This document shows positions 1 to 64,000 of a stretch of 64,000 nucleotides of DNA, piece by piece. A program made the position numbers and the translations under genes. The stretch covers positions 248,001-312,000 of the forward strand of contig NZ_JAJGNO010000004.1 of assembly GCF_020782235.1 (NCBI RefSeq), written 5' to 3'. This DNA comes from Sphingobium naphthae (GTDB lineage: Bacteria; Pseudomonadota; Alphaproteobacteria; Sphingomonadales; Sphingomonadaceae). The notes beneath the pieces were generated by a model, which ran no database searches, was not told where the DNA came from, and saw nothing but the letters and a program-made list of their open reading frames with translations. Numbering within the stretch: position 1 is the first letter of the stretch; each line of letters starts with the position of its first letter.

Positions 1-522
1 CCGCATGTGCCCGCCGTCCATATGAACACGCGCTATCTGGTGACGACGAAAAGCTGGTTCGGCGGCGGCGCGGACCTCAATCCGCCGCTCCCGCGCGCGG
101 AGGATACGGCGCAGTTCCACGCGGTGCTGAAGGCCGCGTGCGACGCGCATGATCCCGAATATTATGCCCGCTTCAGCCAGTGGGCAGAGGAATATTTCTT
201 CATCCCCCACCGCAATGTCGCGCGCGGGGTCGGCGGCATTTTCTACGATCATCTGGAATGCCCGGACGATGCGGCCTTCGCCGCCAATTTCGCCTTCACG
301 CGCGCGGTGGGCGACGCGTTTCTGGAAGCTTTTCCGCCGATCGTGCGGCGGCGCATGGCCGATCCCTGGACCGACGCCGACTATCGCACCATGCTGGAAT
401 GGCGCGGTCGCTATGCCGAATTCAACCTGGTCCATGATCGCGGCACGCTGTTCGGCCTCAGGACCGGCGGCAATATCGACGCGATCCTGATGAGCCTGCC
501 GCCCATGGCGAGCTGGAGCTGA
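1..522 (+). CDS. hemF: Oxygen-dependent coproporphyrinogen III oxidase (C-terminal part)
   Basis: The reading frame is already open at base 1, so the N-terminal part lies outside the window; about 173 residues remain. The visible segment carries HemF signatures: the WFGGGADLNP block near its start and, near the end, EFNLVHDRGTLFGL followed by an ILMSLPP tail. The family oxidatively decarboxylates two propionates of coproporphyrinogen III to give protoporphyrinogen IX, using O2, in the cytoplasm. The TGA stop is followed four bases later by the GTG start of a GNAT acetyltransferase, so the two are probably co-transcribed. The identification is secure; only completeness is limited. Confidence 0.95.
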   Translation, partial: PHVPAVHMNTRYLVTTKSWFGGGADLNPPLPRAEDTAQFHAVLKAACDAHDPEYYARFSQWAEEYFFIPHRNVARGVGGIFYDHLECPDDAAFAANFAFTRAVGDAFLEAFPPIVRRRMADPWTDADYRTMLEWRGRYAEFNLVHDRGTLFGLRTGGNIDAILMSLPPMASWS

Positions 523-526
523 GACG

Positions 527-1126
527 GTGCCGCTGACCCCGGTCGATCCGAGCATGGTGGCGACGGTGGTCACCCATCTGGAAATGCGCGCGCGACCCCG
601 CCCCGCGCCAATCCCGCCCGCGCCGTTGCGGCTGGTGCGGTGGAAAGCACCGGACGCAGACGCCTATCGCGTCCTGTTCCGCCGCGTCGGCGCGCCCTGG
701 CTGTGGTTTTCGCGGCTGGTGATGCGCGATTCGGAATTGCTGGCGATCATCGGCGACCCGGCCGTGGAGGTCTATGCCGTCACCGATCCGCGCGGCGCGG
801 AAATCGGACTGCTGGAGCTGGATTTCCGCACCCTGCCCGATTGCGAACTGAGCTTCTTCGGCCTTGTCCCCACGCTGACCGGACAGGGCTTTGGCCGCTG
901 GCTGATGGCGAACGCCCTCTCGCTCGCCTGGCGCAAGGGAGTCGAGCGGCTGCGCGTCCACACCTGCACGCTGGACAGCCCGGCGGCGCTCGGCTTCTAC
1001 ATCCGATCAGGCTTCACGCCCTTCGCGCGGGAAGTCGAGACCTTCGCCGATCCGCGCATCGCCGGCATCCTGCCGCGCGACGCCGCGCCGCACGTGCCGC
1101 TGCTCGATCAGTCCGCCGACGCCTGA
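527..1126 (+). CDS. GNAT family N-acetyltransferase
   Basis: A protein of 199 residues with a GNAT fold signature. The acetyl-CoA-binding motif A is visible near residues 107-120 (VPTLTGQGFGRWLM, an R/Q-x-x-G-x-G/A-like loop), followed by the typical LRVHTCTLDSPAALGFY strand-helix in which the conserved Tyr of the C-terminal half sits. The substrate cannot be read from sequence. I chose the GTG start because it follows the hemF stop by four bases; translation is probably coupled to hemF. The 3' end overlaps the convergent membrane-protein gene by 19 bp. Confidence 0.8.
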   Translation: MPLTPVDPSMVATVVTHLEMRARPRPAPIPPAPLRLVRWKAPDADAYRVLFRRVGAPWLWFSRLVMRDSELLAIIGDPAVEVYAVTDPRGAEIGLLELDFRTLPDCELSFFGLVPTLTGQGFGRWLMANALSLAWRKGVERLRVHTCTLDSPAALGFYIRSGFTPFAREVETFADPRIAGILPRDAAPHVPLLDQSADA

Positions 1127-1902
1127 CGATAGAGGCGCGCGAGCATCACCAGCAGATAGACCTGGATCACCGCCGATACCGCGGCGCCTGCGATCCCGCC
1201 CGCCAGCCGCGCGCCTTCCGGCCCGGCGAGCAGCCCGCCCAGCAGCCCGACGATCACCTGCGCCGCCGTGCCCACCAGCGTCGACAGCAGCATCACGATC
1301 AGCAGGAAGCCCAGCAGCCGCCAGAAATGGCCGCGCGTCAGCGACCAGGCGCGCCGCAGCGATTCGATCACGCCCGCCCGGGTGTCGATGACGACGGGAT
1401 TGAGCAGCACCAGCCGCACGCTGACGAAGAAGATGATCACCACCGCCGCCGTGCCGAGCAGCAGCCCCATCACCGCCGCCGCCTGTTGTGACGCAAGCGA
1501 GAAGACCGCGCCCAGGAGCGCGATCAGGACAACGAAAGCGACAATGGCGGCGACCACGAGCAGCGCCGTCCCGATCAGCACCGGCAGCCGCGCGAAGCTG
1601 AGCCGCAGCGCTTCGCCGACGCTGATCCCCGGCCGCAGCGCGAGCGCGAACAGCGCCAGCGATCCGAACCAGATGATGACGATGCCCAGCAGCATCGCGA
1701 GCGCGAAACCCGGCGGCATGACGGGTATGGCGTCCACCTTGGGCTGGGCGAACCAGGCCTGCAGCTCGGGCGGCGTCATTTCCTGGACGATGAGGCCGGG
1801 CAGCGCCACGAACAGCAGGGCCACGGGGAAGAGCAGCGCCGCTTCGCGGGTGATGAAGGCCACCGCTTCCTCCCACGCCTTGCCGATGGAGATATTCGCC
1901 AT
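1108..1902 (-). CDS. Multi-pass membrane protein of unknown function
   Basis: A protein of 264 residues with about five or six hydrophobic segments (roughly residues 22-40, 65-90, 105-135, 137-165, 190-220 and 228-258) rich in Ala, Leu, Val and Ile. A loop of Thr, Arg and Gly residues (SLRRAWSLTRGHFWRLLG) resembles the cytoplasmic loops of glycerophosphoryl diester phosphodiesterase membrane-domain and DUF-type transporter-like proteins, but I do not recognise a specific family. The ATG is preceded by an AGGCAGG stretch. It is transcribed divergently from lipB with about 80 bp between them, and convergently with the GNAT gene. Confidence 0.7.
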   Translation of the reverse strand: MANISIGKAWEEAVAFITREAALLFPVALLFVALPGLIVQEMTPPELQAWFAQPKVDAIPVMPPGFALAMLLGIVIIWFGSLALFALALRPGISVGEALRLSFARLPVLIGTALLVVAAIVAFVVLIALLGAVFSLASQQAAAVMGLLLGTAAVVIIFFVSVRLVLLNPVVIDTRAGVIESLRRAWSLTRGHFWRLLGFLLIVMLLSTLVGTAAQVIVGLLGGLLAGPEGARLAGGIAGAAVSAVIQVYLLVMLARLYRQASAD

Positions 1903-1981
1903 ATCTAAGCTGCCTGCCTCATGAGGGGGAATATGCGGCTGGAGACTTGATCGCTCGCCCGCCTCAAGTCAAGGAAGCGCC

Positions 1982-2677
1982 ATGGTCCACCCCCTCCCCT
2001 TTCCCGATCAGGTCGAATGGCGCGTCGACGCCGCGCCGGTCGATTATCCGCAGGCGCTGGCCGACATGGAGGCGCGCGCCGCCGCGATCGTCACCGGGGA
2101 CGCGCGCGAGCGGGTGTGGCTGCTGGAACATCCGCCGCTCTATACCGCCGGGACCAGCGCCGATCCGGCCGAGCTGATCGATCCGCGCTTTCCCGTCCAT
2201 GATGCCGGGCGCGGCGGGCGCTACACCTATCATGGGCCGGGGCAGCGGATCGGCTATCTGAACATCGACCTGGCGCAGCGAGGCAAGGATGTCCGCAACT
2301 TCGTCCATCATCTGGAAGGATGGATGATCGCGGCGCTGGGCGACTTGGGCGTTGCGGCGCGGCGGGCGGAGGGGCGGATCGGCATCTGGACCGACGATCC
2401 CCGGGGCCGGGAAGCGAAGATCGGCGCGCTCGGCATCCGGGTGCGGCGCTGGGTGACGCTGCATGGCTTTTCGATCAACGTTGATCCCGACCTGTCGCAT
2501 TTCGGGGGCATCGTGCCCTGCGGCATCAGCGACTATCCGGTGACCAGCATCGCGGCGCTGGGCGCAAACCCGTCCATGGCCGCGCTCGACGCCGCGCTGA
2601 AGGCGCATTTCCCGGCCTTTCTCAGCCGCTTGGCGCGCTGCGGCTCGGGGCTTGAGCAATGCGGGTCCGCCCGCTAG
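1982..2677 (+). CDS. lipB: Octanoyl-[ACP]:protein N-octanoyltransferase LipB
   Basis: LipB moves octanoyl groups from acyl carrier protein to lipoyl domains, the first step of lipoate cofactor assembly, in the cytoplasm. The 231-residue protein shows the family blocks: [12 protein letters not shown] at residues 77-88, the catalytic Lys146 in [10 protein letters not shown], and the catalytic Cys180 in [14 protein letters not shown]. The length is normal for the family (about 210-240). The start is supported by an AAGGA ribosome-binding site a few bases upstream. The gene stands alone, divergent from a membrane-protein gene and followed by a small lipoprotein gene; lipA is not in the window. 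Confidence 0.95.
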
Positions 2678-2737
2678 GGTCCTGCGCTTCACCGGCGGGG
2701 GGCTGCCGGGTATCGACGCGACTTCAAGGAGACCCGG

Positions 2738-3019
2738 ATGCGCGTGAATGCATGGATCGTCGGCACGGCAGCCTTGCTGTCCCTCACCGCCTGCGGGGGC
2801 GCGGACAAGGGCGGCAACAGCGTGCAGATGAAGGATATGGAAGTGGTCGACGGCACCGCGACTGACGCGATGACCGACCTGGACGGCGTGCAGAGCGAAG
2901 GCACCGCCATCGCTCTGCCCGACGCCAACGCCGCCGGCAATGACAGCGCCGCCGCCAGCGACGCGCGCCCTGCGACGCCCGCGCCGGCCGAAGATGCCGA
3001 AGTGGTCGCGGATCAATAG
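2738..3019 (+). CDS. Small putative lipoprotein
   Basis: A protein of 93 residues beginning with a lipoprotein signal peptide: a short positive N-terminus, a hydrophobic stretch, and a lipobox LTAC ending at about Cys19. The mature part is Asp/Ala/Gly-rich and acidic, with no recognisable domain, and looks like a disordered, surface-anchored peptide. An AAGGAGA ribosome-binding site stands just before the ATG. No family is recognised. It lies between lipB and another secreted protein gene on the same strand. Confidence 0.7.
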   Translation: MRVNAWIVGTAALLSLTACGGADKGGNSVQMKDMEVVDGTATDAMTDLDGVQSEGTAIALPDANAAGNDSAAASDARPATPAPAEDAEVVADQ

Positions 3020-3103
3020 GACGCCGCGGTTCGGCAATGCTATAGCGCGCATGATCATGGCTTGGGGATGCGCCGCGCCGCATCCTGTGGGAAAGGTTTG
3101 ACG

Positions 3104-3796
3104 ATGAGCTTCCGTTTCGCCCTGCGCACCACTTTGTGGGGTCTGTCTGTCATCCTGGCGCCGCTCGCCGCGCAACCGGCCGCCGCGCAATTCTACTGGT
3201 CGCCGCCCGACATGAGCGCGCCGGCCTTCACCGACGGCAATGCCGCGATCGCGCTCGGCCTGCCCGGCGCCACGGCGGAGGAGATCAAGGCGGGGCTCGC
3301 CTGGAACCTGCGCGCCGCGCTCAATGTCGCGGCGCTGCAGTGCCAGTTCGAACCGACATTGCTGACGGTTGATAATTACAACGCCATGATCGCGCATCAT
3401 GACGCGGAACTGGACGCGGCGCAGACGACGCTCCTGTCCTATTTCCAGCGCACCGCCGGCAAGGGCCGCGCCGGTCAGTCCGCCGCGGACATGTACAATA
3501 CCCGCATCTATTCGGGCTATTCGACCGTGCAGGCGCAAAAGGGCTTCTGCCAGGAAGCGGGCATCGTCGGCCGCCAGGCGATCTTCGCCGACCGCGGCAC
3601 GCTGGCCGAGGTCGCGCGCGCCGGCCTGGCCTCGATCAAGAAGTCGCTGATCCAGGCGGGCGAGCAATATTATGGCATGCCCGGCGACGATTATGCGGTG
3701 GCCCTGCCATCCTTCGACCCCAAATGCTGGAAGAAGGGCGTGCTGGAGCCGGTCTGCCACCAGGCCTATAATGAGAAGATCGGGGTGAAGCCCTGA
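3104..3796 (+). CDS. Secreted protein of unknown function
   Basis: A protein of 230 residues with a Sec signal peptide: hydrophobic core LWGLSVILAPLAA followed by an AAAQ-type signal peptidase site near residue 28. The mature part contains several Cys residues (in AALQCQFEP, GFCQEAG, PKCWKK and PVCHQAY) that could form disulfides in the periplasm. I chose ATG 3104 over an upstream in-frame ATG at 3062 because GAAAGG lies at proper spacing before it and the signal peptide begins directly there. I do not recognise the family; context gives no functional hint. Confidence 0.75.
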   Translation: MSFRFALRTTLWGLSVILAPLAAQPAAAQFYWSPPDMSAPAFTDGNAAIALGLPGATAEEIKAGLAWNLRAALNVAALQCQFEPTLLTVDNYNAMIAHHDAELDAAQTTLLSYFQRTAGKGRAGQSAADMYNTRIYSGYSTVQAQKGFCQEAGIVGRQAIFADRGTLAEVARAGLASIKKSLIQAGEQYYGMPGDDYAVALPSFDPKCWKKGVLEPVCHQAYNEKIGVKP

Positions 3797-4037
3797 GCAT
3801 CGCCCGAAGGCGGTGGCGCGAGGCGCCCGCTGACGGTTTCAGGCTCGTCTTATGGTCGTCACTCCGGCGATGAGCGGGGGCCCCGCTGTTCCTGTCGAAG
3901 AGATGAGCGGGATGCCGGGTCAAGCCCGGCATGACGACGTATCCGATGGTCGCCTAGGGCCGGTCGTGGAGGCGGTGAACTCTCCTGGCCTCTCGGGGAG
4001 AATGTCTGGATGCGACCAACGGCGGCCGCAAAACCCT

Positions 4038-4162
4038 CATCCTCCCCTGGCAGGGGAGGTGGCTGGCCAAAGGCCAGACGGAGGGGTGTCCCGCTATCGT
4101 GAGGGTGACACCCCTCCGTCATGCGCTCCGCGCGCGACACCTCCCCTTCAAGGGGAGGATGG
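4038..4162. repeat. Compound palindromic repeat, copy 1
   Basis: The outer arms pair CATCCTCCCC...GGGGAGGTG with CACCTCCCC...GGGGAGGATG. The inner arms GACGGAGGGGTGTC and GACACCCCTCCGTC are perfect inverted copies. The same architecture and near-identical arm sequences recur at 50511-50634, so this is a dispersed intergenic repeat family that could form a long cruciform or RNA hairpin. Confidence 0.75.
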
Positions 4163-4180
4163 CTGAAAACTACCCCTCTC

Positions 4181-4371
4181 CGTCATTCCCGCGCAGGCGG
4201 GAATCCAACTCTCTACCGCGTCGACGCCAGAATTTTGAGCGTCGGATGTCAAGCTATACCCGCTACTCCGGCGCTCCGAGGTGATCAGCAAACCAATATC
4301 GACACTTAGTTCTGACTCGCTGGCCTCTGCCGGGCATGCGCGATGCACCCCCGCCTGCGCGGGGAATGACG
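4181..4371. repeat. Intergenic repeat with GTCATTCCCGCG inverted ends
   Basis: The left end CGTCATTCCCGCGCAGGCGG and the right end CCGCCTGCGCGGGGAATGACG are inverted copies differing by about one base, enclosing about 150 bp of lower-GC sequence. Related ends occur at 49559-49664 and 50317-50400, showing a dispersed family. Confidence 0.6.
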
Positions 4372-4406
4372 GGAGGCAGCGCAGCCAACCCGCCCGGCCT
4401 CAAGCC

Positions 4407-5054
4407 TTATCGCAACCCCAGATATTTATGCGCCTGCACGGTCAGGCGCCATTGCGGGCGGTCCAGGACCAGGGCGATGGCGGCGCGGGCGTTGTCGGGG
4501 GCATGGGCGTCGTCGAGGGGCTGGATCAGGTGATGGTCGAAGGCCCAGCCGGCCATGGCGTCGACGTCGGCCACGCTGTGACCACCGCCCGGCTGCGGCC
4601 AGACGAGCTTCAGTTCATGGCCAGACCGCTGCACCACGTCGCTGCCGGCCTTGGGACTGATGCAGATCCAGTCGATGCCGGGATGGGCGGGCAAGGTGCC
4701 GTTGCTTTCGATGGCGATGGTGAAGCCGCGATCATGCAGCGCATCGACCAGGGCATCGTCCACCTGCAGCATCGGCTCGCCGCCGGTCAGCACGATGTAG
4801 CGCCCCTCCACCCCTTCGCCCCAGAAGCCGAGCGCGGCGTCGGCCAGCCTGTCGGCGTCGGCAAACTTGCCGCCGCGAAGGCCATCGGTGCCGACGAAAT
4901 CCGTGTCGCAGAAGCGGCAGACGGCGGTGGCCCGGTCCTGCTCGCGCCCGCTCCACAAATTGCAGCCGGCAAAGCGCAGGAACACGGCGCGCCGCCCGGC
5001 CTGCACCCCTTCCCCCTGCAGGGTCAGGAACATTTCCTTGACCGCATAACTCAT
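4407..5054 (-). CDS. queE: 7-carboxy-7-deazaguanine synthase (radical SAM)
   Basis: QueE rearranges 6-carboxytetrahydropterin to 7-carboxy-7-deazaguanine for queuosine or deazaguanine DNA modification. The 215-residue protein has the N-terminal QGEG motif and a variant cluster-binding motif: Cys31, Cys46 and Cys49, i.e. C-x14-C-x2-C instead of the usual C-x3-C-x2-C. This long insertion is known in one QueE subgroup (for example Burkholderia). The SAM-binding TGGEP motif follows. The start is three bases after the queC stop, so the two form an operon making preQ0. Confidence 0.93.
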   Translation of the reverse strand: MSYAVKEMFLTLQGEGVQAGRRAVFLRFAGCNLWSGREQDRATAVCRFCDTDFVGTDGLRGGKFADADRLADAALGFWGEGVEGRYIVLTGGEPMLQVDDALVDALHDRGFTIAIESNGTLPAHPGIDWICISPKAGSDVVQRSGHELKLVWPQPGGGHSVADVDAMAGWAFDHHLIQPLDDAHAPDNARAAIALVLDRPQWRLTVQAHKYLGLR

Positions 5055-5057
5055 CGG

Positions 5058-5759
5058 TTATGCCTTGGGCGGCTGCACGGCATAGATGGTGGGATCGACC
5101 AGGCCCGCTTCGGCAAAGCCCTTGGAGCGCAGGCGGCAGCTGTCGCACAGGCCGCAATGCTTGCCGTCGGCCGTTGGATCATAGCAGGACCAGCTGATCC
5201 CCGCGTCGAGGCCCAGCCGGTCGGCCTCCCGCGCGATGTCCGCCTTGGTCATATATTGCAGCGGCGTGTTGATGCGGATCGGCCGCCCTTCCACCCCCGC
5301 CTTGGTGGCGAGCGTCGCCATCGTCTGGAAGGCGTCGATGAATTCGGGCCGGCAATCGGGATAGCCCGAATAGTCGAGCGCATTGACGCCGATGAAGATG
5401 TCGCTCGCGCCCGCCACTTCGGCCAGCCCCAGCGTCAGCGACAGGAAGATGGTGTTGCGCGCGGGCACATAGGTGATCGGTATCTCTTCGCCCACGCCGC
5501 CCTTGGGCACGGCGATGTCGGCGGTCAGCGCCGAACCGCCGAACGCCGTCAGGTCGAGCGGCAGGACGATATGGCGGATGGCGTTGAGCGACTGCGCGAC
5601 CCGGGCGGCGGCGTTCAGTTCGACGCGATGGCGCTGGTTATAGTCGATCGACAGGGCGAAGATGCGATAGCCCGCTTCGCGCGCCAGTGCGCCCGCGACC
5701 ATGGAATCGAGCCCGCCCGAAAGCAGGACGACAGCGAATTTTCCTTCATTGGCAACCAT
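5058..5759 (-). CDS. queC: 7-cyano-7-deazaguanine (preQ0) synthase
   Basis: QueC turns 7-carboxy-7-deazaguanine into preQ0 using ATP and ammonia, the step after QueE. The 233-residue protein carries the PP-loop ATP motif SGGLDS at residues 14-19, and a C-terminal zinc-binding cluster with Cys residues in SCYDPT, HCGLC and DSCRLR near residues 190-215. The length matches the family. It is directly followed by queE with a three-base gap. QueD and QueF are not in the window. Confidence 0.95.
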
Positions 5760-5811
5760 GGCTTCGCGCTACGCCTCCCGGCGCGCGAGCGCAAGCGAGC
5801 GCACGGCACGG

Positions 5812-6237
5812 TCAGGGACGGCAGGGGCCAAGGCGGCGACCCTCCGCATCAAAGGCGAAGGGCGCGCCATCGGCGATGCCCTGCGAGCGGATCTGCACCA
5901 GGCGCACGGTCTCGACGCGCAGGTCGGTGCGGCCATTGCCGGCGGCGGCGCAATCATAGGTGACCGACAGCGCATGGGGCGTATCGGCGACGGTGAAGCT
6001 GGGGCAAAGCGCCCTGCCATGCCGCAGCTGCAGCAGCTGGCGCAGGTCGCTGATGCAGAGCCGGCGCGTCTGTGCATCCTCGCCGCGGCCGCGCACTTCC
6101 CATTCGCCCGGCTGCAGCGCGCGCAGAGCCTGAGCGCCGGGCGCGCGCCGTTCGGCCGGCGGGGCCGTGTGGGCGATGCTCGCCGCACCGATCAACGCTG
6201 TCGCGGCGCAGAGCGCGCGCAATCCTGCCTTCGTCAT
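5812..6237 (-). CDS. Secreted DUF3617-like protein
   Basis: From the ATG at 6237 the protein has 141 residues and a signal peptide (MTKAGLRALCAATALIGAAS... with a THTAPPA-like cleavage region). The mature part starts with LQPGEWEVRG, a PG-x-WE pattern typical of DUF3617 periplasmic proteins, and has four Cys residues (RLCIS, ALCPS, YDCAA, LGPC) that could form two disulfides. The frame extends upstream to 6306, but that extension has no signal-like sequence. It lies 52 bp before queC on the same strand; a functional link is not evident. Confidence 0.6.
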   Translation of the reverse strand: MTKAGLRALCAATALIGAASIAHTAPPAERRAPGAQALRALQPGEWEVRGRGEDAQTRRLCISDLRQLLQLRHGRALCPSFTVADTPHALSVTYDCAAAGNGRTDLRVETVRLVQIRSQGIADGAPFAFDAEGRRLGPCRP

Positions 6238-6352
6238 GATCCAGCTCGAGTCCATGGGAGAATGACTCCCGCCTTGCCGACCAATTGCGGCAATTTCATA
6301 GCGCAAAAGCCACAGCCGGCCTCAATTCACCCTGGCGGCCGATGGCGGCGCC

Positions 6353-7261
6353 TCAATGGGTGGCGAAACTGTCCAGCGCCAGCGGGAAGATGCGCGAGCA
6401 GAAGGCGCAATCGACGCCGATCACGCCATCGTCCCCCGCCATCTCCGCTCGCTCTTCCGACGAGAAGCGACCGATGACATCGCGGATATGCGTGAGGTCG
6501 CAGCGGCACCCCTTGGCCAGCGGCGCGGCCTCGGTGACGCGCACCTCCTCCTCTTCATGGAAGAGACGCCAGAGGATGTCGGCCAGCGGCAGCGCCGCAT
6601 CGGTGAGTTCGTCCGCGCGCAGCGTTTCGGCCAGCACCTGCACATGTTCCCATTCGGGATGGTCGTGGCGCACATGCAGCCGCTCGCGCCCCACCTCGCC
6701 CTCGGGCAGATGCTGGAGCAGCAGCCCGGCCGCCACGCAGCCTTCGCCCGCGTCATGGCGCGTCGCGATGCGGATGACGCTGGGGATCTGTTCGGACTGG
6801 AAGAAATAATGTTCGGCCGCATCGGCCAGCGATTCGCCCTCCAGCGGCACGATGCCCTGATAGCGCTCGCCGGTTTCGGCAAGGTCGAAGGTGATGGCGA
6901 GATAGCCCTTGCCGAACAGGCCGAACAAGGATGGGTCAGGCCCGAGTTCGGCCAGGCGGTCGGCGTCGAACTTGGCATAGCCGCGCAGGTCGCCATCCTT
7001 ATAGTCGGCGACGAGCAGGCCGATGACGCCATTTTCGGTCTGCGCCTGCAGCGTCAGCTGCCCGCCCTCCTGCTTGAGCGTGCTGCCGAGCAGCGCGGCC
7101 AGCACCAGCGCGGAAGCCAGCGTCCGCTCGATCGCAGGGGGATAGGCATGGGCGGCGAGCACGGCGTCGAGCACCGGACCCAGCCGCACGAGGCGGCCAC
7201 GCGCATGGCGTTGCGTGATGGTGAAGCCAATGGCTTGGTCGAGATTGGCGGCAGGCGTCAA
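6353..7261 (-). CDS. hslO: Redox-regulated chaperone Hsp33
   Basis: Hsp33 is a cytoplasmic holdase activated by oxidation of a C-terminal zinc centre. The zinc cysteines are visible as GCRCD and, about 40 residues later, DCAFC. Length is about 302 residues from TTG 7261, close to the family (about 290). That TTG follows a GGAG ribosome-binding site at seven bases; an upstream ATG at 7312 would add an Arg-rich N-terminus without a good site, so I prefer the TTG, though 7312 is possible. The gene follows argF, a common alphaproteobacterial arrangement. Confidence 0.9.
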   Translation of the reverse strand: MTPAANLDQAIGFTITQRHARGRLVRLGPVLDAVLAAHAYPPAIERTLASALVLAALLGSTLKQEGGQLTLQAQTENGVIGLLVADYKDGDLRGYAKFDADRLAELGPDPSLFGLFGKGYLAITFDLAETGERYQGIVPLEGESLADAAEHYFFQSEQIPSVIRIATRHDAGEGCVAAGLLLQHLPEGEVGRERLHVRHDHPEWEHVQVLAETLRADELTDAALPLADILWRLFHEEEEVRVTEAAPLAKGCRCDLTHIRDVIGRFSSEERAEMAGDDGVIGVDCAFCSRIFPLALDSFATH

Positions 7262-7358
7262 AACTATGCTCCGGCGGCCGGCGCGCGAACGCCGGGGACA
7301 AGGGTTCAGCATCCAGCGATGCGGGCAGGCCGCCTAGATAGGAAGCCCGCCCGGAAAC

Positions 7359-8288
7359 TCAACCAAGCCGGCCCAGCGCCCAGAGCAGCACCGATTTCTG
7401 GGCATGGATGCGGTTTTCCGCCTCGTCCCAGATCAGCGATCGCGGGCCGTCGATCACCTCCGGCACCACTTCCTCGCCGCGATGGGCGGGCAGGCAATGG
7501 AGGAATTTGGCGCCCGGCCTGGCCCCTTCCATCAGCGCCGGCGTCACCTGGAACGGCATCATCGCCGCCAGCTTCTCGTCGGCATGGGCCTGCCCCATGG
7601 AAATCCAGGTGTCGGTGACGACCACGTCCGCGCCCGCCACCGCCTCGCGCGCGTCGCGCGTCAGGGTGATGGTCGATCCCGCCGCCTGCGCCGCTTCGGC
7701 GAAGCGCGGATCGGGATCATAGCCATGGGGAATGCCCATGCGCACGTCGAAGCGCATCAGCCCGGCGGCCTCGACGATGGAATGGAGGACATTGTTGCCA
7801 TCGCCCAGCCACGCCCATTGGCTGCCCGGCAACGCCAGTCCATGCTCCACCACGGTCAGCAGGTCCGCGACGATCTGGCAGGGATGGGAAAGATCGGTCA
7901 GGCCATTGATGACCGGGACGGTCGCATAATGCGCCATTTCCTCGATCTTGGCATGATCGTCGGTGCGGATCATGATCGCGTCCACCATGCGCGATAGCAC
8001 GCGCGCGGTGTCGGCGATGCTTTCGCCGCGGCCCAGCTGGCTGGTCGCGCCATCCAGGATCAGCGACGTGCCGCCCAGCTGCCGGATCGCCATGTCGAAG
8101 CTGACGCGGGTGCGGGTCGAGTTTTTCTCGAAGATCATCGCCAGCGTATGGCCGGCCAGCGGCGCATCGGCGTCCGCCTGCCCCTTGGGCTTGCCCGCCC
8201 GCGCGGCCTTGCGGTCGATGGCGTCGGCGATCATCGCGGCGATCGCGTCGCCGCCGGCATCGGAGAGATTCAGGAAATGCTTGGTCAT
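7359..8288 (-). CDS. argF: Ornithine carbamoyltransferase
   Basis: ArgF makes citrulline from ornithine and carbamoyl phosphate in arginine biosynthesis. The 309-residue protein has the carbamoyl-phosphate motif STRTR at residues 57-61, the DLSHPCQ block, and the C-terminal HCLPAHRG motif with the catalytic Cys for ornithine. The length is typical. It is downstream of argD and upstream of hslO on the same strand; the spacer to argD is occupied by a large inverted repeat that may uncouple the two. Confidence 0.97.
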
Positions 8289-8307
8289 TGGGTTTCCCCT
8301 TTCAACC

Positions 8308-8423
8308 CCGTTCGTGCTGAGCAGGGATTGAGCAAAGTCGAACGCCCGTATCGAAGCATCCGCGCTAACCCAATCCTTCGATACGCCGTTTCGACAAGCG
8401 CAATGGCTACTCAGGACGAACGG
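8308..8423. repeat. Long imperfect inverted repeat in the argD-argF spacer
   Basis: The left arm begins CCGTTCGTGCTGAGCAGG and runs about 50 bp to CGTATCGAAG. The right arm is its reverse complement with scattered mismatches, ending CTCAGGACGAACGG. It fills nearly all of the 144 bp between argD and argF. Transcribed, it would make a long hairpin; it resembles dispersed intergenic repeats common in sphingomonads (from memory, not searched). Confidence 0.7.
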
Positions 8424-8432
8424 TCATAGTGT

Positions 8433-9629
8433 TCAGGCCGCCTTGGCTTCCGCGAAGCTCCGCGCGCCGGCGGAGATTTTCTCGATGGCTTCGGCGATAT
8501 GGCTTTCCTCGATCACGAGGGGCGGCAGGATGCGCAGGACATTCTGCCCCGCCGACACGGCGAGCAGACCATGATGATCGCGCAGATGCGCCACGAAGCT
8601 GCGGGCGTCATAGGCGTCCTTCATCTTGACGCCCAGCATCAGGCCCAGCCCTCGCACATCCTCGAACATGTCGTCATGATTGGGGATGAGCTGTTCCAGC
8701 GCGGCGCGCAGGCGCGCGCCCATGGCGTTGACATGGTCCAGGAACCCGTCGGCCAGCACTTCCTCGATCACGGTCAGGCCGACCGCCATGGCGAGCGGAT
8801 TGCCGCCATAGGTGGTGCCATGGGTGGCGAAGGTCATGCCCTTGGCCGCTTCTTCCGTGGCGAGGCAGGCGCCCAGCGGGAAGCCAGCGCCGATCCCCTT
8901 GGCGACCGACATGATGTCGGGCTTCACGCCATATTGTTCATGCGCGAAGAAGGTGCCGGTGCGGGCATAGCCGCACTGCACCTCGTCCAGCACCAGCAGC
9001 AGACCCTGTTCGTCACACGCGCGGCGCAGACCGGTCATGAATGCCTGCGTCGCGGGCGTGACACCCCCCTCACCCTGTACCGGTTCCAGCAGGAAACCGG
9101 CCGTATCTTCGTCCACCGCAGCCAGCGCGGCGTCGAGGTCGTTGAACGGCACGACCTGGAACCCGGGCAGCAGCGGTTCGAAGCCGTCGCGCATCTTGGG
9201 CTGGCTGGTGGCCGAAATGGCGCCCAGCGTCCGGCCATGAAAGGCGTTGTCGAAGCTGATCAGCTTGTGCCGGTGCGCCTGGCCCTGGGCATAATGATAG
9301 CGGCGCGCGGTCTTGATCGCGCATTCGACCGCTTCGGCGCCCGAATTGGTGAAGAACACAGTGTCGGCAAATGTGTTGTCGACCAGCTTCTGCGCGAACT
9401 GCTCGCCCAGCGGCATGCCGTACAGGTTCGACACATGCATCAGCGTCGCGGCCTGGTCGGCGATGGTTTTGACCAGTTTGGGATGGCCATGGCCCAGCAG
9501 GTTGACGGCGATGCCGCTGGCGAAGTCGAGATAGCGCTCGCCGCGCTCACCGATCAGATAGCAGCCCTCGCCTCGCACCGGACGCACATCGCACCGGGGG
9601 TAAACGGGCATGAGCGGCGTAATCGACAT
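8433..9629 (-). CDS. argD: Acetylornithine aminotransferase
   Basis: ArgD is a class-III PLP aminotransferase that converts N-acetylglutamate semialdehyde to N-acetylornithine. The 398-residue protein shows the class-III order: SGAEAVECAIK near residue 105, the LDEVQCGYARTG motif with the PLP-contacting Asp, and the PLP lysine in SVAKGIGAGFP around residue 245. It is of normal length and is probably the first gene of an argD-argF-hslO transcription unit, with a terminator for the upstream fliS gene just before it. Confidence 0.96.
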   Translation of the reverse strand: MSITPLMPVYPRCDVRPVRGEGCYLIGERGERYLDFASGIAVNLLGHGHPKLVKTIADQAATLMHVSNLYGMPLGEQFAQKLVDNTFADTVFFTNSGAEAVECAIKTARRYHYAQGQAHRHKLISFDNAFHGRTLGAISATSQPKMRDGFEPLLPGFQVVPFNDLDAALAAVDEDTAGFLLEPVQGEGGVTPATQAFMTGLRRACDEQGLLLVLDEVQCGYARTGTFFAHEQYGVKPDIMSVAKGIGAGFPLGACLATEEAAKGMTFATHGTTYGGNPLAMAVGLTVIEEVLADGFLDHVNAMGARLRAALEQLIPNHDDMFEDVRGLGLMLGVKMKDAYDARSFVAHLRDHHGLLAVSAGQNVLRILPPLVIEESHIAEAIEKISAGARSFAEAKAA

Positions 9630-9689
9630 GGGCCTTCCCTTTCTGGACTGATGTTCGCATCGTCAGGTGCGCGGATATGCGCGAAACGC

Positions 9690-9714
9690 AAAAAGGCGGC
9701 CCCGCCGGGCCGCC
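9690..9714 (-). terminator. Rho-independent terminator after fliS
   Basis: On the minus strand an 8-bp perfect stem GGCGGCCC/GGGCCGCC with a GGCG loop is followed at once by TTTTT. It lies about 80 bp beyond the fliS stop and ends the fliDS transcript before argD, whose start is 60 bp further on. Confidence 0.8.
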
Positions 9715-9793
9715 CTCATGCGAGCATCGCCTATACAGGCGCCAGGAAGGGGGTGCAACCCCGCCGCCCCAGGCCAGCCGCGCGACGCTGGAC

Positions 9794-10189
9794 TTAGCCG
9801 ATCTGGCTCCAGGCGTCGGCGATCTCCGCCACGATGGCGCGGGCCTGGTCGACGGGGTCGGCCGAACGCTCCTTGGCGCCGACGAGCAGCAGGCGGCGCG
9901 CTTCGCGGTAGATTTGCGCCAGACCGGTGGCGACGTCGCCGCCCTTGTCGAAGTCGAGGCTGGATTCGAGCGCGAAGAGGATCGACATGGCGCGCGCCTG
10001 CTTGTCCGACACTTTCATGCGGTCGCCCTGGCGTTCGGCGAGCGCCGCGGCGTCCAGCGCCAGCAGCAGTTCGTCGAACAGGATCTTGACCAGTCCATGG
10101 GGGGTGGCGCCTTCGGTGCGGCTGCCCGAATGAACCGCCGCATAACGCCGCGCCGCCGAACCGCCTGCATAACCCTGATTGTAGAACAT
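9794..10189 (-). CDS. fliS: Flagellar secretion chaperone FliS
   Basis: FliS binds the C-terminal helix of flagellin in the cytoplasm and keeps it export-competent. The 131-residue helical protein has the family pattern: N-terminal tyrosines (FYNQGYAG), then HGLVKILFDELLLAL, and a final helix region with RRLLLVGAKER. The length fits the family (about 130). It begins 19 bp after fliD and probably shares the sigma-28 promoter in front of fliD; its client FliC is also sigma-28-driven. Confidence 0.9.
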   Translation of the reverse strand: MFYNQGYAGGSAARRYAAVHSGSRTEGATPHGLVKILFDELLLALDAAALAERQGDRMKVSDKQARAMSILFALESSLDFDKGGDVATGLAQIYREARRLLLVGAKERSADPVDQARAIVAEIADAWSQIG

Positions 10190-10208
10190 CGTCGTCTTCC
10201 GTCCCGAA

Positions 10209-11624
10209 TTAGCTGTCGCTGTTGTTCCAGACCTCGATCTGCTGCTCGAGGTAGCTTTGCGTCGCCTTGAGCGCGCTGAGGCGCGTCTCCATCGCCGCGT
10301 AGATGGTGGTCAGATGCTCCTCGTAATCGGCCATCTGTTCGTCGAGCTTTTCAAGCTGCTCGGTGAAATCCTCGGACAGCGCGTCATAGCGCTCCTGCGC
10401 CAGCTTGAGCGGGCCGTCATCCTTCTCGATATTGTCGCGCACGCTGTCCATCAGGCTGGCGAGCCCGGGATTGGCGGTGGTCGACACCTTGGGATTGACC
10501 ATGTTGGCCACGCCCTCGGGATCGGCTTCCATCGCCTTGGCGAGGATGTCGGTGTCGAGGCTGAGCGTGCCGTCGCGATTGGTGGTGACGCCGATGTCCG
10601 CCAGCGTCTTGTAGGTGCCGGTGCTGCTCAGTTCCGTAGAGGTGATGGCGGCGAGCTGGCGCTTCATGTCGCGCACGCCCGACACGCCGTTCAGCACGCC
10701 CGCGGTCGAGGAGTCGGTGCCCGTCGCGGTCGCGGTGTTGAGCGCGTTCATCAGCGTGTTGTAAGCGTCGACAAATTCCTGCAGCAGGTCGGACAGGCCG
10801 GCCGTGGGCTGCGTCATCGACAGGGTCACGGTGGCGCCGGCCGATGCCTTGTTGAGGTCGATGCGCAGATATTCGATCGCATCGTCGATGGTGTTGCTGG
10901 CATATTCATAGGCGACGCCGTCGAGCGTGATCTTGGCGTTCTGGGGCGCCGAGGAACTGGTCATGGTCGCGCTGTCCGCGCCGTTCCAGCCAAGACCCGC
11001 CAGCACGCTGCCGCTGTCGTCGGCGGTGGTGCTGATGCTGAAGTCATTGGCCGCGCCGGTTTCGCCCTTGAACACCAGCCGGGTGCCGTTGGCGTCGGTG
11101 ACGACGCGGGCCGTGACGCCGGCGCCCGCCGCGTTGATTGCGGAAGCGAGCCCGGCATAGCTGTTATTGGTCGAATCGATCGTGATGGTGGTCGCTTCGC
11201 CCGCCGCATTGGTGATGGTGAAGCTGCCGGTGCCGACCGCGCTGCTGCCGGTCGCGCCGCTGGTCGTGCTGGACGAAAGAACGCGCGCAGTCGCCAGCTG
11301 GTCGACGGTCAGCTGCGCGGGGAGGCCCGCCGGGCTGCCGCCGCTCAGCAGCGTGACCGATGCGATGCTGGTGTCGTTGGAGGAGGCGACGCCGGTATAG
11401 TCCGCACCCGAAAGAACTTCGGTCAGCGCATCGGCGAAAGTGTCGAGCGAGCTGATCGCGGAGGCCAGGGCCGAAATGCGCGAGGTGTTGAGCGACTGGC
11501 GGCTCGTGATCGCCGACTCCTTCGGATCGCGCGTCGCGCTGACCAGGCTGGAGACGAGCGAGGACGTATCGATCCCCGATCCCGCGCCGAGCGCCGTCAA
11601 GATGCTGCTGCCTACCGAAGTCAT
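10209..11624 (-). CDS. fliD: Flagellar cap protein FliD (HAP2)
   Basis: FliD forms the filament cap and folds incoming flagellin subunits. The 471-residue protein has the FliD N-terminus (LGAGSGIDTSSLVSSLV), a central region of Ser/Thr/Ala-rich beta segments, and a C-terminal coiled coil from about residue 395 (KLAQERYDAL, LEKLDEQMADYEEHLTTIY, YLEQQIEVW). I chose ATG 11624 because an AAAGGA site sits correctly before it; an in-frame start five codons upstream has none. A sigma-28-like promoter lies directly upstream and fliS follows. Confidence 0.93.
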   Translation of the reverse strand: MTSVGSSILTALGAGSGIDTSSLVSSLVSATRDPKESAITSRQSLNTSRISALASAISSLDTFADALTEVLSGADYTGVASSNDTSIASVTLLSGGSPAGLPAQLTVDQLATARVLSSSTTSGATGSSAVGTGSFTITNAAGEATTITIDSTNNSYAGLASAINAAGAGVTARVVTDANGTRLVFKGETGAANDFSISTTADDSGSVLAGLGWNGADSATMTSSSAPQNAKITLDGVAYEYASNTIDDAIEYLRIDLNKASAGATVTLSMTQPTAGLSDLLQEFVDAYNTLMNALNTATATGTDSSTAGVLNGVSGVRDMKRQLAAITSTELSSTGTYKTLADIGVTTNRDGTLSLDTDILAKAMEADPEGVANMVNPKVSTTANPGLASLMDSVRDNIEKDDGPLKLAQERYDALSEDFTEQLEKLDEQMADYEEHLTTIYAAMETRLSALKATQSYLEQQIEVWNNSDS

Positions 11625-11645
11625 TGGCCGTCCTTTCAAGAGGGT

Positions 11646-11672
11646 AGAACGGCGGTAGCGGGAAGACCTTTA
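11646..11672 (-). promoter_or_regulatory. Sigma-28 (FliA) promoter of fliD
   Basis: Read on the minus strand: TAAAGGTC, 11 bases, GCCGTTCT. This matches the FliA consensus (TAAA-N15-GCCGATAA) in -35 element, spacing and the CCG of the -10. The -10 ends 22 bp before the fliD ATG, giving a short leader that contains the AAAGGA ribosome-binding site. Confidence 0.75.
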
Positions 11673-11728
11673 GGAAAGATTTTCGCGAGCGGCGGCGGCA
11701 GACAGCGGACTGGCGGCGAACCGGCGGA

Positions 11729-12187
11729 TCAGCCGGCGGAGGTCGCGATCTGTTCGACCGTCGCACGCTTGAGATGCGCCTGGCCGACATGGGCATGGGC
11801 GGCGCGCTCGACGATCTGGCGGGCAACGTCGGCGGCATGTTCGACCGCTTCCTTGCTGGCGGGCGGCAGCGGCACGAGCACCATGGGCTTGGGGATCATC
11901 GCCTGCACCGCATCCTGCGCCTGCAAGACATCGGTCGCGCCGGCGTCCAGATCGGCGAGTATTTCGGCGATGCGGGCATGCACCTCGACATATTCGGCCA
12001 GGCTCGCCAATTCCTCCTGATTGCTGCGCGTCAGGTCGGGCTGCGGCGTGCCGCTGCGCTTTTCCTGCGCGAGCGCATCCTTGGTCCGGCTGGCCGCGAC
12101 CGAGGAAACCGAGGACACAGGCGAAGAGGCGCGCAGGACCGTCCGGTCGACCGGCGCCAATTCAGTTCGCGATACATAATCGTCCAT
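11729..12187 (-). CDS. Unknown protein encoded within the flagellar run
   Basis: A protein of 152 residues with a Ser/Val/Ala-rich N-terminal third that looks disordered and a C-terminal half predicted to be helical (LASLAEYVEVHARIAEILAD, then EAVEHAADVARQIVERAAHA). There is no signal peptide or membrane segment. A GAGGGTGG ribosome-binding site precedes the ATG. It lies between flhB and fliD on the same strand, 125 bp after flhB and 104 bp before fliD, so a flagellar role (export chaperone or regulator) is plausible, but I do not recognise it; it does not look like FlaG. Confidence 0.6.
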   Translation of the reverse strand: MDDYVSRTELAPVDRTVLRASSPVSSVSSVAASRTKDALAQEKRSGTPQPDLTRSNQEELASLAEYVEVHARIAEILADLDAGATDVLQAQDAVQAMIPKPMVLVPLPPASKEAVEHAADVARQIVERAAHAHVGQAHLKRATVEQIATSAG

Positions 12188-12312
12188 GACGCACCACCCT
12201 CAGGCGTCCCCGTGAACAGAGAACGGATCGGCGTCCTGCCACTTTAGCGCGAGGGCGAAAAAAATTTTACGCGGGCGTTTTTCCGACAGCGAAACCGACA
12301 GATGCGGCGATG

Positions 12313-13449
12313 TCAGAGCTTGCGACCCTCGGCGTCGAAGCGCAAGTCGTCGGGAACGGTGATGAAGGGGCGATCCATCTCGCTCGCCATGCGGTTTTCG
12401 ACGCGGAAGACGAAGGCGAGCACGGTCGCGACCGCCATGTAGAGGCCTTCGTTGACGATATGGCCGGCGCGCGAGGTGAAGTAGATGGCGCGCGCCAGTT
12501 CGGGATATTGCAGCACGGTCACGCCGTGCGTGTCGGCCAGTTCGCGGATCGACGCGGCAATGGCGTCGCACCCCTTGGCGACCACCACGGGCGCCGCGTC
12601 CTGGCCCGGGCGATAGCGCAGCGCGACCGCGAAATGGGTGGGGTTGGTGATGATGACGCTGGCTTCGGCCACCGCCTTGCGCGTGGAGCCACTCAGCACT
12701 TCGAACTGGCGGCGGCGGATATGACCCTTGAGCTCGGGCGAGCCTTCGCTTTCCTTATGCTCGTCCTTCACTTCCTGCTTGGTCATGCCCAGCCGCTTGG
12801 CCCGCTGCATGATCTGCGCCGGCACATCGATCCCCGCGATCAGGAACAGCCCGCCCGCCATGACGAGGCAGGTGAAGATGAAGATGCTGCCGACGTCGGC
12901 GATGGCGGGCGCGATCCCCGCCTTGCCCAGGCCTGTGATTTCGGTCAGCCGGTCCCAGATCAGCCAGACGCCGATGCTACCGAGCAGGCCGACCTTGGCG
13001 ATCGACTTCAACAGCTCGATCAGGCCCTGCATGCCGAAGATGCGCTTGAGGCCCGACAGGGGGTTGAGCTTTTCCGGCTTGGGCGCGAAGGCGCCGGGGC
13101 GGAAACCGAGCGACCCGAGCAGCGCGGGCGCGGCGATGGCGGCAAGGAAAGTGGCGAGCATAACGCCCGCGACCGGCAGCGCGATGCTGGCGAGCAGGTC
13201 GAGCCCGCGCTTGGCCGGCGAGAAGTCGACGATGTCCTCGCGCCGGATGCGCAGCGCCTCCACCAGCATGTCGCGCAGCGCGTCGATCAGCGAAGGGCCG
13301 ATAACCGCCAGGCAACCGATCCCGGCCATCACGACCAGCGCCGTGCCCAGTTCGCGCGACTGGAGGATGTCGCCTTTCTTGGCGGCGTCCTGCAATTTCT
13401 TGGCTGTCGGTTTCTCGGTCTTTTCGCCGCCCTCGCTGCCGCCCGCCAT
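12313..13449 (-). CDS. flhB: Flagellar type III export switch protein FlhB
   Basis: FlhB is an inner-membrane export-gate component whose autocleavage switches secretion from rod/hook to filament substrates. The 378-residue protein has an N-terminal EKTEKPTAKKLQDAAKKGDI block, four membrane segments between about residues 30 and 210, and the autocleavage motif NPTH in SVIITNPTHFAVALRY. The cytoplasmic C-domain ends normally. It starts one base after the fliR stop, so translation is likely coupled. The substrate-specificity partner FliK is encoded in the same run. Confidence 0.96.
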   Translation of the reverse strand: MAGGSEGGEKTEKPTAKKLQDAAKKGDILQSRELGTALVVMAGIGCLAVIGPSLIDALRDMLVEALRIRREDIVDFSPAKRGLDLLASIALPVAGVMLATFLAAIAAPALLGSLGFRPGAFAPKPEKLNPLSGLKRIFGMQGLIELLKSIAKVGLLGSIGVWLIWDRLTEITGLGKAGIAPAIADVGSIFIFTCLVMAGGLFLIAGIDVPAQIMQRAKRLGMTKQEVKDEHKESEGSPELKGHIRRRQFEVLSGSTRKAVAEASVIITNPTHFAVALRYRPGQDAAPVVVAKGCDAIAASIRELADTHGVTVLQYPELARAIYFTSRAGHIVNEGLYMAVATVLAFVFRVENRMASEMDRPFITVPDDLRFDAEGRKL

Positions 13450-13450
13450 G

Positions 13451-14233
13451 TCAGCGGCCCTCCGCGATGTGGCCGGCTTCGGTGAGGCCCGCCTTGAGCG
13501 CAGCGGTCATGCCTTCGGCCATGATCGGCGCGGCGATGGCGAGCAGGATCAGGCCCGCCATCATCGCCATCGGCATGCCGACCGCGAACAGGTTGAGCGA
13601 GGGCGCCGCGCGCGACAACATGCCCATGACGATCTGCACCAGCACCAGCGCGAAGCCGACAGGCAGCGCCACGGTGACGCCCATGCCCAGCAGCGACCCG
13701 CCAAATTCGATCAGCCGCCAGATGGTGTCATTGTCCAATATGCCGCTGCTGGGCGGGATCGCGACATAGCTTTGCACGACGAAGCTGGCGAGCAGCAGAT
13801 GGCCGTCCATGCCCAGCAGCAGGAAGGTGGCGAGGATCGAGAGGAACTGGCCCAGCACCTGCGTCCCCTGCCCCGATGACGGATCGACCATGGCGGCGAA
13901 GTTGAGGCCCATGGCGTTGCCGATCGTTTCGCCCGCGACGAAGGCGGCGGCATAGCCGATCTGGACCGCGAACCCCATGGCGAGCCCGGCCAGCACTTCG
14001 CCCGCGACCATCAGCACGCCCTGGATGCTGGCGACGCCGTCCTGCGGCAGCTGGATGGTGACGCTGTTGAGCGCGGCGAGGCCCAGCGCGAGCGCCAGGA
14101 TCAGGCGCAGCTGCAGCGGCACGGCGGGCGCGCCGAAGACGGGCGCGGCGATGAAGGCGGCGCCCGGCCGGATCATGGCGATCAGCCAGACCCACAGCTG
14201 GGTTTCCACGCCCGCAAAGCCCGGCGCGATCAT
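13451..14233 (-). CDS. fliR: Flagellar export gate protein FliR
   Basis: FliR is a core membrane component of the flagellar type III export gate together with FliP and FliQ. The 260-residue protein has about six hydrophobic segments and the family features of an N-terminal VWLIAMIRPGAAFIAAPVFG segment and a central GETIGNAMGLNFA loop. It has the normal length. It follows fliQ by 10 bp and precedes flhB by one base, the usual fliPQR-flhB order. Confidence 0.95.
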   Translation of the reverse strand: MIAPGFAGVETQLWVWLIAMIRPGAAFIAAPVFGAPAVPLQLRLILALALGLAALNSVTIQLPQDGVASIQGVLMVAGEVLAGLAMGFAVQIGYAAAFVAGETIGNAMGLNFAAMVDPSSGQGTQVLGQFLSILATFLLLGMDGHLLLASFVVQSYVAIPPSSGILDNDTIWRLIEFGGSLLGMGVTVALPVGFALVLVQIVMGMLSRAAPSLNLFAVGMPMAMMAGLILLAIAAPIMAEGMTAALKAGLTEAGHIAEGR

Positions 14234-14243
14234 GGCGCGCGCC

Positions 14244-14516
14244 TCATTGCAGCAGGTCCGGAATGCGTTCGAAGATTTCGCGGGTGAAGTCGGCGACCAG
14301 CACCATGATCGACCCGCCGAACAGCGCCAGCATCGCGCCGACGATGATCAGTTTGGGAATGAAGCTGAGCGTCTGTTCGTTGATCGAGGTGGCGGCCTGC
14401 ACCATGCCGATGACCAGGCCCGAAATCAGCGCCGGGATCAGGATGGGCGCAGCGGCGAGCGCCGTGATCCACAGCGCCTGCTGCGCGAGCCCCAGGAAAA
14501 AATCGGCATTTTCCAT
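14244..14516 (-). CDS. fliQ: Flagellar export gate protein FliQ
   Basis: FliQ is a 90-residue two-helix membrane protein of the export gate. The two hydrophobic helices are visible at about residues 17-41 (ALAAAPILIPALISGLVIG) and 53-76 (LIIVGAMLALFGGSIMVLV). The linker contains SINEQTLSFIPK, which is strongly conserved in the family. Spacing to fliP (17 bp) and fliR (10 bp) supports one operon. Confidence 0.95.
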   Translation of the reverse strand: MENADFFLGLAQQALWITALAAAPILIPALISGLVIGMVQAATSINEQTLSFIPKLIIVGAMLALFGGSIMVLVADFTREIFERIPDLLQ

Positions 14517-14533
14517 GGTTCAGCGCCGCCCGC

Positions 14534-15355
14534 TCATGTCGCGAAGGATCCCGCGAGCGATCCCATCGTCAGCGCCCAGCCGTCGACCAGCACGAACAGC
14601 AGCAGCTTGAAGGGCATGGAGATGATGGTGGGCGACAGCATCATCATGCCGAGCGCCATCAGCGTCGACGCGACGACCAGGTCGATGATGAGGAAGGGCA
14701 GGAAGATCATGAACCCGATCTGGAAGGCGGTCTTGAGTTCGCTGGTGACGAAGGCCGGCAGCAGGATCGAGAAGGGGATGTCGGCGGGCGTGCGGAAGGC
14801 GGGCGCTTGCGCCAGGTTGGCGAAGAGCTTGAGGTCGCTTTCGCGCGTCTGCTTGGTCATGAAGCCGTGCAGCACCTTGCCCGACCGGCCGACCGCTTCC
14901 TCGATGCTGATCTGGCCGCGGCCATAGGGGTCGAAAGCCTGCGCGTTGATCGTGTCGATCGCCGGGCGCATCACGAACAGCGACAGGAAGAGCGCGAGGC
15001 CCACCAGCACCTGGTTGGGCGGCGTCTGCTGCAGGCCCAGCGCCTGGCGCAGCAGCGACAGGACGATGATGATGCGAGTGAAGCTGGTCATCATGAGCAC
15101 GAGCGACGGCAGCACCGTCAGCAGGCTCATCAGGATGAGGATCTGGAGGCTGAGCGAGAGCGAGCGGCCATCGCCCGACACCTGGCCCAGCGCGCGGGTC
15201 AGCGCGCCGCCATTATCGACAGGCGGCGGCGCGGCGGCGGGCGCCGCCTGCGCGAAGGCGGGGACGGCGAAGAGGAGCAGCGCCAGCATCATGCAGATCG
15301 CCATGGCCGCGCCGGCGCGCATGATAGTATCGGACCGGTCAGCGCAGGCGGGCAT
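14534..15355 (-). CDS. fliP: Flagellar export gate protein FliP
   Basis: FliP forms the pentameric core of the export gate in the MS ring. The 273-residue protein has a cleavable signal peptide (hydrophobic core near residues 17-34, then AFAQ), typical of FliP, followed by [19 protein letters not shown] and a [18 protein letters not shown] block. A periplasmic loop separates two further membrane segments. I prefer ATG 15355, which overlaps fliO by 17 bp, because a GGAAGG site stands five bases before it; an in-frame ATG at 15322 lacks one. Confidence 0.94.
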
Positions 15356-15602
15356 GATCGCCTTCCGCGATCTTTTCGATGCGGCCGCGCGTGACCGCGA
15401 CCAGGATCTTCTTGCCCTCGAACTCCACCACGGCGAGCTTGCCGAAGGCGCCCATCGGCAGCGCTTCGAGCAGCCGGAGCGACCGGTCGCCCTGCCCGGC
15501 GATCATGCCGGGCTGATATTTGCGCCACAACCACAGCGCGCCGAACGCCATGCCGCCCACCAGCGGCAGCAGGATCAGCAATTTGACGAAATACCAGACC
15601 AT
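15339..15602 (-). CDS. fliO: Flagellar export gate assembly protein FliO
   Basis: FliO helps assemble the FliP ring. The 87-residue protein has one N-terminal membrane helix ([21 protein letters not shown]) followed by a small basic cytoplasmic domain with the pattern [22 protein letters not shown], as in FliO/FliZ-family proteins. It is short but within the alphaproteobacterial range. The position between fliN and fliP supports the call. It starts 87 bp after fliN and overlaps fliP by 17 bp. Confidence 0.85.
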
Positions 15603-15689
15603 GATGAGCCGCCCGCGACTATGGTTAACCCCGCCCGTGCGATCCGCAGTTTCGGGCGCGAAGGCAAGTGCAAATTCCGCCGCGTGCGA

Positions 15690-16025
15690 TCAGCCGCGCC
15701 GTTCGATCCCGGCAAGCCGCGTCTCGGTGGCGGCGATGTCGACGATGCGAATGCCATAGCGGCCGTTCACCGTCACCACCTCGCCCTTGGCGATCAGCGC
15801 GCCATTGACCATGATGTCGAGCAGATCGTCGGCCTGGCGATCCAGTTCGACGATGCTGCCTTCGGCCAGGTCCATGACTTCGGCCAGGCGCAGGGAGGTG
15901 GAGCCCACCTCCACCGACATGCGCACCGGAATGTCGGCCAGCAGCTTGAACTGCCGGTTGTTGTTCATCCGGCTGACCGGATCGTCGCCGCGCTCGATCC
16001 GGGGCGCTTCGCTCATGTCGCTCAT
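15690..16025 (-). CDS. fliN: Flagellar motor switch protein FliN
   Basis: FliN forms the lower C-ring with FliM. The 111-residue protein is one SpoA (surface presentation of antigens) domain: LLADIPVRMSVEVGSTSLRL, then LAEGSIVELDRQADDLLDI and ALIAKGEVVTVNGRYGIRI. The N-terminal extension before the domain is short. Its ATG overlaps the fliM stop as ATGA, so the two are translationally coupled. The next gene, fliO, starts 87 bp on. Confidence 0.94.
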   Translation of the reverse strand: MSDMSEAPRIERGDDPVSRMNNNRQFKLLADIPVRMSVEVGSTSLRLAEVMDLAEGSIVELDRQADDLLDIMVNGALIAKGEVVTVNGRYGIRIVDIAATETRLAGIERRG

Positions 16026-16909
16026 TGTTCAGGTTCCTGTGCAAGCTTTTCGATCTGGAAGGCGGCGCGGCCGTCCTGTTCGCCGATCGTGCCATGGGCG
16101 ACGATGCGGTTTCCGACGATCAGCGGCAGCGCGCGGCCGATCGTCACGGGGATCACGTCGCCAACCTTGAGTTCCATCAGGTCGGCGAGCGAGAGATTGG
16201 GGCGGGCCAGCACGGTGCGGGCCGGCAAGCGGATGTCGCGCATGCGGCGGGCGATCCGCGCCTGCCAGACGGGATCGGACTGGTCCTCGTCGGCCGAGAC
16301 CTTGGCGCCGGTCAGCGCCTCGACCGCGCGCAGGGCGGACAGCGGGAAAAGGAGGTCGATCGGCCATCCCTGCTCGCGCGTCAGGCTGACGACGAAGCGC
16401 TGCAGCACCATCTGGTCGGCGGGCTGCGCCGCGGCGGCATAACCGACCCCGGTTTCGCGCAGCATCAGCGCCGCGTCGAGCGGCAGCACGTCGGCCCAGC
16501 ATTCGACCATGCGCGCCATCAGCGTTTCGGTCATGCGCGCGATCAGCCGGTCTTCGGTCGGCGTGAATTCACCGCGCACGGGCAGCGGGCGGTTGCCGAT
16601 GCCGCCATAAAAGCAATCGACGAGGGTGGACACCATGCCGGCGTCGAGCCGCAGCAGCATCTGCCCCTTGAGCGGCAGCAGGCGGTAGACGGAAATGCTG
16701 GTGAAGGCGGGGACTTCGGCGCTCCATGCGGCAAAATCCAGCACGCGGGCGTCCTGCGCCTCCACATTGGGGCGCACGCCCGCGATCGGCTCAATCAAGG
16801 CGCGAATGCGCCGGCCGAGCTTATCGCCCAGCCGGTCGAGCCCGGACAGCATCACGGGCGCCTGCAATTCCCCGCGCCCGAAGGCGTAGGATTGAACGTC
16901 GGTCGTCAT
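16022..16909 (-). CDS. fliM: Flagellar motor switch protein FliM lacking the CheY-binding peptide
   Basis: FliM builds the C-ring and normally binds CheY-P through an N-terminal LSQxEIDALL peptide. This 295-residue protein has the CheC-like middle domain (GEFTPTEDRLIARMTETLMARM) and C-terminal SpoA domain (LMELKVGDVIPVTIG). It begins MTTDVQSYAFGRGELQ, so the EIDALL motif is absent. In-frame stops lie just upstream, so it is not a wrong start. The ribosome-binding site AGGGGA lies inside a 7-bp hairpin. The stop overlaps fliN. Confidence 0.92.
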   Translation of the reverse strand: MTTDVQSYAFGRGELQAPVMLSGLDRLGDKLGRRIRALIEPIAGVRPNVEAQDARVLDFAAWSAEVPAFTSISVYRLLPLKGQMLLRLDAGMVSTLVDCFYGGIGNRPLPVRGEFTPTEDRLIARMTETLMARMVECWADVLPLDAALMLRETGVGYAAAAQPADQMVLQRFVVSLTREQGWPIDLLFPLSALRAVEALTGAKVSADEDQSDPVWQARIARRMRDIRLPARTVLARPNLSLADLMELKVGDVIPVTIGRALPLIVGNRIVAHGTIGEQDGRAAFQIEKLAQEPEQ

Positions 16910-16914
16910 CTTGG

Positions 16915-16940
16915 TCCCCTGCCCGCATCAGGTCAGGGGA
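16915..16940 (-). promoter_or_regulatory. Hairpin enclosing the fliM ribosome-binding site
   Basis: On the minus strand TCCCCTG and CAGGGGA form a perfect 7-bp stem around a 12-base loop. The right arm is the AGGGGA ribosome-binding site of fliM, five to six bases before its ATG. Folding would hide this site, so fliM translation may be controlled or be weaker than that of its neighbours. Function is inferred. Confidence 0.5.
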
Positions 16941-16964
16941 CATCCCGACCCTGTTCAGGCAGCC

Positions 16965-17603
16965 CTATTGAATAACGAAATTGGTAAAATAAACGTTATC
17001 GACACCGCCATAGCCGGTCTTCTGCTTCAAAATATCGTTGATGATGGTGCGAATCTTGCCCTGGAGCGCCTGCTTGCCCTTGGGCGTGTCCAGCACCTCC
17101 TGCGGCTGCTGGGCCAGCATCATCAGCACCTGGCTGCGGATCGCCATCTCATGCGTCTTGATCGCCTCGATCACGCGCATGTCGTAATAGGTCGACACCG
17201 CCACCGAAATCTGGGCGAAGGCATCGGTATCGCTCATGTTCGACGTGAAGGGCGCCTGCAACTGGAAATAGGTGGCCTGATAGGCGGCCGGGTTGGCCGG
17301 AGTGGGCAGGTCGATGCCCTTGCCATGCGGCGCGCCATGGGCCGCAGCCGCCGCGCCGCCGCCGCCATGGCCGCCGCCCCCGCCGCCATGCGCCTTCGCC
17401 ACGTCCTCGGCGCTTTCGCCGGCGAGCACGAGCACGGGCTTGTTGGGATCTTCCTTGGGCCCTTCTTCGGCGGGGCTGAAGAAACCGGCGGCGTACAGAC
17501 CGCCCGCCGCGCCCGCGCCGCCGACGACCACGCCGACGACCAGCAGCAGGATCATCTTCATGCCCCCGCCCTTCTTCTTCTTGGTCTTCGGCTCGTCACT
17601 CAT
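16965..17603 (-). CDS. fliL: Flagellar basal-body protein FliL with a Gly/His-rich linker
   Basis: FliL is a single-pass membrane protein that surrounds and stabilises the stator. The 212-residue protein has a Lys-rich cytoplasmic start (KTKKKKGGG), one membrane helix at about residues 17-41, a long linker and a periplasmic stomatin-like domain ending in VYFTNFVIQ, the usual FliL C-terminus. The linker near residues 72-92 is a run of Gly, His and Ala, unlike the short linker of most FliL proteins. It is 27 bp after fliK and 55 bp before fliM. Confidence 0.9.
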   Translation of the reverse strand: MSDEPKTKKKKGGGMKMILLLVVGVVVGGAGAAGGLYAAGFFSPAEEGPKEDPNKPVLVLAGESAEDVAKAHGGGGGGHGGGGAAAAAHGAPHGKGIDLPTPANPAAYQATYFQLQAPFTSNMSDTDAFAQISVAVSTYYDMRVIEAIKTHEMAIRSQVLMMLAQQPQEVLDTPKGKQALQGKIRTIINDILKQKTGYGGVDNVYFTNFVIQ

Positions 17604-17630
17604 GATCTAGTCCCCTGGGAAAGGCGCGGA

Positions 17631-20588
17631 TCACGCATAGCGCGCGCGCACGGTGTCGCGGACGCCATCGCCCGCCTCCTCAGAGTCCATAACGACCGCT
17701 TCGCCGCCATTTTTATGGAGCATGGCGATATTTTCGCGCCCCTGGCGGCCCTGCATCTGCGACTGGCCGGCGGACTGGCCCTGGCCCTGCCATTGGCCGG
17801 CGGCCTGCTGTTGCAGATGGTCGGATTGCGAACCATTCTGGTTCGACGCGCTTTCGCTTCGAGCCGGTTCGGTTACATACGGGGCGCGCTCCACCTTCAC
17901 CTCGCTGATGCGCATGGGCGAGAGGCCGGAGTCGAGCTTGAGCATATCGCTGTCCTGGCGCAGCGCCAGTTCGGCCGCTTCGCTCGCGACCGTCAGACTA
18001 ACCGCGGCGCCGTCCGCGCCCTGGCGGATATCCACCTGGACCGGGCCAAGCTGATCGGCGTTGATCTGGAAGCGGCCCTGCGCGCCATTGGCGGTGAGGC
18101 CGGCAAGGTCGCGGGCAAGCCCGTCGATCCACTGGCCCGACACGCCCATGTCCACCACTTGCGCACCCAGGCTGGCGGACAGGTCGATGGTCGGCATCGC
18201 CGCCGTCGTGACGGGCGCGGCGGCCTGAGGCGCGGCGGTGAACATCGGTGCGGGCGCGGCGCTGGCCTGCGTCGCCGCCGCTGTCGTCGGGGCAGGCGCG
18301 CTGTCGGTAATGGGGGTCGCTGCGCTGTCAGCGCCCTTTTCGGCGCGCTGGGCGGGGCGGCCGGCCATCTGGTCGCGCACCAGCTGCAGCAGCGACACCG
18401 CTTCGGCGCGAGCGCGGCGAACCATCGGGCGCGCGCCTTCGATCGCGCCATCAGCTTGCGCCGCGAGCGGATCGGTCTGGCCGTCTTCGGGCAGCGGGAC
18501 GTCGGCCTCCGGCGTGGCGGTCGTCGCTGGCGGCAGATCAGCAGTTGCCTGTGGCAAAGGCGCGGCTGGCGCGCGGGCGCTGGCGAGGTCGCGGGCCGCA
18601 GGCGCTTCCGGCACCGGAGCGGTGGCGGGGGCGCGGTCGGGGCCTTGCGACTGATCGTCCGCTACGGGCGCAGCGGCCATGCGCGCGGAGGGTGTCACGG
18701 CGTCCGGCGCTTCGCCAGCGGGCAGCGGCTGCGTGTCGGCGGCGACCGCGTCCGGCACGACGGGCGCGGGCGGGATCGGGGTGTTGGATGGGGGCGCGGT
18801 CTGCCCCGTGCGCGGGTCCAGTGTCGGCGGTGCTGTCGCGATCTCGGGCGGCACTTGATCGGCCGATTGGCCGGACGCGCCAACGGCGGGCGCCGACGCG
18901 ACGAGGTCGCCGGCTTGCGACGGAGGCGCAGGGATCGCGGGCGACACGACGGATTCGCCGGCCTGCATCGGTGTCGCTGGGATCGTGGGCGACGCAGGCG
19001 CCATTGCGTCGCCAAGCGCGGCAGGCGTCGGCGCGATCGAGGGGCGCGTGGCGTCCCGCGCGGCGGGCTGAACCGCAGCCGGATCGATGCTGATGACCGG
19101 CGCGTCCGGATCGGAGGTTGGCGCTGGCGCTAGGGTCGGGCTGGGCTGAAGCTCCGGTGCGGGGGCCGCCGATGGATTGGCGGGCGTCTGGCCAGTGAGA
19201 ACGGGCGCGACGTTGTCTCCATCCTGCGGCGGCAGCTGCGCGCTCGCATCGGCCGGGCGCGTCGCGGCGTTACGCGGTGCAACCCTGCCTGCCGGCATGG
19301 CCGGCGCTGCGAGCGGAGCGGACGCAGGGTCAGCCAGCGCAGAATCCGCGCGCGACAGGATCTCGGCTCCCTCTGCGGGGGCGGCAGCGACCGGCGGCAG
19401 GTTCGCGGTCCCGCCATTCCTTAGGGCCGGATGCGACGCCGGGTCGGGTTCGACCTGCGCCAGAACGGGCGCAGCATCCCCCTGGCCCGTTGTCCCGGCG
19501 ACGGGCGGCGCGCCATTTGGCGAAACGAGCTGCGGCGCGGTGGCCGTAGGATCGATCGCCGCGTTCCGGAGCGCGGCGTCTTGCGGCGCAACGGGTGCGG
19601 TGACGAAGGACGCCGCCTTGGGCGCGGTCGCTACGGCCGCGATGCCGTCGGCAGCCAGCGTCGGCGCGGCCGTAGCCGGGGCCACGGGCATCGGCACAGT
19701 GGTGGGGATCGGCGTGGCGACCGGCATGGTCAGGCTCGGCGTCAGGATCGGCGCGTCGGCCTTGGCCGAAGCGGGCCGGTCTTCGCTGTCCTCTGTGTCC
19801 GCTGAGATGGCGTCCTCATCGGCTATAGGCGCGATGACCGTCTCGATCTCGGTTTGCGCGACGGGCAGCGGCGCATTGCCGGCCGCGGCGACCGGCAGTG
19901 GTGCGGCGGCTTCGGGCGTTGCGGGGCGGGGCAGGACATCGGGTTGCGGATCGGCGGGAAGCGCGATCTGCGGCGCGGTCGGCGCGATCTTCGCTGCCGG
20001 ATCGGCAAGCGCGGGCGCATCCGCCTCGACGACAGCGGGCTCGCCACGCGTTGCGCCGACCGGCGGCGCGGCCTGGTCCGCAGCGGGCGCAGGCATGGAC
20101 GGCGCGGCCGGGGCCGACGTGTCGATCGCGATCGTAGTGGAGACTGGCTGCGACGGCGTGGCGCTGGACGGGATGGCGGGTGCGACGGTGCGTACGTCAC
20201 CCTTCATGCTGTCCGCCACCGGGGCGGCGCTCTCCGGAGTTGCCTGCGCGGCCGGGGTTTGCGCGAATCGAGGCTGAGAGGGCGAAAGATCCGCCGGTGC
20301 TTGCGCCTGCATCCCCACCTGATCAGCGACGGGCGCGGCAGGCGCAACCCCGCTCGCGGCAGGGGCGAACGCATCGGGCGCTTCAGCCGCCGGGGCCATG
20401 GTGGATGCGGGCGCCGCCACCGCAACGGATGCCGCCGCGGGCGCGGCCTGCGCGGGCGGGGTCGCTTGCGCCGCGCCCAGCAGCTGCGCGAAATCATTGG
20501 CGCCATCCATCGGCGCCAGGGTCGCTTGCGCCGCGCCGGGCGCGGCGGTGGGGAAAAGCAGAGCCTTGAGGCTGGTCAACATGGTCAT
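17631..20588 (-). CDS. fliK: Flagellar hook-length control protein FliK, very long and Ala/Pro-rich
   Basis: FliK is secreted to measure hook length and then switches FlhB specificity. This one has 985 residues, against about 400-500 usually. Residues 1 to about 780 are low-complexity Ala, Pro, Asp and Thr sequence without clear domains. A Flg_hook-type C-terminal domain follows from about residue 830 (LAGLTANGAQGRFQINADQL, LGPVQVDIRQ, LALRQDSDMLKLD). A GAGGAAAG site precedes the ATG. It sits between fliJ (3-bp gap) and fliL. Large antisense frames here are artefacts of its composition. Confidence 0.88.
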   Translation of the reverse strand: MTMLTSLKALLFPTAAPGAAQATLAPMDGANDFAQLLGAAQATPPAQAAPAAASVAVAAPASTMAPAAEAPDAFAPAASGVAPAAPVADQVGMQAQAPADLSPSQPRFAQTPAAQATPESAAPVADSMKGDVRTVAPAIPSSATPSQPVSTTIAIDTSAPAAPSMPAPAADQAAPPVGATRGEPAVVEADAPALADPAAKIAPTAPQIALPADPQPDVLPRPATPEAAAPLPVAAAGNAPLPVAQTEIETVIAPIADEDAISADTEDSEDRPASAKADAPILTPSLTMPVATPIPTTVPMPVAPATAAPTLAADGIAAVATAPKAASFVTAPVAPQDAALRNAAIDPTATAPQLVSPNGAPPVAGTTGQGDAAPVLAQVEPDPASHPALRNGGTANLPPVAAAPAEGAEILSRADSALADPASAPLAAPAMPAGRVAPRNAATRPADASAQLPPQDGDNVAPVLTGQTPANPSAAPAPELQPSPTLAPAPTSDPDAPVISIDPAAVQPAARDATRPSIAPTPAALGDAMAPASPTIPATPMQAGESVVSPAIPAPPSQAGDLVASAPAVGASGQSADQVPPEIATAPPTLDPRTGQTAPPSNTPIPPAPVVPDAVAADTQPLPAGEAPDAVTPSARMAAAPVADDQSQGPDRAPATAPVPEAPAARDLASARAPAAPLPQATADLPPATTATPEADVPLPEDGQTDPLAAQADGAIEGARPMVRRARAEAVSLLQLVRDQMAGRPAQRAEKGADSAATPITDSAPAPTTAAATQASAAPAPMFTAAPQAAAPVTTAAMPTIDLSASLGAQVVDMGVSGQWIDGLARDLAGLTANGAQGRFQINADQLGPVQVDIRQGADGAAVSLTVASEAAELALRQDSDMLKLDSGLSPMRISEVKVERAPYVTEPARSESASNQNGSQSDHLQQQAAGQWQGQGQSAGQSQMQGRQGRENIAMLHKNGGEAVVMDSEEAGDGVRDTVRARYA

Positions 20589-20591
20589 GGC

Positions 20592-21017
20592 TCAACTTTC
20601 CTCGTTGCGCTGCATCCGCCGATAGCGCGGCAGAGCGGCAAGCTTGTTCTCGCGCCATTCCTCCAGGTTCGCGCGGGCGCGGTCCTTGAGGCGGCTGGCA
20701 ATTTCCTTCTCGCGGTTCGCTGCAAGAGTCATGCCTTCTTTGACTTCGACATTGCGGCGCGCGTCATACAGGGCGCCGTCGAGCTGGCGGCTGGCCTGTT
20801 CGAGCCGGGTCGCGAGCTCCTGCATCGCAGCGAAGGACGCGCCGGTCGCCATGCCCTGCGTTTCGAACAATTCGCTGCGCACGGCGCGCAGCCGCTCCAG
20901 ATTATGAGCGATGCCATTGGCCTCGTCGCGGGCGCGCGCGGTTTCGGCGACCGCCATGCTGTGCTGGACCGCGCGCACGCGCAGCACGCGCTGGCGGCGA
21001 TTGACCAGACCCTTCAC
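20592..21017 (-). CDS. fliJ: Flagellar export chaperone FliJ
   Basis: FliJ is the coiled-coil stalk of the export ATPase complex. The 141-residue protein is almost entirely charged helix rich in Arg, Glu and Ala with heptad-like spacing (QRVLRVRAVQHSMAV, LATRLEQASRQLDGAL, EKEIASRLKDRARANLEEW). The length is normal. Its ATG overlaps the fliI stop (ATGA), so the two are coupled, and fliK follows after three bases. Confidence 0.88.
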   Translation of the reverse strand: MKGLVNRRQRVLRVRAVQHSMAVAETARARDEANGIAHNLERLRAVRSELFETQGMATGASFAAMQELATRLEQASRQLDGALYDARRNVEVKEGMTLAANREKEIASRLKDRARANLEEWRENKLAALPRYRRMQRNEES

Positions 21018-22342
21018 GCGCCAAAGCCGGCGATGAGCGCGGCGGCGCTGGTGTCGAGGTCGATACGGCTTTTCTGGTCCTGCCGGATGAAGTCGAGGAT
21101 TTCCTGGCGGCGCTTGACCGCTTCGTCGATCACCGGATCATTGCCCGGGCGATAGGCGCCCATCAGGATGAGATCGCGATTTTCCTCATAGGCGGCCCAG
21201 AGGCGGCGATAGCCGGCCGCGGCCTGCCGATGTTCGTCGGGCACCACATCGGCCATCACGCGCGACAGCGACTTGCCGATGTCGATGGCGGGGAAGATCG
21301 CCTGTTCCGACAATTGGCGCGACAGCACGAAATGCCCGTCGACGATGGCGCGGGCGGCGTCGACGATCGGATCGTCGGTGTCGTCGCCATCGGCCAGCAC
21401 GGTATAGAGCGCGGTGATCGACCCGCCGGTGCGGGCGTCCACGCCGGCCCGTTCGACGAGGCGCGGGATGAGCGCAAGGGCCGAGGGCGGATAGCCCTTC
21501 ATCGCCGGCGGTTCGCCCAGCGCCAGGCCGATTTCGCGCTGGGCATGGGCGCAGCGGGTCAGGCTGTCGATCAGCAGCAGCACCTTCTTGCCGCGGGCGC
21601 GGAAATATTCGGCGATGGCGGTGGCGCGCGCGGCGGCGCGCAGGCGCAGCACCGGCGGATGATCGGCGGGCACGGCGACGACGATCGACTTGTGCATCGC
21701 GCCCTTGAGCTTGGTTTCGAGGAAGTCGCTGACTTCGCGGCCACGCTCGCCGATCAGGCCGGTGACGACGATGTCGGCTTCGGCGCCGGCGATCATCTGG
21801 CCCATCAGCACCGACTTGCCGACGCCCGAGCCCGCGATGATGGCGATGCGCTGGCCGCGCCCGGCGGTCAGCAGCGCATTGACGGCGCGCACGCCCAGGT
21901 CGAAGGGTTCGGTGACGCGGCCGCGGTCGAGCACATTGCCCTTGACGCCATTGAGCGGCCAGCTGCCGCCGGCGATGATCGGGCCCTTGCGATCGAGCGG
22001 CTGGCCCATGGCGTCGATGACGCGGCCGATCAGGCCGTCGCCCACCTGCACCATGTTCGCCTGGCTGTCGGGTTCGACGCGAATGCCGTTTTCCAGCGGC
22101 GCGTCGGCGTCCAGTGGCACCAGCAGGGTGCGGTCACCACGAAAGCCCACGACTTCGGCGCGGCAGATCGAACCGTCGCTGGCCAGAACGCGGGCGCCCG
22201 ATCCGATCGGGCGGCGAAAGCCGGTGACTTCCAGCATGCCTGCATCATGGCTGACCAGGCGGCCGACATGGCGGGGCGCGCGGTTCTGCACCTGCAGATG
22301 ATCGAACAGGCTTTCGGCCTGGCGCAGCGCGGCCTGGATCAC
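21014..22342 (-). CDS. fliI: Flagellum-specific ATPase FliI
   Basis: FliI is the F1-ATPase-like hexamer that powers substrate unfolding at the export gate. I place the start at the GTG that overlaps the fliH stop (GTGA), giving 442 residues, the usual length; the same frame stays open much further upstream but that part overlaps fliH. Walker A GSGVGKSV lies at residues 171-178, Walker B-like VLLLIDSLTR near residue 265, and the family segment GEPPAMKGYPPS follows. fliJ overlaps its 3' end by four bases. Confidence 0.95.
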   Translation of the reverse strand: MIQAALRQAESLFDHLQVQNRAPRHVGRLVSHDAGMLEVTGFRRPIGSGARVLASDGSICRAEVVGFRGDRTLLVPLDADAPLENGIRVEPDSQANMVQVGDGLIGRVIDAMGQPLDRKGPIIAGGSWPLNGVKGNVLDRGRVTEPFDLGVRAVNALLTAGRGQRIAIIAGSGVGKSVLMGQMIAGAEADIVVTGLIGERGREVSDFLETKLKGAMHKSIVVAVPADHPPVLRLRAAARATAIAEYFRARGKKVLLLIDSLTRCAHAQREIGLALGEPPAMKGYPPSALALIPRLVERAGVDARTGGSITALYTVLADGDDTDDPIVDAARAIVDGHFVLSRQLSEQAIFPAIDIGKSLSRVMADVVPDEHRQAAAGYRRLWAAYEENRDLILMGAYRPGNDPVIDEAVKRRQEILDFIRQDQKSRIDLDTSAAALIAGFGA

Positions 22343-22977
22343 GACTTGCCCTCCATATCGTCCATCAGCGCGCGCAGGCGCGACAGGCGAACGTCCGGGC
22401 CATCCTCGACCCAGCCGTCGGCAGTCTCCAGCCGGACGCAGCCGCGATGCATCGCCTTGTCCGCGATCATGGGCACGCCGATCGCTTCGCCTTCCAGCAG
22501 GGCGACGTCGTCGGGATGCAGGTGCAGCGCGCTCTTGTCCTGATTGCTTTCGATGAAGGCGGCGACCGTGTCGCAGCGCTGGACCAGGCGCTCCAGGTCG
22601 ATCTCGACCTCGCCGACAATCTGTTCGACCAGGCGCACGACCGTGGCCGACAACATGGTGGACAACATGCCGCTGGGCGCGGGCGAGAGCAGTTCCAGCG
22701 CTTCGGCAAGGCGGGCGCGCGCGTCGACATCGGCGGCGTTCGCCTCCGCCGTGATGCGGCAGCCTTCGTCGAAGCCGAGCGTGAAGCCCTCCATCCGGGC
22801 TTCCTCGACCATGTCGATTTCCGGCTCCACTTCCATCACCGCCCCGCGCATCGCGGCGGTCAGCTGGCCCGGAGGCGCGGTATAGAGGCTGCGAAAGCCG
22901 CCTTCGGCCGGGCGAAAGCCCGCGACCGCCACCGGCGCGACGTCCCGAACCGCGTCGGCACCCCAAATCCTAGACAA
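22339..22977 (-). CDS. fliH: Flagellar export ATPase regulator FliH
   Basis: FliH dimers bind FliI and hold it at the export gate. The 212-residue protein has a Val/Ala/Pro-rich N-terminal part, a Glu-rich helical middle (MEVEPEIDMVEEARMEGFTL, ALELL) and a C-terminal domain (LVEQIVGEVEIDLERLVQRC, LHLHPDDVALLEG, MHRGCVRLETADGWVEDG) typical of FliH/YscL-type proteins. It overlaps fliG by 8 bp and fliI by 4 bp. The call rests on these patterns and on gene order. Confidence 0.85.
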   Translation of the reverse strand: MSRIWGADAVRDVAPVAVAGFRPAEGGFRSLYTAPPGQLTAAMRGAVMEVEPEIDMVEEARMEGFTLGFDEGCRITAEANAADVDARARLAEALELLSPAPSGMLSTMLSATVVRLVEQIVGEVEIDLERLVQRCDTVAAFIESNQDKSALHLHPDDVALLEGEAIGVPMIADKAMHRGCVRLETADGWVEDGPDVRLSRLRALMDDMEGKS

Positions 22978-23986
22978 AGTCGTTGCCCTTTCCGCCGAGC
23001 ATGATGGTGCCCGCGTCCGCCATGCGGCGCGCGGTGGCGATGATGAGTTTCTGCGCTTCGATCACTTCGGCGAGGCGGATGGGCCCGCGCTCCTCGATCT
23101 CGTCGGCGATCGCCTGAGCGGCGCGCGCGGACATGCAACTGAAAATCTTGCCCTTGAGCATATCGTTCGCGCCCTTGAGCGCGACCACCAGCACCGTGCT
23201 GTCGATCGTGCGCATCAGCGTGCCCAGATTCTTGTCGTCCATGTCGATGAGGTTGTCGAAGACGAACATCTCCTCCTCGATCGTCTGGGCGATCATCTTG
23301 TCGCGCTTGGCGACGGCCTTCATGATCCGCTGCTCATTGTCCTTGCGGACATTGTTCATGATCGCGGCCGCCTCGACCGTGCCGCCGCGCTGCGAGGCTG
23401 CGCCCTGCTTGGCCGCGGGTCCGCGCAGCAGCAGCTGCTCCAGATCCTCCAGCGCCTCGTTCGACACCGGGCCGAGCGTGGCGATGCGATAGACGATCTC
23501 TTCCTGATATTCGGCGGGCAGCAGCTGCAGCACGTCGGCGGCGACCGGCGCCTCCAGATGCGCGAGCACGATCGCCATGATCTGCGGATGCTCCATCTCG
23601 ATCAGCACCGCGATTTCCTTGGCGTCCATCCACTTCAGCATTTCCAGCTGGGTGGATCGGGTCGGCGGGGTGATGCGGGCCAGGATGGTTTCCGCACGCT
23701 CCTCGCCCAGCGCCTTGGTCATCGCGCCGCGGATATGGCGGGTCGCGCCATAGCCGATGGTGGTGCGCTTCTTGGCCTTGGTGACGAAATGGTCGAGCGC
23801 CTCGTTCACTTCCTCGGGATCGACATCCTGCACGTCATACATGGCATAGCCGAGCTGACGCACTTCGTCGGGCTCCAGGCGCGACAGGATCTGCGCGGCC
23901 TCATCCTCGTTGAAGAGCATCAGGAGGACCGCGGCGGCGGCGCTCCCCTTGAGCGCCTCGGGACGGCCGGGGACGATCTCAGGCAT
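22970..23986 (-). CDS. fliG: Flagellar motor switch protein FliG
   Basis: FliG is the rotor protein on which the stator acts. The 338-residue protein has the N-terminal part that binds FliF (GSAAAAVLLMLFNEDEAAQI), the middle domain with EHPQIMAIVLAHL and LLPAEYQEEIVYRIA, and a C-terminal torque helix with charged residues (EIEERGPIRLAEVIEAQK). The length is as in E. coli. It overlaps fliF by 8 bp and fliH by 8 bp, so the operon is tightly coupled. Confidence 0.96.
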   Translation of the reverse strand: MPEIVPGRPEALKGSAAAAVLLMLFNEDEAAQILSRLEPDEVRQLGYAMYDVQDVDPEEVNEALDHFVTKAKKRTTIGYGATRHIRGAMTKALGEERAETILARITPPTRSTQLEMLKWMDAKEIAVLIEMEHPQIMAIVLAHLEAPVAADVLQLLPAEYQEEIVYRIATLGPVSNEALEDLEQLLLRGPAAKQGAASQRGGTVEAAAIMNNVRKDNEQRIMKAVAKRDKMIAQTIEEEMFVFDNLIDMDDKNLGTLMRTIDSTVLVVALKGANDMLKGKIFSCMSARAAQAIADEIEERGPIRLAEVIEAQKLIIATARRMADAGTIMLGGKGNDFV

Positions 23987-25733
23987 TTTCCTTTTCCTTC
24001 TTCGCGTCGCGCAGCAGGTCGCGGACGACCAGCGCGGCGCGATCCGGGTCCTGCTTCACGAAGTTGCGAATGAGGTCGGCGCGCTGGGCATAGTCGTAGG
24101 TGGAAGAGATCATGTCGAGCGTCACGGGCGCCGAGGGATCGGCCGGATTGGCGACCGCCTGCTTGGTGAGTTCGGTCGAGATCGCCTGGCCGATCGCCTG
24201 CTTCTGTTCGGCGCGATCGGCGGCGGCGGCTTCCTGCGCCGCGGCGCGGCGCTTGAGAAGCGGGCGACCGATGCCAAAGATGACCAGCAAGGCAACCAGC
24301 AGAGCCGACAGATTGCGGGCAAGCGGCGCGATCCATTCGGCCTCGTACCAGGGCGTTTCGGCGGCCGTTTCCTTGACGAAGCTGCGCGAGGAGAGCGCGA
24401 CCACGTCGCCGCGCGCCTGGTCGAAGCCGACCGCGCCCTTCACCAGCGCTTCGAGCGCGGCGATTTCCTGCGGCGAGCGCGGCTTGCCGTCGGCCCCATT
24501 GTCGAGCGCGACGGCGACCGACAGGCGCTTGACGGTGCCGGTGGCGTCACGCGTGACGGACACTTCGCGGCCCAGCTCGAAATTGCGGTTGAACGTTTCC
24601 TCGGTCTTCATCAGCGGGTCGGTGGGCGTGCCGGGCCCTTGCGCCTGGGCGGTTTCGCCCTGCGTCACGGCCTGGCCGTTGGGATTGGTCTGGGTGACGG
24701 TCGGGTTGACCGGCGCCTGGTTGCTGATCGCACCGGGAATGCCGCTCGCTTCGCCCTTGCCCTGGCCGCGCGGATCGGACGCCCAGCTGCCGGTTTCGCT
24801 GCGCAGCCGCGCCTCGTCCTGCGGATAGGTTTCGCGAGTCGCCTGGCGCTCGGCGAAGTTCAATTCGGCATGAACCTCGGTCGAGAAATTGCCGTCGCCC
24901 AGGATCGGCGTCAGCAGCGCGATCACCGACTGGCGATAGCGATCCTCGATCTTGCCCTGCATGGCGAGCTGGCGATCGTCGCCCGCATTGCCGTCATTGT
25001 CCGACAGCAGCCGGCCATTCTGGTCGACCAGCGAAATGTCGTCGGGGTTGAGTTCGGGAATGGAGGAGGCGACCAGATGCACGATCGCGCTCACCTGCTG
25101 TTCGGTCAGGCGACGGCCGTTCGCCAGGCGCAGCATCACCGACGCCGAAGGCTTGGAGCGTTCGCGCAGGAACACGCTGGGCGGTTCGACGGCCAGATGC
25201 ACCTTCGCGCTTTCGACGCTGTCGATCGCCTCGATCGTGCGGGCCAGGTCCATCTCGCGGGCCGAACGCAGCTTTTCGCCCTCGACCGCGCGCGATGCGC
25301 CCATCGGCAGGCTGTCGATCATGCTGTTGCCGTCGGGCGCGCTCTTGGGCAGGCCCTGGGCGGCGAGCATCATCTTCGCCTTGAAATAATCATCCTCCGC
25401 GACCGTCATCGCGCCCGAACTGTCGAAGTCGTAGCGCACGCCATTCTGGTCAAGCACCTGCGCGACGGCCGATTTGTCGGCGTCGGGCAGGCCGCGGAAC
25501 AGGTCGCGCTGCGGCGGTTCGCGCAGCGCCAGCCAGGCCGCGCCGGCGACCGCGACGGTGCCGATGAGGCCGAGCAGCGGCAGGCTCTTGGCGACGGCCG
25601 GCTGCTTCATGAAGCCGGTGACGCGCGCCTTGAGCGCATCCATGCCCTTGGCGCCGCCCATGGCGGGCGCCGCGGCGGCGGGGAGAGCAGGCGCACCAGC
25701 GCCGACGGTGGTGGAAAGGGCGTTCTCGCTCAT
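23979..25733 (-). CDS. fliF: Flagellar MS-ring protein FliF
   Basis: FliF forms the membrane MS ring, the platform of basal-body assembly. The 584-residue protein has two membrane helices, at about residues 47-69 (LPLLGLIGTVAVAGAAWLAL) and near 450 (APLARNLSALLVALLVIFGI), enclosing ring-building domains with YFKAKMMLAAQGLPK and the ARTIEAIDSVESAKVHLA block. The C-terminal tail that binds FliG is present. It starts 4 bp after fliE and overlaps fliG. Confidence 0.96.
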   Translation of the reverse strand: MSENALSTTVGAGAPALPAAAAPAMGGAKGMDALKARVTGFMKQPAVAKSLPLLGLIGTVAVAGAAWLALREPPQRDLFRGLPDADKSAVAQVLDQNGVRYDFDSSGAMTVAEDDYFKAKMMLAAQGLPKSAPDGNSMIDSLPMGASRAVEGEKLRSAREMDLARTIEAIDSVESAKVHLAVEPPSVFLRERSKPSASVMLRLANGRRLTEQQVSAIVHLVASSIPELNPDDISLVDQNGRLLSDNDGNAGDDRQLAMQGKIEDRYRQSVIALLTPILGDGNFSTEVHAELNFAERQATRETYPQDEARLRSETGSWASDPRGQGKGEASGIPGAISNQAPVNPTVTQTNPNGQAVTQGETAQAQGPGTPTDPLMKTEETFNRNFELGREVSVTRDATGTVKRLSVAVALDNGADGKPRSPQEIAALEALVKGAVGFDQARGDVVALSSRSFVKETAAETPWYEAEWIAPLARNLSALLVALLVIFGIGRPLLKRRAAAQEAAAADRAEQKQAIGQAISTELTKQAVANPADPSAPVTLDMISSTYDYAQRADLIRNFVKQDPDRAALVVRDLLRDAKKEKENA

Positions 25734-25737
25734 GGGA

Positions 25738-26097
25738 TCAGACCGGCATGCTCATGATGTCCTTGTAGGCGGACAGGAGTTTGTTGCGGACTTGCAGGGT
25801 CGCCTCGAAGCTGACCGAAGCCTGTTGCTTGGCCAGCATGACGCCGGCGATGTCGGTGGTTTCGCCCCGCTCGAACGCGGCGGCGGCCTCGCCGGCCTGG
25901 CTCTGCAGCCCGTTGACCTGCTGCAGCGCGCTGCTCAGCGCCTCGGTAAAGGCGCCGGGCTTGCTGTCCTGGACGCCGTTCGCCGCGCCCGCGCCAGCGG
26001 CCGGGCCGGTCTGCGCGATGTCGCGCAGCGCCGCATTCTTCTGCAATATGGCGTTGCGGATAGCCATCACGCTATCCGTGGGGGATATGCCGTTCAT
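25738..26097 (-). CDS. fliE: Flagellar hook-basal body protein FliE
   Basis: FliE is the adaptor between the MS ring and the rod, and an early export substrate. The 119-residue protein has the family end ASVSFEATLQVRNKLLSAYKDIMSMPV and a middle helix AFTEALSSALQQVNGLQSQA. Length is typical (about 105-120). It begins 14 bp after the flbD stop and 4 bp before fliF, with no room for a good promoter, so it is likely read through from flbD or from a promoter within flbD. Confidence 0.93.
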   Translation of the reverse strand: MNGISPTDSVMAIRNAILQKNAALRDIAQTGPAAGAGAANGVQDSKPGAFTEALSSALQQVNGLQSQAGEAAAAFERGETTDIAGVMLAKQQASVSFEATLQVRNKLLSAYKDIMSMPV

Positions 26098-26111
26098 GTG
26101 AGAAGCTCCCG

Positions 26112-27380
26112 TCAGGCGGCGGCGAGATCACGCATCTCGGCGAGCCGATAGCGCAGCGTGCGTTCCGAAATGCCCAGCTTGCGGGCGGCGGCGGCGCGAT
26201 GGCCGTCGGTTTCGCGCAGGGCCAGGCGAACCGCTTCCAGCTTGGAATGGCGCGTCAGGTCGCGCAGCAGGATCGGCTCGGCGGCGGCGGCGGGCACCGC
26301 AGTGCCGGCGACGATGCGCAGCGGCTGGGGCGCGCCGGAGATATGCAGGTCGGCCGCGTCGATCCGGTCGCCTTCGCGCAGCACCAGCGCGCGCTGGAGC
26401 ACATTGCCCAGCTCGCGGGCGTTGCCGGGCCAGCCATGGGCGGCCAGCTTGTCGAGCGCGGCGGCGGTCGGCCACACGAAGCCGTTCTTCGCGCCGTCCT
26501 GCTGGCGCAGCAGCATGGCGGCGGCGATGGCGGCGATGTCGCCGCGGCGTTCGGCCAGCGGGCGCAGTTCCAGCGCCATGACGTTGAGCCGCCAGTAAAG
26601 ATCCTCGCGGAAGCGGCCGGCGGCGACTTCCTCGGCCAGGTTGCGGTTGCAGGCCGCGACGATGCGGACATTGACCGCCACCGGATGCGTGGCGCCGACG
26701 GGAAGCACTTCGCCTTCCTGCAGCGCGCGCAGCAGCTTGGCCTGGAGCGCGAGCGGCAGCTCGGCGATTTCGTCGAGGAACAGCGTGCCGCCGTCCGCCG
26801 CCAGGAACAGGCCATCGGACGATTGGGCGGCGCCGGTGAAGCTGCCCTTCTTGTGGCCGAACAGCATCGCTTCCATCATGGTTTCGGGCAGCGCCGCGCA
26901 GTTGACGGCGATGAAGTCGTGGCCGGTGCGGCCGGACTGGGCATGAAGGAAGCGCGCCATGCCTTCCTTGCCGGTGCCGGTGTCGCCCTGGATCAGCACG
27001 GTGGCGTCGCTGCGCGCGACCCGCGCGGCGAGCGACATGAGATGCGCGCTGGCGCCGTCGCCCACCGCGGGAACCGAAACGGGCCGGGCGAGTTCAGCGA
27101 TCAGGGCGAAGGCGAAGCCCATATCCTCCAGGCCAAAGGCGACGCGCGCCGGCAGGCCGTTGGCGGCGGCGACCAGCGAAGGCGCCCCGTCGATCAGGCT
27201 GATGAGGATGTCGCGATGCGTGGCATGACCGATCTCGGTCGCCAGCAGGACGCGACGGCTGTCCTTGTCCCGCGGGCTTTGGGCATCGACGATGCGCACG
27301 CTGTAGAAGGCATTTTCGAGCCAGTGCTGGAGCCCAGGAACGAGCGCGCAGACCCCACGGCTCACGTCAAGCGATGACAT
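26112..27380 (-). CDS. flbD: Sigma-54-dependent flagellar transcription activator (FlbD/FleQ-like)
   Basis: A bacterial enhancer-binding protein of 422 residues. The N-terminal part (1 to about 100) does not show the Asp and Lys of a phosphorylatable receiver. The AAA+ domain follows: Walker A GDTGTGKE at 132-139, the sigma-54 contact loop GSFTGA at 179-184 (Ser in place of the usual Ala), Walker B GGTLFLDE at 197-204 and the R-finger region FREDLYWRLNV. A Fis-type helix-turn-helix (AAARKLGISERTLRYRLAEM) ends the protein. It heads the fli run and is the likely activator of the sigma-54 promoters before flgB, flgG, flgA and the SLT-flhA-fliA operon. Confidence 0.92.
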   Translation of the reverse strand: MSSLDVSRGVCALVPGLQHWLENAFYSVRIVDAQSPRDKDSRRVLLATEIGHATHRDILISLIDGAPSLVAAANGLPARVAFGLEDMGFAFALIAELARPVSVPAVGDGASAHLMSLAARVARSDATVLIQGDTGTGKEGMARFLHAQSGRTGHDFIAVNCAALPETMMEAMLFGHKKGSFTGAAQSSDGLFLAADGGTLFLDEIAELPLALQAKLLRALQEGEVLPVGATHPVAVNVRIVAACNRNLAEEVAAGRFREDLYWRLNVMALELRPLAERRGDIAAIAAAMLLRQQDGAKNGFVWPTAAALDKLAAHGWPGNARELGNVLQRALVLREGDRIDAADLHISGAPQPLRIVAGTAVPAAAAEPILLRDLTRHSKLEAVRLALRETDGHRAAAARKLGISERTLRYRLAEMRDLAAA

Positions 27381-27461
27381 GAACTTTTCCCACCTAATTG
27401 TCTGGCTTGTGCCCCCGCACGCCCCAGTCCCTTCGATGGTTAATCTTTACCCGATCCGTGG

Positions 27462-27476
27462 TTATCAGATGGTTAA
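27462..27476. promoter_or_regulatory. Possible CtrA-type site upstream of flbD
   Basis: TTAT-CAGATGG-TTAA matches the alphaproteobacterial CtrA consensus TTAA-N7-TTAA with one mismatch. It lies about 85 bp before the flbD start, and another GGTTAA half site is 20 bp nearer. CtrA often controls the top of the flagellar cascade. Short motif, so the call is tentative. Confidence 0.35.
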
Positions 27477-27480
27477 CACG

Positions 27481-27495
27481 GCAAGTCCGTTGCCG
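27481..27495 (-). promoter_or_regulatory. Weak sigma-54-like element facing flbD
   Basis: Minus strand CGGCAAC-GGAC-TTGC keeps GGCA and TTGC with the right 10-base GG-GC spacing but departs from TGGCAYG at three positions. It ends about 100 bp before the flbD ATG and could allow autoregulation of the fli run. The overlap with the conserved block at 27492 makes the reading uncertain. Confidence 0.3.
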
Positions 27496-27532
27496 GTCGG
27501 CGGCAATTTTTTTCCGCCGCTGCCGCTTCAGC
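27492..27532. promoter_or_regulatory. Conserved palindromic block, copy A (candidate activator site)
   Basis: A 41-bp segment aligns without gaps to 38660-38700, with 32 identical positions. The core here is the imperfect palindrome GCGGCAATTTTTTTCCGC, followed by TGCCGCTTCA. Both copies lie in divergent flagellar spacers, which suits an upstream activating site of the FlbD-type regulator. Confidence 0.55.
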
Positions 27533-27593
27533 TTATCGCGCGCGCGTAAGGGCCGCGCAAATGCGTCGATTCCAGAAAAATCGCATCGGCCCC

Positions 27594-27620
27594 TAAAAGC
27601 TCCCGCCGCCCCGCCGTTAT
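27594..27620 (+). promoter_or_regulatory. Sigma-28 (FliA) promoter of fliC
   Basis: TAAAAGCT, 11 bases, GCCGTTAT: a very close match to the FliA consensus in both elements and in exact spacing. The -10 ends 64 bp before the fliC ATG. The matching sigma factor gene is at 32300-33031. Confidence 0.85.
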
Positions 27621-27684
27621 CCCCTTTCGAGGCCGCAAGCAGCCTGATGGCAGCGACCTGATAGAGACACGGAAAGGGAATATC

Positions 27685-28500
27685 ATGACTGTTATCGGAA
27701 CCAACACCTCGGCGCTGCGCTCGGCCAACGCCTCTTCTGCCGCCAGCAAGGCTCTGTCGACCGCGATGGAACGCCTGTCGACCGGCAAGCGCATCAACAG
27801 CGCGAAGGACGACGCCGCCGGCCTCGCCATCGCTTCCAGCATGACCGCGCAGATCAAGGGCATGACCCAGGGCGTCCGCAACGCCAATGACGGCATCAGC
27901 CTGGCGCAGACGGCCGAAGGCGGCCTCGGCGAAGTCAGCAACATGCTGCAGCGTATGCGTGAACTGACCGTCCAGGCGCTGAACGGCACCAACGACGCCG
28001 ACGCCAAGACCAACATCCAGGCGGAAATCTCGCAGCTCGCCACCCAGATCACCGACACGCTGGCGAACACCGAATTCAACGGCACCAAGCTGTTCGACGG
28101 TTCGACCGCCACGGTCAGCATCCAGGCCGGCGCCAACGCTGAAGACGTTGTCGACATCACGCTGGACGACGTGGCCGGCAACGCCGACGTCACCGCCGCC
28201 CTGGCCGTCGACGCCACCACGGCGACCACCGCCGACCTGGCGACCTTCGACGACGCGCTGAAGGCGATCGCGACGACCCGCGCCAACCTGGGTGCGGTGC
28301 AGAACCGCCTCGAATCGACGGTCAACAACCTGACCAACAACATCACCAACCTGACCGACGCGAAGAGCCGCATCGAAGACGCCGACTTCTCGTCGGAAAC
28401 GACCGCTCTCGCCAAGCAGCAGATCCTCAGCCAGGCGTCGACCGCCATGCTGGCCCAGGCCAACCAGAGCCAGCAGGGCGTGATGAAGCTGATCGGCTAA
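27685..28500 (+). CDS. fliC: Flagellin
   Basis: The filament subunit, 271 residues. The conserved N-terminal D0/D1 helices ([20 protein letters not shown], residues 34-53, and [20 protein letters not shown]) and C-terminal helix ([20 protein letters not shown]) are present, with only a short variable middle, so the outer D2/D3 domains are missing, as in many alphaproteobacterial flagellins. The last residues VMKLIG are a normal flagellin end. It has a strong AAAGGGA ribosome-binding site, its own sigma-28 promoter and a strong terminator, so it is monocistronic. Confidence 0.96.
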
Positions 28501-28621
28501 GGATAACGAAATTGGTCGGCTGAGGTCTTGGTCACCGCCAGCCGCCCAATGGAGCCCCCGGCGCATCAACAGTCCCCACCGCGCCGGGGGCGACACCTTC
28601 GATCGAACGACCAGCCTATTT

Positions 28622-28656
28622 GAAGCCTCCGTCCCCCCGGGCGGAGGCTTCTTTCG
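28622..28656 (+). terminator. Rho-independent terminator of fliC
   Basis: A perfect 10-bp stem GAAGCCTCCG/CGGAGGCTTC with a 10-base C/G-rich loop is followed by TTTCGTTT. It lies 120 bp beyond the fliC stop and separates flagellin from opgG. Confidence 0.85.
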
Positions 28657-28700
28657 TTTCGGGCGGGATACAAGACTTGGCTTGATCGTTTTGCCGGTCC

Positions 28701-30221
28701 ATGACCCAGACCATGACGAAGATCGATCGGCGCGCGATGATCGCCGCCTCGGGCGCCGCCCTCCTCCTGCCGTCCGCGCTCGGCGCGCAAAGCCTGATCG
28801 GCAATCGCCCCGCGCCCTTCTCCTGGGAACGGCTGGTGGCGCAGGCGCAGCAGCTGACCCGCACCCCCTTCAAGGAGACGCCGGCGCATCCCGGCGCGGC
28901 GAAGGTCGATTATATCGCCCAGCATGAGGCGCGCTTTCGCGACGAGCGCACCTTGTGGGGCGACCTGCCCGGCGACACGGGCATCCGCTTCTTTCCCCTG
29001 TCCCAATATTCCACGCAGCCGGTGACGATCGCGACCGTGGACAATGGCCGCGCGACTCCGCTGCGCTATGACCCGGACATGTTCGACGCGCCGGCAGGCA
29101 ATGCGGTGAAGGCGCTGGGGCCCGATGCGGGCTTCGCCGGTTTCCGCATCATGAACGCCGCGCGCGATGGCGATTGGCTGTCCTTCCTCGGCGCAAGCTA
29201 TTTCCGCGCGCCCAGCCCGCAGAAGCAGTTCGGCCTGTCGGCGCGCGCGATCGCGATCAACACCAGCCTGGGCAAGGAGGAATTTCCGCGCTTCACTCAT
29301 TTCTGGCTGGAGCGGACGGGCGAGCATGGCGTCACCATCTATGCGCTGCTCGACGGCGCCTCCATCACCGGCGCCTATCGCTTCGTCAGCAGCCTGGGCG
29401 CCGACGGCGTGCATCAGGACGTGACCGCCGCCTTGTTCCCGCGCCGGCCGATCGAGGAACTGGGCCTGATGGCGATGACCAGCATGTTCTGGTATGATCA
29501 GGCAAACCGCGGCAAGGGCACCGACTGGCGTCCGGAAATCCACGACAGCGACATTTTGTCGATCGCCAGCGCCGATGGCACCGCCCATGCCCGGCCGATC
29601 ATCAATCCCCCCACGCCGCTGGTCAGCGCCTTTGCCGAGCGCGACCCCAAGGGCTTCGGCCTCGTCCAGCGCGACCGCGATTTCGACCATTATCAGGATG
29701 ACGGCGTCTATTATGATCGCCGGCCCACCCTGTGGGCCACGCCGACCCGCGCGCTCGGACAAGGCCAAGTGCGGCTCTACAGCTTCCCGACCGACAGCGA
29801 ATATACCGATAACGTCGTCGCCTACTGGACTCCCGAGGCCGCCGCTGTTCCCGGCCGGCGGATCGACGCCAGCTACCGCGTCGACTGGAGCGCGGCGCGC
29901 GCGCCCGCGTCGGCCGCCTTGGGGCAGAAGGTCGCGATCGTCGAGAATGTGTGGCGCGGGCGCGGCGACGAAGAGGGCAGCGACCGGCTGGTCGTCGATT
30001 TCGCCGGTGTGGCCGACGGCGCCAAGCCCGACATCTGGACCGACATCAGCGCCGGTACGATGCTGAAGACGGCGGGCTATCCGGTGCTGGGGCAGCCCGG
30101 CCTCTACCGCATGGTGCTCGACCTGCGGCGCGAAGGGACCGGGCTGACCGATATCCGGGCGCAGCTGCGCCTGGGCGGGCGTGCAATCAGCGAGTATCTG
30201 CACTATCCTGTCGGCCCCTGA
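28701..30221 (+). CDS. opgG: Glucan biosynthesis protein OpgG/OpgD (MdoG family)
   Basis: The MdoG family acts in the periplasm on osmoregulated periplasmic glucans. The 506-residue protein starts with a Tat-like signal (DRRAMIAASGAALLLPSALGA), as found in OpgD members, then shows family segments FFPLSQYSTQPVTI, GFAGFRIMN, FLGASYFRAPSPQKQFGLSA and YGLSARAIAI-like continuation, and the late FWYDQANRGKGTDWRPEIHD. The length is normal. It is followed by opgH nine bases on. Whether G or D type cannot be settled here; the Tat signal points to D-like, the operon to G. Confidence 0.88.
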   Translation: MTQTMTKIDRRAMIAASGAALLLPSALGAQSLIGNRPAPFSWERLVAQAQQLTRTPFKETPAHPGAAKVDYIAQHEARFRDERTLWGDLPGDTGIRFFPLSQYSTQPVTIATVDNGRATPLRYDPDMFDAPAGNAVKALGPDAGFAGFRIMNAARDGDWLSFLGASYFRAPSPQKQFGLSARAIAINTSLGKEEFPRFTHFWLERTGEHGVTIYALLDGASITGAYRFVSSLGADGVHQDVTAALFPRRPIEELGLMAMTSMFWYDQANRGKGTDWRPEIHDSDILSIASADGTAHARPIINPPTPLVSAFAERDPKGFGLVQRDRDFDHYQDDGVYYDRRPTLWATPTRALGQGQVRLYSFPTDSEYTDNVVAYWTPEAAAVPGRRIDASYRVDWSAARAPASAALGQKVAIVENVWRGRGDEEGSDRLVVDFAGVADGAKPDIWTDISAGTMLKTAGYPVLGQPGLYRMVLDLRREGTGLTDIRAQLRLGGRAISEYLHYPVGP

Positions 30222-30230
30222 GGGGAACCG

Positions 30231-32165
30231 TTGCGGACGCGAGCGGTTCTGACGCTCGGGTCATTAGCAGACGGGTCTGGGATCATGGGGAATGGAGGCG
30301 CGCCGTCGACCGGATCGACAGGCGAGGACAAGCCATTGGCGCGGGCCTTTGAACAGGTGCCCGCCGAAAGCCCGCTCGCCATGCCCGAGCAGGATTTCGA
30401 CACGACGCCGCCGCTGATCGCGCGCCGCCGCTTCAATATCGACCTGTGGGCGCGCCGCCTGCTGGTCGTCACTCTGACCCTGATCCCCGCCGCGCTCGCC
30501 GCGCATGAAATGCGCCGGTCGATCGGCCTCGACGGCATCAGCGTCATGGAGGGCGTCTATCTCACCCTCTTCATCTCGCTCTTCGCCTGGATCGCCTTCG
30601 GCTTCGCGACCGCCGCCATCGGCTTCCTGTTGCTGACCGTGGGCAAGGGCCGCAGCGTCACTCCCCGCCCCCTGCGCGCGTCCGAACCGCTGCACGGCAA
30701 GACCGCCATCTTGCTGCCCGTGTGCAACGAGGATTTTCTGGGCGTGCTCGGCCGCCTGTCGATCATGGAGCGCAGCCTGGCGCAGGTGATGGGCGGCGAG
30801 CGGTTCGAATTCTTCATCCTCTCCGATTCCAACGCCGAAAGCGGCGAGACGGAAAAGCGCGCCTATCAGGAAATGCGCGACTCTTTCTCGCGCCCCGTCC
30901 ATTATCGCCGCCGCGCGCTCAATATCGGGCGCAAGCCCGGCAATATCGCCGAATGGGTGCAGCGCTTCGGCGGCGGCTATGATCATATGATCGTGCTGGA
31001 CGCCGACAGCATCATGAGCGGCCAGACCATGGCCCGGCTCGCCGCCGACATGGAGCGGCACCCCCATGTCGGCCTGATCCAGACCGTGCCCACCGTCATG
31101 GGCGCGGCGACCCTGTTCGCGCGCTGGCAGCAATTCGCCAGCCGCCTGTTCGGGCCGATCTCAGCCGCGGGCATGATCTGGTGGGCCGGCTCGGAAGGGA
31201 TGTTCTGGGGCCATAACGCGATCGTGCGCGTGCGCGCCTTCGCCGAAAGCTGCGGCCTGCCCGAACTGCCGGGCCGCGCGCCCTTTGGCGGCCATATCCT
31301 CAGCCACGACATGCTGGAGGCGGCATTGCTGCGCCGGCGCGGCTGGGACGTGCACATGGTGACGGCCGACGACAGTTTCGAGGAATTCCCGCCTTCCATG
31401 CCCGACCTCTTCACCCGCGACCGCCGCTGGTGCCAGGGCAATATCCAGCATGTGCCGCTGCTGATCCGCATCGCCGGGCTTCATCCGCTCAGCCGTTTCC
31501 AGCTGCTGGTCGGCGCGACTGCCTATTGCACGTCGCCCATGTGGCTGGCGCTGATGCTGGTGGTGCTGGGCGGCGCGGCGAGCGGATATTGGCCGCCGGC
31601 GCAGGTGCTGCCGTCGGGCGCCTTGCTGGGCGTGACGGCCGTGCTGCTGTTCGGGCCCAAGATCCTCGCCATCCTCTGGGCGATGGCGGACCCGGCGCGG
31701 CGCATCGGCTTTGGCGGCGCGGCGCGGATGACGCGCGGCGTCATCGTCGACATCCTGCTGTCCATCCTGATGGCGCCGGTCGCGATGCTGACCCAGACGA
31801 TCAACCTCGTCACCATATTGATGGGCAAGAAGGCGAGCTGGAACGGCCAGACCCGCGACCGCGACGGCATGGCCATCGGCAGCGCAATCTGGCTGTTCAA
31901 ATGGCATATCCTGCTGGGCGTGGCGCTGACCTGGCTGGCGGTGGAGGCGGGCGCTGTCGGCTGGACGCTGCCAGTGGTCGCGGGCCTGTTCGCCGCGCCG
32001 CTGCTCGCCGCCATCACCGCGCGCAAGGATCTGGGCCGCCGGGCCGAGGAAAGCGGCCTATTCCAGGTCGCCGACCCCTGGTGGCGCACGCAGAGCTACC
32101 GCCCGCTGCGCTTCCGCTGGCCAACGGGCGAACGCCGGCGCGCCATCGCGGCGAATGACGAGTAA
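30231..32165 (+). CDS. opgH: Glucan glucosyltransferase OpgH (MdoH)
   Basis: OpgH is a membrane GT2 enzyme that polymerises glucose from UDP-glucose to osmoregulated periplasmic glucans. The 644-residue protein has membrane segments near residues 75-135 and 420-600, a cytoplasmic GT2 domain with VCNED near 165, the LDADSIMSG metal motif, and the acceptor motif RDRRWCQGN. I use TTG 30231, preceded by GAGGGGA; ATG 30285 is a possible later start. It follows opgG by nine bases, forming an opgGH operon. Confidence 0.93.
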   Translation: MRTRAVLTLGSLADGSGIMGNGGAPSTGSTGEDKPLARAFEQVPAESPLAMPEQDFDTTPPLIARRRFNIDLWARRLLVVTLTLIPAALAAHEMRRSIGLDGISVMEGVYLTLFISLFAWIAFGFATAAIGFLLLTVGKGRSVTPRPLRASEPLHGKTAILLPVCNEDFLGVLGRLSIMERSLAQVMGGERFEFFILSDSNAESGETEKRAYQEMRDSFSRPVHYRRRALNIGRKPGNIAEWVQRFGGGYDHMIVLDADSIMSGQTMARLAADMERHPHVGLIQTVPTVMGAATLFARWQQFASRLFGPISAAGMIWWAGSEGMFWGHNAIVRVRAFAESCGLPELPGRAPFGGHILSHDMLEAALLRRRGWDVHMVTADDSFEEFPPSMPDLFTRDRRWCQGNIQHVPLLIRIAGLHPLSRFQLLVGATAYCTSPMWLALMLVVLGGAASGYWPPAQVLPSGALLGVTAVLLFGPKILAILWAMADPARRIGFGGAARMTRGVIVDILLSILMAPVAMLTQTINLVTILMGKKASWNGQTRDRDGMAIGSAIWLFKWHILLGVALTWLAVEAGAVGWTLPVVAGLFAAPLLAAITARKDLGRRAEESGLFQVADPWWRTQSYRPLRFRWPTGERRRAIAANDE

Positions 32166-32299
32166 GATCGGGGCGCAGTCATGCGTTGCCCTTGGGCGGG
32201 CGACAATAGCCCGCATCGGCGCGCCTGAGCCTTGCCGGGCCCTTTGCCAGGCTCAGGTGAACGAAAGGCGAGAGCGGGCCTGCGACAGCCCTCCGACGA

Positions 32300-33031
32300 T
32301 CACTCGTCCCAGTCGCGCAGCTTCTCGCGCAGCTTGTCGAGCGCGGCCTTCTTGATCTGGCACACGCGCGCCGCGCCGATGTCCAGCGTCTGGCCGATTT
32401 CCTCCAGGTTCATTTCCTCGACGAAATAGAGCTGCAGCACCATCGCTTCGCGCTGGGGCAGTTCGCCGATGCAGGCGGCGAGCGCCTTCTTGAGCGATTC
32501 GCGCTCCAGCACCTGGTCGGCGCGGTCCTCGACATCGGCGAACCACATCGACTGGTCGGAATAGACCTCATCCATGCTGGTGTGCTGCACCATCTCGACG
32601 CTGTCGGCGACTTCGCGATAGGCGGCGGGCTCCAGGCCCATCTCGCTCGACATTTCCGCTTCGGTCGGCAGCCGGCCGAGCTGCTGCTCCAGCCGATTGC
32701 GGACCCCGGCAATTTCTTTCCGCTTGGCCATTGCCGACCGGCAAAGCGTTGCCTGCCGGCGCAGATGGTCGATCATCGCGCCGCGCACGCGCAGCTGGGC
32801 ATAGGCGGCAAAGCCAAGGCCGCGATCCTCGAAACTGTTGGCGGCCTCCACCAGCGCGACCATGCCGATCTGCAGCAGGTCCTCGACCTCGATGGCGGTG
32901 GAAACCCGCCCGTGCACGTGCCAGGCGATCTTGCGCACCAGCGGCATATATTGGCGCGCCAGCCGCTCGGGGCTATGCTCGCCGGGCTTGCCATAGGTGT
33001 GTGCGCCAGCCGCGATCTTGTTCATATACAT
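32300..33031 (-). CDS. fliA: RNA polymerase sigma-28 factor FliA
   Basis: FliA directs late flagellar transcription. The 243-residue protein has sigma regions 2 (VEDLLQIGMVALVEAANSFE, FAAYAQLRVRGAMIDHLRR), 3 (GRLPTEAEMSSEMGLEP) and 4 (LPQREAMVLQLYFVEEMNLE, then an LDIGAARVCQIKKAALDKLR helix-turn-helix). Length is typical. The ATG at 33031 and one two codons later are both possible. It follows flhA by 25 bp and is thus probably driven by the sigma-54 promoter at 36071. Candidate targets in this window are fliC, fliD, flgM and motA; FlgM is its antagonist. Confidence 0.95.
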   Translation of the reverse strand: MYMNKIAAGAHTYGKPGEHSPERLARQYMPLVRKIAWHVHGRVSTAIEVEDLLQIGMVALVEAANSFEDRGLGFAAYAQLRVRGAMIDHLRRQATLCRSAMAKRKEIAGVRNRLEQQLGRLPTEAEMSSEMGLEPAAYREVADSVEMVQHTSMDEVYSDQSMWFADVEDRADQVLERESLKKALAACIGELPQREAMVLQLYFVEEMNLEEIGQTLDIGAARVCQIKKAALDKLREKLRDWDE

Positions 33032-33056
33032 GGCTCAGTCCCTCGGGCCCAGTGTC

Positions 33057-35189
33057 TCAGGCCACGCGTTCACGCATTTGGTCCTGCCGCGGCAGCGGAT
33101 CGTGCCGGGGCGCCGGACGCGAGTCGTTTCCTACCACCGCAACTACTTCCACACCCTTACCGTCCGGAATCTCCAGGAAGGACAGCACCGGGGTTTCGGG
33201 CAGATGCGGCTTGAACAGGCGGGCAAGCGCCCGGCGCGCCACCGGCGACGTCACGATGGCGAAGTTGCGCGCCTGGCCCAGCATCGGGCGGGCAGCGTTC
33301 ACCACCTGCTCGACGATGCGGTTGGCGAGGCTGGGTTCGATCGGATGCTTGGCGTCGCCGCCCACGCGCATCGCCTGCGCCAGCATCGCTTCCAGTTCGC
33401 CGTCGAGCGTGATGACGGGCAGCGGCATCTTCACCGGCACCAGCCCCTGGATGATGAGCGCGCCGATGCGCTGACGCACCGCTTCGACCAGCTGCTCGTG
33501 GCTCATGTCGGGGCGACCGCCATCGACCATCGCCTCGCAGATGCGGCGGAAATCCTTGAGCGCGATGCCTTCGCTCAGCAGGGCGCGGCACAGCGCGCTG
33601 ATCTGCGTCAGGTTGAGCAGGCCCGGCGTTAGCCCGTCGACCAGCTGCGGCGCGACATCCTTCAGATTGTCGAGCAGCTTGCGCGCTTCATCCAGGCCGA
33701 ACATCTCGGCCGCATTCATCGCGATCAGCTGGTTGAGATGAGTGGCGACGACCGTCGGCGGATCGACCACGGTATAGCCCGCGACGACGGCTTCGCTGCG
33801 CTTGGCCTGCGAAATCCAGACGGCGTCGAGGCCGAAGGTCGGGTCCTTGGCGGGGCGGCCGGTGACGGTGCCTTCCAGCGCGCCGCTGTCGAGCGCCAGC
33901 AGATCCTCGGGCCAGATCTCGTCCTCGCCCACGACGACGCCGGCGATGGTGATGCGATACTGGTTGGGCTCCAGCGCCAGATTGTCCTTCACGCGCACCA
34001 TCGGCACGACGAAGCCCAGTTCCTTCGACAGCTGGCGGCGGATGCCGGTGATGCGGGCCATCAGCGGCGCGCCCTTGCGCTCGTCGACCAGGCTGATGAG
34101 GCCATAGCCGATCTCCAGCCCCAGGATCGCACCGTCCGACACGTCATCCCATTCGATGAGCGCGGGATTGGGCGCGGGCGGCAGCGGCGCGGGCTCGGCC
34201 GCCTTCTTCTGGCTCGCCTTGCGCAGTTGCCAGGCGATGCCGCCGGCGACGGCCGCGGCCGGCAGGATGATCATGTGCGGCATGCCCGGCAGGATGCCCA
34301 GGAAGCCCAGGATGGCGGCGACCGGCACCCAGGCCTTGCCGCTGCCGAACTGGCTGGCGACCTGGCCCGACAGGTCCTGCTCGCTCTTCACGCGCGTCAC
34401 GATGGACGCCGCGGCGATCGACAGCAGCAGCGCGGGGATCTGCGCCACCAGCGCGTCGCCGATGGCCAGGATGATGTAGGTCTGCGCGGCCTCGCCAATG
34501 GCCAAGCCATGGCTGACCACGCCCAGGATGATGCCGCCGATGATGTTGATGACCAGAATCAGGATGCCCGCGACCGCGTCGCCCTTCACGAACTTGCTGG
34601 CGCCGTCCATCGAACCGTAGAAGTCGGCCTCGGTCGCGACTTCCTGGCGACGAACCTTGGCTTCGTCGGGGGTGAGCAGGCCGGCGTTCAGGTCGGCGTC
34701 GATCGCCATCTGCTTGCCCGGCAGGGCGTCCAGGGTGAAGCGCGCCGACACTTCGGACACGCGGCCCGCGCCCTTGGTGATGACGACCAGGTTGATGATC
34801 ATCAGGATGGCGAAGACGAAGATGCCCACGACATAGTCGCCGCCGATCAGGAAGTGGCCGAAGGCTTCGATCACCTGGCCAGCCGCGTCCGCGCCTTCAT
34901 GACCCGACACCAGCACCACGCGGGTCGAGGCGACGTTGAGCGCCAGGCGCAGCAGCGTCGCGAACAGAAGAACGGTCGGGAAGCTGGAGAAATCCAGCGG
35001 CTTGGCGGCGTTCAGCGCCACCATCAGCACGGCCAGCGAAATCATGATGTTGGTGATGAAGCCGAGGTCCAGCATGATAGCCGGCACCGGCACCATCATG
35101 AACAGCACGACCATCAGGGTGGCGAAAGGCAGCACCGCGCCTTTGGCGGCGCTCATCCAGATTTTCGCTTTGACTTGGGCAGGAGACAT
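33057..35189 (-). CDS. flhA: Flagellar export gate protein FlhA
   Basis: FlhA is the large nonameric export-gate protein. The 710-residue protein has about eight membrane helices in residues 15-320, the FHIPEP signature region represented by DADLNAGLLTPDEAKVRRQE with the conserved Asp/Arg residues, and the cytoplasmic C-domain from about residue 340 ending in late VRVKDN and PHLPETPVLSF segments. It starts 10 bp after the upstream transglycosylase gene and is followed by fliA, so export gate and sigma-28 are made together. Confidence 0.96.
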   Translation of the reverse strand: MSPAQVKAKIWMSAAKGAVLPFATLMVVLFMMVPVPAIMLDLGFITNIMISLAVLMVALNAAKPLDFSSFPTVLLFATLLRLALNVASTRVVLVSGHEGADAAGQVIEAFGHFLIGGDYVVGIFVFAILMIINLVVITKGAGRVSEVSARFTLDALPGKQMAIDADLNAGLLTPDEAKVRRQEVATEADFYGSMDGASKFVKGDAVAGILILVINIIGGIILGVVSHGLAIGEAAQTYIILAIGDALVAQIPALLLSIAAASIVTRVKSEQDLSGQVASQFGSGKAWVPVAAILGFLGILPGMPHMIILPAAAVAGGIAWQLRKASQKKAAEPAPLPPAPNPALIEWDDVSDGAILGLEIGYGLISLVDERKGAPLMARITGIRRQLSKELGFVVPMVRVKDNLALEPNQYRITIAGVVVGEDEIWPEDLLALDSGALEGTVTGRPAKDPTFGLDAVWISQAKRSEAVVAGYTVVDPPTVVATHLNQLIAMNAAEMFGLDEARKLLDNLKDVAPQLVDGLTPGLLNLTQISALCRALLSEGIALKDFRRICEAMVDGGRPDMSHEQLVEAVRQRIGALIIQGLVPVKMPLPVITLDGELEAMLAQAMRVGGDAKHPIEPSLANRIVEQVVNAARPMLGQARNFAIVTSPVARRALARLFKPHLPETPVLSFLEIPDGKGVEVVAVVGNDSRPAPRHDPLPRQDQMRERVA

Positions 35190-35198
35190 GATCGGCCG

Positions 35199-36044
35199 TT
35201 ACCTTCCGAGGGTGGCAAGCATGAGATAGGCGAGGCGCGCGGTTTGCGGCTGCGGCCGGACGGTGACGTCGGGCTGCTCGGCAAGGCGCTGGGTTTCGAT
35301 CCGCACATAATCGGCGGGCTGAACGGTCTTGGCGCCGCTCGGCAGGCCGGCGGCCGCGCTCGAAGCGTCGGCATATTGCACCGGACCGCCCAGGCTGTCC
35401 GAGCTTTTCTGGAGCTTGGCGGCGAAGCGGTCGCGAATTTCCGAGAAGCTGCGGGCATTGCCCGACCGGTCGTAGAAGATGGAGCGGTTCGCGCGCGCGG
35501 CCGACGGGAACATCGACGCCGCGCTCGCCTGCGGCGCGCGGTCATGCACCGACAGGAACTTGGCCGCACCCCCCACGCCCAGGAAATGAGCGAGGTAGAG
35601 GTCGACCGGCTCGGCTTCGCGGCCCAGGCGGCTTTCCAGATAGGCCTTGTTGTCGGCGGCATGCTGCGCGGCCATGACCGACGCGGTTTCGGGATGCTTG
35701 CGCAGGTCCAGTATCTGCTGGCGCAGTTCCGGATCGGCGACCTGATAGCGGCCGTTGCTGCTGCGGCTGATGGCGTCCGATGCCCAGCCAAGGCCATATT
35801 GGCTGCCATGCTTGTCGATGACGGCGAGCCAGCTCTGGTCGATGAACTGGTACAGGCCAGTGGCCGAAGAGGTGGAGGCGCGCGCGGTCGGGTTCAGGCT
35901 CGATTCGATCTTCGCCTGTCCCAGCAGATAGCTGAAGTCGACACCCGTGCGCCGGCTCGCCATGGCGATCGCGTTGGTCACGCGATTGCCGGTCGATCCG
36001 GAAGCTGCCGATATGTCTGCGAAAGCCGACACGAATTCTATCAT
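35199..36044 (-). CDS. Lytic transglycosylase (SLT domain), probably flagellar
   Basis: A 281-residue protein with an N-terminal SLT-type domain: catalytic Glu47 in LLGQAKIESSLNP and the following ATGLYQFIDQSW and YLAHFLGVGGAAKFL motifs. No Sec signal is seen, so it may leave through the flagellar export gate as FlgJ does. FlgJ at 44739-45080 lacks its own muramidase domain, so this enzyme is the likely partner that opens peptidoglycan for the rod. It lies just before flhA and downstream of a sigma-54 promoter. Confidence 0.85.
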   Translation of the reverse strand: MIEFVSAFADISAASGSTGNRVTNAIAMASRRTGVDFSYLLGQAKIESSLNPTARASTSSATGLYQFIDQSWLAVIDKHGSQYGLGWASDAISRSSNGRYQVADPELRQQILDLRKHPETASVMAAQHAADNKAYLESRLGREAEPVDLYLAHFLGVGGAAKFLSVHDRAPQASAASMFPSAARANRSIFYDRSGNARSFSEIRDRFAAKLQKSSDSLGGPVQYADASSAAAGLPSGAKTVQPADYVRIETQRLAEQPDVTVRPQPQTARLAYLMLATLGR

Positions 36045-36070
36045 CCTCAGTTGCTAGCTGCGGACATTAG

Positions 36071-36086
36071 AGCAAGGGCCATGCCA
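36071..36086 (-). promoter_or_regulatory. Sigma-54 promoter of the SLT-flhA-fliA operon
   Basis: Minus strand TGGCATG-GCCC-TTGCT, a full match to TGGCAYG-N4-TTGCW. The -12 element is 27 bp before the transglycosylase ATG at 36044. This places fliA (sigma-28) under sigma-54 control. Confidence 0.85.
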
Positions 36087-36130
36087 AGATTTGGTTAACG
36101 CGGCGGCAGGAATTTACGGGCCGCACAACG

Positions 36131-36153
36131 AAAAACGGCGCCCGAAGGCGCCG
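36131..36153 (-). terminator. Rho-independent terminator of flgA-flgM-flgN
   Basis: Minus strand: perfect 7-bp stem CGGCGCC/GGCGCCG with a TTCG tetraloop, then TTTTT. It begins 25 bp past the stop of the FlgN-like gene. Confidence 0.88.
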
Positions 36154-36178
36154 CTTTAGACTTAACGTGAAAAAATTT

Positions 36179-36487
36179 TCAGCGGCCGTAGGTCAGCGGC
36201 GCGGTGCGGGCGCCGTGCGAGGCCAGGATGGAAAGGCGCTGGCTGGCATGGTCGGCCAGCAGGTTGACGCGCACCCGCGCGCTGTCGATCAGCGGCAGCA
36301 TCGCCCGGATCCGGTCGGCCAGCGCCGGGTCGGACCGCCACGCGCCGATTGCGCGCACGCCGGCGGCGGCGCGGCTGACGCGATGCGTCGCCGATTCGAT
36401 CGCCGCCACGTCATTGCCACCCAGCACGGCACGCAATTCCTCGAACGCGTCGTGCAGGTCATTGAGGGCGGCAAGGCCAAGCGGCAT
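36179..36487 (-). CDS. flgN: FlgN-like flagellar export chaperone
   Basis: A 102-residue helical protein (LNDLHDAFEELRAVL, IESATHRVSRAAAGVRAI, LPLIDSARVRVNLLADHASQ) without signal peptide. Size, predicted all-helical structure and position directly after flgM (12-bp gap) match FlgN, the chaperone for hook-filament junction proteins FlgK and FlgL. Sequence similarity alone would be weak, so the name rests largely on context. Confidence 0.6.
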   Translation of the reverse strand: MPLGLAALNDLHDAFEELRAVLGGNDVAAIESATHRVSRAAAGVRAIGAWRSDPALADRIRAMLPLIDSARVRVNLLADHASQRLSILASHGARTAPLTYGR

Positions 36488-36499
36488 GAGGCGAAATCC

Positions 36500-36778
36500 T
36501 TAATCCTTGGCGGGCAGATCGAGTTCGAGCATCCGCTCGGCGATCGCATCCGGATTGACCGGATAATTGCCCGACGCGATCGCGCTCTTGATCGCGGCGA
36601 TCTTGTCCATGTCCACTGGGGCGCCTTCGGCCGCCATGCGAGCGGCCGGGCTGGTCGATGCGGCGGCGCTCGACGCGGGGGTGGCGCCGGTCGCGGTGGT
36701 GGCGCGCGTCTTGCCGCCTTCCCGCAGGCTGGTCGCGCCGATGGCGCTGCCGATGCTCTGGCCAACAGAGTTGATCAT
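36500..36778 (-). CDS. flgM: Anti-sigma-28 factor FlgM
   Basis: FlgM holds FliA inactive until it is exported through the finished hook. The 92-residue protein has a disordered Thr/Ala/Ser-rich N-terminal half and the family C-terminal pattern: DMDKIAAIKSAIASGNYPVN followed by PDAIAERMLELD. It is the usual size. It follows flgA by 45 bp; a sigma-28-like element in that gap suggests autoregulation by its own target. Confidence 0.9.
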   Translation of the reverse strand: MINSVGQSIGSAIGATSLREGGKTRATTATGATPASSAAASTSPAARMAAEGAPVDMDKIAAIKSAIASGNYPVNPDAIAERMLELDLPAKD

Positions 36779-36810
36779 AGGTCTAATCCTTCACTCGTCC
36801 TTCCACCCCT

Positions 36811-36837
36811 ATAACGGACAAGTTCAAAAATCATTAA
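36811..36837 (-). promoter_or_regulatory. Possible sigma-28 promoter of flgM
   Basis: Minus strand TTAATGAT, 11 bases, TCCGTTAT. The -10 and the spacing agree with the fliC promoter; the -35 is poorer. It overlaps the end of flgA and its -10 lies 33 bp before flgM. Autoregulated flgM promoters of this kind are known in enteric bacteria. Confidence 0.5.
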
Positions 36838-37393
36838 ATCCCGGAACGCGCACAACGCCCATTTCCACGATCTGCGCGAAAATCGGCGCGCTTTTGCGGT
36901 CTTCGCGCACCCGGATGGTGTCGCCCACGGCGCCGCCTTCGTCCGCAATCATCATGCGCGACACGCTGAAGGCGGCGTTGCCGGCCAGCAGCTGCACCGG
37001 ATCGCCCTTGCGCACGACATCCTCCTTGGGCGCGGCCATGGCGGCGCGCGTGAAGCGATTGGGGCTCGCCGCGGCGCCGGGCACCGGGCCATAGCTGGCG
37101 GCGGCCACGCCCTTCACCAGCGGCACGCGGATGCGCCAGCCCAGCGCCTCGCACTTCACCATCGCCGCGCCGAAGACCGGGCCTTCTACCGTGGGTGTGG
37201 TGGGGCAGGCGGCCAGGCGCAGCCGGCGATCGACGGGTGCGGCGGGCCCGCCCGGCTCGCCCAGATTGGCGCCGACGGTCATCGCGACCAGGCTGTCGAT
37301 GCGATCGAGATTCTCGAACGTCTGCTGCGCCAGCGCGGGCTGCACGGTGGCGAGCGCGGCGACAGCGAAGAGGATGGACGAAAGGCGAAGCAC
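36824..37393 (-). CDS. flgA: P-ring assembly chaperone FlgA
   Basis: FlgA is a periplasmic chaperone for P-ring assembly by FlgI. The 189-residue protein has a Sec signal peptide (MLRLSSILFAVAALATVQP, cleavage near ALAQ) and a SAF-like C-terminal region: EDVVRKGDPVQLLAGNAAFS and GAVGDTIRVREDRKSAPIF. The length fits the short alphaproteobacterial type. A near-perfect sigma-54 promoter stands about 40 bp upstream, overlapping nothing, and flgM follows. Confidence 0.92.
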   Translation of the reverse strand: MLRLSSILFAVAALATVQPALAQQTFENLDRIDSLVAMTVGANLGEPGGPAAPVDRRLRLAACPTTPTVEGPVFGAAMVKCEALGWRIRVPLVKGVAAASYGPVPGAAASPNRFTRAAMAAPKEDVVRKGDPVQLLAGNAAFSVSRMMIADEGGAVGDTIRVREDRKSAPIFAQIVEMGVVRVPGFNDF

Positions 37394-37434
37394 GGCAGTC
37401 TCCTGTCAGGGAACGGTTTCTTGCCCAGACTGCC

Positions 37435-37449
37435 GCAATTTTCGTGCCA
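37435..37449 (-). promoter_or_regulatory. Sigma-54 promoter of flgA-flgM-flgN
   Basis: Minus strand TGGCACG-AAAA-TTGC, a perfect match to the consensus. The -12 lies about 42 bp before the flgA ATG. Confidence 0.88.
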
Positions 37450-37455
37450 GACGGA

Positions 37456-37950
37456 TCAGCTGCGGGATTTGCGCCCCGGCGCGATGCGGATCCACTGCCC
37501 CTGCCCCGCCTGATCCTCCGCCTGATCGAGGCCGCGGATCAGCAGCCGGTCGCGCGCCACGCCTTGCGCCTCCAGCGCGCGCGCCACTGCGCCCAGCCGC
37601 GCGGCCGCCAGATCCCATTCGTCGAAGCGCTGGCGGCGCGGATCGGCGCCCTGGCTGCGGATTTCCACCGCCGGGGCCTGCGCGAAACGCCGCGCCAGAC
37701 GCGCGATCTGCGCCTCGCCCCGCGCGCTCAGCAGCGCTTCGCCGGGCAGGAACAGGTTGGCGGCGCGCAGGGCCGAGCCCTGCGCCACCGGCTGGCCGCC
37801 AAATTGCCGACTGACCTGCGAGAGCATTGCGTCGCGCCGCGATCCGCTCGCCTGCAGCAGCACGAAGAAGGCGAGCAGCAGCAGCAGCAGGTCGGCAAAG
37901 CTGATCGCCCAGCGATTGCGCCGGGCGAGCGGGAGGGACTGGGCGGTCAT
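37456..37950 (-). CDS. Second, compact MotB-like stator protein
   Basis: From the ATG that overlaps the preceding MotA-like stop (ATGA), the protein has 164 residues. It has one N-terminal membrane helix, WAISFADLLLLLLAFFVLLQ, with an Asp at position 20 where MotB carries the ion-binding Asp, and a C-terminal OmpA-like peptidoglycan-binding segment (VEIRSQGADPRRQ, RLGAVARALEAQGVARDRLL). It is less than half the length of the other MotB (350). The frame stays open upstream, but that part lies over motA2. It may form a second stator with its neighbour. Confidence 0.8.
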   Translation of the reverse strand: MTAQSLPLARRNRWAISFADLLLLLLAFFVLLQASGSRRDAMLSQVSRQFGGQPVAQGSALRAANLFLPGEALLSARGEAQIARLARRFAQAPAVEIRSQGADPRRQRFDEWDLAAARLGAVARALEAQGVARDRLLIRGLDQAEDQAGQGQWIRIAPGRKSRS

Positions 37951-38615
37951 GCGACCTCGCGCATCGCGGCGCGGCGCAGCGGCGCATTTTCGCGCCGGGC
38001 GATCGCCAGCATGCGGTCCGCCGCCTCGCGCTGCCAGGCCAGTTCGCGCTCCGACAGGTCGGCCAGCCGCGCGGCAATCGGCGCGGCGATCATGTTGGCG
38101 ATGACGACGCCATAGAAAGTGGTGAGCAGCGCCAGCGCCATGGCTGGGCCGAGCGCGGCGGGATCGTCCATCGCCGCGAACATGCCGATCAGGCCGATGA
38201 CGGTGCCCGCCATGCCCAGCGCCGGCGCGGCGTCCGCAATGGAGAGCCAGACGCGATGCACGGCGGCATGGCGCTGCGCGCGGTCCGCCAGCAGCTGCGT
38301 CGCCCACAGCTCGAACGCCTCGCTACGGTCGCAATTGGCGAGCTTGCGGGCGGCGTCGGTCAGGAAGATGTTGGCGGTCTTCACTCGGTCGGTGCAGGAC
38401 AGGCCGCGCAATTGCGCCACCTGGTCGATCTGGAGCATGGCCGCGCGCGCCGCATCACGGTCCCGCGCGGGGTCCGCGCGCAGCAGCGGGCGCAGCGCTC
38501 CGAACGCTCGCCCCATCGCCCCCACGCCATTCTGGAACAAGGCGACCAGGCCGATCCCCGCCAGCATCGCCAGCAGCGTCACCGGGTCGAACAAATGGCC
38601 GAAAATCGCGAGCAT
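37947..38615 (-). CDS. Second, compact MotA-like stator protein
   Basis: A 222-residue protein of the MotA/TolQ/ExbB family. Helices are seen at about residues 8-27, 137-162 and 163-190, with the characteristic PALGMAGTVIGLIGMF and TTFYGVVIANMIAAPI stretches. The cytoplasmic part (RADPARDRDAARAAMLQIDQ and following) is shorter than in the MotA at 47402. It is coupled to a MotB-like gene by an ATGA overlap, and lies divergent from flgB, so a flagellar role is likelier than a TolQR role. Confidence 0.82.
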   Translation of the reverse strand: MLAIFGHLFDPVTLLAMLAGIGLVALFQNGVGAMGRAFGALRPLLRADPARDRDAARAAMLQIDQVAQLRGLSCTDRVKTANIFLTDAARKLANCDRSEAFELWATQLLADRAQRHAAVHRVWLSIADAAPALGMAGTVIGLIGMFAAMDDPAALGPAMALALLTTFYGVVIANMIAAPIAARLADLSERELAWQREAADRMLAIARRENAPLRRAAMREVA

Positions 38616-38659
38616 GTCCCTCTAGTCCCCATCCGTTCGCCGACGGCCGGCAACGGCCT

Positions 38660-38700
38660 GCCGGCAAGCGGCAAAATTTTGCCGCCCTTGCCGCTTCACC
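38660..38700. promoter_or_regulatory. Conserved palindromic block, copy B (candidate activator site)
   Basis: Contains the perfect 18-bp palindrome GCGGCAAAATTTTGCCGC at 38669-38686, then CTTGCCGCTTCACC. It aligns ungapped with 27492-27532 at 32 of 41 positions in the same orientation towards the plus-strand gene. It lies about 60 bp upstream of the flgB sigma-54 promoter, an expected distance for an enhancer. Confidence 0.6.
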
Positions 38701-38758
38701 CCGCAAGGGCCCGGTTTTCCCAGCATTGCCGCCTTGCCGATGCGTCACCCACGCAATT

Positions 38759-38774
38759 TGGCACGGCTCTTGCT
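38759..38774 (+). promoter_or_regulatory. Sigma-54 promoter of flgB
   Basis: TGGCACG-GCTC-TTGCT, a perfect match. The flgB ATG is 85 bp downstream of the -12 element. It probably drives flgBCDEF and perhaps more. Confidence 0.9.
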
Positions 38775-38858
38775 GTTCACAGGCTGGATCACCCGCAGGA
38801 GACGCCATCAGGCTTCAGAACGGCGGGTGGAGGAAAACTTTTAGAGCGAATTTTGAGC

Positions 38859-39230
38859 ATGTCGGTGGAAGACAATCTGTTCGGGATCCATGGAAAGGCG
38901 CTGGCGCTTCGCTCGCAGCGCCTGTCCCTGCTCGCGTCCAACATCGCCAATGCCTCGACCCCCGGCTACAAGGCGCGCGACATCGATTTCGAGGCCGCGC
39001 TCAAGGAAGCGACGGCGCAATCGTCCGGCGCATCCTCGACCGACATGGGCCAGGCGGTGGAAGACGCCATGGGCTATCGCGTGCCGCTGCAGCCCAGCCT
39101 CGACGGCAATACGGTCGAACTCAGCACCGAACAGACGCTGTTCGCCGAAAATGCCGTCAAATATCGCACGACCCTGTCCTTCCTGGAAGGTCGCATCAAC
39201 ACCATCAACCGCGCGCTGAAGGGAGAATGA
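38859..39230 (+). CDS. flgB: Flagellar proximal rod protein FlgB
   Basis: FlgB is a rod subunit next to FliE. From ATG 38859 it has 123 residues with the rod-family N-terminus LSLLASNIANASTPGYKARD and a C-terminal helix (FAENAVKYRTTLSFLEGRIN). The reading frame is open much further upstream but that region holds the promoter. A TTG two codons earlier is possible. The stop overlaps flgC as ATGA. Confidence 0.93.
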   Translation: MSVEDNLFGIHGKALALRSQRLSLLASNIANASTPGYKARDIDFEAALKEATAQSSGASSTDMGQAVEDAMGYRVPLQPSLDGNTVELSTEQTLFAENAVKYRTTLSFLEGRINTINRALKGE

Positions 39231-39643
39231 GCATGAGCGGCTCTGGCTCCATGAACATTTTCGACATCGCCGGCCGCGCCATGAGCGCGCAGCTGGTGCG
39301 GCTGAACACCACCGCGTCCAACATGGCGAACGCCGGCAACGTCACCGGCAGCGCCGAGGAAGCCTATCGCGCGATCAAGCCGGTGTTCACGTCCGTCACG
39401 GACAGCCCCGGCGTGTCGACCGTCAAGGTATCGGACGTCGTCACCACCAAGGCCGAGCCGACCAAGCGCCATGATCCCAACCATCCGCTGGCGGACGCCA
39501 ATGGCGATGTGTGGGAAGCCGCCGTGGATAGCAATGCCGAGCTGGTCGACATGATCGAGACCGCTCGCATGTACCAGAACAATGTTCAGGTGCTCAACAC
39601 CGCCAAATCGCTGATGCTCGAAACCATAAGGATCGGCAAATGA
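39227..39643 (+). CDS. flgC: Flagellar proximal rod protein FlgC
   Basis: A rod subunit of 138 residues. The N-terminal helix (LVRLNTTASNMANAGNVTGS) and the C-terminal DMIETARMYQNNVQVLNTAK block are standard FlgC features; the middle includes DPNHPLADANGDV. Its ATG overlaps the flgB stop, with GGGAG as ribosome-binding site; an ATG two codons later is an alternative. flgD begins within its last four bases. Confidence 0.94.
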   Translation: MSMSGSGSMNIFDIAGRAMSAQLVRLNTTASNMANAGNVTGSAEEAYRAIKPVFTSVTDSPGVSTVKVSDVVTTKAEPTKRHDPNHPLADANGDVWEAAVDSNAELVDMIETARMYQNNVQVLNTAKSLMLETIRIGK

Positions 39644-40299
39644 CGACCACCTCCACCGTCACCGACAGCGCCGGGCTTTCGGTCTACAATCCCAACGCGA
39701 CTGTCGGCACCGGCAGCGCGACGATGGACCAGTCGAGCTTTCTGAAGCTGCTGACCGCGCAGATGCAGTATCAGGATCCGTTCGAACCCGTCGACAATGC
39801 CGAAATGGTGTCGCAGATGGCGACCATCACCAATTCGAGCGGCATCGCCGAGATGAACGCCAATCTGGCGTCCATCAAGGAAGAGCTGACCGGCACGCGC
39901 CTGGGCGATGCGGCTAGCTGGATCGGCAAGTCGATGCTGGTCCAGAGCAATGTCGCCGTGCCCGATGCGAGCGGCTATTATGCCGGTCAGATCAGCTTCG
40001 CCGACGCGACCGAAGGCGCCACCGTCGACCTGGTCGATGGCGACGGCAACGTCGTCAAGACGATCGACCTGGGATCGCAGGATGCCGGCGACGTCACCTT
40101 CTACTGGGACGGCAAGGATGATGCGGGCGAAACCGTGTCGACCGACGCCCTGCAGGTGAAGGTGAACGGCGCCACGCCCAGCAAGGTCGCGACCTGGGCC
40201 ACGATCGCCGCCGTCCAGTCACCCGCGGACGGTTCGTCCTCCAAACTGATCACCGCGCTCGGCAGCTACAGCCCGTCCGACGCGCTGAGCCTGATGTAA
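39640..40299 (+). CDS. flgD: Hook assembly scaffold FlgD
   Basis: FlgD caps the growing hook and is shed afterwards. The 219-residue protein has the conserved N-terminal export and capping region FLKLLTAQMQYQDPFEPVDN, then a Tudor/FnIII-like part with ATVDLVDGDGNVVKTIDLG and FYWDGKDDAGETV. Length fits. The start overlaps flgC by four bases; flgE follows after 62 bp. Confidence 0.94.
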   Translation: MTTTSTVTDSAGLSVYNPNATVGTGSATMDQSSFLKLLTAQMQYQDPFEPVDNAEMVSQMATITNSSGIAEMNANLASIKEELTGTRLGDAASWIGKSMLVQSNVAVPDASGYYAGQISFADATEGATVDLVDGDGNVVKTIDLGSQDAGDVTFYWDGKDDAGETVSTDALQVKVNGATPSKVATWATIAAVQSPADGSSSKLITALGSYSPSDALSLM

Positions 40300-40361
40300 C
40301 CCCCAACCAACCTCCCAACCTTTTCACCCCCCCAAATCCTTATCACCCAAGGAGCTACGCC

Positions 40362-41207
40362 ATGACCTTCTATGTTTCGCTTTCCGGTCTCAAGGGCGCG
40401 CAGGCCGACCTGTCCGCCATCTCCAACAACGTCGCCAACGTGAACTCCACCGCCTTCAAGAAGAGCAAGGCGCAGTTCGGCGACATCTTCGCCGCGTCGC
40501 CCATGCAGACCACGCATCAGGTGGCCGGCCAGGGCGTGCGCGTGCAGGGCATCACCCAGCAGTTCACGCAGGGCACGATCGAAACCACCGACAAGACGCT
40601 GGACCTCGCCATCACCGGCGAAGGCTTCTTCACCGTCAAGGGTGAGGACGGCACCGTCAGCTATACCCGCAACGGCGCCTTTTCGGTCGATAATGACCGT
40701 TATGCCGTGGACACGACGGGTTCGCGCATTCAGGTGTTCGCGGTCGATCCGGAAACCGGCGACCTGACCACCGCTCCGACCAGCGCCACCGGCGCGGGCG
40801 ACCTGACCGACCTGCAGATCCCGACCACCTATATGGGCGAAGCCGATGGCGCGCAGCTGACCAGCGTGGGCGTATCGAAGGAAGGCCTGGTCTCGGCCAT
40901 CTACGCCGACGGCAGCACCGTCTATCTGGGCCAGGTCGCGATGGCGTCCTTCAACAGCCTGGAAGGCCTGCGCCAGCAGGGCGACGCGCACTGGACCTCC
41001 ACGGTGGAGAGCGGCAACCCGATCTTCGGCACCGCCAACGAAGGCATGTTCGGTTCGGTCAACTCCGGTTCGCTGGAACGCTCGAACGTCGACATCACCG
41101 ACGAACTGGTCCAGCTGATCGCCGCGCAGCGCAACTTCCAGGCGAACAGCAAGGCGATCGAGGCAGCCAACACGCTGACCACGACCATCGTCAACATCCG
41201 CACCTAA
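40362..41207 (+). CDS. flgE: Flagellar hook protein FlgE, short form
   Basis: The hook subunit, 281 residues. The N-terminal FYVSLSGLKGAQADLSAISN, LDLAITGEGFFTV and C-terminal QLIAAQRNFQANSKAIEAAN blocks identify a hook/rod protein and gene order makes it FlgE. It is about 120 residues shorter than the Salmonella hook protein, missing most of the outer D2 region. AAGGAG precedes the ATG. The spacer before it (40300-40361) is C-rich with no clear promoter. Confidence 0.9.
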   Translation: MTFYVSLSGLKGAQADLSAISNNVANVNSTAFKKSKAQFGDIFAASPMQTTHQVAGQGVRVQGITQQFTQGTIETTDKTLDLAITGEGFFTVKGEDGTVSYTRNGAFSVDNDRYAVDTTGSRIQVFAVDPETGDLTTAPTSATGAGDLTDLQIPTTYMGEADGAQLTSVGVSKEGLVSAIYADGSTVYLGQVAMASFNSLEGLRQQGDAHWTSTVESGNPIFGTANEGMFGSVNSGSLERSNVDITDELVQLIAAQRNFQANSKAIEAANTLTTTIVNIRT

Positions 41208-41239
41208 GCGGCCAAGCGCGGGAGTAGAAGGAACAGGCC

Positions 41240-41983
41240 ATGGACCGGCTCGTCAACACGGCACTTACGGCAATGCGCGGCGCGATGGCGCGGCAGGCGT
41301 CGATCGCGAACAATCTCGCCAACGCCAATACCGTCGGCTTTCGCGCCGAAATAGCCAATGCCGAGACGCGCTGGATCCAGGGCGACAGCTTCGACACCCG
41401 CGCCCAGGCTTCCGAGCAGGTGATCGCCGCCGACATGGCGCAAGGCGCGGTCACCGAAACGGGCAACCCGCTCGACGTGGCGCTGAACGGCGATGCTCTG
41501 CTCGCCGTCCAGGCCACCGACGGCAGCGAAGCCTATACGCGCCGCGGCGACCTCAAGGTTTCCGACAGCGGCCTGCTGACCACCGGCGACGGCCTGCCCG
41601 TCCTGGGCGAAGGCGGCCCTGTCATCCTGCCGCAAATGGACAGCGTGTCGATCGCCCGGGATGGCAGCATCTGGGGCGTGCCCCAGGGCGGCGACCCCGC
41701 CAACCCGCAGCAGGTCGACAAGCTCAAGCTGGTCAACGCCTCGGGCTCCAGCGTCGCCAAGGGCAATGACGGCCTGTTCCGCGAAGTGAATGGCGGCGCC
41801 CTGCCGTCCGATCCGCTGGCCACCGTCACGTCGGGATCGCTGGAAGGATCGAATGTCAATTCGACCCAGGCTTTGATCGACATGATCGAGGCGAGCCGGG
41901 CCTGGGAGACCCAGGTCAAGATGATCGATACCGCCAAGCAGCTGGACGATGGCGGCGCATCGCTGATGCGCCTCGACGGCTAG
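41240..41983 (+). CDS. flgF: Flagellar proximal rod protein FlgF
   Basis: A rod protein of 247 residues, recognised by the N-terminal AMRGAMARQASIANNLANAN, the central GNPLDVALNGDALLAVQATD, and C-terminal STQALIDMIEASRAWETQVK. It follows flgE and is separated from flgG by a 117-bp gap with its own sigma-54 promoter, so it probably ends the flgBCDEF unit. Confidence 0.93.
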   Translation: MDRLVNTALTAMRGAMARQASIANNLANANTVGFRAEIANAETRWIQGDSFDTRAQASEQVIAADMAQGAVTETGNPLDVALNGDALLAVQATDGSEAYTRRGDLKVSDSGLLTTGDGLPVLGEGGPVILPQMDSVSIARDGSIWGVPQGGDPANPQQVDKLKLVNASGSSVAKGNDGLFREVNGGALPSDPLATVTSGSLEGSNVNSTQALIDMIEASRAWETQVKMIDTAKQLDDGGASLMRLDG

Positions 41984-41999
41984 AGCGGATGGTTAATAT

Positions 42000-42015
42000 T
42001 GGCACGCCTCTTGCT
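42000..42015 (+). promoter_or_regulatory. Sigma-54 promoter of flgG
   Basis: TGGCACG-CCTC-TTGCT, a perfect match, 86 bp before the flgG ATG. It lies just after the flgF stop and likely drives flgGHIJKL. Confidence 0.9.
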
Positions 42016-42100
42016 TTGAAGCGTGCATAGGCAGCCTGCATAGAGGGGCTGCATCCTGGATACAGGCGATCTTCAGGGATCGCGCCTCGGAGAAGTCACG

Positions 42101-42889
42101 ATGAGCAACGCCGCCCTTCATGTCGCCCGCACCGGCCTCGACGCGCAAAACACGAAGATGCGCGTAATCGCCAACAACCTGGCGAACGTCAACACGACCG
42201 GGTTCAAGAAGGACCGCGCCGATTTCGAGACGCTGGCCTATCAGCAGATCGTGCAGGCCGGCGCCAATTCGGACGCGGAAAACAAGTTCGCGACCGGGCT
42301 GAACCTGGGCTCGGGCGTGGCGCTGCAGGGCACCAGCAAGATCAACACCCAGGGCACCCTCACCCAGACGAGCAACACGCTCGACATGGCGATCGAAGGG
42401 TCCGGCTATTTCCAGGTGCAGCAGCCCGACGGCTCCACCGCCTATACCCGCGCCGGCAATTTCAGCGTCACCGCCGAAGGCACGATCGTCACCGGCGATG
42501 GCCTGCCGCTGATCCCGCAGATCACCGTGCCCCAGGGCGCGACGTCGGTCTCGATCGGCAATGACGGCACCGTGTCGGCGACGCTACAGGGCGAAAGCGA
42601 ACCCAGCCAGCTGGGGCAGATCGAAGTGGCGAGCTTCATGAACCCGTCGGGCCTGCAATCGGTCGGCGGTAACCTGCTGGTCGAAACCGCCGCCAGCGGC
42701 ACGCCGCAGGTCGGCGTCGCCGGTCTGGAAGGCCGCGGCGTCATCCGTTCGGGTTATCTCGAAACGTCGAACGTCAACATCGTGGAAGAGCTGGTCGACA
42801 TGATCGAGACCCAGCGCGCCTATGAGGTCAATTCCAAGATGATCAAGGCGACCGACGAAATGCTCCAGTACGTCAACCAGAATATCTGA
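42101..42889 (+). CDS. flgG: Flagellar distal rod protein FlgG
   Basis: The distal rod subunit, 262 residues, the standard length. Signature segments are ARTGLDAQNTKMRVIANNLA at the start, NTLDMAIEGSGYFQVQQPDG in the middle and LVDMIETQRAYEVNSKMIKA at the end. It starts a second flg unit from the sigma-54 promoter at 42000; flgH starts 9 bp after its stop. Confidence 0.96.
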   Translation: MSNAALHVARTGLDAQNTKMRVIANNLANVNTTGFKKDRADFETLAYQQIVQAGANSDAENKFATGLNLGSGVALQGTSKINTQGTLTQTSNTLDMAIEGSGYFQVQQPDGSTAYTRAGNFSVTAEGTIVTGDGLPLIPQITVPQGATSVSIGNDGTVSATLQGESEPSQLGQIEVASFMNPSGLQSVGGNLLVETAASGTPQVGVAGLEGRGVIRSGYLETSNVNIVEELVDMIETQRAYEVNSKMIKATDEMLQYVNQNI

Positions 42890-42898
42890 GCCTGATCG

Positions 42899-43579
42899 AT
42901 GCGCCTGTCCTTCGCCCTCGTCGCCACCGTCTCGCTCGCCGCGCTTGCCGCATCGCCCGCCGATGCGCGCAAGAAGCAGCGCGAGCAGGAACGCGAATAT
43001 TTCGCGCCGACCGTCGTCGCCCAGCCCGCGGCGCCCGCCGCCAATGGCTCCATCTTCCAGACTTCGGTGGGCTATACCCCGCTGACCAGCGGCGCGCGCG
43101 CCACCAGCGTCGGCGACATCATCACCATCGTGCTGGTCGAACGCACCCAGGCGTCCAAGAGCAACAGCGCCGACACCAGCCGCAGCGGCTCCTTCGGCCT
43201 GACCCCGCCGACCACCGGCGTCCTCTCCAAGCTCTTTTCGGCCAGCGATGTCGCCATGGGCGGCAATAACGGCTTTACCGGCCAGGGCGCGGCGACCCAG
43301 TCGAACGCGCTGACCGGCGAAATCACCGTCACCATCGCCCAGGTCTATCCCAATGGCACGATGCTGGTGAAGGGCGAAAAGGCGCTGACGCTCAACCGCG
43401 GCGACGAATTCATCCAGATCAGCGGCCTGGTGCGCCAGGCCGACATCAGCCCGGACAACCGCATCGCCTCGACCCGCGTCGCCGATGCCAAGATCATCTA
43501 CAAGGGCAAGGGCGAGATCGCCAACGCCAGCCGCCAGGGCTGGCTGCAGCGCTTCTTCTCCGCGATCAGCCCCTTCTGA
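42899..43579 (+). CDS. flgH: Flagellar L-ring protein FlgH without a lipobox cysteine
   Basis: FlgH forms the outer-membrane L ring and is normally a lipoprotein. The 226-residue protein has family segments VGYTPLTSGARATSVGDIIT, NALTGEITVTIAQVYPNGTM and DNRIASTRVADAKI. The N-terminus LVATVSLAALAASPADARKK looks like an ordinary signal peptide and has no Cys. An in-frame TGA lies just upstream, so no longer start can supply one. The gene overlaps flgI by one base. Confidence 0.93.
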   Translation: MRLSFALVATVSLAALAASPADARKKQREQEREYFAPTVVAQPAAPAANGSIFQTSVGYTPLTSGARATSVGDIITIVLVERTQASKSNSADTSRSGSFGLTPPTTGVLSKLFSASDVAMGGNNGFTGQGAATQSNALTGEITVTIAQVYPNGTMLVKGEKALTLNRGDEFIQISGLVRQADISPDNRIASTRVADAKIIYKGKGEIANASRQGWLQRFFSAISPF

Positions 43580-44739
43580 TGGAGAGCCAAGTGAGAGTTT
43601 TCCACCGCCTCTTTTCGATCCTCCCCCGTGGGGAAGATCGGGTCCGCGCGCTTCTCCTGACCCTGCTCGCGGCTTTCGCCTTTGCCGCCACCCCCGCTCA
43701 TGCCGAGCGGATCAAGGATCTGGGCAATTTCCAGGGCGTGCGCCCCAACCAGCTGACCGGCTACGGCATTGTCGTGGGCCTTGCTGGCACCGGCGACGAC
43801 AGCATCGAATATGCGACGCAGGGCATGAAGGGCGTGGTTTCGCGCTTCGGCCTCACCCTGCCGCAGGGCGTCAACCCGGCACTCAAGAACGCGGCCGCGG
43901 TGCTGGTCACGGCCGACCTTCCCGCCTTCTCCAAGCCGGGTCAGCGGCTCGACGTCACCGTGTCGGCGCTGGGCAAGGCCAAGTCGCTGCGCGGCGGCAC
44001 GCTGATCATGACCCCGCTGCGCGGCGCGGACAACGAAATCTACGCGATGGCGCAGGGCAACCTCGCCGTCGGCGGCCTCGGCGTTTCGGGCGCGGACGGC
44101 AGCCAGGTGTCGGTCAACATCCCCTCGGCCGGCCGCATTCCGAGCGGCGCGACGGTCGAGCGCGCGGTCGCCACCGGCTTCGACACCGCCCCGACCCTGA
44201 CCTTCAACCTGGCCGAAGCCGACCTCACCACCGCGCTGCGCGTGGCCGACGGCATCAACCGCACCTTCGGCGACAACCGGGCCAGCGCGGTCGACGCCGT
44301 GTCGGTGACGATCGCCGCCGCGCCGGGCGCGGAACAGCGCATCATGATGATGGGCATGATCGAGAATATCGAGATCGCACCCGCCGACGCGCCGGCCAAG
44401 GTGATCGTCAACGCCCGCACCGGCACCGTCGTCATCAACGGCGCGGTCAAGATTCATCCCGCCGCCGTGGCGCACGGAAAACTGACCGTCAGCGTCAATG
44501 AAGCGCCTCGCGTCGTCCAGCCCGCGCCCTTCAGCCAGGGCCAGACCGCGATCGAGCCGTCGAGCAGCATCAGCATCGACGAACAGAAAAAACCGATGGT
44601 CAATTTTAAAGGTGGGGCGTCGCTGGCCGATATAGTGAAGGCGGTCAATGCCATCGGAGCTTCCCCGGCGGACATGGTCGCGATCCTCGAAGCCTTGAAA
44701 CAGGCGGGCGCGATGAAAGCGGATCTGGTGGTGCTGTGA
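43579..44739 (+). CDS. flgI: Flagellar P-ring protein FlgI
   Basis: The periplasmic P-ring subunit, 386 residues. A signal peptide (ALLLTLLAAFAFAATPAHA) precedes the conserved ERIKDLGNFQGVRPNQLTGY start of the mature chain; later VSALGKAKSLRGGTLIMTPL is also a family hallmark. The ATG overlaps the flgH stop; a GTG at 43591 is an alternative. flgJ overlaps its stop. Confidence 0.96.
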   Translation: MESQVRVFHRLFSILPRGEDRVRALLLTLLAAFAFAATPAHAERIKDLGNFQGVRPNQLTGYGIVVGLAGTGDDSIEYATQGMKGVVSRFGLTLPQGVNPALKNAAAVLVTADLPAFSKPGQRLDVTVSALGKAKSLRGGTLIMTPLRGADNEIYAMAQGNLAVGGLGVSGADGSQVSVNIPSAGRIPSGATVERAVATGFDTAPTLTFNLAEADLTTALRVADGINRTFGDNRASAVDAVSVTIAAAPGAEQRIMMMGMIENIEIAPADAPAKVIVNARTGTVVINGAVKIHPAAVAHGKLTVSVNEAPRVVQPAPFSQGQTAIEPSSSISIDEQKKPMVNFKGGASLADIVKAVNAIGASPADMVAILEALKQAGAMKADLVVL

Positions 44740-45080
44740 TGCAGATAACGACGACTTCCTCCACCGCCGCGACCGGCGCGGGCGGCGCCAACCGCGCCGC
44801 GCTGGAAAAGGCCGCGCAGCAGTTCGAAGCGGTGTTCCTGCGCCAGATGATCGGCGCGATGCGCTCGGCGAGCCTCGCCGAGGGCATCACCGATTCCAGC
44901 GCCACCCAGCAGTTTCAGGACATGGCCGACGCCCGGACGGCCGACGCGATGGCGAACAAGGGCGCGATGGGCATTGCCGAGCTGCTGATCAAGCAGTTCG
45001 GCGCGCGCGTGCAGGACAGCCCCGCCGCCCCATCCTCCCCGGCCGCGCCTGATGGGCCTGCGCCGGCGGAGGGCGCATGA
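44739..45080 (+). CDS. flgJ: Rod-binding protein FlgJ, muramidase domain absent
   Basis: The rod-cap half of FlgJ only, 113 residues from ATG 44739 (an overlapping GTG at 44736 is possible). The rod-binding pattern EKAAQQFEAVFLRQMIGAM and GAMGIAELLIKQ is clear. The C-terminal muramidase domain found in enteric FlgJ is missing; the tail is Pro/Ala-rich. The separate transglycosylase at 35199-36044 probably supplies the enzyme. Confidence 0.9.
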   Translation: MQITTTSSTAATGAGGANRAALEKAAQQFEAVFLRQMIGAMRSASLAEGITDSSATQQFQDMADARTADAMANKGAMGIAELLIKQFGARVQDSPAAPSSPAAPDGPAPAEGA

Positions 45081-46414
45081 GCGACCTCTTCATCATCGGC
45101 GCGTCGGGCACCAAGGCCTATCGCACCGCCATGGCGGCGATTTCGGAGAATATCGCCAATGCCGGCACCGACGGCTATGCCCGCCGCACGGTGACGACCG
45201 CAGAATCGGGCGCCTCGACCTCGACCATGTCGCTCTATATCGCGAAGGCGAATTTCGGCGGCACGCAGGTGATGGGCGTCGATCGCGCGAGCGACCCCTA
45301 TCTCGACGCCACGGTGCGTTCGACCGGCATGACGCTGGGCAGCGCGACGGCGCGGCTGCGCTGGCTGACCGACGCGGAAACCGCGATGAACGACAGCAGC
45401 ACCGGCGTTGGCCAGCTGATGACCAGCATGTTCCAGAATATGGAAAAGCTGGCCGCCAGCCCCAGCGACACGGCGCTGCGCGTCACCACGCTCGACAGCA
45501 TCGGCCGCGTGGCCCAGGCCTTCAACCAGACCGCCGCGGACCTCAAGAATGTGTCGGCGGGCATCGCCACCGAAGCCACCGCCTCGGTCGAAACGATCAA
45601 TCGCTCGCTCTCCGCTCTGGCCAATATCAACAACAGCCTGCTGCGCGCGCAGCCGGGCACCTCGGCCTATGCCCAGCTGCTCGACAGCCGCGACGCGGCG
45701 TTGCAGACGCTGTCGGAAAATATGGACGTCACGATCAGCTTCGGCGCGCGTGACAGCGCCGAAATAAGCTTTGCCGGGCAGACGCTGGTCAGCGGCAACA
45801 GCGCCGCCAGCCTGTCGGTCGCGGCCAATGACGACGGCACGCTGGCGCTCAGCCTGGGCGACGGCACGGCGCTCAGCGCGCCCGCCAACGGGACGCTGGG
45901 CGGCCTCTTCTCCGCCGCGCAGACCGTCACCGCCCGCCGCGCCAGCCTCGACACGCTGGCCGAGCAGTTCGTGACCGACGTCAATGCCTGGCATGCCCAG
46001 GGCCTGACCGACGCGGGCGGCGCGGGCGCGGCGCTCTTGTCCTATGGCGGCGGCGCGGCCAGCGTCGCGGCGCTGATCACCGATCCGGCGGAGCTGGCGC
46101 TCAAATCCGCCGACGGGACGCTCAATGGCAATCTGCTGACCGTCACCTCCACCCTGCGCGGCAGCGGCAGCGTCGAACAGAGCTGGACGTCGCTGGTCGC
46201 GACCCACGCCAATCTGCTGGGCGCGACCCAGGCCGAATATGACACCGCGACCAGCCGCAGCGACCAGGCGGTCGCCGCGCGCGAAGCGGTGAGCGGCGTC
46301 GATCTCGACATGGAGGCGGCGGACCTCTTGCGCCTGCAACAGGCCTATTCTGGCTGCGCCAAAATCCTGCAGATCGCCAAGGAAACCATCGACTCCATCC
46401 TCAACATCATCTGA
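45077..46414 (+). CDS. flgK: Hook-filament junction protein FlgK (HAP1)
   Basis: The first junction protein between hook and filament, 445 residues, shorter than enteric FlgK (about 550). N-terminal AMAAISENIANAGTDGYARR and C-terminal GVDLDMEAADLLRLQQAYSG are the family helices; the middle holds Ala/Ser-rich sequence (SGNSAASLSV). It overlaps flgJ by four bases and precedes flgL by 18 bp. Confidence 0.94.
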   Translation: MSDLFIIGASGTKAYRTAMAAISENIANAGTDGYARRTVTTAESGASTSTMSLYIAKANFGGTQVMGVDRASDPYLDATVRSTGMTLGSATARLRWLTDAETAMNDSSTGVGQLMTSMFQNMEKLAASPSDTALRVTTLDSIGRVAQAFNQTAADLKNVSAGIATEATASVETINRSLSALANINNSLLRAQPGTSAYAQLLDSRDAALQTLSENMDVTISFGARDSAEISFAGQTLVSGNSAASLSVAANDDGTLALSLGDGTALSAPANGTLGGLFSAAQTVTARRASLDTLAEQFVTDVNAWHAQGLTDAGGAGAALLSYGGGAASVAALITDPAELALKSADGTLNGNLLTVTSTLRGSGSVEQSWTSLVATHANLLGATQAEYDTATSRSDQAVAAREAVSGVDLDMEAADLLRLQQAYSGCAKILQIAKETIDSILNII

Positions 46415-46432
46415 GCGGCAAAGGGCTGACCC

Positions 46433-47278
46433 ATGGTAGGCATCACCAACAAGATCATGATCGCCGAAATGCGCCGGCAGCAGAAATTGTCGCAGAGCAT
46501 CGTCGACGGGCAGACCGCGATTTCAACCGGCATCACGCTCAACAAGCCGTCCGACGACGCGCTCGCCTGGGTCCAGGTGTCCGACATCGGCCGCGCCCAG
46601 GCGCAGCAGGCCGCCTGGCAGGCCAATGTCAGCTATGGCACCACGCGCGCCGCCACCGCGGAATCGAACCTGTCGGAAATCAACAACCTCCTCACTCGCG
46701 CGCAGGAACTGGTGACGTCGGCCCGCAACGGGTCGCTCAACGACACCAGCCGCGCCGCCATCGTCGAGGAACTGGGGACGATCCGCACCACCATCGACGA
46801 AATGCTGAACCAGAAGGATTACCAGGGCACGCCCGTGTTCGACGAGGGGCAGAGCACGCTCGTCCCGGTCAGCCGCGGCCTCAACCTCGCGGTCGTGGGC
46901 ACGCGCCAGGAAGTGTCCGAAGGCATCGACGTCGATGGCGCCGCCATGTCGATCGACGAGATACTGGCCGCCAGCATCGCCGCGATCGAAGGCGGCGTCG
47001 ATGCAGACATCGCGGGCGCCTTGGACGGGGTGAAGGCGGCGCAGAGCCACATCACCATCGAACAGGCGAAACAAGGCGTGCGCAGCGACCGGCTGGAGGT
47101 GATCGGCACGCGCCTCACCGACATCGACATCGACCTGACCGAACGCCGCGCGAACCTGGAATCGACCGACCTTCAGGAAGTGATCTCGCGCGTCCAGTCG
47201 CAGCTGCTGCAGCTGGAGGCGGCGCAGTCCGCCTATGCCCGGATCAACCAGCAGACGCTGTTCGACCTCATCAGCTGA
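46433..47278 (+). CDS. flgL: Hook-filament junction protein FlgL (HAP3)
   Basis: The second junction protein, 281 residues, flagellin-like. The N-terminal helix QQKLSQSIVDGQTAISTGIT with NKPSDDALAW and the C-terminal helix QEVISRVQSQLLQLEAAQSA are typical. It ends the flg unit; a 123-bp gap with a sigma-28-like promoter separates it from motA. Confidence 0.92.
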   Translation: MVGITNKIMIAEMRRQQKLSQSIVDGQTAISTGITLNKPSDDALAWVQVSDIGRAQAQQAAWQANVSYGTTRAATAESNLSEINNLLTRAQELVTSARNGSLNDTSRAAIVEELGTIRTTIDEMLNQKDYQGTPVFDEGQSTLVPVSRGLNLAVVGTRQEVSEGIDVDGAAMSIDEILAASIAAIEGGVDADIAGALDGVKAAQSHITIEQAKQGVRSDRLEVIGTRLTDIDIDLTERRANLESTDLQEVISRVQSQLLQLEAAQSAYARINQQTLFDLIS

Positions 47279-47303
47279 CCTGCGGAAAAAGGCGCCGACG
47301 TCC

Positions 47304-47330
47304 TAAAGCGGATGCTAACCAGTCCGTATT
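47304..47330 (+). promoter_or_regulatory. Possible sigma-28 promoter of motAB
   Basis: TAAAGCGG, 11 bases, TCCGTATT. The -35 and spacing agree with FliA promoters; in the -10 only CCG is well kept. It ends 71 bp before motA. motAB are late genes in related systems. Confidence 0.5.
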
Positions 47331-47401
47331 AACCAGAAAGGGACCAGCGCTGCGGCGCTGATGGAGCCACCGCCGCTCAGGCGCTATTTTCGGGGATATT
47401 C

Positions 47402-48265
47402 ATGTTCGCAATCATCGGCCTTGTCGTGCTTCTGGGCATGGTGTTCGGCGGCTTCATCATCACCGGCGGCGATATCGGCCCGGTGCTCCACGCGCTTCCG
47501 CACGAAATGCTCATCATCGGCGGCGCGGCCGTCGGCGCGCTCATCATCGGCAACTCGGGCGCGGACCTCAAGGCGCTGGGCGGCGGCCTGGCCAAGGTGT
47601 TCAAGGGCCCGGCCTACAAGAAGCAGGATTTCCTCGACTGCATCTTCCTCGTCAGCAAGCTGATGAAGACGCTGCGCGTCGAAGGCCCGGTGGCGCTCGA
47701 ACCCCATATCGAGGATCCGGCCAGCTCGACCATCTTTTCCGAATATCCCAAGCTGATGAAGGACAAGACGCTGATCCACCTGATCAGCGACACGCTGCGC
47801 CTGGTCGTCGTCTCGTCCGGCACGCTCGATCCGCACGCGGTCGAGGAAGTCATGGACAACTCGCTCAAGACCCATCATCACGAAGCGATCAAGCCCGCCG
47901 ACAATCTGCAGGGCCTGGCCGACGCGCTGCCAGCGCTGGGCATCGTCGCGGCGGTGCTGGGCGTGGTCAAGACCATGGGCTCGATCGACCAGCCGCCTTC
48001 GGTGCTGGGCGCGATGATCGGCTCGGCGCTGGTCGGCACCTTCCTGGGCGTTCTGCTCGCCTATGGCATGGTCAATCCCTTCGCCAATCGCTGCCGCGCG
48101 GTGATCGAGGCGGACGGCGCCATCTATCATGTCGTCAAGCAGATCATCATCGCCTCGCTGCACGGCCATCCGCAGCCGCTGGTGATCGAAGCCGCGCGCT
48201 CCAGCCTCAGCCACGCGAACCAGCCGGCCTTCGCCGAAGTGTTCGACGGGATGCGGGGCAAATAA
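47402..48265 (+). CDS. motA: Flagellar motor stator protein MotA
   Basis: MotA is the cytoplasmic-force-generating stator subunit. The 287-residue protein has four membrane helices (about 2-21, 30-50, 170-192, 202-225), the cytoplasmic domain between helix 2 and 3 with the charged LDPHAVEEVMDNSLKTHHHE and PALGIVAAVLGVVKTMGSID in helix 3. It has full length, unlike the compact MotA at 37947. motB follows after three bases. Confidence 0.95.
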   Translation: MFAIIGLVVLLGMVFGGFIITGGDIGPVLHALPHEMLIIGGAAVGALIIGNSGADLKALGGGLAKVFKGPAYKKQDFLDCIFLVSKLMKTLRVEGPVALEPHIEDPASSTIFSEYPKLMKDKTLIHLISDTLRLVVVSSGTLDPHAVEEVMDNSLKTHHHEAIKPADNLQGLADALPALGIVAAVLGVVKTMGSIDQPPSVLGAMIGSALVGTFLGVLLAYGMVNPFANRCRAVIEADGAIYHVVKQIIIASLHGHPQPLVIEAARSSLSHANQPAFAEVFDGMRGK

Positions 48266-48268
48266 ATC

Positions 48269-49321
48269 ATGGCGGAGAAAAAGCGCGGCGCGAACGAGCC
48301 CGAACCCCGGCCGATCATCGTCAAGAAGATCATCGTCGAAGGGCATGGCGGCCATCATGGCGGCGCCTGGAAGGTCGCCTATGCCGACTTCGTGACGGCG
48401 ATGATGGCCTTCTTCCTGCTGATGTGGCTGCTGGGCGCGACCACCGAAAAGCAGCGCAAGGCGCTGGCCGACTATTTCACGCCGACCCTGGTCGAACTGA
48501 AGATGGCGTCGGCCGGATCGACCGGGCTGATGGGCGGCGACAGCCTGACGGGCAAGGATAATTATCCGACCACCGGCGGCGTCGGCAACCTGTCCATCAC
48601 CATCCCGCGCGACGCCACGGGCACCAAGGACCAGGGCGGCAAGGCGATGCGCGCGGCCGACCGGCGCAAGTTCGAATCGATCAAGAAGGATCTGGAAGCC
48701 CGGATGAACCGCAAGGGCCTTTCGCGCCTGCGCAAGAATGTCCGCTTCACCGAAACCCGCGAAGGACTGCGTATCGACCTTATCGACGAAGCCGATTTCG
48801 CGATGTTCTCCATGGGCACCGACCGGCTGGTTCCCGAAGCGCGCGCGCTAGTGGGCGAAGTCGCGACCGTGCTCCAGACCATGCCCAACGACCTCATCGT
48901 GCGCGGCCATACCGACGCCCTGCCCTATGCCTCGGGCAAGTCGATGAACAATTGGCGCCTGTCGTCCGCCCGCGCGGAATCGACGCGCCAGGCGCTGGCG
49001 GACAGCGGCATCGGCAATGCCCGCTTCGCCCGGATCGAAGGCGTCGCCGACCGCGAGCCCTTTGTGAAGGACAATAGCTACGACCCGCGCAACCGGCGCA
49101 TGTCGATCATCCTGGGCTGGAGCCGCGGCGGCGGCGGCGGCGATGCGGACGAACCGATGGACGCCGAAACCCGCGCGGCGATCAAGGAACGTGACGACCC
49201 CCGCCGCGTCGCAAAGGAACAGGCGCGCAAGCTCGACATGGGCGGCACCGGCCTCCCCGCCGGCGTCGAACTGGTCAACCCCGCCGCCAGCGGCACGTCG
49301 AGCAAGCCCGGCAAGCATTGA
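48269..49321 (+). CDS. motB: Flagellar motor stator protein MotB
   Basis: MotB anchors the stator to peptidoglycan. The 350-residue protein has the N-terminal helix WKVAYADFVTAMMAFFLLMW with the proton-binding Asp40, a long periplasmic linker and a C-terminal OmpA-like domain (DLIVRGHTDALPYASG, SSARAESTRQALADSGI, DPRNRRMSIIL). It is the longer of the two MotB-like proteins here. The tail is charged and Gly-rich. Confidence 0.95.
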   Translation: MAEKKRGANEPEPRPIIVKKIIVEGHGGHHGGAWKVAYADFVTAMMAFFLLMWLLGATTEKQRKALADYFTPTLVELKMASAGSTGLMGGDSLTGKDNYPTTGGVGNLSITIPRDATGTKDQGGKAMRAADRRKFESIKKDLEARMNRKGLSRLRKNVRFTETREGLRIDLIDEADFAMFSMGTDRLVPEARALVGEVATVLQTMPNDLIVRGHTDALPYASGKSMNNWRLSSARAESTRQALADSGIGNARFARIEGVADREPFVKDNSYDPRNRRMSIILGWSRGGGGGDADEPMDAETRAAIKERDDPRRVAKEQARKLDMGGTGLPAGVELVNPAASGTSSKPGKH

Positions 49322-49746
49322 GGCACGGGGGGCAAGACTTGCGCGTCCGGCGCGCGGGTCAGGTTAGGTTGAACCGGTCGACATGCGCCTGAGCCGCCGC
49401 CGCATCCGGCCATTGCCGCCTCCTTATCGCCTATGCCCCCGCCTGCTCGAACAGGCGCGCTCGGCAAGCGATCATGGGATGGGTTGCGAACAGTCTCTCG
49501 CCATCGTCACCACCGCGTCCATGGTCATCCCTACGTCCATCGCTATCCCATCTCCACCGTCATCCCCGCGAACGCGGGGATCCATCTCCCAGCGCTGCAC
49601 CCGCTATGACGTCAGGAGATGGGTTCCCGCGTTGGCGGCCGCCGTTCGTCTCGCGGGAATGATGAAAGGGGTGGGAAGCGGACGGTCTGGTAAAACGAAT
49701 AAATTTATGCACATTGACTGCTAAACCGACAAACCGAGAAGCTGCA
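49322..49746. other. Intergenic stretch with a palindromic repeat
   Basis: About 425 bases after motB. The first part is unremarkable. At 49559-49664 there is an inverted-repeat element; the right part (49690-49740) turns A/T-rich (AAAACGAATAAATTTATGC) and is probably the promoter of the small lipoprotein gene. No terminator of the standard type was seen after motB. Confidence 0.6.
49559..49664. repeat. Intergenic repeat with GTCATCCCCGCG ends
   Basis: The left part is a hairpin CCCCGCG-AA-CGCGGGG followed by ATCCATCTCCC; the right part carries GGAGATGGGTTCCCGCG and ends CGCGGGAATGATG, so the outer arms are inverted copies. It belongs with the elements at 4181 and 50317. Confidence 0.55.
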
Positions 49747-50139
49747 GTGCTGAACTTCAGATCGATCGCTATTTCCCTCATAATAGTATCGAGCGGCTGC
49801 TCGAACACGCCGCCTACAGCATCGAAAAATGAGGAAAGCGTAGTCCACGATGGCAGAGAGGCATTCGATGTGCCCATTCACGCGGGCTTTCGAGTAGAAG
49901 AACGGAAGGGTAACTTCGCAGACTTTCAGTTGTTCGACATAAAAAAGGGCAACACCCCCTACGTTGGAATTTATGTAGGAAATCACCCCAGCGTCGATCC
50001 AGATAAGCCTAACGGATTCTATGCGTTACTGATGACACGGCATAGTTGGCCTACACAAATACATGTATGGATTCATCCACTGCCACCCAAAGAGGCCCTC
50101 GTGGCCAAGCGCATTGCCAGCACTATAAGCCCCCGATAG
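49747..50139 (+). CDS. Small orphan lipoprotein in a lower-GC patch
   Basis: From GTG 49747 the protein has about 130 residues: hydrophobic SIAISLIIVSS then GCSNTPP, a lipobox-like end of a lipoprotein signal. The mature part (DVPIHAGFRVEERKGNFADF, PYVGIYVGNHPSVDP) is not a family I recognise. Base composition is clearly more A/T-rich than the flagellar genes and codon use differs (many AAA, ATA, TTA). It sits between repeats on both sides, which suggests acquisition. The frame extends 11 codons upstream to a TTG at 49714. Confidence 0.55.
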   Translation: MLNFRSIAISLIIVSSGCSNTPPTASKNEESVVHDGREAFDVPIHAGFRVEERKGNFADFQLFDIKKGNTPYVGIYVGNHPSVDPDKPNGFYALLMTRHSWPTQIHVWIHPLPPKEALVAKRIASTISPR

Positions 50140-50316
50140 CTGACTTTATTGAAAGCTGCCTGTCCGTATTCAGCACCTAAAATTCGGTTTTCGAGCGTCC
50201 GCAACTGGTCGATTTCGCGCAGTCCGCATTCTCGCCCGAAACCGGACAGGCCGCTGTCGCGCAGATCGGTCCCCTAAATGGCGATCGGCAGCGGATAGCG
50301 GACCGTCGGATCCTCC

Positions 50317-50400
50317 GTCATCCCAGCGGAAGCTGGGATCTCTCTTTTGTTTCCGGCGCTTCGTTAGAAGAAGTGATATCCCAGCCTTCGCTGGGATGAC
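50317..50400. repeat. Intergenic repeat with GTCATCCCAGC ends
   Basis: GTCATCCCAGCGGAAGCTGGGAT at the left and ATCCCAGCCTTCGCTGGGATGAC at the right are each hairpins and also inverted copies of each other, with about 38 bp of lower-GC DNA between. Confidence 0.6.
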
Positions 50401-50510
50401 GACGGTGGATGGCAAGACATGGTCGGAAGTCGAACTTGTCATTGGCCTTGCGGACCAGGTGGAGGCTGGGTTCCCGCCTTTGCGGGAATGACGGAGAGTG
50501 ATGGGTACAG

Positions 50511-50634
50511 CCATCCTCCCCTTGCAGGGGAGGTGTCGCGCGCGGTGCGCGGGACGGAGGGGTGTCCCCCCTCTCAATGGCATGAAACCCCTCCGCCAGC
50601 ACTTCGTGCCGCCACCTCCCCTTAGCGTGAAGAT
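50511..50634. repeat. Compound palindromic repeat, copy 2
   Basis: CCATCCTCCCCTTGCAGGGG AGGTG at the left, GACGGAGGGGTGTC in the middle, then ACCCCTCCGCC and CACCTCCCC to the right. Arms are near-identical to those at 4038-4162, though the right side is more degenerate. Confidence 0.7.
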
Positions 50635-50768
50635 GATTCAGGCCAGAGCGGCTGTTGATGGCTAACCGTCATTCCGGGCTTGCCCCGACATCCCGCTCCC
50701 TTTGCGCACCTGCAGACACAGGGACGACGCGGGCGGTCCCGCGCGGACCGCACCGGCCGACGCTCTCT

Positions 50769-51572
50769 TCAGTGCACGAAGCGCGCCACCACGTCGCGAT
50801 AGGAGCGGCTGACCTTCACCTGCGCGCCGCTTTCCAGCACCAGGAAACATTCGCCGTTGGTGTGGGGCTTGACCTGCCGCACCTGGCTCAAGTTGACGAT
50901 GGTGGAGCGATGCACGCGCTGGAAATTGCGTGGGTCGAGCCGCTTTTCCAGGTCCTTCATCGTTTCGCGCAGGATCAGGCTGTTATCGGCGGTGTAGATG
51001 CACATATAGTCGCCGGCCGCATCGATGCGTTCGATCGAATCCACGTCGACCCGGAAAATCTGGCCGCGATCCTTGATGTTGATGAGCTTTTCGAAGCGGT
51101 TCGACGCAGGCGCGCCATCCTCCGTCGCGGCGAAGTCGGTCATCGCCTGGGGCGCGACCTCGGCCAGCACCTCGCGCAGCTTCTCCACTTCCTGCACCTG
51201 CCGCTTTTCGGTCAGGCGCTGGCGCACGCGGTCCAGCGCGTCGGCCAGCCGGCCTTCCTCCACCGGCTTCATGAGATAATCGACCGCCTGCGCCTCGAAC
51301 GCGCGGATCGCATGGTCGCTATAGGCGGTCACGAAGATGAACAGCGGCGGCTCCACCTCCATCATGCCCTGGACGACGGAAAAGCCGTCAAAGCCCGGCA
51401 TCTGGATATCGAGGAACACAAGGTCGGGTTTGTGCGTCTTGATGGCGCGGATGGCTTCGCGGCCATTCGTGCAGGTTTCGACGATTTCGACATCCTCATG
51501 CGCTTGCAGACGCAGCTGAAGGCCCTGAATGGCCAGGCTTTCGTCGTCGACGAGGATTGTTCTGATGGTCAT
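50769..51572 (-). CDS. LytTR-family response regulator
   Basis: A 267-residue response regulator. The receiver has the acidic DDE near residue 9, the phosphoacceptor Asp in LVFLDIQMPGFDG near residue 55 and the Lys in YLMKPVEEG near 105. The C-terminal part is a LytTR DNA-binding domain (IERIDAAGDYMCIYT, FQRVHRSTIVNLSQV). It overlaps the upstream kinase gene by four bases; together they form a LytS/LytR-type pair. The signal and target genes are not evident. Confidence 0.92.
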   Translation of the reverse strand: MTIRTILVDDESLAIQGLQLRLQAHEDVEIVETCTNGREAIRAIKTHKPDLVFLDIQMPGFDGFSVVQGMMEVEPPLFIFVTAYSDHAIRAFEAQAVDYLMKPVEEGRLADALDRVRQRLTEKRQVQEVEKLREVLAEVAPQAMTDFAATEDGAPASNRFEKLINIKDRGQIFRVDVDSIERIDAAGDYMCIYTADNSLILRETMKDLEKRLDPRNFQRVHRSTIVNLSQVRQVKPHTNGECFLVLESGAQVKVSRSYRDVVARFVH

Positions 51573-52684
51573 GCGGCGACTTTCGATGTTTCATCCATGT
51601 TAAGCGGAATTTCGATTATGACCGAAAATCCGCCCGGCGTGGAACGCGTTTCGAAGCGCTGTCGTTCCCCGAAGGCCTGAATTAACCGGTCCCGGATGTT
51701 CGGCAGGCCCACGCCCGTTCCTTCGCTCATGGGAATGTGCGGCTTGATCGCGCCATCGTTCAATCCCGGCCCGGTGTCCGATACGATGATCCGGACATTT
51801 TCACCGGCAGGTTGCGCGGTGACTGATATGTCCGCCCCCTCCTCCTTGGGCGTGACCGCATATTTGATCGCATTTTCGACCAGCGGCTGCAGCAGCAGCG
51901 ACGGCAGCCGCGCATGGGCGACCGCGGGGTCGATGGTGAAGGCCGGGCGCAGCCGGTCCTCGAAGCGCATCTTTTCGATCTCGAGATAGAGTTTGAGCGT
52001 CTCCACCTCCTGCTCGATCGTCACTTGCGCGGTGGGTTCGTTGATCAGCGTGTAGCGCAGGAAGGAGGACAGGCGCGACAGCATCGCATTGGCGCGGTCG
52101 GTCTGCTTCAGCAGCACCAAAGTCGATATGCTGTTGAGCGTGTTGAACAGGAAATGCGGGTTGAGCTGGTAGCGCAGCATCGCCAGCTGCGCGCTTGACG
52201 CCTGGGTTTCCAGCCGCAGCAGCTGGTCGGCCTGCTCCTCCACCGTCAGGTAGAAGTTGATCGCATAATAGAGCGCAGACCAGGCGCCGATCAGCGTCAC
52301 CGACAGGTAGAAGGCGCCCAGGAACAGCTGCAGCCCCGCCGTGTCGCCGCTGCGATTCTGGGTCGAAAAGACCCAGGCGTCGATGAACGCGACCAGCCCC
52401 GCGGCCAGCACCACGGTCAGGATCGACACGCCCCAGGTGACGATCGGCCGCTGCTTGAGCAGGAAGCGGAACGCCACCGCCATCAGCAGCGTCACCGAAT
52501 AGCCGGTGACGGTGGAGATCAGCACCGGGATCAGGCTGGACAGCGGCTGGCCGTTGGCGATGGTGGACGATCCGCGCAGCAGGAAGGCGCCCGCCCATCC
52601 GAGCGATTGCAGGTTCCAGAATGCGCGGTTCTTGTCAGCGAAAAAGGGCTGGGGCTGGATGCGGGTCACGGACATGGCCGCCAT
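51569..52684 (-). CDS. LytS/YehU-type sensor histidine kinase
   Basis: A 371-residue membrane kinase. Four hydrophobic helices lie in roughly residues 30-150. The kinase core has the phosphoacceptor His in LRYQLNPHFLFNTLNSIS and an HATPase end (LLLQPLVENAIKYAV with N box, IVSDTGPGLNDG G1 box, GVGLPNIRDRL G2 box), all typical of the His_kinase (LytS) family. It is 34 bp downstream of the HxlR-type regulator gene, so the three genes may be one unit. Confidence 0.92.
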   Translation of the reverse strand: MAAMSVTRIQPQPFFADKNRAFWNLQSLGWAGAFLLRGSSTIANGQPLSSLIPVLISTVTGYSVTLLMAVAFRFLLKQRPIVTWGVSILTVVLAAGLVAFIDAWVFSTQNRSGDTAGLQLFLGAFYLSVTLIGAWSALYYAINFYLTVEEQADQLLRLETQASSAQLAMLRYQLNPHFLFNTLNSISTLVLLKQTDRANAMLSRLSSFLRYTLINEPTAQVTIEQEVETLKLYLEIEKMRFEDRLRPAFTIDPAVAHARLPSLLLQPLVENAIKYAVTPKEEGADISVTAQPAGENVRIIVSDTGPGLNDGAIKPHIPMSEGTGVGLPNIRDRLIQAFGERQRFETRSTPGGFSVIIEIPLNMDETSKVAA

Positions 52685-52718
52685 GCCTATGCCATTATGG
52701 CGCGGGCGGGAAGCCGGG

Positions 52719-53201
52719 TCAGGCAGCGGCGGCCGGCTCCTGCGCCATCGGCGTCACCTCGTCGGTGCACAGCCACACCAGGTCGGCCAGGTCCAGCGTA
52801 CGCCCGTCATGCGCCTGGATCGCGATGGTGCGGATCGGCTGGCCGTCGCGCTTGTCCGCCAGCACCTGGCAGGCGGGCCCGCCGCAGCCCCAGCGTTCGC
52901 CCCACTGGCGCAGCGCGATCATCGCGGGGGCCAGTTCCTCGCCCTTCTGCGTCAGCCGATATTCCACCTTGCGCCTGTCGCACTGCATCGGCTCGCGCAC
53001 CAATATGCCATGTTCGACCAGCCGGGCGAGCCGGTTGGCCAGGATGTTGCGGGCGATGCCCAGGGTCGACTGGAATTCCTCGAAATGGCGGATGCCCGAC
53101 AGGGCGCCGCGCAGGATCAGGAAGGACCATCGCTCCCCCATCATCTCCAGCGCGCTGGGGAGCGCGCATTGTTCCAGATCCTGAGCCAGATTATGTTTCA
53201 T
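52719..53201 (-). CDS. HxlR-family transcriptional regulator
   Basis: A winged-helix regulator of 160 residues from ATG 53201. The HxlR pattern is plain: CALPSALEMMGERWSFLILR, then GIRHFEEFQSTLGIARNILA and RLVEHGILVREP. The frame extends 33 codons upstream without homology, so I use the later ATG. The conserved Cys of the family's N-terminal part is present (EQC). It is divergent from rsh with a 110-bp spacer that holds two GCAAC/GTTGC palindromes. Confidence 0.88.
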   Translation of the reverse strand: MKHNLAQDLEQCALPSALEMMGERWSFLILRGALSGIRHFEEFQSTLGIARNILANRLARLVEHGILVREPMQCDRRKVEYRLTQKGEELAPAMIALRQWGERWGCGGPACQVLADKRDGQPIRTIAIQAHDGRTLDLADLVWLCTDEVTPMAQEPAAAA

Positions 53202-53223
53202 GGGTCTCACGCATAGCGGAAAG

Positions 53224-53280
53224 CAACAGACGTTGCAAAATCGCCGCCTTATTATCGCAACATGGGATTTTTTTGTTGCA
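53224..53280. promoter_or_regulatory. Twin GCAAC/GTTGC palindromes between HxlR gene and rsh
   Basis: The first is GCAAC-AGAC-GTTGC at 53224-53237, perfect. The second is GCAACA-N11-TGTTGC at 53258-53280, also perfect, with an A/T-rich centre. They share half sites and lie just upstream of the HxlR gene and of rsh. They are a plausible operator of the HxlR regulator. Confidence 0.5.
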
Positions 53281-53311
53281 CGGCAAGGGGGTTCCAACAC
53301 AATCGGCAGTG

Positions 53312-55417
53312 ATGTTGCGCCAATATGAACTTGTCGAACGCGTGAAGCGCTATGATCCGCAGGCGGATGAGGCGATGATCAACCGCGCCTATGTCTTCTC
53401 GGTCCAGAAGCACGGCTCCCAGAAGCGCGCCAGCGGCGACCCCTATTTCAGCCATCCCATTGAAGTCGCGGGCATCCTGACCGACTTCAACCTGGACGAC
53501 CAGACCATCGTCACCGCCCTGCTCCACGACACGATCGAGGATACGCTCGTCACCTATGACGAGATCGAGAGCGCCTTTGGCCGCGATGTCGCCCGCATGG
53601 TCGACGGCGTCACCAAGCTGTCCAAGATCGAGGCCATGTCCGAAAATGAGCGGGCGGCCGAAAATCTGCGCAAATTCCTGCTCGCCATGTCGGACGACAT
53701 TCGCGTGCTGCTGGTCAAGCTGGCCGACCGGCTGCACAATATGCGCACGCTGCACTTCATCAAGAATGAGGCCAAGCGCCGCCGCATCGCGCGTGAAACC
53801 ATGGACATCTACGCCCCGCTCGCCGAGCGGATCGGCATGTACGACTTCATGCGCGAAATGCAGCTCCTCTCCTTCCGCGAGCTGGAGCCCGAAGCCTATG
53901 ACAGCATCACCCGGCGCCTGGAGCATCTGAAGGAGGGCGGCCATGACAAGGTCGACCGCATCGGCGCGGAGCTGCAATTGCTCCTGGGCGGCAAGGGCCT
54001 GTCCGTCACCGTGTCGGGCCGCGAGAAGCACCCCTATTCCATCTGGCGCAAGATGCAGGAGCGCCACATCAGCTTCGAACAGCTGACCGACGTCATGGCC
54101 TTCCGCGTCATCACCGACAGCACGGAGGATTGCTACCGCGCGCTCGGCATCATTCACCAGACCTTCAAGATGGTGCCCGGCCGCTTCAAGGATTATATCT
54201 CCACGCCCAAGCGCAACGGCTACCGCTCGCTCCACACCACCGTCATCCATCAGGACAATGCCCGCATAGAGGTGCAGATCCGCAGCCGCGCGATGCACAG
54301 CGACGCCGAACTCGGCCTCGCCGCCCACTGGGCCTACAAGCAGAAGGGCGACGCCACCGATCATCACGCCGCCTGGCTGCGCGACCTGGTCGAGATACTG
54401 GAGCAGAGCCAGGACGCGGACGAGCTGCTCGAACATACGCGCATGGCGATGTATCAGGACCGCATCTTCGCCTTCACGCCGAAGGGCGAGCTGCATCAGC
54501 TGCCCAAGGGCTCCACCCCGGTCGACTTCGCCTATGCCGTCCACACCAGCCTTGGCAACCAGACCGTGGGGGCAAAGGTCAATGGCCGCGTCGTGCCGCT
54601 GCGCACCTCGCTCGAAAATGGCGACCAGGTCGAGATATTGAAGTCGGAGGGGCAGGAGCCCCAGCCCGGCTGGCTCACCTTCGCCATCACCGGCAAGGCG
54701 CGCGCCGCCATCCGCCGCTTCATCCGCCAGAAGCAGCGCGGCGAGGAAATCAAGCTGGGCGAGAAACTCTATGAGGAAATCGTCAGCCGCTTCTCGCCCG
54801 ATCTCGCCAAGGAACTGGGCGACAAGGCGCTGACCGCGGCGCTCAAGCGCCTCAAGCTCGACGATCGCGCCGCGCTGATGGTCGCCATCGCCACCCACCG
54901 CGTGCTCGACCATGAAGTGATGGAGGCGCTGGTCCCCGGCTCCACCAGCGCGCAGGGGATGGAGGAAGCCCATCCGCGCCAGCATGAACCCGTGTCGATC
55001 CGCGGCCTCACCCCCGGCATCGCCTATAATCTGGGCGATTGCTGCCATCCCGTGCCCGGCGACCGCATCGTCGGCGTGCGCCGCACCGGGGAGCCGATCG
55101 AGGTCCACACCATCGACTGCCGATCGCTGGAGGTGGAGCAGGATGACGACTGGGTGGACCTGAGCTGGGACAGCAAGTCCAAGGGCGGCACCGCCCGCCT
55201 CTCCGTCATCGTCAAGAACCAGCCCGGCGCGCTGGCCGCCGTCGCCAACGTCTTCGGCGCGACCAAGGCGAACATCCTCAACCTCCAGCTCGTCAACCGC
55301 GAAGGCCCCTTCCACACCGACATCATCGACCTGGAAGTCGCCGACGCCCAGCATCTTATGCGGATCTTGTCGGCGCTACGGGCGATCGATGTGGTGGTGC
55401 AGGCGGATCGGGTTTGA
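53312..55417 (+). CDS. rsh: Bifunctional (p)ppGpp synthetase/hydrolase (RelA/SpoT homologue)
   Basis: A 701-residue RSH protein. The HD hydrolase domain has HDTIED at residues 72-77; the synthetase domain follows near 230-345 (AFRVITDSTEDCYRALG, GRFKDYISTPKRNGYRSLHT); then TGS (IFAFTPKGELHQLPKGSTPV), and a C-terminal ACT domain from about 625. Both catalytic domains look complete, so it should make and degrade the alarmone. Start 53312 gives the usual MLRQYELVERV N-terminus; there is no strong ribosome-binding site at close range. Confidence 0.95.
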   Translation: MLRQYELVERVKRYDPQADEAMINRAYVFSVQKHGSQKRASGDPYFSHPIEVAGILTDFNLDDQTIVTALLHDTIEDTLVTYDEIESAFGRDVARMVDGVTKLSKIEAMSENERAAENLRKFLLAMSDDIRVLLVKLADRLHNMRTLHFIKNEAKRRRIARETMDIYAPLAERIGMYDFMREMQLLSFRELEPEAYDSITRRLEHLKEGGHDKVDRIGAELQLLLGGKGLSVTVSGREKHPYSIWRKMQERHISFEQLTDVMAFRVITDSTEDCYRALGIIHQTFKMVPGRFKDYISTPKRNGYRSLHTTVIHQDNARIEVQIRSRAMHSDAELGLAAHWAYKQKGDATDHHAAWLRDLVEILEQSQDADELLEHTRMAMYQDRIFAFTPKGELHQLPKGSTPVDFAYAVHTSLGNQTVGAKVNGRVVPLRTSLENGDQVEILKSEGQEPQPGWLTFAITGKARAAIRRFIRQKQRGEEIKLGEKLYEEIVSRFSPDLAKELGDKALTAALKRLKLDDRAALMVAIATHRVLDHEVMEALVPGSTSAQGMEEAHPRQHEPVSIRGLTPGIAYNLGDCCHPVPGDRIVGVRRTGEPIEVHTIDCRSLEVEQDDDWVDLSWDSKSKGGTARLSVIVKNQPGALAAVANVFGATKANILNLQLVNREGPFHTDIIDLEVADAQHLMRILSALRAIDVVVQADRV

Positions 55418-55508
55418 AGGGGGAAAGATGTGTGCCAATATTATGGACAAAAGCGTGTCTAGCTAGGCATGCCAGTTAAGCACTCGCCCTTGCTTGAGAT
55501 GGATCGTA

Positions 55509-57284
55509 ATGCCTGCTTATTTAGAAGCTCTTTCACTTGAGAATTATCGTGGCATTCGCGAAAGACAGGTGATGAGCGGATTCCAAGATTTTAACTTCTT
55601 TATTGGCGCAAACAATGCCGGAAAATCCACGGTCCTGAATTTCATTAGTCGATACCTACCTATAAACCAGAATACTGATAAGATTAAGATCGATGCACTT
55701 GAGCAGCATGGTGGATTAGGTAGCGCAGAAATTATTTTTAATATTGGTTTTTCCACCGATAAAGTACAGGAAAATTTTTACGCTCACTACCCATTCGTTC
55801 GCTCAAGTGAGCTGCAATATGCTTTTCAAGCTTTGCTAAATCACTTTGATGATAATGGATACATTTGGCTTAGCGGATCACTGCCACATCGAGGCAATCT
55901 ATCCCTTATTTTCGATGCAGACGCCATCTTTTCACTGGCACGAGGCGCGCACTGGTCTCACCTAAATAGCTTTATTTCTTCGGGCGGAAATAGAAGTAAT
56001 TTCGCTTATAATGTATATGTAGACGACGTTAAGGGCAGGGATATACCCCTTTTAGTTAGCAAAATAAAGCAGGTGATGCCGTTCGATAAAATTCCTGACA
56101 CCAAGTTGATACCAGCAATACGGCAAATTGGCCCTAAAGACGTTACCTTTGAAGACTTTAGCGGCGCAGGCTTAATAGATCGCCTTGCCTCGATCCAAAA
56201 TCCGGATCATCACCATCGAGAAGATCGCGAAACATTTGAGCGTATCAATGGCTTTCTTCAAACCGTGACCGATCGCCCTAGCGCGCAGATTGAGATTCCA
56301 AACTCTAAAGCTCATGTGCTAGTGCATATGAATAATCGAGTTTTGCCGCTAAGCTCGCTCGGCACAGGCATTCAAGAAGTAGTGATGATCGCCGCTTTTT
56401 GCACGTTGAGCACCAATGAAATCATTTGTATCGAAGAGCCCGAGATACACCTACACCCTCTTCTGCAACGGAAGCTTATTCGATACTTGAAGAAGCACAC
56501 AAACAATCAGTATTTTATTGCTACGCATTCAGCGACGTTCATCGACACTGAGGGCGCAGCGATCTTCCACGTCACACAGGAAGACGGCTTAACGCGCATT
56601 CGACCTGCGAAGCTCAATCAGGATCGCTATGCCATCTGCGCTGATCTAGGACATCGCGCGTCCGACATTATACAATCAAATGCCGTACTTTGGGTCGAAG
56701 GACCATCTGACCGAATTTACCTCAAGCACTGGATTATTCTCGCCAACCCGCAACTGATCGAAGGTGTTCACTACTCGATCATGTTCTATGGCGGTAGGCT
56801 GTTGAGCCACCTCTCTGCCGACGACGATGATGTTGATGAATTTGTTGAACTTCGTGCGCTCAATCGCAATCTTGCCGTGATGATCGATAGCGACCGTCAC
56901 ACTGCGCGCACTCCGATAAACCGAACGAAGAAACGTCTTGTCGATGAGTTTACCAAGCATGGCGGGATCGCTTGGATAACTAAAGGTCGGGAGGTAGAAA
57001 ACTACATTGAACACGGACTTCTACAAAAGGCAGTGAAGACGGTTCATCGCCTTACATATGAGGCTCCCGCAAGCGGCGGACCATTCGATCATGCGCTCCA
57101 TTACAAGCGAAAATCTAAAAAAGGGGAGAAGCGCACGGTAGCGACTAAAAGCGCCGAAACTAACGTCGATAAGGTCAAGGTCGCGCGCCAAGTCGTAAAG
57201 AGCGGGCAAGTGACGCTTGAGCCGTTGGACTTGAAAAAGCGCATTGGCGAGATCGTAGCCATGATTGAAATGGCCAATCGCTAG
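55509..57284 (+). CDS. OLD-family ATPase/TOPRIM endonuclease, A/T-rich
   Basis: A 591-residue protein. N-terminal ABC-type ATPase: Walker A GANNAGKST at residues 33-41, a signature-like LSSLGTGIQE near 285, Walker B ICIEEPEIHLHP near 306-316 and H-loop ATHSATF near 338. A C-terminal TOPRIM nuclease region follows: VLWVEGPSDRIYL with Glu397, MIDSDRH with Asp460/Asp462. The length is that of class 1 OLD proteins (phage P2 Old type). A/T-rich composition and codon use differ sharply from rsh and rplJ on either side, implying recent transfer; a phage-defence role is inferred. Confidence 0.88.
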   Translation: MPAYLEALSLENYRGIRERQVMSGFQDFNFFIGANNAGKSTVLNFISRYLPINQNTDKIKIDALEQHGGLGSAEIIFNIGFSTDKVQENFYAHYPFVRSSELQYAFQALLNHFDDNGYIWLSGSLPHRGNLSLIFDADAIFSLARGAHWSHLNSFISSGGNRSNFAYNVYVDDVKGRDIPLLVSKIKQVMPFDKIPDTKLIPAIRQIGPKDVTFEDFSGAGLIDRLASIQNPDHHHREDRETFERINGFLQTVTDRPSAQIEIPNSKAHVLVHMNNRVLPLSSLGTGIQEVVMIAAFCTLSTNEIICIEEPEIHLHPLLQRKLIRYLKKHTNNQYFIATHSATFIDTEGAAIFHVTQEDGLTRIRPAKLNQDRYAICADLGHRASDIIQSNAVLWVEGPSDRIYLKHWIILANPQLIEGVHYSIMFYGGRLLSHLSADDDDVDEFVELRALNRNLAVMIDSDRHTARTPINRTKKRLVDEFTKHGGIAWITKGREVENYIEHGLLQKAVKTVHRLTYEAPASGGPFDHALHYKRKSKKGEKRTVATKSAETNVDKVKVARQVVKSGQVTLEPLDLKKRIGEIVAMIEMANR

Positions 57285-57971
57285 GAGGCTTCAAAGCCCA
57301 TGGCCTCCTTCCCGCTACCGCCACCCTCCTATTCCCCTTCCAAAATAGGAGTTTCTCTGGTCTATCCTCATCGATGGACCAGCCCGCCGCCTCGCCCCGC
57401 TTCCACCCACCCCACGCCCACGCGCACCCCGTCGCGCCACAGGCGCGGGGCTGTGACGCGGTTGGCGCGCGGGTGTCGCCTTGCTGGCGCGTCGGTGTCG
57501 CGTCGCGGGCGCTTCGGTGGCGCGCTACTCCTGATTTTTCCATGTTTTGCGTCGGCGCACCCCCACGACACTGTGAACTTCGGCGGTGGCGCGTCGTCGG
57601 CGCCTGGGCGGGCGTGGGCGGGGCGGCGCGCGGGGCTTCGCCGCCCCGCGCCAGATTTGGCGTGACAGGGCCGGCGCTTTTCGCTAAGGGCGCGGTCGCA
57701 GGCCGTGGCAGAGATGCCCCCGGCCTTCCGTCCGAGACAGTCGGTGAAGGGAATATGCCCTTCTTAATGCCCGGCCTAGACGGGGAAAAGCTCTTTACCG
57801 GACGGGCCGTGGCCCGATTCGGGTCTGCCTGTTCCTTTCGGGGGTCCAGGCCGGTTGATCTCTCCCCTTCGGACTTTGTGCCCCGTGCGCCGCAAACCGG
57901 CATGCGGGTTTTAAGCCGTCCGTTCCGGGGGCCTCGCGGCCTTCGACGCGGACATGAAGTGGAGTAATGGC
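57285..57971. other. Long upstream region of rplJ
   Basis: About 690 bases. The left part (57300-57680) is very G/C-rich with repeated GGCGCG-type words and a stem-loop at 57625-57652 (GCGGGGC/GCCCCGC). Long open frames on both strands here are composition artefacts. The right part holds the L10 leader (57728-57783) and an untranslated stretch up to the rplJ ribosome-binding site. Confidence 0.6.
57728..57783 (+). promoter_or_regulatory. Ribosomal L10 leader (autoregulatory mRNA element)
   Basis: Outer pairing CCGTC...GACGG encloses the hairpin GAAGGG-AATATG-CCCTTC and the conserved TTAATG and CCTAGACGG stretches typical of L10(L12)4-binding leaders in front of rplJ. It lies 190 bp before the rplJ ATG. 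Excess L10-L12 complex would bind and repress translation. Confidence 0.7.
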
Positions 57972-58487
57972 ATGGATCGTAATCAGAAAGCTGAGGTCGT
58001 TTCCGCGCTGAACGCAGAGCTGGCAGAAGTTGGCGTGGTCGTCGTGACCCGCAACCTCGGCATGACCGTCGCCCAGTCGACGGTCCTGCGCCAGAAGATG
58101 CGCGACGCCGGCGCGACCTACAAGGTTACGAAGAACCGCCTCGCCCGCATCGCCCTGGATGGCACCGCCTATACCGGCCTGAGCGACCTGCTCACCGGTC
58201 CGGTCGGCCTCGCCACCTCGGCCGATCCGGTCGCCGCCGCCAAGGTTGCGATCGATTTCGCCAAGACCAACGACAAGCTTGAGATCGTTGGCGGCGCGAT
58301 GGGCGAAGTGCTGCTCGACGCGGAGGGCGTGAAGGCCCTGGCGTCGATGCCGTCGCTGGATGAACTGCGCGCCAAGCTGGTCGGCCTTATCGTCGCACCC
58401 GCTACCAAGCTCGCAACCGTCACCCAGGCGCCGGCCGCGCAGCTCGCGCGTGTCTTCAACGCCTATGCGGAGAAGGAAGCGGCCTGA
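57972..58487 (+). CDS. rplJ: 50S ribosomal protein L10
   Basis: L10 anchors the L7/L12 stalk on the large subunit. The 171-residue protein starts MDRNQKAEVVSALNAELAEV and has LRQKMRDAGATYKVTKNRLA; it ends with the helix that binds L12 dimers (PAAQLARVFNAYAEK). I chose ATG 57972, with GGAG at 57961, over an upstream in-frame ATG at 57954. rplL follows after 72 bp. Confidence 0.96.
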   Translation: MDRNQKAEVVSALNAELAEVGVVVVTRNLGMTVAQSTVLRQKMRDAGATYKVTKNRLARIALDGTAYTGLSDLLTGPVGLATSADPVAAAKVAIDFAKTNDKLEIVGGAMGEVLLDAEGVKALASMPSLDELRAKLVGLIVAPATKLATVTQAPAAQLARVFNAYAEKEAA

Positions 58488-58559
58488 TTGGCCGTCGTCC
58501 GATCCGGATTTTGACCCTCATCTGACGGGGCGCATCGCCCCAAATAAGGAATTTGAACA

Positions 58560-58937
58560 ATGGCAGACATCAACGCTCTGGTCGATCAGCTCTCGGCCCT
58601 CACCGTCCTCGAAGCCGCCGAGCTGTCGAAGGCTCTGGAAGAAAAGTGGGGCGTTTCGGCCGCCGCCGCTGTTGCCGTCGCTGGCCCCGCCGCTGGCGGC
58701 CCCGCCGCTCCGGCTGAAGAAGTGAAGGACGAATTCGACGTCGTCCTGACCGGCGACGGTGGCAAGAAGATCAACGTCATCAAGGAAGTCCGCGCCATCA
58801 CCGGCCTGGGTCTGACCGAAGCCAAGGCGCTGGTCGAAGGCGCGCCCAAGGCCGTCAAGGAAGGCGTGAACAAGGAAGAAGCCGAAAAGCTGAAGAAGCA
58901 GCTGGAAGAAGCCGGCGCGACCGTCGAGCTGAAGTAA
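58560..58937 (+). CDS. rplL: 50S ribosomal protein L7/L12
   Basis: The stalk protein, 125 residues: N-terminal dimer helix ([20 protein letters not shown]), an Ala/Pro/Gly hinge and a C-terminal domain with [20 protein letters not shown] and [19 protein letters not shown]. It has strong ribosomal codon bias. Unlike the common arrangement, rpoB does not follow; xerC does. Confidence 0.97.
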
Positions 58938-58946
58938 TCGGCCGAC

Positions 58947-58986
58947 GCGGTCCGGGGCAGCCCTTCGCGGCATGGCTCCGGACCGC
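58947..58986 (+). terminator. Stem-loop after rplL
   Basis: Nine perfect pairs GCGGTCCGG/CCGGACCGC around a 22-base loop begin 10 bp after the rplL stop, followed by a second hairpin CCGGCC-CTTCGC-GGCCGG. There is no T-run, so it may be a processing or Rho-assisted end rather than a classical terminator. Confidence 0.5.
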
Positions 58987-59114
58987 GCCGATCCGGCCCT
59001 TCGCGGCCGGTGCAGGAAGGGGCGGCGCCGCCAGGGCGCTGCCCTTTTCTCGGTTTCGGGGCACGCGATTCGCGATTCCCTTCCCGCCCCGCCTCCCTTA
59101 TCCTGGCGCGGCCC

Positions 59115-60011
59115 ATGTCCGCTTCCTCCGACCTCATCGACCGCTGGCGCGCGCATCTCGCCCTCGACCGCCGCCGCTCGGTCCACACCGTCCGCGCCTA
59201 CCAGGCCACCGCCGAAAGGCTGGTCGCCTTCCTGGAACGGCATCGCGGCGAAGCCGTGACGCAGGACATGCTGGCCAGCCTCGAGCAGGCCGACCTGCGC
59301 GCCTTCCTCACCAGCCGGCGCCTCGACGGCATCGGCAACCTCTCCGCCGCCCGCGAGCTTTCGGCGGTCCGCGGTTTCCTCCGGTTCGTCGGCGGTGAGG
59401 ATGCCCGGCCGCCCCGGCTCAAGGGACCAAGGGTCAAGCGCGGCCTCCCCCGCCCCGTCTCCCCGGACGAGGCCATGGCGCTCGCCGGCGACATCGCCGA
59501 CACCGCCCGCGAAGGCTGGATCGGCGCCCGCGACTGGGCCGTGCTGCTGCTGCTCTACGGCGCTGGCCTGCGCATTGGCGAGGCGATGGGCCTCACCGGC
59601 GAAGTCTGGCCGCTCGGCGACACGCTGCGCGTCACCGGCAAGCGCGGCAAGACCCGCCTCGTCCCCCTGCTGCCGCAACTGCGCGCCGCGATCGAGGCCT
59701 ATGTCGCCGCCTGCCCCTATCCGCTGGAGCGCGACGCGCCCCTGTTCCGCGGCGCCCGCGGCGGGCCCCTCTCCCCCGCGCTCATCCGCCGCGCCGTTCA
59801 AGGAGCCCGCGGCCGCCTCGGCCTCTCCGACCGCACCACCCCCCACGCCCTGCGCCACAGCTTCGCCACCCATCTGCTCGGCCGGGGCGCGGACCTGCGC
59901 AGCCTGCAGGAATTGCTCGGCCACGCCAGCCTCTCCTCGACCCAGATCTACACCCAGGTCGACGCCGCCCATCTGCTGGATATTTATCGCAACGCGCATC
60001 CCCGCGCCTGA
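59115..60011 (+). CDS. xerC: Tyrosine recombinase XerC
   Basis: XerC with XerD resolves chromosome dimers at dif. The 298-residue protein has an N-terminal SAM-like domain (LDRRRSVHTVRAYQATAERL) and the catalytic set: Arg in YGAGLRIGEAMGL, Lys in GKRGKTRLVP, HALRHSFATHLL, LGHASLSSTQIY with the nucleophilic Tyr. I start at ATG 59115, which gives the standard length; the frame runs 35 codons further upstream. The partner XerD is not in the window. Confidence 0.92.
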   Translation: MSASSDLIDRWRAHLALDRRRSVHTVRAYQATAERLVAFLERHRGEAVTQDMLASLEQADLRAFLTSRRLDGIGNLSAARELSAVRGFLRFVGGEDARPPRLKGPRVKRGLPRPVSPDEAMALAGDIADTAREGWIGARDWAVLLLLYGAGLRIGEAMGLTGEVWPLGDTLRVTGKRGKTRLVPLLPQLRAAIEAYVAACPYPLERDAPLFRGARGGPLSPALIRRAVQGARGRLGLSDRTTPHALRHSFATHLLGRGADLRSLQELLGHASLSSTQIYTQVDAAHLLDIYRNAHPRA

Positions 60012-60092
60012 ATTGGCCTCGCTCCGGCCATAATCGCCGGCCAGCCTGTGCTCCGGCTCGATTGCTGGAGCCCGGTTGCCGGAGACAATCCG

Positions 60093-60374
60093 ATGATGCG
60101 CCTGATCCTTGCCCTGCAGACCGTCGGCGCGACCGGCATCCCATCGGACTTCAACTTGAAATCGGTCAAGCCTTCCGCGCCCGACACGATCGTCGTTACC
60201 GGCCGGCGGCAGAGCCAGCGGATCGAGCGGGACGCGATCACCGGGGAGCCGCCGCTCGGCCGCGCGGAAATCGCCATCGGCAATGCCAAGGCGGACCTGC
60301 AGGTGAGCAGTCAGAGCTTCGGCAACGGCACCACGTCGCAGCGCGTGATGGTGGGCATCAAGATCCCCTTCTGA
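60093..60374 (+). CDS. Small protein of unknown function
   Basis: A protein of 93 residues from ATG 60093, preceded by GGAG at eight bases. It has a short hydrophobic N-terminus (MMRLILALQTVGATG) that could be a signal or anchor, then SAPDTIVVTGRRQSQR, reminiscent of the plug-proximal IVVTG motif of TonB receptors, and ends in VMVGIKIPF, like an outer-membrane strand. Too short to be a receptor. I do not recognise a family. It is convergent with the DedA gene, 6 bp apart. Confidence 0.55.
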   Translation: MMRLILALQTVGATGIPSDFNLKSVKPSAPDTIVVTGRRQSQRIERDAITGEPPLGRAEIAIGNAKADLQVSSQSFGNGTTSQRVMVGIKIPF

Positions 60375-60380
60375 CGCGCC

Positions 60381-60980
60381 TCACCCGCGCGGCCGCCACG
60401 TCGCCAGTCGCCAGAGATAGAGGATGACCGCCCCCACCACGCAGATTGTCGCGGCAGGCCCCAGATAGCGGTCGATATCCTGGAAATTGCGCCCCAGCAC
60501 ATAGCCGGCATAGGCGAGAATGATGTTCCAGATCAGCGCGCCGCCCGCCGTCCACAGCAGGAAGCGCAGGTGCCCCATGCGGAACAGGCCAGCGGGCAGC
60601 GAGATCATCGTGCGAAAGGCGGGCAGGAAGCGAAAAACGAAGACGACGACCTGACCATATTTCCCGAACAGATGGTCCAGCGCCTCGACATCGCGCCACT
60701 CCAGCGTCGCCCAGCGACCATAGCGGCCGACCAGCGGCTTCAATCGCTGAAAGCCCAATATATGCCCGACCAGATACCAGAAATAATTGCCGATCGTGGT
60801 GCCGACCGTGCCGGCCAGCAGCAGCCAGCCCATCTCCATCCGCCCCTGCCCGACGCGGATGCCGCCAATGCCCATGATCAGTTCGGACGGAATGGGCGGA
60901 AACACATTTTCCAGCACCATCAAGAGCGCGATGCCCCAATAGCCGCCCGCGTCGATCAGGCGGAGCACCCAGTCGGTCAT
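60381..60980 (-). CDS. DedA family membrane protein
   Basis: A 199-residue inner-membrane protein of the DedA/SNARE-associated (VTT) family. The conserved FPPIPSELIM near residue 28 and the FVFRFLPAFRTMISLPAGLF block near 117 with its essential Arg residues are visible, with hydrophobic helices at about 15-40, 50-72, 140-165 and 175-192. DedA proteins are implicated in undecaprenyl phosphate or lipid flipping. It is 31 bp downstream of gshB. Confidence 0.9.
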   Translation of the reverse strand: MTDWVLRLIDAGGYWGIALLMVLENVFPPIPSELIMGIGGIRVGQGRMEMGWLLLAGTVGTTIGNYFWYLVGHILGFQRLKPLVGRYGRWATLEWRDVEALDHLFGKYGQVVVFVFRFLPAFRTMISLPAGLFRMGHLRFLLWTAGGALIWNIILAYAGYVLGRNFQDIDRYLGPAATICVVGAVILYLWRLATWRPRG

Positions 60981-61011
60981 GGCGCCGGCATCCGCGACTG
61001 GCGCACGGCCT

Positions 61012-61986
61012 TCAGTCCGCCGCCCGCGCCGCGAGCCGCGCGTCGATCGCGTCCCAGATCATGCCGCCCGTGTCGCCGCCGTCAAAGGCGTCGATCGAGA
61101 CGATGCCGGTAGGCGAGGTCACGTTGATTTCGGTGAGCCACTCCCCGCCGATCACGTCGATGCCGACGAAGAGCAGACCGCGCGCCTTGAGTTCGGGGCC
61201 GAGCGCGGCGCAGATTTCGCGTTCCCTGGCGGTGAGTTCGGTCTTGGCGGCCGAGCCCCCGACCGCCAGGTTCGATCGGATTTCCCCCTTGCCCGGAATG
61301 CGGTTGACCGCGCCGGCGACTTCGCCGTCGACCAGCACGATGCGCTTGTCGCCCTGCGCGACACCGGGGATGAAGGCCTGGACCATGAAGGGCTCGACCC
61401 AGGAGGCGTTGAACAGTTCCACCAAGGCGGAGAGATTCGCGCCCGACTGCCCGACATGGAAGACGGCATTGCCGGCATTGCCATAGAGCGGCTTGACGAC
61501 GATCTCCCCATGTTCGGCAAGGAAGCTGCGCACCTGCGCCAGGTCGCGCGTGATCATGGTTGGCGGCATGAAGCGCGCATAATCGAGCACGAACAGCTTT
61601 TCGGGCGCGTTGCGGACGGATGCGGGATCATTGACCACCAGCGTTTCGGGCTGCACCCGTTCGAGCAGGTGGGTGGCGGTGATATAGCTGAGGTCGAAGG
61701 GCGGGTCCTGCCGCATCAGCACGACATCGACGTCGCGGCCAAGGTCCAGCAGTTCGGGCGCGCCAAAAGCGAAATGATCCCCGACGACCTTCTGCACCTT
61801 CACCGGCCGCGCCTGCGCCAGCACGCGGCCGTCGCGATAGCTGAGGTCGGGGGCGAGATAATGATAGAGCTTATGCCCGCGCGCCTGTCCCGCGAGCATG
61901 ATGTGGAAGGTCGAATCGCCGGCGATATTGATCCCTTCCATCGGGTCCATCTGCACCGCGACGGTCAGGGGGTTGAATTCCGTCAT
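61012..61986 (-). CDS. gshB: Glutathione synthetase
   Basis: GshB adds glycine to gamma-glutamylcysteine with ATP. The 324-residue ATP-grasp protein has the N-terminal VAVQMDPMEGINIAGDSTF, LMRQDPPFDLSYITATHLLE, the ATP-grasp KPLYGNAGNAVFHV and the Mg-binding end INVTSPTGIVSID. I chose ATG 61986 because AAGG lies at good spacing; a GTG three codons earlier overlaps that site. DedA follows. Confidence 0.95.
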   Translation of the reverse strand: MTEFNPLTVAVQMDPMEGINIAGDSTFHIMLAGQARGHKLYHYLAPDLSYRDGRVLAQARPVKVQKVVGDHFAFGAPELLDLGRDVDVVLMRQDPPFDLSYITATHLLERVQPETLVVNDPASVRNAPEKLFVLDYARFMPPTMITRDLAQVRSFLAEHGEIVVKPLYGNAGNAVFHVGQSGANLSALVELFNASWVEPFMVQAFIPGVAQGDKRIVLVDGEVAGAVNRIPGKGEIRSNLAVGGSAAKTELTAREREICAALGPELKARGLLFVGIDVIGGEWLTEINVTSPTGIVSIDAFDGGDTGGMIWDAIDARLAARAAD

Positions 61987-62031
61987 TCCAAACACCTTCC
62001 ACGAACAAGAACAGGGCGCGGCAGGCCGCCG

Positions 62032-62385
62032 TCACCCCCCATGCCAGACATTGGCCAGATGGCGAGGCGGGCGGCCGGGCGCAAGGAGGATGACGTCTAT
62101 TCGCATGTCGTCGCCCGGTTTCGCCAGATCATGCCACAGGATTTCGGCGGCGGCCGCCACGCGCGTCAGACGCCGCTCGTCGATCGCCAGGTCCAGCTCC
62201 CCCGCGCTCGCCCGCGCCTTCACCTCGACGAAAGCGAGCATCGCGCCGCGACGCGCGACCAGGTCGACTTCGCCGGCGCGCGTGCGCATCCGGCGGCCGA
62301 CAATCTGCCAGCCCTTGAGCCGCAGCCACCAGGCGGCGATGCGCTCGGCCTGCCGGCCGCGCCGTTCCGCCTGGCTGCGGCTCAT
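62032..62385 (-). CDS. UPF0102 (YraN) family protein
   Basis: A 117-residue protein of the YraN family, a predicted endonuclease-like fold of unknown role. The pattern AERIAAWWLRLKGWQIVGRR, GEVDLVARRGAMLAFVEVK and later RLTRVAAAAEIL matches the family, with the Asp/Glu/Lys residues of a PD-(D/E)xK-type core. Overlaps rsmI by four bases; the rsmI-yraN pair is widespread. Confidence 0.9.
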   Translation of the reverse strand: MSRSQAERRGRQAERIAAWWLRLKGWQIVGRRMRTRAGEVDLVARRGAMLAFVEVKARASAGELDLAIDERRLTRVAAAAEILWHDLAKPGDDMRIDVILLAPGRPPRHLANVWHGG

Positions 62386-63224
62386 CCCTTCAACTCCATC
62401 GCCCGATCATAGAGGGTGCGGCGGTCGAGCCCGAGCTTCCTGGCGACTTCGCCCGCCGCCTTCGACACCGGCAGGCGCGCCATCGCTTCCAGCAAGGCGG
62501 CGTCGGCATCCTCCGCGCTGGGCGGCGGCGCTTCGCCGGGCGGGCCGACGATCACCACGATTTCCCCCTTGGGCGGTGCATCGGCGTAGCGCGCGGACAA
62601 GGCGGTCAGCGGACCCGTCGCCGTTTCCTCGAACGCCTTGCTGATCTCGCGGCTGACAGCAGCGTCGCGATCGCCCAGATGCGCGGCCATGGCCGAGAGA
62701 CTGTCGGCCAGGCGCGGCCCGCTTTCATAGAAGACCAGCGTCGCGCGCAGCGCCGCCACTTCGTCCAGCGCGTCGCCGCGCGCCTTCGCCTTTGACGGCA
62801 GGAAGCCCATGAAGAGAAACCGGTCGGTCGGCAGGCCCGACAGCGTCAGCGCCGCGATCGCGGCGCTGGGGCCGGGCAAGGTCGTGATTTTGCGCCCCGC
62901 AGCCCGCGCGTCGCGCACCAGCTTATAACCCGGATCGGAGATGAGCGGCGTGCCCGCATCCGACAGCAGCGCCACCGATTCGCTCGCCATCCGGTCGACC
63001 AGCCGCTGGCGCACATGATCGGCGCTGTGGTCATGATAGGGCAGCATCGGCCGATCGGACCCGGCATGGCGCAGCAACCGGGCGCTCACTCGCGTATCCT
63101 CGACCGCGATCACGTCCGCGCGGCGCAAAATCTCGGCCGCGCGCGGGGTCAGGTCTCCAAGGTTGCCGATCGGCCCTGCGACGATGTAAAGCCCGGGCTC
63201 CAGCCCAGAAAGTTCAGTTTCCAT
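62382..63224 (-). CDS. rsmI: 16S rRNA (cytidine-1402 2'-O)-methyltransferase RsmI
   Basis: RsmI methylates C1402 of 16S rRNA with SAM. The 280-residue tetrapyrrole-methylase-fold protein has LYIVAGPIGNLGDLTPRAAE at the start, then DVIAVEDTRVSARLL, LLSDAGTPLISDPGYKLV and the RFLFMGFLPSK block. The length is normal. It is divergent from the lpoA-like gene with only 11 bp between start codons, so promoters must overlap the coding sequences. Confidence 0.95.
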   Translation of the reverse strand: METELSGLEPGLYIVAGPIGNLGDLTPRAAEILRRADVIAVEDTRVSARLLRHAGSDRPMLPYHDHSADHVRQRLVDRMASESVALLSDAGTPLISDPGYKLVRDARAAGRKITTLPGPSAAIAALTLSGLPTDRFLFMGFLPSKAKARGDALDEVAALRATLVFYESGPRLADSLSAMAAHLGDRDAAVSREISKAFEETATGPLTALSARYADAPPKGEIVVIVGPPGEAPPPSAEDADAALLEAMARLPVSKAAGEVARKLGLDRRTLYDRAMELKG

Positions 63225-63235
63225 AAGGACGCCAG

Positions 63236-64000
63236 ATGACAGAGACGGATGCCCCCCGGCAAGCGAACATCTTCGCTTCGATGCAGCGCGGTGCGCGCAT
63301 CGCCTTCATGGGGGCGGCGCTGTTCCTGGCCGCCTGTCAGTCCATCGTTCCCAAGGCCCCCGCGCCCACCACGCCCACGGCGCCGACCCGGCCGACCACG
63401 CCCGAAGTGGTGCAGGGCCTGCCCACCGACGCCGCGCGCCATCGCGTCGCGCTGCTGGTGCCGATGAGCGGCGCCAATGCGGGTGTGGGCCAGTCGATCG
63501 CCAACGCCACCACGCTCGCCCTGCTCGACACCAAGACCGACAAGGTGCGCATCACCACCTATGACACCGCGCTGGGCGCGGCGGCGGCGGCGACAAAGGC
63601 GCTCGCCGACGGCAATCGCCTGATCCTGGGGCCGTTGCTGGCAGAGGATGCGCGCATCGTCGGGCCGATCGCCGCGCGCGCCAATGTGCCGGTGATCAGC
63701 TTCTCCAACGACAGCAGCGTCGCGGGCAACGGCGTCTACATCATGGGCTATAATCCCAACCAGTCGATCGAGCGCGTGGTCGACTTCGCCAAGTCGAAGG
63801 GCCTGAGCCAGTTCGGCGCGCTGGTGCCGCGCGGCACCTATGGCGAGCGGGCCGGCAATGCAATGCTGCGCGCGGTCGAGCAAGCGGGCGGCACCGTGGT
63901 GTCGATGCAGACCTTCGACCGGTCGGCCGGATCGATTTCCGCAGCGGTCAAGAAGCTGCAGGCCTCCTCCAGCTATGACGCGCTGCTGATCGCCGATTCC
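63236..64000 (+). CDS. Penicillin-binding-protein activator LpoA-like lipoprotein (5' part)
   Basis: The frame is open from ATG 63236 to the window edge (255 codons). After a 35-residue start comes a hydrophobic segment with a lipobox, ALFLAACQS, Cys at about residue 35. A Pro/Thr-rich linker follows, then a periplasmic-binding type I fold (RHRVALLVPMSGANAGVGQS, LILGPLLAEDARIV, VPVISFSND). This is the LpoA/YraM layout, found next to rsmI and yraN in many proteobacteria. It should activate a class A penicillin-binding protein. The 3' end is missing. Confidence 0.85.
   Translation, partial: MTETDAPRQANIFASMQRGARIAFMGAALFLAACQSIVPKAPAPTTPTAPTRPTTPEVVQGLPTDAARHRVALLVPMSGANAGVGQSIANATTLALLDTKTDKVRITTYDTALGAAAAATKALADGNRLILGPLLAEDARIVGPIAARANVPVISFSNDSSVAGNGVYIMGYNPNQSIERVVDFAKSKGLSQFGALVPRGTYGERAGNAMLRAVEQAGGTVVSMQTFDRSAGSISAAVKKLQASSSYDALLIADS

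Follow-up and report, generated by a model that had tools for sequence, protein, structure and literature searches.

A predicted FlbD operator in the flagellar cluster of Sphingobium naphthae and its relatives

INTRODUCTION

Which protein reads a block of sequence that recurs in two flagellar spacers, and which genes does it serve? The question arises from a 64,000-nucleotide stretch of the Sphingobium naphthae genome (the window), in which, as an earlier note on this DNA had observed, positions 27492-27532 (copy A) and 38660-38700 (copy B) align on the same strand without a gap and with 32/41 identities. From sequence comparison, the block is very probably the operator of the FlbD-type activator encoded at 26112-27380; copy B would be a looping enhancer of flgB and copy A would serve flbD-fliEFG.

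RESULTS

Two palindromes and a half-site upstream of flgB

Outside these two places, 41-bp segments of the window reach at most 26 identities with either block. Copy B contains a perfect 18-bp palindrome, GCGGCAAAATTTTGCCGC; the earlier note was right about its existence but had placed it at 38669-38686, and it actually lies one base to the left, at 38668-38685. The exact palindrome occurs only once in the 4.28-Mb genome, and eight further places, copy A (27500-27517) among them, match it with up to three mismatches. Its core, CGGCAAAATTTTGCCG (site 2, 38669-38684; box coordinates are given without strand throughout), is not the single palindromic core that had been described. A second palindrome with conserved arms, CGGCAACGGCCTGCCG (site 1, 38648-38663), lies 21 bp away, and a third conserved half-site, TTGCCG, is found at 38688-38693. 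Across 89 distinct flgB upstream sequences the arm letters of the box are nearly invariant, its loop is variable, and the TTGCC next to site 2 is conserved.

A perfect sigma-54 promoter, TGGCACGGCTCTTGCT (38759-38774, + strand), is found 58 bp beyond the block, where one had been reported at about 60 bp, and flgB follows (38859-39230, + strand, 123 aa, PF00460). The promoter motif TGGCAC-N5-TTGC is exact in 90/90 congeneric loci. In the mechanism that we propose, FlbD would bind the two CGGCA-N6-TGCCG palindromes and the half-site; the palindromes, centred ∼82 and ∼103 bp upstream of the −24 element, would act as a looping enhancer, and binding would activate the middle-class rod/hook operon that starts at flgB.

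The box is conserved and helically phased in the family

The earlier note had proposed searching other sphingomonad genomes for the block. Exact CGGCA-N6-TGCCG is present upstream of flgB in 93/93 congeneric genomes, our own included; these are the 90 loci above, verified as flgB by a pattern for the FlgB start in 71 and by eye in 19, plus three further genomes (four loci, one from a repeat genome), with G059 (no match) left out. In other genera of the Sphingomonadaceae, for which the weakly matching G599 was left aside, the exact box is found in 41/53 genomes, where other spacings reach 0-3 each and a letter-reversed control 0-1. With one mismatch allowed, N6 rises to 48/53, against 5-14 for other spacings and 5 for the N6 control.

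The distance from the box to the sigma-54 promoter at flgB takes the values 49, 59, 69, 80 and 91 bp, in steps of ∼10.7 bp. Measured to the −24 element, the distances are quantised, with R = 0.65 at 10.7 bp for the 32 genus-level classes under 130 bp, a value that was reached by 0/20000 uniform draws. Such steps fit the expectation for a looping sigma-54 enhancer, and they provide comparative evidence that the flgB enhancer is held to one helical face.

Copy A is assigned to flbD rather than to fliC

The core of copy A, GCGGCAATTTTTTTCCGC (27500-27517), is asymmetric and not a true palindrome; its right arm reads TTTCCG, a form common to most relatives. Scored with a matrix built from flgB sites other than our own, copy A comes second among the sites of the window. 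It lies in the flbD/fliC spacer, a link to fliC had been implied, and in some more distant relatives extra sites do occur 104-189 bp from fliC (10 hits upstream of fliC in 66 loci). However, a site of at least 13 bits is centred 123-136 bp from flbD in 62/66 spacers (∼129 bp, nearly fixed), whereas the distance from the copy A-type site to fliC varies from 176 to 357 bp. In addition, fliC has its own promoter, TAAA-N15-GCCGTTAT (27594-27620, + strand), resembling the sigma-28 consensus; it is exact in 42/66 relatives and carries 1-3 mismatches in the other 24. An enhancer role at fliC is thus unlikely, and copy A is assigned to flbD and the genes behind it, fliE, fliF and fliG, the early MS-ring operon.

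Upstream of flbD are two copies of the half box TTAACCAT, at 27469-27476 and 27436-27443 (both − strand), called from the sequence and its relatives. The motif ATGGTTAA occurs at offsets of 86-96 and/or 55-57 from flbD in 44/66 relatives. These half boxes are CtrA-like. FlbD would act back on flbD through copy A, just upstream of these CtrA-like boxes. From the analysis, service of flbD-fliEFG by copy A, giving autoregulation like that at Caulobacter ftr4, is the most likely arrangement, and repression is the favoured sign of the predicted FlbD action on flbD.

The activator encoded beside copy A

The protein encoded at 26112-27380 (− strand) is a sigma-54 activator of the FlbD type, in which both an AAA+ sigma-54 interaction domain (PF00158) and a Fis-type HTH (PF02954) are present, as is required of a bEBP; no receiver domain was hit in it. 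At the GAFTGA loop one residue differs, the sequence being GSFTGA. With the NCBIfam FlbD model (NF050807) the protein reaches 290 bits, below the cut-off of 750, and its matches to ZraR and FlrC chains are better than that to FleQ. A Caulobacter-type HTH profile gave it 25.5 bits, but two other activators of the genome score higher (28.8 and 26.0), and the profile was dropped as a link to Caulobacter FlbD. In a tree of the AAA+/HTH regions (11 rows missed by the Walker-motif pattern were dropped), 11 sphingomonad proteins form a clade apart from 32 Caulobacter-type proteins; the branches are long, and the tree leaves orthology undecided.

A different box where the activator differs

One genus, g6, combines a different activator with a different box. 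The FlbD box, at up to one mismatch and within 130 bp of −24, is present in 44/46 genomes outside g6 (39 of the 44 exact) and in 0/6 of g6. Within 20 kb of flgB on either side, five of the six g6 genomes encode a FleQ-type activator (HTH LKRTTLIEKMRKYG), and the ISERTLRYRL helix is in none of the g6 activators within that range. These five genomes carry CGTCA-N6-TGACG with 0, 1, 1, 1 and 2 mismatches (the last in G442), at 79-90 bp. At up to one mismatch this box is found in 0/46 of the non-g6 genomes; at two mismatches the boxes are indistinct, as 39/46 non-g6 genomes also reach CGTCA-N6-TGACG, and one g6 box regular expression was framed after the g6 sequences had been seen. In the sixth genome, G555, the activator close to flgB carries an HTH of yet another, third type, and within 130 bp the CGTCA-type box (up to one mismatch) is absent upstream, with one hit downstream of the promoter. 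In G566 the search turned up no activator gene within ∼20 kb of flgB, yet the FlbD box is present.

Other sites and other readings of the block

Two FlbD-box-like sites of 18.4 and 13.3 bits, 32 bp apart, lie inside fliA (32705-32756), with no sigma-54-like match near them in the window. Most relatives lack intragenic fliA sites of at least 13 bits (19 hits, FliA being present in 47/66 loci). A weak box (11.3 bits, 36102-36121) stands beside a sigma-54-like promoter (36071-36086, − strand) of a transglycosylase-like gene. Against the FlbD reading, the box is absent within 400 bp of the perfect sigma-54 promoter at 42000 (flgG). In its favour, none was seen by eye before a PII/AmtB pair, itself named by eye, that has an identical sigma-54 16-mer promoter. 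Genome-wide, exact sites are only modestly enriched, our own genome having 1 against 1 for the control. Counts for N6 are 55 against 16 in 21 congeneric genomes and 12 against 0 in five genomes of other genera; those for N5 are 28 against 27 and 12 against 4. At up to one mismatch, 5 of the 37 places in our own genome fall inside one 11-kb part of the flagellar cluster.

The operator could instead be bound by another protein, such as a repressor or nucleoid protein, and the fliA sites, together with those in a fliK-like gene of relatives, all away from sigma-54 promoters, are in keeping with this, as is the indecisive HTH comparison. We regard it as quite improbable, given the phasing with the sigma-54 promoter, the different box in g6, whose flgB-neighbouring activator is of another type, and the location of all remaining Sigma54_activat matches of the genome on other contigs. 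The prediction that the adjacent FlbD-type activator binds copy B is strongly supported by conservation across the family, helical phasing and the different box where the activator differs.

An RNA hairpin or terminator is a very remote reading of the inverted repeat. Copy B folds at −30.7 kcal/mol (z −2.4, with 5/200 shuffles equally good), but the arm letters themselves are conserved while the loop varies; moreover, a T-run is absent downstream of the repeat and the block sits upstream of both divergent genes, and the hairpin was rejected. Chance likeness between spacers of GC-rich composition is scarcely credible, since 1000 dinucleotide shuffles of block B gave at most 28/41 identities on the + strand and the block is conserved in relatives.

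DISCUSSION

Comparison with Caulobacter ftr elements and the FleQ box

We found no CGGCA-N6-TGCCG motif for a Sphingomonadaceae flagellar activator in the literature searched; a predicted operator, its geometry and a phase rule are now given for the flagellar activator of this large environmental family. According to PMC3930126, FlbD of Caulobacter crescentus is a sigma-54 activator of the flagellar cluster that binds ftr elements, with sites at middle-class sigma-54 operons and at the CtrA-controlled early MS-ring operon. The Sphingobium system resembles this in its activator, in a box associated with a flagellar sigma-54 promoter and in a site at the promoter of the early MS-ring operon (flbD, fliE, fliF, fliG). 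It differs in FliX: no PF10768 match was found in the Sphingobium genome, the Caulobacter control being positive, and none of 159 PF10768-matching genomes belongs to the Sphingomonadaceae, five genomes of which are listed without a match.

It differs also in spacing, N6 in Sphingobium against N5 in genomes with Caulobacter-type FlbD, a contrast drawn between genomes. At fliF in non-sphingomonad alphaproteobacteria of that type, CGGCA-N5-TGCCG (up to one mismatch) occurs at 14/33 loci, compared with 7 for a spacing of 9, 5 for a spacing of 12, 0-3 for spacings of 3-8 otherwise, and 1 for the N5 control. Whole-genome counts in 33 other alphaproteobacteria (N5 43 against 24 for the control, N6 45 against 31) lack the contrast, which outside the Sphingomonadaceae is thus local only. 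Among the 30 loci listed, a sigma-54-like match lies within 300 bp of an exact N5 site in 8/19 outside the family and 0/11 inside, compared with 9% of random positions in the same loci. Judged by its sequence, the Sphingomonadaceae box is an ftr-like element with a geometry of its own.

The FleQ box of Pseudomonas aeruginosa, GTCAAT-N2-ATTGAC, consists of inverted repeats proposed for an HTH dimer (PMC10723142). The Sphingobium box shares its GxCA-N6-TGxC inverted-repeat geometry but has GGCA in place of GTCA as half-site; the g6 box has the GTC(A/G)-N6-TGAC form itself. We put it at about even that the flagellar activator was exchanged within the Sphingomonadaceae, FlbD-type against FleQ-type, whilst the enhancer half-sites changed by one or two bases (CGGCA/TGCCG to CGTC(A/G)/TGACG) and N6 and the helical phase were kept, the family's FlbD box being one base wider in spacing than the N5 box that goes with Caulobacter-type FlbD. 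If so, the family would preserve a natural record of how an operator is re-specified while its promoter face stays unchanged, and the natural pairing of differing activator and box offers a test case for DNA choice by Fis-type HTH activators.

A conserved box upstream of flgB

Judged by its conservation and placing, copy B of a 41-bp block (38660-38700), upstream of flgB (38859-39230), is very likely to be a sigma-54 enhancer of flagellar genes at which FlbD would act. The activator is encoded at 26112-27380 on the minus strand, followed by fliE, fliF and fliG and divergent from fliC; the protein has an AAA+ sigma-54 domain with the loop GSFTGA and a Fis-type HTH, and a domain search returned no match to a receiver domain. 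Copy A of the block (27492-27532) lies in the flbD/fliC spacer. The genome itself is related to Sphingobium, judging by the named matches closest to it. The 32 identities over 41 bp described in the earlier note were reproduced in the window alignment, and 1000 shuffles of block B agreed at no more than 28 positions. The 18-bp palindrome of copy B also exists, with no second exact copy in the genome, but lies at 38668-38685, one base to the left of where it had been placed. Allowing one mismatch, CGGCAA-N4-TTGCCG occurs at 37 places in the genome (control, 26), five of them at window 27501-38684; among the 15 places with surrounding locus, a sigma-54-like match no more than 400 bp away was found at flgB alone.

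The presence of the block in orthologous spacers, which the earlier note had left to be checked, was borne out. Of 94 congeneric genomes, one gave no flgB match and was excluded. The sigma-54 element TGGCAC-N5-TTGC and the predicted FlbD box, CGGCA-N6-TGCCG, were exact upstream of flgB in all 90 loci fetched, and the longer CGGCAA-N4-TTGCCG had no mismatch in 78 and one in 12; since three initially omitted genomes also carry the box, the count is 93/93 congeneric genomes having flgB. When 89 distinct upstream sequences were aligned, the half-sites were the conserved columns of the block, in the order CGGCAA-N5-TGCC, then 21 bp further CGGCAA-N4-TTGCCG, and last TTGCC. Across other genera of the Sphingomonadaceae (53 flgB loci, out of 54 with a match), the exact N6 palindrome was found at 41 loci and an exact N5 form at one, the letter-reversed control giving 0-1 per spacing. 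Five further loci have the box with one mismatch, 58 to 111 bp from the -24 element. With one mismatch tolerated anywhere, N6 was found at 48/53 loci, other spacings at 5-14 and the control at 2-9.

Phasing with the sigma-54 promoter

Start-to-start distances from the exact box to the -24 element cluster at 48-49, 58-61, 68-70, 79-80 and 90-93 bp, with single values of 72, 77, 95, 98, 105, 108 and 113 bp and two remote sites at 179 and 211 bp. Congeneric distances are 89-91 and 110-112 bp, with lone sites at 101 and 123 bp. For 32 genus-level classes below 130 bp the vector length at 10.7 bp was 0.65, equalled in none of 20 000 uniform draws, a statistic that is only indicative because genera are not independent. 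The weight rests more on the repeated occurrence of several separate distance steps.

Assignment of copy A

The earlier proposal of an FlbD site is well supported for copy B, a conserved and phased box, and its implied pairing of copy A with fliC is not supported. Of the 66 flbD/fliC spacers, 62 hold a site of at least 13 bits whose centre is 123-136 bp from flbD, a near-constant distance, and the same sites lie 176 to 357 bp from fliC. The other four comprise one site of 12.8 bits at 129 bp, two spacers with the best site at 207 and 89 bp, and one without a site. TAAA-N15-GCCGTTAT, a sigma-28-like promoter pattern for fliC, is exact in 42/66 spacers, usually 85-99 bp away from the start of fliC, and TTAACCAT boxes, which we take to be CtrA-like, sit between site and flbD in 44/66. 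On these distances, pattern and boxes, copy A is likely to be an operator of the flbD operon (flbD-fliEFG). FlbD is reported to repress fliF via ftr4 in Caulobacter (PMC3930126), which suggests that flbD may be autorepressed through copy A, the sign being taken from this analogy.

Activator and box in genus g6

A near FlbD box was absent at seven of the 53 other-genus flgB loci, namely six of one genus, g6, and genome G526 of another, g258. Activators were sought in 20-kb stretches on both sides of flgB. The window-type FlbD helix, ISERTLRYRL, was found there in none of the six g6 genomes; five have an activator with helix LKRTTLIEKMRKYG and the sixth one with IQRTTLIGKMNKYN. In the g6 genome G442 the best match of the activator among solved chains was P. 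aeruginosa FleQ, HTH region included. In a genome-wide comparison, in which G442 was the only g6 genome covered, its best match to FlbD was 1.9e-61, versus 8.7e-94 or better in five other family genomes. The five LKRTTLIEKMRKYG-type genomes carry CGTCA-N6-TGACG 79-90 bp from the -24 element with 0, 1, 1, 1 and 2 mismatches. All five keep TGACG unaltered as the right arm; for the left arm, three read CGTCG and one TGTCG. This palindrome, with up to one mismatch, occurred at 0/46 non-g6 loci, and the FlbD box within 130 bp of the -24 element at 44/46 (39 exact), versus 0/6 in g6. Regulator and box, as predicted from sequence, differ together between g6 and other genera. In G526, which has no box, the neighbourhood of flgB showed no activator either; another genome, G566, has the box, yet no activator was seen within about 20 kb.

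Other promoters and box-like sites

An exact sigma-54 match upstream of flgG (42000-42015) has no box within 400 bp; another lies upstream of flgA (37434-37449, minus strand). A transglycosylase-like gene has a sigma-54-like promoter (minus strand) preceded at 16 bp by a weak box (promoter and box, 36071-36121), and a stronger site precedes the corresponding gene in another genus (locus L191, 15527). Within the fliA coding sequence (fliA and flhA, 32300-35189), two FlbD-box-like sites 32 bp apart (32705-32756) recur at the same position in a minority of relatives, with no sigma-54-like match nearby. Similar sites occur at or near a fliK-like gene in several relatives and other genera (L067 17541, L192 16119, L194 16165, L195 16323; gene context verified for L067 and L192). 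The Rhizorhapis and Blastomonas flbD/fliC spacers (L066, L069) hold a CGTCA-type, FleQ-like palindrome despite an FlbD with the ISERTLRYRL helix. The promoter of a PII/AmtB-like pair, named by eye (locus L084, ~3039; G000:C11:118537), has a sigma-54 16-mer identical to that of flgB, and no palindrome was seen by eye. The periplasmic glucan genes mdoG and mdoH (28701-32165) lie between fliC and fliA within the flagellar cluster.

Comparison with known systems

Among other alphaproteobacteria, 35 loci with an FlbD-like gene in the fliF cluster were fetched and two without FliF dropped. Around the fliF start, CGGCA-N5-TGCCG with up to one mismatch was present in 14 of the remaining 33; spacings 3-8 otherwise gave 0-3, 9 gave 7 and 12 gave 5, and the reversed control reached 1 for N5 and no more than 5 for any other spacing. 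FliX (PF10768) is present in 159/290 genomes of the class, none of them Sphingomonadaceae, and five Sphingomonadaceae are among those listed without a match. One report gives Sphingomonas sp. WG as having fliX (PMC8921679), so sphingomonads would differ among themselves. No sphingomonad FlbD motif was found in the literature searched, mostly outside subscription papers. The type of element is already known; the novelty lies in its geometry, in the series of phased distances and in the way box and activator differ as a pair. The CGTCA-type box of g6 has the same geometry as the P. aeruginosa FleQ box, given as GTCAAT-N2-ATTGAC in one report (PMC10723142).
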